Shown here piece by piece: positions 1-27,897 of a DNA stretch of 27,897 nt. Origin of the DNA: a virus. The notes under the pieces were generated by a model that worked only from the letters and a program-made list of their open reading frames with translations, did no database searches and was not told the DNA's origin. Positions within the stretch are counted from its first letter, which is position 1. Every line of letters begins with the position of its first letter. The stretch is taken from positions 1-27,897 of IMG/VR virus record IMGVR_UViG_3300047319_001241, one strand, 5' to 3'. A program made the translations under genes and the position numbers.

Positions 1-2352
1 GTCGTCGACATGCTGATGGGCGAAGAGGGCATCAGCGGCGTCGCCAACTACTACGGCCGCATCTGGGACGAAGAGACGCCCGAGCTTCAATGGCTGCTCG
101 CGTTCCAGTTCCCCGGCACCGGTGTCTTCGGCCAGTGGGAGGCGCTCGAGCGTCGCAACCCGTTCGTCGCCGCCGGCCTGGAGTCGGTGAAGGCGAAGAT
201 TCGAGACTGCCGCGTCGACATCGAGGCCGCCGAGGGCGTCGAGAACGGCGAACTGCACGCGAAGGTCGTCGAGTGGAATTTGAAGGAGTACCTCGAGCCC
301 GGCTTCGCGCGCGTGCTGGAGCAGATGGTCACGTCGCTGCTGTACGGCTTCTCGCTTCACGAAGTCTGCATGGAGCCGGTGCAGCACCAGCTGTTCGGCG
401 GCTTCGGTCTCGCCGTCGGCAAGCTGCAGCACCTGCTGGCGAAGTCGGTCTACGAAAACGGCTGGGTGACGCAGGACCGCGAGCTCAAGTTCATCAAGCA
501 GCGCGGCCCCGTCGACGGGCAGTTCATGTCGGTCGACCTGCCGTCGCAGAAGGTGTTGCTCACCAGCTGGAACCGCAACGGCGACAACTACGCGGGCTAC
601 TCCGTCTACCGCCCGGTTTGGTACCCGTGCCGCATCATGGAGCACCTGATGCGGTTGAACGGCGTCGCGTCGGTGCGCGAGTCGGCCGGTGTTCCGATCG
701 CCACGGTGGAGAAGGACGCCCCGACGATGACTGCGGGCGCGCGGAAGAAGCTGCAGCGCACGCTGATGAATCTCGTCTACCACGAGCAAGCGGCAATCGT
801 TTGCCCGCCGGGCGTGAAGCTGGAGTGGTGGACGTCGCCGGGCCGCGACAAGTCGGGCCTGATGAAGACGTACGAATCGCTCGGCAAGCTGTGCCTGTTC
901 CAGACGCAGTCGCAGCAGATGGCGCTCGGGCTCAGCGAGACCGGCAGCCGCAGCGTCGGCGAGACGCACGCGTCGACGTCGGAGCAGTTCGCCCAGGGCG
1001 TGATGTCGCTGCTCGAAGAGGTGCTCAACGGCTCCGGGCGCCGGCCGTACACCGGGTTGTCGCGCAAAATCATCGACGCCAACTTCGGCCCGCAGGTCGC
1101 GTACCCGAAGATTCGCCTGTCGCTGAAGCGCAGCTCGCTCGAGCCCGACGTGTTCGCCCCAGCCGTGCAGCAGCTGCTGGCGGCGAACGCGCTCACGTGG
1201 CGCGCGGAAGACGAGAACGGCGCGCGAGAAATCCTCGGCCTGCCGCCCATCGATGAGGACGAGCGCGCGACCGCACGCGCGGCGCTGCCTCCAGCAGGTA
1301 CGACTCAGCCGAACGCCGGTGCACAAGCTCCAGAGCACATGGCACCGGGTTCGCCCGGTGTTGGAGCCCCCCCAAGCCCGGCGGGCGGCAGTTCTCCGAA
1401 GCGCGTCGACGTCGTGCGGCCGAAGGGCTCGAAGCCGATCAGCAACGTACAGGTGAGGCGCCCGCCCGGCGCGCCGCCCGTCAGCGACGTGCACATCCAC
1501 CCGAAGAAGATGCAGCGCGACTGGCAGCCGTGGCGCGAGCTTCGGCCGAGCGAGCAGCACATCGACCTGAAGGCCATCGACAGCTTCCTCAACCGCGCGC
1601 GCGACCACTTCGACACCGAGGCCCGCGCCCAGGCCGCGGCGATGCTCACCCGCGCCAAGGCGCAGATTCGCGACGGGATTGCCCGCGGCGACTTCCACGT
1701 GAAGCTCGACACCGGCGACGTCGAGCGCTTCGTGCGCAGCTACATCGACAAGTGCGCGGCGTTCGGTCGCGAGCAGGTGGCGGCGGAGCGGGCCAAGGGC
1801 AACGGCGCGGTGAAGGCGGAGCGGGCGGACGGCGACCAGCGACTCGCGCCCGTCGCGCGGCAGTTCGCGGTCGGCGACGACGCGGAGGCCGAGAAGCAGA
1901 AGGCCGCGATGGCGAAGCAGGTCGCCCGCCGCATCGGCAACCGCATCGAGTCGAACCTGGAAAACGACATGCTCAACGTCGACCGCACCGGCGGCGACGA
2001 AGATGAGGCGATTTCGGAGACGATGGGCGACCTGCTCGACTCCGGCGCGTTCCGGCAGGACGCCGGGCTGCTCACCACCAAGGCGTTCAACGTCGGGCGC
2101 GAAGAGTTCGCGGCGGCCCACGGTGACGAGGTGGAGTCGGTCGAGCTCTCCGCGATTCTCGACAACGCGGTGTGCACCAACTGCGAAGACCTCGACGGCA
2201 GCACGTTCGACTTCGGCAGCGACGACCACGACGAGCACACCCCGCCGCTGAAGGAGTGCGAGGGTGGAGATGCCTGTCGGTGCATGCTCGTATATAACTT
2301 CGATAACGGCACTGGTGCCGCTACCGGAGAAGACGACGATGCCGAAGAGTAG
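1..2352 (+). CDS. Mu gp29-like portal protein fused to a protein-F-like head morphogenesis domain (5' partial)
   Basis: The first ATG is at position 10, but the frame stays open to the window edge and no ribosome binding site is visible, so the gene probably starts upstream. From ATG 10 the product has 780 residues. Residues about 20-400 resemble the DUF935/Mu gp29 portal family, which forms the dodecameric DNA gate at the capsid vertex. A Pro/Gly/Ala-rich linker (about 415-500) follows. The C-terminal region (about 505-780) matches Mu protein F-type minor head proteins: it ends in a cysteine cluster, C722 and C725 (CTNCEDLDG), then C750, C756 and C758 (DACRC). In Mu and many relatives portal and F are separate genes, so this is a natural fusion. 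The family's usual PLH before the last cysteines is PLK here. The stop overlaps the next gene by 14 bp. Confidence 0.85.
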
Positions 2353-2851
2353 ACCGCTGAGGTTTCGATTCGCTGAGAAGGTGATCACCTTCTCGACCAC
2401 GGAAGGTTGCTGGGAGTGGACCGGCGCTCTGAATGGTCACGGCTACGGGTCGATCAGAGGTGAGCGCGCAGACGGCTGGCCAATGCTCGGCGCTCACATC
2501 GTGGCGTGGGAGTTGGTGAACGGCCCCGTGCCGCGAAGGCTCTGCGTGCTCCATCGATGCGACAACCGGAAATGCTGCAACCCCGAGCATCTGTTCCTTG
2601 GCACGAAAGCCGAGAACAACGCCGACCGCGACGCGAAAGGGCGAGGCCGCTGGCCGCACGGCGCGGATCAGTGGATGGCGAAGCTCGACGATGCGAAGGT
2701 GATGGAGATCCGCTACCGGGTGGCCGGCGGAGAGAAGCAGCGCCGACTCGTCGAGGAGTTCAAGGTGTCGCCGATGACGGTGAGCCTCATCGTGCGCGGG
2801 AAGATTTGGAAGCACTTGCCGGTCGCCGGCAGAGAGGCGTGGGCTGCATGA
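2339..2851 (+). CDS. HNH homing-type endonuclease with C-terminal helix-turn-helix
   Basis: The product has 170 residues. I chose ATG 2339 because GGAG lies at 2326-2329 with a 9-nt spacer; the longer reading frame only repeats portal codons. The N-terminal half has the pattern WEWTGA...GYG typical of phage HNH_3 endonucleases. The metal/active-site region is C69, H72, C74, C79, C80, N81 and H84 in the pattern [14 protein letters not shown]. Residues about 118-158 form a recruitment-type helix-turn-helix ([17 protein letters not shown]). Such free-standing enzymes cut phage DNA lacking the gene and so spread themselves. It sits between portal/F and protease, overlaps the portal stop by 14 bp, and its TGA overlaps the next ATG (ATGA at 2848-2851), so the genes flanking it remain coupled. 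All HNH residues are present, so it is probably active. Confidence 0.88.
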
Positions 2852-4221
2852 AAGCCAAGGGCAACACGAAGCGAGACAAGGCAGGCCGCGTACTGCGGCA
2901 TCTCTACGACGGCGTTCGTTCCGCGTTCGTTCAGGCCCCGGCGGTGCTCGGCGCGCCGCCCGAGGGCTACCGATGGAACAAGCTGTTTCCGTTCGGCGAG
3001 CGGTTCCGCTCCGACTTCCCCGATGGCTCGATGACCTTCGACCGCGCGTTCTTCGACGCGATGGTGCAGAACTTCGCCAAGCTGAACGGGCGCGACCTGC
3101 CGGTCGACTACTTCCATCGGGGCTCGAGCGACAACAGTCCGGTGCCGAACGACTCGAAGATTGCGGCCGGGTGGATCGGCCGGCTGCAGGTGGTGGGCAG
3201 CGGCGCCGACGAAGCGAGCGACGGGCTGTGGGCCGCGTTCAAGTGGACCGACAAGGCGCGCGCGCACATTCTCGCCGACGAGCTGCGGTACCTGTCGCCG
3301 ACCTTCACGGAGAGTGGCGTTGACAGAACGACGGGACTGGAACAAGGTCCCACACTGTTCGGGGCGGCGCTGCTCAACGATCCTTTTCTGCAAGACCTGC
3401 CGAAAGTGGCAGCTGCAGCGCACCCGAAGTCCCCGGAGCACCGTCGAATGGACCACGCCACCGCCTGCAAGCACTTCGGCCTCGACCCCGATCAGACGTC
3501 GCCCGAGCAGCTCTCGCAGCACATGGCGAAGGCGGGCGCGGCGTACCAGAAGGCCGGCGGTCACCAGCCGCCCGCGGGTGCCGGTGCCGAAGGTGAAGGC
3601 GGCGGCGAAGGTGGCGACGTCGACCCGGACGGCGATGGCGAGCCCGATGGTGGGCCGCAGGGCGGCGGAGCGGGCGGCGCGGTTCACGTTCACGTTCACG
3701 CGGAAGGTGCGGCGGTGAAGAAGACCAAGAAGACTCTCGCGGCGAAGCCGGCCGAGCACGAGTCGCCGAATTCGAACGAGCGCCGAGAGTTCGCCGCGCA
3801 GATGGCCCAGGTCGGCACCCGGCTGACCGCGCTCGAGACCGAGAACAAGCAGCTGAAGGCCGACAAGAAGACCCGCGACCACGACGACCTCGTGCGCGAG
3901 CTCCTCCGCGGCGACCACATCGACGCGTCGCAGAAGGGCGAAGTCGTCGAGATGGCGGCGGCGATCGGCGTCGAGAAGGCGAAGCTGTTCTTCTCCAAGT
4001 TCAAGCGCGGGCTGCAGGGTCAGGTCGGGCTGAGCATCGACCCCGACGGCACCATCGAGGCGAAGACCCCCGAGCAGGCGGTCAAGGCGCTCGACGGGCA
4101 GGTCGTCAAGATGGTGAAGGAGCTCAACCTCAAAGAGGGCGAGGCGATGGCGCGCGTGTATGGCGCGGCCGAGAACAACCTCCTCGTCGCCCTCGCGAAC
4201 AGCTCGTCGCGCCCCCGGTAA
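2848..4221 (+). CDS. Mu gpI-like prohead protease with C-terminal scaffold
   Basis: The product has 457 residues from ATG 2848, which overlaps the HNH stop. Residues about 40-190 match the Mu I protease family: PVDYFHRGS at 85-93 (D87, H90), AAGWIGRL at 106-113, YLSP at 148-151, and a GAALLNDPF motif at 172-180. I infer that H90 and S150 belong to the active site. The protease matures the prohead and removes the scaffold. After about residue 230 there is a Gly/Asp/Glu-rich linker with an HVHVHAE run. A predicted coiled coil (about 315-350) and a helical scaffold end follow. In Mu the scaffold Z is an internal start inside I, so a separate scaffold product could also exist here; I see no clear internal ribosome binding site to prove it. 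The gene lies directly upstream of the decoration and capsid genes, as expected. Confidence 0.85.
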
Positions 4222-4268
4222 CTCCACCTTTCCTTTCACACCGCAGCACGCAGGAGCAACGACATGGG
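4222..4268 (+). repeat. Leader of the decoration gene, copy 1 of a duplicated translation start region
   Basis: The 42 bp between protease and decoration genes contain CCGCAGCA (4241-4248), AGGAGCA (4252-4258) and AACGACATGGG around the start codon. The same three blocks in the same order occur before the major capsid gene at 4702-4731. AGGAG is a strong ribosome binding site. The similarity suggests either duplication or shared selection for very high translation of the two most abundant head proteins. Confidence 0.6.
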
Positions 4269-4686
4269 AATCACCGCGACTCGAACGGGTGCCTGGGACC
4301 TTCCGGTTTCGGGTGGCGACTACAGCTACGTCGCCGCGTCGGCGATCAAGCAGTGGGCTGCGGTGAAGGCCGACACCACTGAAGGTCAGGTCGCGGAGAC
4401 CAGCGCGATCACCGACATCGTTCTCGGCATCGCTCAGACCGCGGCTGCGACGGGCGAGACCGTCACGGTTCGCCGGCTCGGCACCACTCCGTTCTTCGCT
4501 GACGGCGCGGTCACCTACGGCGCCGAGCTGATGCCCAGCGCCGCGGGCACCACCAAGACGGGCTGGCTGAAGGTCGCGGCCGGCGCCACCGCGCGCACCG
4601 TGGGCGTGTGCGAGCACGCTGCGGCCGACACCGAACAGGGTTCCATCTTCCTCAGCACTCCGGGCAAGCAGCCGCCCAACAGCTAA
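4264..4686 (+). CDS. Capsid decoration (cement) protein, DUF2190-like
   Basis: The product has 140 residues and starts at ATG 4264 after AGGAG. It is small, rich in Ala, Gly and Thr, and reads as beta strands throughout (for example TVTVRRLGTTPF, GWLKVAAGATARTVGVCEHA). Size, composition and position directly before the major capsid gene are those of DUF2190-type cement proteins, which bind the outside of the capsid lattice and stabilise it after expansion. It has no transmembrane segment or signal peptide. The leader resembles that of the capsid gene, which fits a need for hundreds of copies. The identification rests on size, position and fold impression rather than a catalytic motif. Confidence 0.7.
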   Translation: MGITATRTGAWDLPVSGGDYSYVAASAIKQWAAVKADTTEGQVAETSAITDIVLGIAQTAAATGETVTVRRLGTTPFFADGAVTYGAELMPSAAGTTKTGWLKVAAGATARTVGVCEHAAADTEQGSIFLSTPGKQPPNS

Positions 4687-4733
4687 GCCACTTTCACCGA
4701 ACCGCAGCATCAACAGGAGCAGAACGACATGGG
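4687..4733 (+). repeat. Leader of the major capsid gene, copy 2 of the duplicated start region
   Basis: This leader contains CCGCAGCA (4702-4709), AGGAGCA (4715-4721) and AACGACATGGG around the start, matching the leader at 4241-4268. It provides a strong AGGAG ribosome binding site for the capsid gene. Confidence 0.6.
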
Positions 4734-5727
4734 CTTGAACCGAGCCGACTTCATCACCCGGACGCCGGCAGACAACATGCTGTTCATGTTCCTGCAGGAC
4801 GACGCCGAGTTCATCGGCCTCGACGTGTTCCCGTACAAGCCCGTCGACGCCCAGCAGAAGAAGAAGTACCAGACCGACCTCAGCCACCTGAAGGCCGTCG
4901 ACGACGTCGGCGACTCGAAGGGCGGCGTGCGGAAGGTCGGGTACGACGTCTTCAGCTCGAACATCACCACGTCGCTGTACAAGCTGGGTGCCGACATCGA
5001 CCCGCGCGACGAAGCGATTTTCGATCAGCCGGTGAATCAGGTTCGCCAGATGCAGCTGCGGAACATCGCCAGCCGCCTCCGCATCGCGCACGAGTTGCGC
5101 ATCGCGACCCTGGCAACCACCTCGGGCAATTACCCGAGCGACCTGACGTCGGCGCTCACCACCGGCACGAACCGGTGGATTGACGCGGGCGGCGACTTCG
5201 AGGTCGACAGCAACACCGCGCGCAAGGCCATCAAGGCGCGCTCCGGCAAGCTGCCGAACGCGGTGGCGATGTCGCTGACGACGTTCGACCAGATTCGCAC
5301 CGGCCCGCTGTTCCGCGATCGCGTGAAGTTCACCAACTCGTTCATGTCGATGGACGAGGTGAAGAAGACCCTGGCGACCGCGCTGCAGGTCGACCACATC
5401 TTCATCGGCTCCGCGAAGTACAACACGGCCAACGACGGGGCCACCGACACCACCGCCGACATCTGGGCGGTCGTGGGCGTCGGCATGGTGGTGTTCTTCT
5501 ACTACAACCCGTCGCCCGCGATGTACGACGTCAGCTACGGCCACACGTGGATTCGCAAGAATCTCTACACGTATGAGGCCCTCGACCCGAAGCGCGGCTC
5601 GGCTGACGGGCGCATCACCGAAATCGAAGGCGGCTGGGAGTACGACTACTCGGCGGGCTACGTCGCCGACTCGGCGAACACCACCAAGTTCGGCGCCGGC
5701 TACCTGTTCCGCAACGTCACGGCGTAA
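4729..5727 (+). CDS. Major capsid protein
   Basis: The product has 332 residues from ATG 4729. The position is the expected one, after protease and decoration protein and before the connectors. The sequence fits an HK97-fold major head protein: a long N-terminal helical arm, a segment with FDQPVNQVRQMQLRNIASRL (about residues 101-120) typical of the spine helix region, and a hydrophobic peripheral and axial domain with FIGSAKYNTAND and VVFFYYNPSP. The length is close to the usual 300-350 residues of mature Mu-like capsid proteins, so the N-terminal arm is not a large delta domain; this agrees with the separate protease/scaffold gene upstream. A hairpin follows the stop codon. Confidence 0.82.
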   Translation: MGLNRADFITRTPADNMLFMFLQDDAEFIGLDVFPYKPVDAQQKKKYQTDLSHLKAVDDVGDSKGGVRKVGYDVFSSNITTSLYKLGADIDPRDEAIFDQPVNQVRQMQLRNIASRLRIAHELRIATLATTSGNYPSDLTSALTTGTNRWIDAGGDFEVDSNTARKAIKARSGKLPNAVAMSLTTFDQIRTGPLFRDRVKFTNSFMSMDEVKKTLATALQVDHIFIGSAKYNTANDGATDTTADIWAVVGVGMVVFFYYNPSPAMYDVSYGHTWIRKNLYTYEALDPKRGSADGRITEIEGGWEYDYSAGYVADSANTTKFGAGYLFRNVTA

Positions 5728-5742
5728 GACTCGCGCGGGGCC

Positions 5743-5773
5743 GCCTGCTGGTGGTAAGTCAGCAGGCACCACC
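5743..5773 (+). terminator. Hairpin after the major capsid gene (attenuator or RNA-processing candidate)
   Basis: GCCTGCTG (5743-5750) and CAGCAGGC (5760-5767) form a perfect 8-bp stem with a 9-nt loop, 15 bases after the capsid stop. No U-run follows, so it is not a classical intrinsic terminator. A second stem, GGTGGT (5750-5755) with ACCACC (5768-5773), competes with the first. It could lower transcription into the downstream genes or protect the capsid mRNA 3' end. Confidence 0.5.
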
Positions 5774-5790
5774 CGCTCCACGGAGACACG

Positions 5791-6252
5791 ATGGCCGACA
5801 AAGAGAAGCTCGAAGAAGGCGTTTCGCGGGTTGCTCCCGGCCGCGTGCTGCCTCCGCCGACGCGCGCCGAGCTCCACGCGCAGAACGACGACAAAGACGA
5901 GTACATCATCACCCACGGCTCGGTGAAGGTCGGCAGCGGTGACGACGCGCGCATCGTCGAGACGGGCGGCATCGTCGAGCTCACCGAGCGACAGGCCGTC
6001 GACGTCGGCCTCGACCACCTCGCCACGCGCGAGCAGTGGAAGAAGATGACCGACGCGCACGACGCGCAGCTCGAGATGGAGAAGGACTTCGCCGAGGCGC
6101 AGGAGATGGCGGCCTCGCTGGGCAAGAAGGTTCGCCGCACCGGGCTGCCGGCCAACATGGCGCAGATTCGTGCGGCGGCCGAGAAGAAGTCGAAGGCGGA
6201 GTCGTCGCGGCTCGCCGATCAGGTCGACGGCGGCAAGTCCAAGAAGCGCTGA
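5791..6252 (+). CDS. Small head or head-tail protein of unknown role
   Basis: The product has 153 residues from ATG 5791, with CGGAG just upstream. Residues about 36-80 read as a small beta domain (THGSVKVGSG...GGIVELTERQAVDVGL) similar to the short domain found in many phage head-tail accessory proteins after the capsid gene. The remainder (about 85-153) is charged, helical and lysine-rich, ending in GGKSKKR. Mu has a gene of similar size (gp35) in the same place, but I cannot claim homology from sequence alone. There is no signal peptide, in contrast to the next four genes. It is clearly coding and part of the head operon, but its function is not known. Confidence 0.65.
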   Translation: MADKEKLEEGVSRVAPGRVLPPPTRAELHAQNDDKDEYIITHGSVKVGSGDDARIVETGGIVELTERQAVDVGLDHLATREQWKKMTDAHDAQLEMEKDFAEAQEMAASLGKKVRRTGLPANMAQIRAAAEKKSKAESSRLADQVDGGKSKKR

Positions 6253-6265
6253 ACGGAGCCACACG

Positions 6266-6736
6266 ATGAAGCTCAAGGCACTGGGGTTCGGCATCGGTCT
6301 CGCGCTGTTTGCGGGGCTGCTGATGGCGTTCACGCCGCTCATCACCGACATCAAGACGACCGGCGAGTGGTTCAAGGGCGGGGTGAACATCTCGAAGGCG
6401 GCCCCGAACACCCCCTCGACCCAGGTCATCACCGAGGCTCCGCTCTGCACCCTCGACATCGACTTCCCGGCCCTCGGCGCGGCGAGCGACTACGGCGGGT
6501 GCATCGACTCTCCCGCGTTCGCCTGTCCCGGCGTGGCCCACGGCGACCCGTGCATGGTGGGCATGAAGGAGCCGACCGTGCTCGACGGCGGCTCTCTGAC
6601 CGCAAACATCACGTTCGAGGCGATGACGATGGCCGCGGGCTTCGTCAAGGTGCGCGCCTGCATGATTCCCGGTGACGGTGGGTCGGCGAACGCGCCCGAC
6701 GCCGGATTCGTGGTGCGCTGCTTCTCCAACCAGTGA
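6266..6736 (+). CDS. Secreted or membrane-anchored cysteine-containing protein, unknown function (block gene 1)
   Basis: The product has 156 residues. I chose ATG 6266 because GGAG lies at 6255-6258, and because from this start the protein opens with a clear signal sequence or membrane anchor: M-K-L-K followed by a hydrophobic run GFGIGLALFAGLLMAF at about residues 8-23. No lipobox cysteine follows. The rest contains six cysteines (an even number, compatible with three disulfide bonds outside the cytoplasm) and reads as beta strands. I recognise no family. It is the first of four consecutive genes with export signals placed between the capsid and connector genes, which is an unusual location. 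It could be a virion surface protein with a membrane anchor or a protein exported to the host envelope. Confidence 0.72.
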   Translation: MKLKALGFGIGLALFAGLLMAFTPLITDIKTTGEWFKGGVNISKAAPNTPSTQVITEAPLCTLDIDFPALGAASDYGGCIDSPAFACPGVAHGDPCMVGMKEPTVLDGGSLTANITFEAMTMAAGFVKVRACMIPGDGGSANAPDAGFVVRCFSNQ

Positions 6737-6743
6737 GGCCGTC

Positions 6744-7265
6744 GTGAAGCTCGGGCTGAAGATCAGCGGCGCCTTGGTGGTCGCGGTCATCGCGCTGGCG
6801 ATGTTTCGAGCTCAGGCTTCGGTCCCCGAGCAGGTGCAGGCCGAGCTGACCGCCGCGCGGCCGGGCGGCGACCTCCAGCTGCTGACCCTGCTGAACGGCG
6901 AGCCGGTCGCGTTCTTCCTTCAGGACGGCGGCCCCGCGGGCTTCTACGGCACGGCGGCGGGCTGCATCGCCCTCGTCACGTCGCAGCCGGGCGTCGTGAA
7001 GGGCGACACGCTGATGGTGATGCCGCTCGACGGCGGCGCCTCGTTCTGCTTCGACCCGATCGACGCCGGCACCGGCAGCACCTGCCTCGGCGTCACGAGT
7101 CACTTCAACATTCCCACCGGCCTCAAAGACGGTGGCGTGCCGGGCGAGCCGAACGTCGGCATTCCGTGCGCCGCGAACACCGCGTGCTACTTCGTGATGA
7201 GCAACTACACCGCGAACTTCTGCACGTCGGGTGGCTCGGACGTCGCCATCTGGAAGATGCGGTGA
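6744..7265 (+). CDS. Secreted cysteine-containing protein, unknown function (block gene 2)
   Basis: The product has 173 residues from GTG 6744, 7 bp after the previous stop; the stop region GTGAGG can serve as the ribosome binding site. The N-terminus (KLGLKISGALVVAVIALAMF, then RAQASVP) is a textbook Sec signal peptide with a likely cleavage after A-Q-A. The mature part again has six cysteines (GCIAL, FCFDP, TCLGV, PCAAN, ACYFV, FCTSG) and is rich in Gly and Asp, with D-G-G and D-A-G motifs. The first residues (M/V-K-L then a hydrophobic run) resemble those of gene 6266, so the two may be distant paralogues, although I cannot align the rest with confidence. The function is unknown. It probably acts in the periplasm or on the cell surface. 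Confidence 0.72.
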   Translation: MKLGLKISGALVVAVIALAMFRAQASVPEQVQAELTAARPGGDLQLLTLLNGEPVAFFLQDGGPAGFYGTAAGCIALVTSQPGVVKGDTLMVMPLDGGASFCFDPIDAGTGSTCLGVTSHFNIPTGLKDGGVPGEPNVGIPCAANTACYFVMSNYTANFCTSGGSDVAIWKMR

Positions 7266-7269
7266 AGCC

Positions 7270-8019
7270 GTGCGACGCCTCGCCGCGCTCGCGCTGCTGC
7301 TGAGTCTCGCCTCCGACGCCGGGCCTCGAGCGATGCGGTTTCTTGCTCCAGGCGGAGCCGGGCGACCGAAGGCGGCCGCGAGCTCATCTGCGCCCGGTTG
7401 TTCGCAAAGCATCGACTGCGCGATTCAGGCCGGCGACAAGGTCGGCAACTGGTGGGCGCTGAAGGCGGACGGCACGATGCTTTCGGGCTCGAGCCTCACC
7501 GAGTCGGCGCACGGTTCGCCCACCGTCTCACCAATCACCCTCAACGGCACGACGCAGTACTACGACAGCGCGGCGGTCGCCTTTCCTGCGACCAGCCAGT
7601 CGTTCAGCATCATGTTCGTCGCGAAGTTCAACGACGTGACGGCGGCCTATGTCGCTGCGAAATGGCCGGTCGCCAATCAGACGTTCATTTGCGGCGTCGC
7701 GGTGAGCAATCCGATCTTCTACGCGTTCAGCAGCACCCCGACGTTCGTTCCAAACACGAGCGCTGGCGTCGTCTCAACGGGAACGTGGGTTGGGATTTGC
7801 TGCTCATTCAATTCCTCAACGCAAGACGGGAACGTGCGTTACTCGGGCGTGAATTCACTCGTGTCAATCGGCCCGTCTACACAGAACACGACCAGCGCGC
7901 AGACGGTCGGCTCGACGGCAGCGACTCCGACGTTCAATGGGCAGCTGCGCGGCGTCTTCTACACCGAGACCGATGCGTGTGGCGCGGCGTCGGATCGGGT
8001 CATCGCGGGGGCCATGTGA
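7270..8019 (+). CDS. Secreted LamG/concanavalin-like lectin-type protein (block gene 3)
   Basis: The product has 249 residues from GTG 7270, 4 bp after the previous stop. It opens with a short signal peptide (RRLAALALLLSLASDAG). Residues about 55-245 have the pattern of a LamG/concanavalin-like jelly roll: an ITLNGTTQYYDSAAVAFPAT strand, then SFSIMFVAKFND, VANQTFICGVAV, GTWVGICCSF and a final FNGQLRGVFYTETDAC segment. Such domains bind glycans and are common in phage fibres and in secreted bacterial proteins. There are six cysteines. Codon use between about 7740 and 7900 is visibly less GC-biased (TCA, TTG, AAT) than in the neighbours, which hints at a separate origin. Its stop overlaps the start of the next gene. 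A receptor-binding or capsid-decorating role are alternatives. Confidence 0.72.
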   Translation: MRRLAALALLLSLASDAGPRAMRFLAPGGAGRPKAAASSSAPGCSQSIDCAIQAGDKVGNWWALKADGTMLSGSSLTESAHGSPTVSPITLNGTTQYYDSAAVAFPATSQSFSIMFVAKFNDVTAAYVAAKWPVANQTFICGVAVSNPIFYAFSSTPTFVPNTSAGVVSTGTWVGICCSFNSSTQDGNVRYSGVNSLVSIGPSTQNTTSAQTVGSTAATPTFNGQLRGVFYTETDACGAASDRVIAGAM

Positions 8020-10016
8020 AATACGTTCGGCCGGTGGCGGCGGTGGTGACGCTCGCCGCTCTTGGGCTTGTGGCCCGGTCGCTGACGGCCACCACGCCCC
8101 CGCCGACTTGGACCCAGGTCGCGGGCTACGAGTACACCACCACGCAGCTCGGCGCCTTGCCGCAATGCCTCGGCGACCCGTCCTGCTTTGCGCTCTGCAC
8201 CTTCACCGACGCGGGGTGGGGCTGTATCGGCAACGACGGCGGCTCGGTCGGCGTCGTCACCAACAACGGCAACATGGGAGCAGGTACCTTCGCGCCCGGC
8301 CTGTTGGCGCTTCGCGCGGTGCAGGACTCGGACGCTCCTAGCGCGACGGGTCTGGAGGCGTGGCTCGGCGGCGACCAGACCTTCGTGATGGGCGGCTTCA
8401 CGCGAAGCAACACCGAAACGGGCACCATCGAAACGCCCTTCACCCTCGCCAACGTTTCCGACTACAGCAACGTGTTCGCCACGCGCGCGGAGTCGGGGCT
8501 ATGGAAGTGCAATTGGATTGAGGGCGGCAACGCTTCGACGTCCAACGTCACCAACGTGGCGAACAATCTCCAACCTCGAGACGGGTGGTCCATCTCGAGC
8601 TGCCGTCGTCACGCAGGCCAGCACCGCGCGCGCTCGAACGGCCAGAACGGCGAAATCACCACGTCAGATACCTCGCCCGGAGTGACTGCCGGCGCGGTGG
8701 CGAACTTCGGCCGCGCGCAGTCGACCGCTCCGGGCCTGGAGATGAACGGGCCGCTTGCCTTCGTCGCGCTCTACACGGAGTCGAAGTCTGACGTGTGGAT
8801 GAACGACGTTGAGCAGGATTTCTCCGGCGCTCCGTTTGCCTACGTCGGCGGCGGCATTGGGCAGGTGGTCGGGCTTGACGACGGACAGGACGTGAACTTC
8901 TTTCAGTCGGGCGGGCACCTCGTGGCGCACGACTTTCACGATGCCGGGATTCGCCAGGGCCTTCGGGTGCTGCGCGGCATCATCGGCGACGAAGACGGCG
9001 GGGCTCAGTCGCTCATCACGAACTACTGGGCCGACGACGCGCTCAACGTCGCTTCGTGGGATGACGTGGGCAGCCCCGGCGTTGCTCCTGTCGCTTCCGC
9101 TGGCCCGTTCAGTCGGTATCTCAATTCGCTCACCGCCTACCGGCTGACCGACGACGACAGTTGCGCTTTTGAGGGCAAGTCGTCGGGCGAAAGCGTCTTT
9201 CACCGAGCGGTGCCCGAGCACTACTACACCGCGAGCTGCTACCTCTCGGCCGGCACCACCATGAAAGCGCGTCTCGAAATCACTTCGGACGGAAGCGGTG
9301 GCGGGGCGTGCGACTTCACCGACCTCGACTCGACACCTCGCCGAGTCTCTTGCACCAGGAACATCAAGGCGGGCTCGACGGTGCACGGGCGCGTTCTCGT
9401 CGGCACCCAGGGCAGCGACACCGGCTCCATCATCGTCTACCAGTGCCAGATGACGCCCGAGTCCTTCGCGGAGATGCCGAACCTCGACCGACGCATTCCC
9501 ATCGGCTCCAGCTATGACGCGCTCAACGCCAACGGCTGGCCGACGACGGGCCGCGCGAAGTACGAGGAGGTTTTCTGCCCCCTCTACGACTTCAACTCCG
9601 AGTGGGACCACGGGGTGAATACGTTGTGGCCGTTCGACATTCAGGACTCCAACGGCACCAGCATCGCCGGGGTTGCGCTGGGCGACGGGTTCCCGGGGCT
9701 CATCACTGCGACGACTCGCGACGGCGGCGGCGAGCCGTCCTACTTCACTGCGGCCGGATACTCGTCGGAGCCGTCGCAGTGCTACGCGATCAGCCTTGAA
9801 TGGGAGCTCGACTCCGACGCCACCTGCTGCCCGACGACGCTGCGCTACGACGTCTGCGCTTCAAATGTGCCGCTGACGGCGTGCCACGCTTCGACAGCCA
9901 TCGCCTCGCACATGGGCGTCTGCCCTGGCACGCCGGCTTCGATGAACCTCGGCAACCGAGCAGGAGCAACCGTTTCCACAAGCTTCTACGTGGCCGCCGT
10001 TAGGGTGTTCCAATGA
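8016..10016 (+). CDS. Large secreted cysteine-rich LamG/CBM-like protein (block gene 4)
   Basis: The product has 666 residues from GTG 8016, which overlaps the previous TGA as GTGA. The frame is open further upstream (to 7398), but that part only shadows the LamG gene and has no coding character, while GTG 8016 gives a signal peptide (YVRPVAAVVTLAALGLVA). I count 18 cysteines. Residues about 30-330 read as a LamG-like jelly roll (GPLAFVALYTESKSDVWMND, GIRQGLRVLRGIIGD). About 340-490 resembles a carbohydrate-binding beta sandwich (YYTASCYLSAGTTMKARLEI). The C-terminal part (about 520-666) is another beta-rich Cys-containing region. I infer a glycan-binding exported protein. The ATGA overlap with the connector gene ties it to the virion operon. 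Confidence 0.72.
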   Translation: MKYVRPVAAVVTLAALGLVARSLTATTPPPTWTQVAGYEYTTTQLGALPQCLGDPSCFALCTFTDAGWGCIGNDGGSVGVVTNNGNMGAGTFAPGLLALRAVQDSDAPSATGLEAWLGGDQTFVMGGFTRSNTETGTIETPFTLANVSDYSNVFATRAESGLWKCNWIEGGNASTSNVTNVANNLQPRDGWSISSCRRHAGQHRARSNGQNGEITTSDTSPGVTAGAVANFGRAQSTAPGLEMNGPLAFVALYTESKSDVWMNDVEQDFSGAPFAYVGGGIGQVVGLDDGQDVNFFQSGGHLVAHDFHDAGIRQGLRVLRGIIGDEDGGAQSLITNYWADDALNVASWDDVGSPGVAPVASAGPFSRYLNSLTAYRLTDDDSCAFEGKSSGESVFHRAVPEHYYTASCYLSAGTTMKARLEITSDGSGGGACDFTDLDSTPRRVSCTRNIKAGSTVHGRVLVGTQGSDTGSIIVYQCQMTPESFAEMPNLDRRIPIGSSYDALNANGWPTTGRAKYEEVFCPLYDFNSEWDHGVNTLWPFDIQDSNGTSIAGVALGDGFPGLITATTRDGGGEPSYFTAAGYSSEPSQCYAISLEWELDSDATCCPTTLRYDVCASNVPLTACHASTAIASHMGVCPGTPASMNLGNRAGATVSTSFYVAAVRVFQ

Positions 10017-10507
10017 CCGCGCCCAACACCTTCGGCGTCACCCCGACCTACCTGCAGCAGCGGTTGTTCCCGAGCGCCAAACCCTTCAGCGCCACCACCG
10101 CGCCGACCGACACCACGGTGACGTCGGTCATCGCCGAGCAGGCCGCGGAGTTGGAGGGCAAGCTGTCGCTGAAGGCAATCGACTCGACGCAGATTGCCAA
10201 CGACGGCAGCACCGCCGCGTCGCTCTGGTGCCGGCTCACGCTCCGCCTGATGGTCGCCGTCGAGCTCGTCCAGTACATGACGGGCACCGACCCGAAGCTC
10301 TCCCAGGCGCTGCAGGCGAAGCTCAACGTGCGCTGGAAGGCGCTGAACGAGGGCGGGGCGTCGGCGCTCGGCAACGGTGCGTCGTCGAGCAGCGTCGCCG
10401 ACCCGCTCGGACCCGACACGCACATCGGCGAGCTCAACCTCGACACCGGCGACGATTCCCTGGCGAGCGATGCCGCGCCCATCTTCCGACAGAGCGACAA
10501 GCTCTGA
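10013..10507 (+). CDS. Head-tail connector (gp36/gp6-like adaptor)
   Basis: The product has 164 residues from ATG 10013 (ATGA overlap with the preceding stop). It reads as mostly alpha-helical: an N-terminal TPTYLQQRLFP segment, a middle helix pair (TSVIAEQAAELEGKL; LWCRLTLRLMVAVELVQYMTG), a further helix and a low-complexity tail. This is the size and layout of DUF1320/Mu gp36-type and HK97 gp6-type connectors, which form a ring below the portal and join it to the tail. Its place before the G-like morphogenesis and terminator genes supports this. No specific motif proves it. Confidence 0.62.
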   Translation: MTAPNTFGVTPTYLQQRLFPSAKPFSATTAPTDTTVTSVIAEQAAELEGKLSLKAIDSTQIANDGSTAASLWCRLTLRLMVAVELVQYMTGTDPKLSQALQAKLNVRWKALNEGGASALGNGASSSSVADPLGPDTHIGELNLDTGDDSLASDAAPIFRQSDKL

Positions 10508-10518
10508 CGAGGTGAGCC

Positions 10519-11037
10519 GTGTCGGTCGCCTTCTTCGAAATTCGGTACCGCCTCAACGGCCGCCCGGTCGACGACCCGTTCGAGAAAATCAAGGTGGCTG
10601 CCGAGCGCGCCGGCGCCGAGCTGCTGCGCTTCGAGAAGCACGTCTGGCCGCGGGTGATTCCGGTGCTCGAAGCGGGCATTCGGCAGCAGTATGAAGAGGA
10701 GGGCGGCGGGCCTCACCGCGGGGCCTGGGCGGCGCTGTCGGCCACCTACCTTGCATGGAAGGAGCGCCACGGCTTCAGCAGCCGCATCGGGCAGCGCACC
10801 GGCAACCTGATGGCCGCGCTCACCCAGTCGGACAGCCCCTTCGCGCGGCGCGACTACGACAGCGAAAGGCTCGACTTCGGAACGGTCGGCATCAACTACG
10901 CGAGCTTCGTGCAGGAGGGCGCCCGGTACGCGCCAGACCGGCCGCCGCTCGACTTCCATGACGACACCGAGCAAGATTTGCGAGCAGCCCTCGTTGCTGG
11001 CATTCGAGAGGCGATGCAGCCCTTGGAGGGTCTCTGA
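10519..11037 (+). CDS. Phage virion morphogenesis protein (Mu gpG / P2 gpS-like)
   Basis: The product has 172 residues from GTG 10519, with GAGGTGAG about 5 bases upstream. It matches the phage virion morphogenesis family (Mu G, P2 S, Pfam Phage_tail_S): a helical start, then WPRVIPVLEAGIRQQYEEEGG, the conserved WAALSATYLAWKERHG core, an RIGQRTGNLMAALT block (the RTG-L-xSL motif of the family), a GTVGINYASFVQEGA strand and a PPLDFHDD segment near the end. Members complete the head or tail joining end. In Mu, G lies next to F; here it follows the connector. Downstream, TTGGAGGGT near the stop is a probable ribosome binding site for the next gene. Confidence 0.82.
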   Translation: MSVAFFEIRYRLNGRPVDDPFEKIKVAAERAGAELLRFEKHVWPRVIPVLEAGIRQQYEEEGGGPHRGAWAALSATYLAWKERHGFSSRIGQRTGNLMAALTQSDSPFARRDYDSERLDFGTVGINYASFVQEGARYAPDRPPLDFHDDTEQDLRAALVAGIREAMQPLEGL

Positions 11038-11915
11038 GCGTCATCGTCGAACAGATCGCAATCGACGCGCTGCGCGACTGGCTGCTGCTCACGTTGCCGG
11101 CAAAGGTGCTGGAGGTGAACAACGCCCGCGCCGCGTTCATTCGAAGCACGACAGCCGGGCCGTTCGTCATTCCCTCGAGCTTCGTACTGCAGCTGTCGTT
11201 CACCGCGGTGAACGTCGATGAGAACCCGGCGAGCTTCGGTGCCTACCCACTCATCGCCTCTGGCTCGCGTACGGCCGCGCAGGTGGCGAGCGACGTCAAC
11301 GCGTCGTCTTCGGTCGGCACCATCGCGACGGTCGACGTCGAGGGTCGGCTCGTCATCACTTCGCCGTTCGTCCCGAGCGCGGTCACCGACAACGTCTCTC
11401 TTGTCGTGGTGGCCCCGAACGCGGCCGTGGCGGGTCTCGATGTGTTCGGCTGGGACCGGGGCGGAGAGAAGGAACGCCGCAGCCCCATCTACCCGCCGAC
11501 GCGCTCTGCGGTACTCGACGGCTGGCCGCAGTCGCCCGTCGCTCAGATTGGTCAGGGCTTCGTCGTCGTCATCGGCGGCCGGCCGGCCAAAATGTGGGGC
11601 CCGGTGCTGCGGCGCGACGAGTACGAGGTCGAACTCAACGTCGCGCTGTTCCACTTCGTCGACGCCGCGGAGGCCGGTCTCGGCCGCGAGCACATCAGCT
11701 CGGTCGTGCGGTGCGTGCGCGAGGTTCTGATGACCGACCGCGGGCACCTTCTCGGGCGCGAGTCGCAGAAAGACGTCATGCTGGCGCTGGTGAAGGGTTC
11801 GGACATCTCCGAGCGGCCGTTCAAGTGGCTCGACGGGCAGGCACCAAACAGCCTTTTCGATGTAGGGTCTGTGGACATTTCGGTGCGCGTCTTCGAGCGC
11901 CCCGCGCAGTTCTAG
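11034..11915 (+). CDS. Probable tail terminator / tail completion protein with an inserted hook-IN-like domain
   Basis: No ATG, GTG or TTG lies near the apparent N-terminus. The frame reads VEQIAIDALRDWLLLTLPAK just after the previous stop, which looks like a true N-terminal helix. The only near-cognate start is CTG 11034, overlapping the stop as CTGA and 4 nt after GGAGG (11025-11029). TTG 11094 is a shorter alternative. From 11034 the product has 293 residues. Residues about 62-130 resemble the small beta domain of flagellar-hook IN-motif and phage tail proteins (ASGSRTAAQVASDVN... then EGRLVITSP). The C-terminal part (about 165-293), with YEVELNVALFHF and a final VDISVRVFERP strand, fits the alpha/beta fold of tail terminators, which cap the tube and join it to the head. 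Function is inferred from position and fold impression. Confidence 0.6.
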   Translation: MSVIVEQIAIDALRDWLLLTLPAKVLEVNNARAAFIRSTTAGPFVIPSSFVLQLSFTAVNVDENPASFGAYPLIASGSRTAAQVASDVNASSSVGTIATVDVEGRLVITSPFVPSAVTDNVSLVVVAPNAAVAGLDVFGWDRGGEKERRSPIYPPTRSAVLDGWPQSPVAQIGQGFVVVIGGRPAKMWGPVLRRDEYEVELNVALFHFVDAAEAGLGREHISSVVRCVREVLMTDRGHLLGRESQKDVMLALVKGSDISERPFKWLDGQAPNSLFDVGSVDISVRVFERPAQF

Positions 11916-11919
11916 GAGG
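11914..11919 (+). promoter_or_regulatory. Strong ribosome binding site of the tail tube gene
   Basis: AGGAGG lies immediately after the stop of the previous gene, with a 6-nt spacer before GTG 11926. It decides the start codon and fits the high copy number of the tube protein. Confidence 0.8.
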
Positions 11920-11925
11920 AGCACC

Positions 11926-13146
11926 GTGTCGAATTTCGCACCCGTACCCGGCTGGGACTCGAGAGTCTTCATGTATTACGAGGGCGTCTACCCCGGCAGC
12001 TTCGGCACCCCCGTCACGCCTGTCGCAGCCCATGCACGCGAGATGATCAGCCTCAACCTCGGAGGCTCAGAAGTCGGGGCGGTGCGCGACAAGAAGGACC
12101 GCAACCCCGGCCGCGGAATGCGCAACGCCTTTGTCGAGGGCCGGGTCGGCCCGATGCCTTTCTCAGGGCAGACGTCTGTGAAGTCGCGCGCGGCGGTCGA
12201 CACTGTTCCGCAGGAGTCGGTTATTCTGACGGCGGCTGGGTTGGTGCAGACGGTGAACAGCGGCACCAGCGTCGTCTATTCGATGAGCAGCGACCCGTTG
12301 AGCACGCTCGAATCGATGAGCATTTACCGCGTACTCGGCTCGGCCGGCGCCTCGGCGATGGAGGCCGAGTGGATGCGTGGTTGCATCACGAAGTCGCTGA
12401 AGTGGAGCGCGGCCGACAAGGAGTTGCTGCTCGACTTCTCCGGCGTGGGCATCGGCAAGGCGACGACGGGCGTCATCAGCTCGATCACCACCGACATCAG
12501 CCAGACCACCCTCGCGACCATCACCACCGAGGAGGCGTACCGAATCAACAACGCGCTGGGCACGTTCGGCCACCTCTACATGCAGGTCGAGTCGGAAATT
12601 CTCGACATCACCGCCGTGAACATCTCGACGCACACGCTCACGTTCGCGCGCGCGGCGCTGAGCTCGAGCGCGGCCGCGCACACCGCGAAGCCGCTCTACC
12701 CGTACCAGCCGGCGCTGACCGGCTACGCGGGCAGCCCGATTCCTGAGCCGGTCTCGTCGGTCACCATCGACAGCGTCGCGCTCCGGGCGATGTCATGGGA
12801 GGTCAACCTCAAGGCGACCGGCCTCGACCTGTTGCCGGGCGAGACGAACAGCAAGCACCTCCAGGGCATCAAGGTGCTCCGCTACGACCTCGAGGTGAGC
12901 GCGAAGCTGGTGTGCCACGGCGACGACGTCGCTCTGCTCGGCAAGGCCACCAACCGAAACACCGTCGCATGGAGCGTGGTTCAGGGTGGCACCACCGGCG
13001 GCATCATCACCATCGGCGGAAGCTACGCCGAGGTGATGCCCATCACGGTTCCCGACACCGCAGGCGACGCGAGCATCATCGACCTCAAGCTGCGAGTGCG
13101 CGACGACACGCTCGGGAACAACTCATTTCTCGTGACGTACACGTGA
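11926..13146 (+). CDS. Major tail tube protein (siphovirus type)
   Basis: The product has 406 residues from GTG 11926 with an ideal AGGAGG site. The sequence is dominated by beta strands and small residues, with a cluster of SSVTIDSVALRAMSWEVNLKAT (about residues 284-305) and RYDLEVSAKLVC (about 324-335), the type of strand pattern seen in tube proteins. It precedes the tail assembly chaperone and tape measure, the standard position. At 406 residues it is longer than many siphovirus tube proteins, and the middle part (about 175-260) may be an extra surface domain. There is no sheath gene next to it, so the tail should be non-contractile. Confidence 0.78.
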   Translation: MSNFAPVPGWDSRVFMYYEGVYPGSFGTPVTPVAAHAREMISLNLGGSEVGAVRDKKDRNPGRGMRNAFVEGRVGPMPFSGQTSVKSRAAVDTVPQESVILTAAGLVQTVNSGTSVVYSMSSDPLSTLESMSIYRVLGSAGASAMEAEWMRGCITKSLKWSAADKELLLDFSGVGIGKATTGVISSITTDISQTTLATITTEEAYRINNALGTFGHLYMQVESEILDITAVNISTHTLTFARAALSSSAAAHTAKPLYPYQPALTGYAGSPIPEPVSSVTIDSVALRAMSWEVNLKATGLDLLPGETNSKHLQGIKVLRYDLEVSAKLVCHGDDVALLGKATNRNTVAWSVVQGGTTGGIITIGGSYAEVMPITVPDTAGDASIIDLKLRVRDDTLGNNSFLVTYT

Positions 13147-13159
13147 TATCAGTTGGCGC

Positions 13160-13621
13160 ATGGCCAACCTGAACAGCGCGGTGCGGTGGGAGCGGTGGGT
13201 GCCCAACGTCGGCGACAACCGGAAGCTGAAGCCGTACGAGCAGCTGAGCTTTCTCATCGCCGTGGGCATCTCGACGACCGAGTCGCTCAGCCTGCTGGCC
13301 GGGCTCGACCTGGAGCAGTCGCAGCCGGTGCCGGGCGAGACGCCCGAGCAGCGAGCGGAGCGGGTGGCGGCGCGCGAGGCGAAGACGCTCGACCAGCTGG
13401 CGGTCTCGCTCGGTCGGTTCGCGAAGCTGACCGGCACGCACACCATCGACGGCAAGACCATCACCAACCTGCGCGAGTACATGGGCGCGGTGCCGATTGA
13501 GGTGGCCTTCGACGTGGTCCGGGTCATCAAGTACTGGAACACGATGCAGGGGGCTGATGAGCTTTTCTTCGCGCGGTCGTCTGGCGTCTCGCCTACTACC
13601 GACGACCCGGCCGGCCAGTAG
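13160..13621 (+). CDS. Tail assembly chaperone, short form (gpG type)
   Basis: The product has 153 residues from ATG 13160. It lies between the tube gene and the tape measure and consists mostly of helices, as expected for the short tail chaperone that coats the tape measure during assembly. The start (MANLNSAVRWERW...KPYEQLSFLIA) is followed by an Arg/Glu/Ala helix (EQRAERVAAREAKTLDQLAV) and a C-terminal helix (VAFDVVRVIKYWNTMQ). The last 18 residues after ELFF are poor in structure and are replaced in the frameshifted form. Confidence 0.78.
   Translation: MANLNSAVRWERWVPNVGDNRKLKPYEQLSFLIAVGISTTESLSLLAGLDLEQSQPVPGETPEQRAERVAAREAKTLDQLAVSLGRFAKLTGTHTIDGKTITNLREYMGAVPIEVAFDVVRVIKYWNTMQGADELFFARSSGVSPTTDDPAGQ
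13561..13607 (+). promoter_or_regulatory. Programmed -1 ribosomal frameshift signal with downstream stem-loop
   Basis: The 0-frame reads GAG CTT TTC TTC GCG. Moving one base back gives GCT TTT CTT CGC, and a phenylalanine tRNA on TTC (13565-13567) can re-pair with TTT (13564-13566). The -1 frame has stops at 13555-13560, so the slip must occur after 13560. Four bases after the slippery run a perfect 7-bp stem begins: GGTCGTC (13575-13581) with GACGACC (13601-13607). Within it is a smaller stem, GGCG (13583-13586) with CGCC (13590-13593). This is the normal build of tail chaperone frameshift sites. Confidence 0.7.
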
Positions 13622-13917
13622 GCCCGACGTGGGAGGGCGACCAGCGTCGCGGGTGGTTCGGCTACAGCCCGTCGACGAAACAGGGCGTGCCAGCGCAGCC
13701 CAGGCACCGCAGCCGGGTCACCATCGAGCGGGCGTTCGAGGTGGCCCAGCCGGCGCTCGACGTCTGGCTCACGACGCGGCGGCACCCCGAGCAGCCACCT
13801 TTCTCGGGCGGCGTGTTGGACTGGCCGCAGTGGCTCAGGCAGGCTCTTGAGGTGATGGACGTCGAGCAGGCGGTCGTCGAAGCTGTCGTTGCGGGAGAGG
13901 AGCGGCAGCGTGGGTGA
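13561..13917 (+). CDS. Tail assembly chaperone, frameshift extension (gpT domain)
   Basis: This reading frame is one base back from the short chaperone and has no start codon in its conserved front part. From 13561 it reads AFLRAVVWRLAYYRRPGRP, then TWEGDQRRGWFGYSPSTKQG, and ends at TGA 13917. The coding character begins well before the first possible start (GTG 13687), so it is most simply the C-terminal domain of a fusion made by a -1 frameshift. The fused product of 13160-13917 would have 252 residues. Long chaperones of this kind recruit tube subunits to the tape measure. The end overlaps the tape measure start by 8 bp. Confidence 0.75.
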   Translation, partial: AFLRAVVWRLAYYRRPGRPVGPTWEGDQRRGWFGYSPSTKQGVPAQPRHRSRVTIERAFEVAQPALDVWLTTRRHPEQPPFSGGVLDWPQWLRQALEVMDVEQAVVEAVVAGEERQRG

Positions 13918-15781
13918 CATCACGACGCACATCGAGCTGACCGGCAACGCGGGCGACGCGAAGAAAGCGCTCGAAGACGTCGGCGGCTCGGCGCACGAGG
14001 CGAAGACCGCCTTCGCCGACTTCAAAGAGGAACTGGAGAAGGGCTCAGCGGAAATCGGGAAGCAAATCACCGCGTACGCGCTGCTCGAGCGCGCGGTCGA
14101 AGGTGCGCTCGAATTCGTGAAGGAGTTCACGGCCGAGTCCATCAAGCTCGCCGAGGCGCAAGAGACGGCCGACCGCAACCTGTCGCTGTTCGCCGGGAAC
14201 CTCACCGCCGCCTTCAAGTCGCAGGCGGAGGAGTTCGAGAAGACCTACGGCGTCGCGGCCGAGCTGACCGAGAAGGTGCAGACGCTCGCCCTGGCGCACG
14301 GCGCCGACCGCGATCAGGTTCTGGAGTTGACCGAGGCCACCACCAAGTGGGCGGCCATCACCGGCACCGACGCCGCGGGCGCCGCGCAGCAGCTCGTCGT
14401 CGCGGTCGAGGCCGGGCGGCACGCGTCGCGACAGTTGGGCATCCAGTGGGAGGAGACGGGCGACAAGTCGCAGGACCTGAAGAACGCCATCGACGCGCTC
14501 AACGAGAAGCTGGCCGGCGCCGACCCCACGGCCGAAGCGACGCTGCAGGGCCGGACTCAGCGCGCGGCGATCAGCTTCGACAATCTCAAAAAGGCGTTCG
14601 GCAACTGGATCACGGTCGTCGAGTCGAAGGCCGGGGTGCTCGACAAGCTGGGCGGCGCGCTCGATTCGATTCGCGGCGGGCTCTCGGCGAAGGGCGCCGG
14701 GGCGATCGCTGGCGGTCTGGCATACGGCCCGCTCGCCGCCGTCGCGGGCGCGGGCATCGGCAGCCTGGGTGAGAACGACATCGAGCCCGCGCCGGCGCAA
14801 CAGAACTACGACCAGCAGCTGATCGGCTCCAACACCGACGAGAAGACGCTCGCCGCGCTGAAGAAAGCGAACGAAGCCCAGGCGAAGGAGCAGCAGAAGA
14901 GCATCGAGGAGAAGCTCAAGAAGGACGCCGAGTACTGGGACAAGCGCGGCGTCACGCATCAGGCCGAAGACGCGAAGGAGAACGCGGAGGCCGAGCGGCA
15001 CAGCGAGGAACTTCAGGCGCAAGAGCAGGCGGCCTACGACAAGTCGCTCACCGATGAGCAGACCGCGTACGACGCGCAGCTGACCGCACTGAAAGAGGAG
15101 AAGCTAAAGGAGGAGGAGGAGGTTCAGAAGTCACAGGATCGCCAGTTCGAAATCAACCTCCACGCGTGGCAGAAGTACGAGAAAGCCCGCTTCAAAGCGC
15201 AGGAAGAGGCGAACAAGAAACTCGAAGACGCCGAGAAACAGGCGGCCGAGGAAATCGGCGCGGTCATCACGAACACCATCACCTCGACGTTGCAGAACGC
15301 GATGAACGGGCAGCAGCAGTCGTGGCAGGACGTGGCGGGCTCGGCAGCGAGCTCCATCCTCACCATCGTCGGCGGCATTGTCGGCGCGTACTTCGGAGCG
15401 CCTCAACTCGGCGGCGCGCTCGGCTCCCTCGCCGGCACGGCCGCCAGCTACGGCATCCACCAAATCAAGCACGAGGGCGGCATGGTCGAGCGGTACCACG
15501 CGGGCGGGTACCCCGGCACGCTCGGCCCCAATGAGCAGATGATTATCGCCGAGGCGGGCGAAGGCGTCGTCGACAAGCGCACGATGGCGCGCATGGGTGG
15601 ACCGGGCGGGCTCGAGCAGGCTAAGCGCGGTGGTGGCGGAGGCGGGCGCACCGTGGTGATTCAAGCGATGGACGCGCAGAACGTTCGCGACGGCTTCGAA
15701 GGTCGGCTCGGGCGCGGCATGTCGATCGCGCTGCGCACCGGTCGCGGCTCCCTCCCGCGCGTCGTGGGGCTCGGGCGATGA
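13910..15781 (+). CDS. Tape measure protein
   Basis: The product has 623 residues from GTG 13910, chosen because GGGAGAGGAG lies just upstream and the protein begins with a typical GDITTHIELTGNAGDAKKAL. It is largely helical, with two hydrophobic glycine-rich stretches (about residues 260-285 and 475-530) that could insert into the host membrane at DNA entry. A long Glu/Lys/Gln/Ala coiled coil lies between them (about 320-460). The end has the Gly-rich pattern common in tape measures (YHAGGYPGTLGPNEQMIIAE, then a G-run). At about 1.5 angstrom per residue it predicts a tail near 90-95 nm. The start lies inside the end of the chaperone frame, and its TGA overlaps the next ATG. Confidence 0.88.
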   Translation: MGDITTHIELTGNAGDAKKALEDVGGSAHEAKTAFADFKEELEKGSAEIGKQITAYALLERAVEGALEFVKEFTAESIKLAEAQETADRNLSLFAGNLTAAFKSQAEEFEKTYGVAAELTEKVQTLALAHGADRDQVLELTEATTKWAAITGTDAAGAAQQLVVAVEAGRHASRQLGIQWEETGDKSQDLKNAIDALNEKLAGADPTAEATLQGRTQRAAISFDNLKKAFGNWITVVESKAGVLDKLGGALDSIRGGLSAKGAGAIAGGLAYGPLAAVAGAGIGSLGENDIEPAPAQQNYDQQLIGSNTDEKTLAALKKANEAQAKEQQKSIEEKLKKDAEYWDKRGVTHQAEDAKENAEAERHSEELQAQEQAAYDKSLTDEQTAYDAQLTALKEEKLKEEEEVQKSQDRQFEINLHAWQKYEKARFKAQEEANKKLEDAEKQAAEEIGAVITNTITSTLQNAMNGQQQSWQDVAGSAASSILTIVGGIVGAYFGAPQLGGALGSLAGTAASYGIHQIKHEGGMVERYHAGGYPGTLGPNEQMIIAEAGEGVVDKRTMARMGGPGGLEQAKRGGGGGGRTVVIQAMDAQNVRDGFEGRLGRGMSIALRTGRGSLPRVVGLGR

Positions 15782-16626
15782 GCAACGGCTACTCGGTGAG
15801 CAACCTCGTGCTGCCGCTCGCGCCGGCCGCCATCAAGTTCGAGCTGAGCGGCAGCCCGCTGGCGCCGGCCTTCGGCTCGTCGGCATTTCTGCAGGACAAC
15901 CGGATGGACAAGGTCGTCAGCTTCGCGTCCGAAGACCTGAGCGCCGACACGCTAGACATCGACATCGACATGGGCGGAGCGGTGAGCCTGGGCGGCTTCG
16001 CGATTCTCAACCACAACTTCGCCTCGGTCGGGTGCAACTGCACCGTCATCTGCTCGGCCGCCTCCGACTACTCCTCACCCACCACGGCAAAGGCGGCGAC
16101 GCCGCTGACGAGCACCCGCTTCAAATCGAAGGACCACGCGCTGCAGTTCACTCCGGTCTCGAAACGGTACTGGAAACTGCGCTTCAGCAACGGCGACGCG
16201 CTCGTTCCGTACATCGGCGAGGTCTGGGCGTTCGGAGCCGCGGTGACGCTGCCGCGATTCAGCATCTACGGCTCGGGCGAATCGCGCGACGTGTTCGGCC
16301 CCGAGGTGGACTTCGCCAATGGCAACAAGACCGCCTACTTTCTCGGCGGGCCGGTGCGCACGAAGAACTACCAGTTCGCCGACCTCTCGGCGTCGGACCT
16401 CGCCGCGTATGACGCGCTCTGGGACGCGACGAAGGGCTTCACGCTGCCGTTCCTCTGGCTCGAAGACATTGAGTCGACCGCCACAGCCGCGACGGTCCCC
16501 GCGCAGGAGTGCATCTTCGGGCGGTTCGAGCTGCCGTCGAACGCGTACGCCCAAGACGACTACGGCATCTTTCAGCCGGGGGCGCCGTTCAACATTCGCA
16601 GCCTCGGGCGTGACGTCGGCTCATGA
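15778..16626 (+). CDS. Distal tail protein-like, with galactose-binding-type beta domain
   Basis: The product has 282 residues from ATG 15778 (ATGA overlap with the tape measure). Residues about 10-155 have the pattern of a discoidin/galactose-binding jelly roll: ADTLDIDIDMGGAVSLGGFA, then NHNFASVGCNCTVIC and SKRYWKLRFSN. The C-terminal half (about 160-282) has FGPEVDFANGNKT and a strand-rich core with FGRFELPSNAY, like proteins that join tube end and hub. In Mu-like siphophages and many lactic phages the gene after the tape measure encodes the distal tail ring. I infer that role; receptor binding through the galactose-binding-type domain is possible. Confidence 0.65.
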   Translation: MSNGYSVSNLVLPLAPAAIKFELSGSPLAPAFGSSAFLQDNRMDKVVSFASEDLSADTLDIDIDMGGAVSLGGFAILNHNFASVGCNCTVICSAASDYSSPTTAKAATPLTSTRFKSKDHALQFTPVSKRYWKLRFSNGDALVPYIGEVWAFGAAVTLPRFSIYGSGESRDVFGPEVDFANGNKTAYFLGGPVRTKNYQFADLSASDLAAYDALWDATKGFTLPFLWLEDIESTATAATVPAQECIFGRFELPSNAYAQDDYGIFQPGAPFNIRSLGRDVGS

Positions 16627-19049
16627 GCGACACGTTCCAGTCGCTGCTGGCGCAGGACGGCCGCGGCATTTGGTGGGGGCTCGAGGTCTCGTTCGACCAG
16701 GACTTCTCGACCGTCGCCTACCGCTGGGCCACGCACTCGGGCGTCGTCGGCGGCCACTTCTTCGAAGCTCGTCTTGTCTCGCCGCTGCGCGACATCACCC
16801 GCGGCTTCGGCACCGACCACCTGCCGGCCGCCGCCAACCTCGACGTCGAGCTCGACAACACCGACTTCGCGGTCGACTTCCTCTGCAACCCGACCACCTT
16901 CGAGACGAACACCGTGCGCGCGCGGTACCGGCTGCTGATGGGCGTCTTCAGGATTGACCCGGCCAACCCGAACGCGGCGGTGACGGTGCTGACGCAGACG
17001 ATTGGCTATTTCGTCTCGCTCGACTTCCCGACGCAGTACGATGACCGCATCGTGCTGTCGCTGGCAGATGATCAGCTCGGGCAGCTGAACGACCTGCTCA
17101 CCCCGCCGACGACGAACGACTGGCTCACCGCAGGCAACGCGGCGACGGACCCGCTCGTGAGTGCCACCGGCGTCGTGCCGAACATCGACTTCAATCAGCC
17201 CTGGCCGTTGATGTTCGGCGCCGGCAAGGTGCCGGGGTTACCCATCACCCAGCGCTACACCGGCGCTGGCGGATCGTTCACGTGGCCCGATGGGAACACC
17301 ACCGGCAGCGTCGCGGGTGGTGGCTGGCGAATGATTATGGTCTGCGCGACCGCCGAACTGTCGGTGGTGAACACCGCGGACGTTGTCGCGCTCGAAGGCG
17401 TGTTCCGCTCGGCGCTCGCGTTCCAAACGCAATGGGCGAACAAGACCATCTCGATTCCGAGTTCTCACACCTTCCCCGACGGCACCAAGGAACTGATTTG
17501 GTCCGCGCAGAAATCGGAGTCGTTCACCGCAAATGGCTACAACTGGAAGCTGCTGTGGATCGCCTTCAACGGCGCTGGGTACTCTGATTGGTTTCAGGCG
17601 ACGTTCCCGTCGTCGGCCGCCGCGGGCTCGCCTGGACCGAGCACGCCTTCAGCTGACCCCAACGACGCATGGGGCAGCGACGCGCAGTTCCTCGCGTTCG
17701 ACCACTTCAACGTCTACTCGTTCGGTGCCCTCTCGGCGGTGAACGGCGTCGCGAACACGAATCAGAACCCGGTCGACGTCATTCAGGACCTGATTCAGTA
17801 CTACAGCTACATGCGAGCCTTCACTGGCGGCGCCATCGACACGGCGCGGTTCGACCGCGCGCGCGCAGCTCGCCGCGGCTTCTACGTGAAAGGCACTGTC
17901 TCGGTGCAGTTCGCGTCGAGCATATCCACCGAGGCCGTCGTCACCGGCAAGGACCCGGTCATCGGCGGGCAGTTGGCGTACAAGGGCGGCGTGCTGCGGC
18001 AGGCCCTCACCGGCGTGTGCGGCTCGAGCGACGTCGACCTGTTCCTCACGTACAACGGGCAGGCTGCCGTCTCGGTTCAAATCGCCGACTTCCAATCGGC
18101 GACCGCCAGCTATCCGACCATCGAAGAGACCCACGTCATCGCCGATTCGAAGTTTCGCCGCGTGCCGTCGCTCGACGAGCGGTGGTCACCGTTCAACGCC
18201 TGCTTCATCAGCACGCCCAACAACGGCGGCGAGCTCGGCCCGTTCATCAACCGAACGGCGAAGACGGCCTGGGGTGACCGAACCATCGTCAAGCACCTCG
18301 ACGGCAGCTGGTGGCCGTACCTCACCGAGAACATTCTCACCCAGCCGTCGCTCAGCTACGCCGAGCAGGAGTCGCTGGTGTGGAGCGCGCGTAGCCTCGA
18401 AGCGAAGGCCCGACCCGTCGAGCAGTTCGACACCGACTTCGGCTTCTTCGGGCTCAACCTCGACCTGGGCGACGATTTCCTCTACTCGCGCACGCGCGGC
18501 GGGTTGTCGGACGTCTACACCGACGCGCTGTTCCGGGTGGAACAGATGATCATCCACGCGGAGACCGGCGCGGTCAGCCTCACCGCGGTATTCATGGACG
18601 ACCTGCTCACGGTGCAGGCGTACCTGCTCGACGACGAGACGCTGCTCACCCGGAAGAACAGCGGCGGCGGCCGCACGGCGACCGTGGCCGACTCGAGCAC
18701 CACCGTCACCTTCTCGTCGGGCTCTCTCATCACCGATGGCGTCGCGCCGGGCGACCACCTCATCTTGAAAGACACCACCGAGACCGCGCGCGGCTACACG
18801 CGGAACCGGGCGCTGAAGATTGCGAGCGTGACCGACGCGACCCACCTCGTCATCACCGACCCGTCGCTCAACTTCGGCGGTGGCGCCGCGGTCGTCGCCT
18901 GGGAGATTCGCCGGAGCGAGGCGACCTACCCGACCGTCGTCAGCGACGCGACCCACTACCCCAACGGCGGGCTGATGTATGGGAAGGTCTCGAACGAGTC
19001 TGACCAGTACGGCGACGCGACCGCCGCCAACGAATTGCTCGACGGGTGA
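16623..19049 (+). CDS. Tail hub / central tip protein
   Basis: The product has 808 residues from ATG 16623 (ATGA overlap with the preceding stop). The first ~180 residues read as hub-type beta barrels (LDVELDNTDFAVDF, RARYRLLMGVFRID, TIGYFVSLDFP). The region about 190-360 is Gly/Ser/Trp-rich and looks like an inserted lectin-type domain (FTWPDGNTTGSVAGGGWRM, GYSDWFQATFPS). About 375-690 returns to hub-like sequence: the NPVDVIQDLIQYYSY helix is typical of siphovirus hub proteins. At about 595-630 there is a DFGFFGLNLDLGDDFLYSRT segment with a following VEQMIIHAETGAVSLTAVF strand. The last ~115 residues form an extra beta domain. The protein should close the tube and form the tail tip. Confidence 0.68.
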   Translation: MSDTFQSLLAQDGRGIWWGLEVSFDQDFSTVAYRWATHSGVVGGHFFEARLVSPLRDITRGFGTDHLPAAANLDVELDNTDFAVDFLCNPTTFETNTVRARYRLLMGVFRIDPANPNAAVTVLTQTIGYFVSLDFPTQYDDRIVLSLADDQLGQLNDLLTPPTTNDWLTAGNAATDPLVSATGVVPNIDFNQPWPLMFGAGKVPGLPITQRYTGAGGSFTWPDGNTTGSVAGGGWRMIMVCATAELSVVNTADVVALEGVFRSALAFQTQWANKTISIPSSHTFPDGTKELIWSAQKSESFTANGYNWKLLWIAFNGAGYSDWFQATFPSSAAAGSPGPSTPSADPNDAWGSDAQFLAFDHFNVYSFGALSAVNGVANTNQNPVDVIQDLIQYYSYMRAFTGGAIDTARFDRARAARRGFYVKGTVSVQFASSISTEAVVTGKDPVIGGQLAYKGGVLRQALTGVCGSSDVDLFLTYNGQAAVSVQIADFQSATASYPTIEETHVIADSKFRRVPSLDERWSPFNACFISTPNNGGELGPFINRTAKTAWGDRTIVKHLDGSWWPYLTENILTQPSLSYAEQESLVWSARSLEAKARPVEQFDTDFGFFGLNLDLGDDFLYSRTRGGLSDVYTDALFRVEQMIIHAETGAVSLTAVFMDDLLTVQAYLLDDETLLTRKNSGGGRTATVADSSTTVTFSSGSLITDGVAPGDHLILKDTTETARGYTRNRALKIASVTDATHLVITDPSLNFGGGAAVVAWEIRRSEATYPTVVSDATHYPNGGLMYGKVSNESDQYGDATAANELLDG

Positions 19050-19052
19050 CCG

Positions 19053-20066
19053 GTGCCCACGCTGCCGCCAGACGTGCCGTCGTGGTTCGACCGGGTTCGC
19101 AAGGACCCGCTCGGCTACGTCGGTGCGAACGTGTTGCAGCTGCTGCAGAACTATGCCGAGCGGAATCTCTTTCAGGTCGCGCACATCATCGACCCGGCGT
19201 TCGGCACGCACTACGGCGAGCACAACGAGCCCAACGTGCCGCGCGACGTCGGCGACGTAGCCTTCACCGGCGCGACGCCCACGATGGAGGCGGCGAAGTA
19301 CGCGACGGTCGGCAGCCACCCGGGCACCGGCGAAATCGACATGAGCTTCTCGGGCTTCACCTTCCCGACGCTCTGGGACTTCCCCGACATCTCGGTGCAA
19401 GCGACCTCGATGTCAGAGACCGGGGTGAACAAGCCGTGCATCATCACCTCGAACATCGTCAGCGGCACCGACATTCGCTTTTACGCGAACGTGCTCTCGT
19501 CGGCGCTCGGAGCTGGCAACGCCTGGGCGGTGGAAGACTCGCCCTTCTGCTTCGCGATTCACGGCACGCCTCGACCGCGTGGGCAGAACCTCACGCTCCC
19601 TGGCTTGTGGGCGCGCGGCAGCGGGCTGCGAATGGGCGAGTGGAACCTCGGAATCTTCGCGGCCTCGGACCTCTGGGCGCACTTCGGCGCCGGCCACAGC
19701 CAGTCGACCGGTGTGCACGCGGCGAAGGTGGTGCCGAAGTCGTGGGTGCACCTCGGGTGGAACGGCTCGACGACGTACACGAAGCTCGAAAACTCGACGA
19801 CCAACCCGGCGACCACCATCACCCGCGTCGGCACCGGGCACGTGCAGGTGAACTTCACCTCGACGTGGACGCTGCCCGCCCAGCCGTTCTTCGCGATCGA
19901 CTACCCGAGGCACAGCGGCGGCACGTCGTTCACGAAGCGCTACGTGGCGGTCGCGCCGTACTCGCTGCAGACCACCTCGCGGGTCGAGCTCTACATCTAC
20001 AGCTACAACGGCACGAACTGGGTTCGTGACGACACGGACTTCTGGGTGACGGTGTACGCCGCGTGA
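19053..20066 (+). CDS. Tail fibre / receptor-binding candidate 1
   Basis: The product has 337 residues from GTG 19053, 3 bp after the hub stop. A short helical N-terminus (WFDRVRKDPLGYVGANVLQLL) could attach to the hub. It is followed by a beta-rich body with many aromatic, Gly, Ser and Thr residues (SFSGFTFPTLWDFPD, WNGSTTYTKLENSTTNP, TTSRVELYIYSYNG). Length, composition and position after the hub fit a fibre or receptor-binding protein. I see no enzyme motif. Its stop overlaps the next gene as GTGA. Confidence 0.6.
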   Translation: MPTLPPDVPSWFDRVRKDPLGYVGANVLQLLQNYAERNLFQVAHIIDPAFGTHYGEHNEPNVPRDVGDVAFTGATPTMEAAKYATVGSHPGTGEIDMSFSGFTFPTLWDFPDISVQATSMSETGVNKPCIITSNIVSGTDIRFYANVLSSALGAGNAWAVEDSPFCFAIHGTPRPRGQNLTLPGLWARGSGLRMGEWNLGIFAASDLWAHFGAGHSQSTGVHAAKVVPKSWVHLGWNGSTTYTKLENSTTNPATTITRVGTGHVQVNFTSTWTLPAQPFFAIDYPRHSGGTSFTKRYVAVAPYSLQTTSRVELYIYSYNGTNWVRDDTDFWVTVYAA

Positions 20067-20596
20067 GCTACTCGAAACTTCAGCAGGTCATCACCGACTT
20101 CGGCCTGGGCTTCCAGGGCGTCAACCAGCTCGCGGCGAACATCATCGCGACCGCGACGCAGATGCTCGTCGCGCACGGGAACAAGGCGGCGACCTACTAC
20201 CAGAATCTCTCCAACGTCTTCGACTTCCAGTTCCTCGGGCTCCACAACGGCGGCGGCGTCCCGCGGTGCACGATGGTGGCGGGCGTCTACCCGAAGCCGC
20301 AGGGAACGGTCGCGCAGATTGTCTGGCAGTCGAACCCCATCATCACCAGCTTCACCCGCATCTCGACGGGCATCTACTTCGCGGGCGTGTCGGGGCTCCC
20401 GTCGTTCTTCGCCCACGCGGTTGCGATCGGCGCGAGCACCGCCGACGTGAACCTGCCGCCCGAGTGCCAGTGCAACGTCGACCCGACGCAGGGCGGAGTC
20501 GGCGTCTACGTCTCGACGCGCGCACTCGTCGCGGGGGCGTTCACGCTGACCGACATGAGCTTCTGCCTGACGCTGCAGGGCCAAGCACCGCCCTAA
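20063..20596 (+). CDS. Tail fibre / tip protein candidate 2
   Basis: The product has 177 residues from GTG 20063 (GTGA overlap). An N-terminal helix (SKLQQVITDFGLGFQGVNQL) is followed by a beta-rich part (IVWQSNPIITSFTRISTGIY, VYVSTRALVAGAFTLTDM). As the last gene of the tail module it is probably a distal tip or fibre protein, or a fibre assembly partner of the previous one. I do not recognise a family. Its TAA lies two bases from the end of a lipoprotein gene on the other strand, so the two units converge here. Confidence 0.55.
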   Translation: MSYSKLQQVITDFGLGFQGVNQLAANIIATATQMLVAHGNKAATYYQNLSNVFDFQFLGLHNGGGVPRCTMVAGVYPKPQGTVAQIVWQSNPIITSFTRISTGIYFAGVSGLPSFFAHAVAIGASTADVNLPPECQCNVDPTQGGVGVYVSTRALVAGAFTLTDMSFCLTLQGQAPP

Positions 20597-20745
20597 GGCG
20601 TGCCGGCGTCGACCGCGCCAGCGTCGTACCAGCTGCAATTTTCTATGGTGTAGACCTGATCGCACGGCGGAGCCGGAGCGATGTCGGGACCGCAGGCGGC
20701 GAGGGTAAGAGCAGCCAAGGTTGCAAGAATGACGGAGCGCATCAT
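20593..20745 (-). CDS. Small lipoprotein on the minus strand, moron-like
   Basis: This 50-residue gene starts at ATG 20745 after GGGGAGG with a 5-nt spacer, an excellent ribosome binding site. The product is a clear lipoprotein precursor: MMRSVILATLAALTLAAC with lipobox L-A-A-C (C18 lipidated), then G-P-D. The mature part has ~33 residues with two more cysteines (C28 and C37) and ends in YDAGAVDAGTP. Residue D at +3 after the cysteine is not the D at +2 that causes inner-membrane retention in Escherichia coli. It opposes the tail and lysis genes, so it may be expressed independently, like superinfection-exclusion lipoproteins of prophages. An outer-membrane spanin is another option, though one would expect it next to an i-spanin on the same strand. 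Confidence 0.75.
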   Translation of the reverse strand: MMRSVILATLAALTLAACGPDIAPAPPCDQVYTIENCSWYDAGAVDAGTP

Positions 20746-20769
20746 GTGGACCTCCCCAGTGTTGAAGGT

Positions 20770-20816
20770 TTGACGTGCAAGCGACTGTCTTTATTCAAGC
20801 CCCTGGAGTGGTGCAA
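20770..20816. promoter_or_regulatory. Candidate overlapping divergent promoters between lipoprotein and lysis genes
   Basis: Minus strand: TTGCAC (complement of 20811-20816), 17-nt spacer, TAAAGA (complement of 20788-20793), reading towards the lipoprotein. Plus strand: TTGACG (20770-20775), 16-nt spacer, TATTCA (20792-20797), reading towards the lysis genes. Both -10 elements are weak. The stretch is AT-richer than the surroundings, which supports a regulatory role, but host sigma preferences are unknown. Confidence 0.35.
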
Positions 20817-20847
20817 ATCGTGCGCGGTCGTCGTACCCTGATTGCCG

Positions 20848-21261
20848 ATGGCACCTCCGCGCTTCAACCCGCTCCCGAGCCCTCGCCCGCCGCACATCGA
20901 TCCGCACCCAACGCCGTTGGAGATGCCAGCCACCCGCGGCGACGTCCGATCCGAAAACAACAAGTCGACCAACGGGCAGAGCAAGGTTTTGCTCGGGGTG
21001 ATGGGCGCGATCGTCGCGATCGTCGGAAGCGCTACCACCGTCACCACGACGTACATCAATCGCAGCGCGGTCCACGAAGAGACCAAGCCCGCGGTGGAGC
21101 AGACGGCCGCCGTTCACGAGAAGCAGAAGGAGTTCGAGCAGCAGCTCGGCGAGACGAAGCGCCTCGACAAAGAGGCGCACGAGCGCATCGAGCAGCACCT
21201 CAACCACCTGGACGATCAGCAGGGCAAATTGCTCGAAGCGGTGCTCAAGGGCCGCCGTTGA
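20848..21261 (+). CDS. Membrane protein with coiled coil, lysis-cassette candidate
   Basis: The product has 137 residues from ATG 20848; TTG 20842 would add two. The first ~45 residues are Pro/Arg-rich and probably cytoplasmic. Residues about 47-71 are one membrane helix (KVLLGVMGAIVAIVGSATTV). The rest is a long charged coiled coil (HEKQKEFEQQLGETKRLDKE and onward) ending GRR. A single helix followed by a periplasmic coiled coil is the shape of an inner-membrane spanin, and it directly precedes the endolysin with an overlapping stop. Spanin genes usually lie after the endolysin and lack such a tail at the front, so the label is tentative. Other membrane-bound lysis regulators are possible. 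Confidence 0.6.
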   Translation: MAPPRFNPLPSPRPPHIDPHPTPLEMPATRGDVRSENNKSTNGQSKVLLGVMGAIVAIVGSATTVTTTYINRSAVHEETKPAVEQTAAVHEKQKEFEQQLGETKRLDKEAHERIEQHLNHLDDQQGKLLEAVLKGRR

Positions 21262-21800
21262 GCGTCTTCGAGGCGGCCATTCCGGTCGTCATGGTGCACG
21301 AGGGCGGCTGGCTCTCGCGCGACGACGACCCGCGCGGAGGCGAAACCAACTGGGGCATCAGCGAGCTCATCATCCGCGAGAAGGGCCTCACCAGTGAGGA
21401 ACTCGGCGTCGACCCGAACAACATCGGCGTACCCGGCTGGCTGAAGCCGATGCCGCGCGCGAACGCCGTCGCCATCTACCGCAAGTATTTCTGGCTGCCC
21501 GGCTACGAGCAGATTGCCGAGCAGACCAGCGCCTCCAAGCTGTTCGACGCCGCAGTGAACATGAGCGCCGCTCGAGCGCACTCGCTCGCCCAGGCCGCGG
21601 TCGGCGTGTCGGTCGACGGGCTCATCGGCCCTATCACCGTCGAGGCGATCAACAACGCCAACGACGGCATTCGCGGCTTCGTGCAGCTGTTCGCCGACAA
21701 GCTCCGCAGCTACTACGTCAACGTCGCGGCGAACTGCCCGCCGGCCTACGCGGCGAAGTGGCTGCCCGTCTGGCTCAAGCGAGCGACGTGGGGAACATGA
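21258..21800 (+). CDS. Endolysin, glycoside hydrolase family 108 (N-acetylmuramidase)
   Basis: The product has 180 residues from TTG 21258, which overlaps the previous TGA. No other start is possible because the conserved core begins at once: FEAAIPVVMVHEGGW has the family motif E-G-G with catalytic E15, followed by DDPRGGETNWGIS (family pattern D-P-x-D-x-G-G-x-T-N-x-G-I). The C-terminal half (FDAAVNMSAARAHSLAQAAV, VDGLIGPITVEAINNAN) matches the peptidoglycan-binding PG_binding_3 domain usually found with GH108. It cleaves peptidoglycan for host lysis. No signal peptide is present, so release needs a holin. The TTG start and tight coupling may limit its expression until late. Confidence 0.9.
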   Translation: MSVFEAAIPVVMVHEGGWLSRDDDPRGGETNWGISELIIREKGLTSEELGVDPNNIGVPGWLKPMPRANAVAIYRKYFWLPGYEQIAEQTSASKLFDAAVNMSAARAHSLAQAAVGVSVDGLIGPITVEAINNANDGIRGFVQLFADKLRSYYVNVAANCPPAYAAKWLPVWLKRATWGT

Positions 21801-21982
21801 GCCTGCACCAGGAGCATGTCTTCGTGCAGTACGACGTCGACCATCGCGGCTCGGTGCGCTGCATAGTGAAGGCGTTCGGCACCGAAGCGCAGGGCACCGA
21901 GAAGTCGAAGGGCGAGGCGCTAGCGTCTGCGCTCCAACGGTTGTCGACCGAGGTTCTCGCGCGTGTTACGAAGGCGTCGTGA
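21797..21982 (+). CDS. Small hypothetical protein in the lysis operon
   Basis: The product has 61 residues from ATG 21797, in ATGA overlap with the endolysin stop; its own stop overlaps the next GTG. It reads HEHVFVQYDVDHRGS-like beta strands (MSLHQEHVFVQYDV, RGSVRCIVKAFG) and ends with a helix (GEALASALQRLSTEVLARV), a mixed alpha/beta layout. The position suggests a role near lysis, but no family is recognised. Confidence 0.6.
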   Translation: MSLHQEHVFVQYDVDHRGSVRCIVKAFGTEAQGTEKSKGEALASALQRLSTEVLARVTKAS

Positions 21983-22593
21983 GCGAGCCCGACCTCAAAG
22001 CAGCGCAGGCGACCCAGGCCGACGAGTGGTTCATCCTCAACCTCGTCAAAGCCGCGCTCGTCGACTTCGCCGACCTGCCCGACCTCGAGGCCGCGAAGAA
22101 GGAAGCGGCTTCGCTGGTGGCGATGATTTCCGACGCCGAGGCGCAGCTGGTGCCGGAGTACGACAAGGGCATGGGAATCGACCCGCCGCCCGAGCCGAAA
22201 GGAACCGCCGTGTTCGTTCTGACCGTGAAGGGCTTCGCGACCGAGGCAGAGGCGCGCGGAGCTGGCGAGGCGATTCTCAAGGCGACCAACAACGGGCTGC
22301 TGATGAACGTCGCCCAGGTCCCCGACCCGGTTCCGACGCCGGCCGATCAGCCCGTCGACGACCTCAGCGCGGCGCCGACCCCTCCGCCGAGCGTGCGCGA
22401 CAGCATCGCCGACGAATCGAAGGGCCTTACCGGTCGCGCCGAGGTGGGTTCGAACACCCCCGCGCCGGCCGAGACTCCGCCGCCCGCAGACACCGCGCCC
22501 GATTCCCCGAAGTCGATTCTGGCCCGGCTCAAGGCGAAGGTGGACGCGGCCGAAGCGGCGCCGGTCGGCCTGACCGACTCGTCGAAACCGTGA
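21979..22593 (+). CDS. Hypothetical protein with Pro-rich C-terminal half
   Basis: The product has 204 residues from GTG 21979 (GTGA overlap). The N-terminal ~115 residues look folded: helices (ADEWFILNLVKAALVDF, LEAAKKEAASLVAMI) and a strand-helix unit (KGTAVFVLTVKGFATEAEAR, GEAILKATNNG). The second half is Pro/Ala/Asp-rich and likely disordered, ending in a short helix (SILARLKAKVDAAEA). No signal peptide or membrane segment is present. I do not recognise the family. It is part of the tightly overlapped lysis-region operon. Confidence 0.6.
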   Translation: MSEPDLKAAQATQADEWFILNLVKAALVDFADLPDLEAAKKEAASLVAMISDAEAQLVPEYDKGMGIDPPPEPKGTAVFVLTVKGFATEAEARGAGEAILKATNNGLLMNVAQVPDPVPTPADQPVDDLSAAPTPPPSVRDSIADESKGLTGRAEVGSNTPAPAETPPPADTAPDSPKSILARLKAKVDAAEAAPVGLTDSSKP

Positions 22594-22624
22594 CTGGCCC
22601 TCGCGTCGAGCGGAGCCCCGCCCG

Positions 22625-22750
22625 ATGAAACTGGACGTTCTGACGGCCGAAGCCCTCCGGGTGTTCGGCCCCAAGGGAGTACGCACATGGGAACCCCCGC
22701 CGCCCCCGCCACCGATGCCGCCGCCGCAGCTGTCGCCAACGTCCCGCTGA
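22625..22750 (+). CDS. Possible small ORF overlapping the holin-like gene
   Basis: ATG 22625 has GGAG at 22612-22615. The 41-residue frame begins MKLDVLTAEALRVFGPKGV, which looks natural, but from about residue 23 it becomes a proline run that is the out-of-frame reading of the next gene. It could be a leader peptide whose translation affects the start at 22687, or chance. Confidence 0.3.
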   Translation: MKLDVLTAEALRVFGPKGVRTWEPPPPPPPMPPPQLSPTSR

Positions 22751-23349
22751 AGCCGGGCTGGAAGACCACCGAGCTCGCGCTCACCGTGGTGCTGCTCGGC
22801 GGCCTCGGCACGGTCATCGAGCAGCTGGTGCAGATGCTGCCGACGCTGGCCGGCACCCCAGGTATGCCGCCTTGGGCCGCGCCGCTGATGGCGTTCGCGC
22901 CGGTGCTGCTCGGGCTGATTGCGAAGCAGGTCGCCACCCACTACGTCACCGCGCGCAACGAGCTGAAGCTGGCGCAGAACGCCACTCCGGCGACCGATGC
23001 GAGCGCGGCCGATGCGCTCAACAAGGCGGTCAAGGCGGTCCTGCTGGTGATCGCCCTGGCCCTGGCGCTCGTGCCGTCGATCTCCTTCGCTCAGGCGGTC
23101 GACTGCGACCCCGACGCCGGCAACCCCGAGCCCGCGGTGAAGATGACGAAGGGCTCGCTGCTGCCCGAAGACTCGTGGGTGGTGTCGCCCGCGTGGATGT
23201 GCGCCGCCGGCAAGTCGCAGAACATCTGCACCGCCGAAGACGCCTCGCCGCCGTACACGACCATCGTGCTGTCGGCGACGGGCGGGGGTGTGGTGGTCGC
23301 GGCGGTGGTGCTGGGCGTGCTGGCGGCGACCGGCCACCTCAAGAAATAG
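22687..23349 (+). CDS. Four-helix membrane protein, holin candidate with cysteine-containing loop
   Basis: The product has 220 residues from ATG 22687 with GGGAG at 22675-22679. I see four hydrophobic segments: about 28-50 (LALTVVLLGGLGTVIEQLV), 60-82 (APLMAFAPVLLGLIAKQV), 118-138 (VLLVIALALALVPSISFAQA) and 192-215 (IVLSATGGGVVVAAVVLGVL). Between the third and fourth lies a ~55-residue loop with three cysteines. The first two helices suit a holin that opens the inner membrane for the endolysin. The third reads like a signal peptide, as if a second exported protein had been joined to a two-helix holin. The stop overlaps the end of a gene on the other strand by 11 bp. Confidence 0.6.
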   Translation: MGTPAAPATDAAAAAVANVPLKPGWKTTELALTVVLLGGLGTVIEQLVQMLPTLAGTPGMPPWAAPLMAFAPVLLGLIAKQVATHYVTARNELKLAQNATPATDASAADALNKAVKAVLLVIALALALVPSISFAQAVDCDPDAGNPEPAVKMTKGSLLPEDSWVVSPAWMCAAGKSQNICTAEDASPPYTTIVLSATGGGVVVAAVVLGVLAATGHLKK

Positions 23350-23707
23350 GCGGCAGTTCGACGAAGGCTGGGCAGCTGCAAACCCCGCCAGCTGGCGTTT
23401 CGAACCGGCAATCTTCGCCGGGCGGGTTCCCCACGAGGTGAAGCGCCCGAACGTGCTGGCAGCGCGCACAGCGCCCGGACCCGTGGAACGGTGGGTCGGG
23501 CGGCTGATTCGCGTCTGGGGCGGCGGCTGGGCGGTCGGACGGGGCCTTTTCGGCGACGATGCGGAGCAGCAAAGGCTCGTCGGTGACCGGGCAGATGGCG
23601 AACCACGCGTACCCGTGTGGGCGCTTCGGCGGCCGGGTGAACTCGCGCACCGGCAGACCGTGGTGATTCTGGCCGCACCGGGCGCAGTTGCCGATCGAGG
23701 TCTTCAC
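23339..23707 (-). CDS. Zinc-ribbon-like small protein, end of the minus-strand operon
   Basis: The product has 122 residues from GTG 23707, which overlaps the previous TGA as GTGA. The frame is open further upstream, but that stretch shadows the ASCH-like gene. Two cysteine pairs are visible: C8-x2-C11 near the start (IGNCARCGQNHHGLPVREF) and CARCQ around residue 80, and C-S-C near the end. Between them lies a strand segment (GYAWFAICPVTDEPLLLRIV). I infer a zinc-binding phage accessory protein of unknown function. It is the last gene of the minus-strand unit. Confidence 0.65.
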   Translation of the reverse strand: MKTSIGNCARCGQNHHGLPVREFTRPPKRPHGYAWFAICPVTDEPLLLRIVAEKAPSDRPAAAPDANQPPDPPFHGSGRCARCQHVRALHLVGNPPGEDCRFETPAGGVCSCPAFVELPPIS

Positions 23708-24309
23708 GGCTTCAACCGTCTGAACGTGATCACCCAAACCCAAGGATTGAGCGCCCAGCTGCCGGCGCCGTTGATGCTCTCCCAGAGCAAGCGGTAAGCG
23801 TCGACGTTGCCCGCACAGATGGGCACCGGCTTCATGCACGAGCAGCGCACCCCTTCGGCCCACGCATCGCTGGCGCTGATCGCCTGCAACCGCTCGACTC
23901 GCACCTCGGTGATTTCGAGGGTGATGCGCGAGGCCCAGCGCGGCATGAAGATGCTCGGCCGCCACTTCCCGAGGCCGCCCGCGCAGCCGCTCGGCGTCTC
24001 GTCGGGTTTGTCGGCGCGGTACATGAAGACGCCACGCTTCGGGTCGAGGTCTCTCGCCTTCACCGCGTCTTCGGCGGCCACGCTCGCCCACGTCTCGCGC
24101 ACCCAGAGCCGATCGCCGACGAGGCCGTAGGGGCACCAGACTTCCTGCTCAGGCGGGCCAAGGAACACGGCCGCACGACCCTTGTCGCCGAAGTTGAGCC
24201 ACCCGCCGTGCTCGCCGGTTGCCTTCACCACCCGCCGCGTCTGGCTCTTACTGTCGTCGAGCAGCGCCCGCACATTCGGAGCCGAGAACAAAATCCCCCG
24301 TTCCTTCAT
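23704..24309 (-). CDS. ASCH-like phage protein
   Basis: The product has 201 residues from ATG 24309 (overlap with the preceding TGA). It begins MKERGILFSAPNVRALLDDS then KSQTRRVVK, the signature of a large phage family with an ASCH/PUA-like fold. Further matches are CPYGLVGDRLWVRETW, WRPSIFMPRWASRITLEI, VERLQAISASDAWAEG, and the end LLWESINGAGSWALNPWVWV followed by F-R-R. ASCH proteins are thought to bind RNA or modified nucleosides, and the exact role of this phage family is not settled. Length and all blocks are as usual. Confidence 0.85.
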   Translation of the reverse strand: MKERGILFSAPNVRALLDDSKSQTRRVVKATGEHGGWLNFGDKGRAAVFLGPPEQEVWCPYGLVGDRLWVRETWASVAAEDAVKARDLDPKRGVFMYRADKPDETPSGCAGGLGKWRPSIFMPRWASRITLEITEVRVERLQAISASDAWAEGVRCSCMKPVPICAGNVDAYRLLWESINGAGSWALNPWVWVITFRRLKP

Positions 24310-24512
24310 CCGTTCCGCCCGATCTTCTCGATCGCATTGTGAACAGCCACGTCACCCCAGGCGCCTTCGTGCGTCTTGTAGAACCAGATCAGGTTGAGCA
24401 TCGCGAGCACGTCGCTCGCGGGCAGCGTGACCGGCGCGTGCTGCGACTGCGGCGAGATGCCCTGCGCTGCCATGCAGAGGATTCGGCGGCGCGCCCATTC
24501 GTCGACGGTCAT
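24306..24512 (-). CDS. Small hypothetical early protein
   Basis: The product has 68 residues from ATG 24512, which overlaps the previous TGA. It starts MTVDEWARRRILCMAAQGIS and has a helical end (LPASDVLAMLNLIWFYKTHE, then WGDVAVHNAIEKIGRNG). Its stop overlaps the ASCH-like start. I recognise no family. Coding is supported by the two exact 4-base overlaps and normal codon use. Confidence 0.62.
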   Translation of the reverse strand: MTVDEWARRRILCMAAQGISPQSQHAPVTLPASDVLAMLNLIWFYKTHEGAWGDVAVHNAIEKIGRNG

Positions 24513-24772
24513 TGCGGCCTCGCGGGCGTCGAGCCGAGCACGCGGTACAGCGACGCAGCTCGCTGGACGACTTCGTACGCGCACTTCCCGTCCTGGCGGA
24601 GCGAGCGCAGAACGCGGTCTGCCGACGCTGGCGACGTCGGCCCGCACCGCTCGGCGACGTAGCTCCTGAGTTGTTCGGCGTGAAAGAGACCGCGGTGGTG
24701 CTCGAGCCGCTCGGCGAGGAAGGTGAGAATCGTCGGGCCAATCGCGGCGCTGACTCGTTGCAGGTCGCTCAT
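24509..24772 (-). CDS. Small winged-helix-like protein
   Basis: The product has 87 residues from ATG 24772 (ATGA overlap). It is helical with a pattern typical of a winged helix: LTFLAERLEHHRGLFHAEQL, SYVAERCGPTSPASADRVLR, then a short LRQDGKCAYEVV wing and a SLYRVLG end. Such phage proteins often bind DNA or act as small regulators; that is inference. It lies in the middle of the coupled minus operon. Confidence 0.65.
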   Translation of the reverse strand: MSDLQRVSAAIGPTILTFLAERLEHHRGLFHAEQLRSYVAERCGPTSPASADRVLRSLRQDGKCAYEVVQRAASLYRVLGSTPARPQ

Positions 24773-25287
24773 GCCACGCTCGCTTTCTGTTTCTGTTGTT
24801 CGTGGAACGCGTCGCGTCGCCGCATCTGCGAGCCCAGGCCCTCGCGCGTGATGTCGGTGGGAATCGGGCCGAGCCGCAGCCCGAAGTCGAGCGCCCAACC
24901 GCACGCGGCCGACGCCTGCGTCTCGATCGGCCCCCACTCGCCCATCGCAAGGTCGAGCGCCACCGAACGCTTCTCGGTGCACGCCGGGCAGAAGTGGAGC
25001 AACGAAGTCCCGTTCGGCCAGACGGTCGACCACGCTCCGCGGTTCTTTTCGTAGTGGGTCTGGAGAACCTCGACGCCGCAGCCGCCATCGCAGCGGGTCA
25101 TGGTGTCGTGGTGCGGCACCCCGGCAATCCCGGGGCACGGTGCGGCATCCCTCGCGCGGCACCGACTGCGATACTCGACCCTCCGTCGAGCGCCGCACGT
25201 CACGAATCGCGACGGCGGCCAGTGCTCGCCGCAGGTGGCGCAGACGCGGCCGTGGCCACGGCAGTGCGCGCAGATGATCGTGCTCAC
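24769..25287 (-). CDS. Cysteine-rich zinc-ribbon protein
   Basis: The product has 172 residues from GTG 25287, overlapping the previous stop as GTGA. Cysteine pairs C6-x2-C9 and C16-x2-C19 form an N-terminal zinc ribbon (IICAHCRGHGRVCATCGEHW). Further cysteines lie around 65-70 (RCDGGCGVEV) and at about 100 (FCPACTEKR). The last 60 residues are more hydrophobic (WALDFGLRLGPIPTDITREG) and end in a basic helix. I infer a metal-binding structural or nucleic-acid-binding protein. No catalytic motif is seen. Confidence 0.68.
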   Translation of the reverse strand: MSTIICAHCRGHGRVCATCGEHWPPSRFVTCGARRRVEYRSRCRARDAAPCPGIAGVPHHDTMTRCDGGCGVEVLQTHYEKNRGAWSTVWPNGTSLLHFCPACTEKRSVALDLAMGEWGPIETQASAACGWALDFGLRLGPIPTDITREGLGSQMRRRDAFHEQQKQKASVA

Positions 25288-26084
25288 TGTGGTTCCCCCA
25301 CCGAACCGTTGAGCCGCAGCCGCCTGGGGTTGATGGTGCTGAGCACCTTGTCGAGCGCCACGGCGGCAGCCTCAGGCCCAAACGCCTTCACGACTCGCTC
25401 GATCGCCTCCTCGGCGTTTTCGGGTCCGGTGCGGGTGTCGCGGTCGCCGCGCGCCTTCTCGCGCCACGGGTTTGACGGTGAGTCGCGGTCCCGACATTCC
25501 TCGTGGTCGCACGACTCGCAGAACGCGCTCATGCCGCCATTGATGATCATCTTCGTCTTACAGCTGGGGCACACCGGCGCTGGGCCGCTGCCGTAGTGCC
25601 AGTCGGCGACGTACGGGTGGCGCCCCACCGACAGCCAGCGCTGCCAGAATGAGGCCCGCACCTCGGGGTCGAGAAGCTCGTGCTGATCGGTGTCGTCGGA
25701 GTCGTTGCCGTAGACGATCGACTCGATGCTCGGGCACAGCCCCTTGAGCGTGTCGGCGACCAGCAGAATGGAGTCGAGCCCGCCGCGCTCGTAGCCCTCT
25801 CCGTACCAGCGCGTCCAAAGGTGGACTCGAAGCACGGTGCCACCCTTGAATCGCTTCAGCAGCGCCAGCTCGGCCGGATAGATGTAGCCGTCCTCGTCGC
25901 CCTTCTTGGCCTTCACCACGCGGCTCAGGGCGTGGTGGCTGTAGTCGTAGCCCTGGCCCTTTGATGTCGAGATCAGCACAGTGCTGGTGCCCACGCGGTG
26001 CGACAGCTCGCGCGCGAGATGAAGGATCTCGTCATCGTTCATGGCACCCGGAAGCGCAGCCCACATCCTCGCGTCGATTCCCAT
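25284..26084 (-). CDS. Conserved phage-type hypothetical protein with C-terminal zinc ribbon
   Basis: The product has 266 residues from ATG 26084, with GAGG five bases upstream. The N-terminal part (about 20-75) reads DEILHLARELSHRVGTSTVL then an Asp/Lys-rich segment. The middle part (about 75-150) has the pattern GGTVLRVHLWTRWYGEGYER, then LLVADTLKGLCPSIESIVYG then D-S-D-D, which resembles a widespread family of uncharacterised phage proteins. A zinc ribbon follows, C-P-S-C and C-E-S-C (about 172-196), and a helical tail ends the protein. The function is unknown. It overlaps the next gene by 4 bases. Confidence 0.7.
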   Translation of the reverse strand: MGIDARMWAALPGAMNDDEILHLARELSHRVGTSTVLISTSKGQGYDYSHHALSRVVKAKKGDEDGYIYPAELALLKRFKGGTVLRVHLWTRWYGEGYERGGLDSILLVADTLKGLCPSIESIVYGNDSDDTDQHELLDPEVRASFWQRWLSVGRHPYVADWHYGSGPAPVCPSCKTKMIINGGMSAFCESCDHEECRDRDSPSNPWREKARGDRDTRTGPENAEEAIERVVKAFGPEAAAVALDKVLSTINPRRLRLNGSVGEPQ

Positions 26085-26444
26085 TTAGACCTCGCTCCCG
26101 AAAGGCGCTTCTTCTCGGAACGTCGCGCGGTCGCTGGGCGGGCGCTCGTCGTCATCGGCACCGTTCCACCGGCACGACTCGTCGCAGTACCGGTCGCCGC
26201 CGACCACGATGCCGCCCTCGTCGAGCGGCCGGCCGCACTGCACGCAGCTGTGCGACGCGCACGACGTCTCGAAGTCGCAGCCACACGGCGGGAGCGAGAC
26301 GACGATGTGCGAGCCGCACGGGCAGAGGCGCTGCTCCAGCCGGTCACCCGCGAGGTTCCACTTCTTCGCGTCGGGCAACTCGCACCACGAGTTCGCGGTG
26401 TAGCCCCGGCCGCACGAACAGACCTTGATGATGTCGGCGGTCAT
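26085..26444 (-). CDS. Cysteine-rich zinc-ribbon protein with three metal-type motifs
   Basis: The product has 119 residues from ATG 26444 (ATGA overlap with the preceding stop). Twelve or so cysteines occur in close groups: KVCSCGRGYT near residue 10, RLCPCGSHIV near 42, PPCGCDFETSCASHSCVQCG around 52-71 and YCDESCRW near 87. The last 25 residues are acidic. The spacing fits two or three zinc ribbons of the type seen in small phage early proteins. The stop TAA is directly next to the following ATG. Function unknown; binding to nucleic acid or host transcription machinery is possible. Confidence 0.7.
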   Translation of the reverse strand: MTADIIKVCSCGRGYTANSWCELPDAKKWNLAGDRLEQRLCPCGSHIVVSLPPCGCDFETSCASHSCVQCGRPLDEGGIVVGGDRYCDESCRWNGADDDERPPSDRATFREEAPFGSEV

Positions 26445-26677
26445 CGGTCACCCGAATCGCCGAGGTCGTCCCGGTCGTAGCCATCAATGCGGTCGGCGTT
26501 GCGGCGGTCGCGAGTCTCCTGCGCGCGCTCGGACTGACGGCGGTTGAAGTTGCGCTGTCCCTTGACCGTCTTCAGCGCCTTCTGCTCCACCAGCGTCGTC
26601 GGGGCGAACTGCGCATCGCCAGTGTCGAGGTACTGCTTCGCCTTCACGTACTCCGGCTTCTCGATTCCGTACGCCAT
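26441..26677 (-). CDS. Small charged protein, first gene of the proximal minus operon
   Basis: The product has 78 residues from ATG 26677 with GGGAG (complement of 26685-26689) and a 7-nt spacer. It begins MAYGIEKPEYVKAKQYLDTG and ends in a strongly charged Arg/Asp-rich tail, probably helical or disordered. It follows the best promoter candidate of the window, so it should be the first gene transcribed in this unit. No family recognised. Confidence 0.65.
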   Translation of the reverse strand: MAYGIEKPEYVKAKQYLDTGDAQFAPTTLVEQKALKTVKGQRNFNRRQSERAQETRDRRNADRIDGYDRDDLGDSGDR

Positions 26678-26717
26678 CGAACTTCTCCCGGTTCAGGTGG
26701 CTGAATCGCCAACCCAT

Positions 26718-26844
26718 GAACAGACAGTAACGCCAGCGGCTAGCGTCTGTCAAGTAGAGATGGTCAAGGGGGCAGGATTCGTTACCTGCAATGCCGGGCC
26801 TTGTCGCGTGTTGGTCACCGGCGCCGATGCTCGGTGCGTCTGTC
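26718..26844. repeat. Putative operator repeats GTCTGT / ACAGAC
   Basis: GCGTCTGTC occurs twice in direct orientation (26743-26751 and 26836-26844). An inverted partial copy, GAACAGAC, lies at 26718-26725. The pair ACAGAC (26720-26725) and GTCTGT (26745-26750) flanks the promoter spacer, covering the -10 and -35 edges. Between them is an imperfect small palindrome GCCAGC-G-GCTAGC (26732-26744). Such an arrangement is typical of operators for a phage repressor. Confidence 0.5.
26724..26753 (-). promoter_or_regulatory. Promoter of the proximal minus operon
   Basis: On the minus strand TTGACA (complement of 26748-26753) is a perfect -35 element. An 18-nt spacer leads to TACTGT (complement of 26724-26729); TTACTG with 17 nt is an alternative -10. 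The start of the first gene is about 47 bases downstream. Overlapping GTCTGT/ACAGAC sites suggest repression. It fits a housekeeping sigma70-type promoter. Confidence 0.6.
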
Positions 26845-26868
26845 TTGCGCCACCCCTTGGAAAGTTCT

Positions 26869-27159
26869 CTACGCCGCCTTCGCCGGGTGTCGAGCCGCCC
26901 ACCGCTCCAAAACAGACCGCGCGGCCCCGTAGCGGCTCGGGCCCAGTGCGTCGAGCGCCTCAGCCACATCGGGCGGCACGCGGGCGAACACCACCACGAG
27001 GTCGCGGCCCCGCTCGATGATCGGCGAGTTCAGGTTGCTGTGCGAGGTCTCGCCGTCCTTCAGGCGCTTGGCGCGGCGGTAGTGCGCGCCGCACTTCCCC
27101 TTGAAGTTGGCAGACCGCCCGCACCCTTCGACGCTGCAGATGCGTCCTTTGTTTTGCAT
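26869..27159 (-). CDS. Zinc-finger plus ribbon-helix-helix-like putative regulator
   Basis: The product has 96 residues from ATG 27159, with AAGGTGGAG just before it; ATG 27177 would add six but has no ribosome binding site. The N-terminus has the small phage zinc motif C-x4-C-x8-C-x2-H in RICSVEGCGRSANFKGKCGA, followed by HYRRAKRLK. The C-terminal half (about 58-94) is DLVVVFARVPPDVAEALDAL then RYGAARSVLERWA, a strand-helix-helix order like ribbon-helix-helix DNA-binding proteins. It lies just upstream of the operator-promoter region at 26718-26844, so it is the best candidate in the window to bind there; this is inference. Confidence 0.68.
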   Translation of the reverse strand: MQNKGRICSVEGCGRSANFKGKCGAHYRRAKRLKDGETSHSNLNSPIIERGRDLVVVFARVPPDVAEALDALGPSRYGAARSVLERWAARHPAKAA

Positions 27160-27190
27160 CGCTCCACCTTCCTCCATTGGATAGCGCTCG

Positions 27191-27292
27191 TCAACCGTGC
27201 AACAAGAACGGCAGCCACAGGCCCAAGCACAGGCCGACCATCAGCCCAAGCAGAAGCATGAGGCCGCCGAACTGGTTGTCGGTCAACGTCAC
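27191..27292 (-). CDS. Tiny single-helix membrane protein
   Basis: The product has 33 residues from GTG 27292, which overlaps the preceding stop as GTGA; GAGG lies within the end of the preceding gene. It reads VTLTDNQFGG, then a hydrophobic stretch LMLLLGLMVGLCLGLWLPFL and a short LHG end. One membrane helix fills the protein. Such tiny phage membrane proteins can block superinfection or change host membrane enzymes, but nothing specific can be said. Confidence 0.55.
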   Translation of the reverse strand: MTLTDNQFGGLMLLLGLMVGLCLGLWLPFLLHG

Positions 27293-27516
27293 CTCGGTAC
27301 TCCGAGCTGATCGAGGCGTTCGGACAGTCGGTCGGTCCCAAGAAACCGAACGAGCCTCGCACAGAGCGCTCGGGCGGCCTCCTGTTCACCGTTGACCATG
27401 AAGGCGAACACCGGTGCATTGCCGATGACGTCGGGGAGATCCGTCCAGCCGGTCTTGTCGAAGTCCTCTATCTCTCCAGCCAACAAGCACCGCAAGGTCG
27501 CAGGCCCCGGCTTCAC
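27289..27516 (-). CDS. Small hypothetical protein
   Basis: The product has 75 residues from GTG 27516, which overlaps the preceding TGA as GTGA. The longer frame above it is a shadow of the upstream gene (Gly/Arg-rich noise). The protein reads KPGPATLRCLLAGEIEDFDK, then PDVIGNAPVFAFMVNGEQEA and a helical C-terminus (ALCARLVRFLGTDRLSERLD). Its stop overlaps the tiny membrane protein. No family recognised. Confidence 0.62.
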   Translation of the reverse strand: MKPGPATLRCLLAGEIEDFDKTGWTDLPDVIGNAPVFAFMVNGEQEAARALCARLVRFLGTDRLSERLDQLGVPR

Positions 27517-27897
27517 GCCGCATCCTTCGGCGGTTCGTCGTCGATGGGAGGCGGAAAGAGCTTCTTCTTCCCGACCGCCTCGGCCGCCTTCTTCGCCGCC
27601 GCGTCGAACTTCTCGTCGACCCCCTCCGCCTTGAACTCCAGACCGAGTTGCCGCTCCTCCGGCGTGAGCGCGCGGGTGTCGACCACCTCCCCCGTGTCGT
27701 CGCGCACCTCGAACATCTTGTTCGTCTCGTAGTCGGCGAAGCGCGTGCACGGCACCTGCCGAATCTCCGACTGGGTTCGAATCTGGAGCGAGACGAGGTG
27801 AGCCTCGGCTTTGATTCGCGCCTCCTTCGCTTTCAGGTCGGCTTTGATGTCGTCGGCGTGCGACTCGTGCGCGCCCATGTCCGCGTCGAGCTGCGCG
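27513..27897 (-). CDS. Coiled-coil phage protein, 5' partial at the window edge
   Basis: The first ATG inside the window is at 27878 (121 residues), but the frame continues upstream to the edge with coding character (AQLDAD before the Met), so the gene is probably cut. The N-terminal part is a charged helix (DDIKADLKAKEARIKAEAHL). A compact segment follows: EIRQVPCTRFADYETNKMFE then VRDDTGEVVDTRALTPEERQ. This resembles a small domain of uncharacterised phage proteins that ends in TGEVV-x-x-R-x-(L/M)-T-x-E-E-R. The tail is Lys/Ala/Pro-rich. It is the first gene of the minus-strand unit that I can see. Confidence 0.65.
   Translation of the reverse strand, partial: AQLDADMGAHESHADDIKADLKAKEARIKAEAHLVSLQIRTQSEIRQVPCTRFADYETNKMFEVRDDTGEVVDTRALTPEERQLGLEFKAEGVDEKFDAAAKKAAEAVGKKKLFPPPIDDEPPKDAA

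Follow-up and report, generated by a model that had tools for sequence, protein, structure and literature searches.

A small minus-strand lipoprotein gene between the tail and lysis modules of a phage genome fragment, and its candidate role in superinfection exclusion

Why would a phage set a 50-codon lipoprotein frame against its own late operon, just where the tail genes end and the lysis genes begin? The frame lies in an IMG/VR virus record of 27,897 nucleotides (27.9 kb), which covers part of a phage genome (hereafter “the window”). A preliminary description made from the letters of the sequence had seen in it a lipoprotein with a strong ribosome binding site, a candidate promoter of its own and perhaps a role in superinfection exclusion. 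The present analysis asks whether the frame is a gene at all, what it is related to, and which of the functions known for small phage lipoproteins it fits best.

The frame and its surroundings

On the plus strand of the window the modules follow one another in the order portal, head protease, scaffold, major head protein, neck, tape measure, large tail-end protein, two fibre-like genes and lysis module, and to the right of about 23.7 kb those genes that can be recognised lie on the minus strand. The features needed here are the following.

13889-15781, plus strand: tape measure
16623-19049, plus strand: 808-aa protein at the end of the tail module, a putative tail tip or hub by its position after the tape measure
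19053-20066, plus strand: tail-fibre-like gene, candidate receptor-binding protein (weak match to tail fibre family PHROG 11355, E 0.009)
20063-20596, plus strand: last tail-module gene, fibre-tip-like by position, its stop overlapping that of the lipoprotein gene
20593-20745, minus strand: small lipoprotein gene, 50-aa precursor (signal peptide 1-17, lipid-bearing Cys18, mature part of 33 aa)
20746-20847, unstranded: divergent intergenic stretch of 102 bp (G+C 57% versus 67%), in which no consensus promoter or terminator was found
20750-20755, minus strand: Shine-Dalgarno sequence GGAGGT, an exact 6 nt; the first ATG follows after 4 nt, the second after 7 nt
20848-21261, plus strand: first gene of the lysis module, with one transmembrane (TM) segment followed by a coiled-coil-like region, i-spanin- or holin-like by anatomy
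21258-21800, plus strand: endolysin with Glyco_hydro_108 and PG_binding_3 domains (Pfam 4e-14 and 5.5e-6; PHROG 315, 1.4e-26)

The lipoprotein frame reads MMRSVILATLAALTLAACGPDIAPAPPCDQVYTIENCSWYDAGAVDAGTP* and has a basic n-region, an uncharged h-region and the lipobox LTLAAC followed by G (LAAC), while the Pfam lipid-attachment model LPAM_1 matches it below the family cut-off (E 0.036). Cysteines stand at mature positions 1, 11 and 20, and a disulphide between Cys11 and Cys20 is possible. Upstream, the minus strand reads ACTGGGGAGGTCCAC-ATG-ATG; among 19 start sites compared, only that of the neck-protein gene has a longer Shine-Dalgarno run. The strong ribosome binding site and the lipobox of the preliminary description are therefore both present, and so is the placement on the opposite strand at the tail/lysis boundary, between the tail-fibre-like genes (ending at 20596) and the lysis genes (from 20848). 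The TAG of the lipoprotein gene and the TAA of the last tail gene overlap stop-to-stop in CTAA. Together with its 102 bp of upstream sequence, the frame fills a gap of 251 bp, wider than any other checked between adjacent plus-strand genes. The promoter candidate did not hold up: a consensus scan found no sigma-70-type promoter on either strand of the region, though the host may use other promoters. The same kind of scan gave no terminator belonging to the gene itself, such as morons carry, and there was no Rfam match.

The neighbours are less well defined. A profile search found no family for the 808-aa protein or for the product of 20063-20596, and the AlphaFold2 models of both fibre-like proteins were unusable (mean pLDDT about 35). 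By eye these two proteins have a common C-terminal pattern (ITR..TG...PxxFxA..IG/Y-like), perhaps the mark of a duplication. The TM/coiled-coil protein has only weak PHROG matches, all of coiled-coil type. Further right, the product of 22687-23349 shows several hydrophobic segments by eye, together with an internal stretch that resembles a signal peptide, AVKAVLLVIALALALVPSISFAQA; it is without a family match in the profile search and is a holin candidate by position.

A gene rather than a chance frame

A detector for a lipobox combined with a Shine-Dalgarno sequence picked out this frame as the only one of its kind in the window. Shuffled windows (n = 60) held 0.017 such frames each, and shuffling the 251-bp gap produced one in 7 of 20,000 trials. 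A size-limited version of the detector was also run over 311 kb from 33 phage loci that surround related endolysins, where it returned 22 small lipoproteins. Since all of them are plausible Rz1-type o-spanins, with no evident false positive, the false-positive rate of the detector is low; as many of these loci are closely related, the 22 lipoproteins do not amount to 22 independent cases.

Should the frame nevertheless be read as a chance ORF or a decayed and unexpressed remnant, in a gap that serves mainly as regulatory sequence for the lysis genes? Its codon signal would allow this: of the six frames it has the best codon fit, yet a weak one (-0.04 bits per codon, versus 0.18-0.79 for the phage genes), and third-position G+C is 0.71 versus 0.77-0.94 in those genes. 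Short signal-peptide genes often show a weak codon fit. The same reading is helped by the failure to find a conserved homologue and by a plus-strand stretch, TTGACG-N16-TATTCA, noticed by eye. It is opposed by the exact Shine-Dalgarno sequence, the lipobox, the tight overlap of the stops, the rarity of such frames in the shuffled gap and the clean record of the detector in other phage loci. A frame of this kind is unlikely to have arisen by chance, and the chance or remnant reading as a whole appears quite unlikely; 20593-20745 is probably a real orphan phage lipoprotein gene.

Relatives of the protein and of the phage

Searches for homologues of the frame came back empty in viral contigs, genome contigs (searched by peptide pattern, one genome per species, 84,980 species), phage records and nine genomes related through the large terminase (TerL). 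Matches at E <= 0.01 occur in two phyla, that of an Anaeromyxobacter bin (17 of 195 genomes) and that of an Acidobacteria bin (11 of 194), and range from E 0.0004 to 0.01. As they fall in larger frames and mostly cover the signal-peptide end, they carry no phylum signal, and they look like the common character of lipoprotein signals. A PDB search gave nothing below E 1. Matches to the NCBIfam models LptM, TrbK and a spurious ligase were rejected, being below the cut-offs and vanishing once the signal peptide was removed.

The profile comparisons behave in the same way. The whole precursor matches PHROG 1119 (Cor) at E 0.044, through the signal peptide only, and the match disappears when the mature part alone is searched against PHROG. 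Comparison of the mature part with a Cor/Llp/Rtp45 profile is empty (hhalign probability 0.1%), as is that with an o-spanin profile, and with the signal peptide kept the two score equally weakly. Because the weak PHROG match depends on the signal peptide, membership of the Cor/Llp/Rtp45 group is unsupported by sequence.

The phage itself has few kin in the collections. Searches with the 808-aa protein and the capsid gene recovered only one identical contig, a second record (L044/L045) that is identical across the first 18,233 bases of the window, ends there, and extends 3.7 kb upstream to include TerL; a TerL search added L047, a relative at 80% that is 6.9 kb long. Neither extends as far as the lipoprotein locus, and searches with the fibre genes and the TM gene found no relative that covers it. 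Among 379 genomes from the phylum to which the Myxococcota bin belongs, none matched the 808-aa protein. TerL has its best genomic relatives in an Anaeromyxobacter bin (50%), an Acetobacteraceae bin (47%), a Deltaproteobacteria bin (46%), and Acidobacteria bins and the Myxococcota bin (43%). These are hints of a Gram-negative host from soil or sediment; they do not fix the host, because genome bins can carry stray phage contigs.

Exclusion factor, conversion lipoprotein or spanin?

The place of the gene is one where known phages keep exclusion factors. Published work finds genes for receptor-binding proteins and exclusion immediately after gpJ (PMC8594841); in unrelated phages, the cor cassette comes immediately after the tail-fibre cluster (PMC13164509). 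In T1, cor is a minus-strand, convergent gene directly after the tail-tip/receptor-binding locus; in T5, llp lies beside pb5 on the opposite strand, divergent from it; rtp45 is opposite to a J-like gene; among these reversed exclusion genes the cor of N15 is an exception in strand. The window gene is likewise convergent with, and directly after, tail-fibre-like genes, whose identity as receptor-binding neighbours is itself weak. Like Cor, Llp and Rtp45, its product is small and has a lipobox signal peptide, but its mature part is shorter. The cysteines at mature positions 1, 11 and 20 compare with 1, 11 and 19 in Rtp45 (of which 11 and 19 are the disulphide pair, seen by cryo-EM as Cys30-Cys38; PMC12685063), and the second of them falls near mature 9-11 as in Llp (1, 11, 58) and T1 Cor (1, 9, 57). 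T1 Cor and Llp differ in having a mature part of 59-62 residues with a C-terminal cysteine partner, and Rtp45 in its 57-residue mature part, its different host, the lack of detectable sequence homology and the fact that its function has been shown. The cysteine pattern discriminates poorly, because Rz1-type o-spanins also have a cysteine at mature 9-10.

Judged from this anatomy, superinfection exclusion is the most likely of the readings, though short of even odds, and the gene is tentatively read as encoding a real small outer-membrane lipoprotein that may block a receptor. As the gene lies on the opposite strand, its expression would presumably be separate from that of the late lysis genes, whether early in infection or from a prophage; leftward read-through from the minus-strand gene 23704-24309 could reach it. 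The protein would be lipidated and, with Gly at +2 and no Asp, sent to the outer membrane, there perhaps to bind, on its periplasmic face, whichever receptor the neighbouring fibre protein uses. Sister phages would then be kept from adsorbing further, and progeny from being lost on debris, in the manner of T5 Llp, which blocks FhuA from the periplasmic side (PMC9586334), and of Rtp45, which similarly blocks LptD (PMC12685063). Against exclusion count a mature part of 33 residues versus 57-62 and the failure to find a homologue, a sign of conservation or a promoter. The exclusion guess made in the preliminary description is a reasonable lead, to which the likeness in strand and position to T1 cor, Rtp45 and Llp adds weight; no sequence relation to these beyond the signal peptide was found.

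Two other functions have to be weighed. The gene could be a moron for a different outer-membrane lipoprotein, active in lysogenic conversion or envelope change like lambda Bor and without a part in phage exclusion. Small lipoprotein morons without an assigned role do exist, and lambda bor too encodes a lipoprotein on the minus strand, opposed to the late operon at its lysis end. It differs in lying after the lysis genes, in its 81-residue mature part and in its cysteine spacing, and the only sequence relation is a pairwise match over the signal peptide. A position directly after the fibre genes suits exclusion better, and no lysogeny gene (integrase or repressor) was recognised among the proteins searched, a subset of the ORFs of an incomplete genome. 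Such a moron seems unlikely.

The main anatomical rival to exclusion is an o-spanin, a lysis lipoprotein encoded divergently from its partner, the TM/coiled-coil protein of 20848-21261. It deserves weight because the only lipoprotein signal in the window adjoins that gene, whose product has an i-spanin-like topology by reading, ahead of the endolysin, and the lysis module has no plus-strand o-spanin. The small size and the cysteine at mature 11 also resemble Rz1-type o-spanins, which in lambda lie beside the lysis genes. These are, however, proline-rich and encoded on the endolysin strand. All 22 of the 22 small lipoproteins near related GH108 endolysins are on that strand and are proline-rich after the second cysteine, whereas the window gene is opposite, 102 bp from the TM/coiled-coil gene, with one proline after mature Cys11; nor does its mature part match the o-spanin profile. 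The Kongari spanin survey knows embedded, overlapped and separated pairs only, and no mention of opposite or divergent pairs was found in its text (PMC6139136). An o-spanin is accordingly rather improbable, and a spanin pair whose outer-membrane half is divergent from partner and endolysin, with outer-membrane disruption under its own control, is slightly less probable still.

If the lipoprotein is an exclusion factor, then the pairing of a receptor-blocking lipoprotein with a receptor-binding gene would reach past the enterobacterial siphophages into a lineage with Myxococcota/Deltaproteobacteria and Acidobacteria genome bins among its terminase relatives, and this lipoprotein would be shorter than any of the four exclusion factors compared. 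Genes of such size are missed by size cut-offs, and position, strand and lipobox together are a usable way to find them.

Some minor observations concern other parts of these genomes. In 22 of the 33 GH108 loci (L002-L040) the endolysin is closely preceded, 22-255 bp ahead of the GH108 match (for example L035:5791-5955), by a small proline-rich Rz1-like lipoprotein on the same strand. The minus-strand gene 23704-24309, at the left end of the right arm, whose genes run towards the late operon, encodes a strongly conserved phage protein without assigned function (PHROG 874, E 2.6e-70). The gene before TerL in the second record (L045:15-470) matches PHROG 14517 and the DNA repair family PHROG 5429. 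The C-terminal stretch of the portal protein (window 10-2352, PHROG 113), at about residues 626-776, weakly matches head morphogenesis/protease families, so that a portal-MuF-like fusion is possible.
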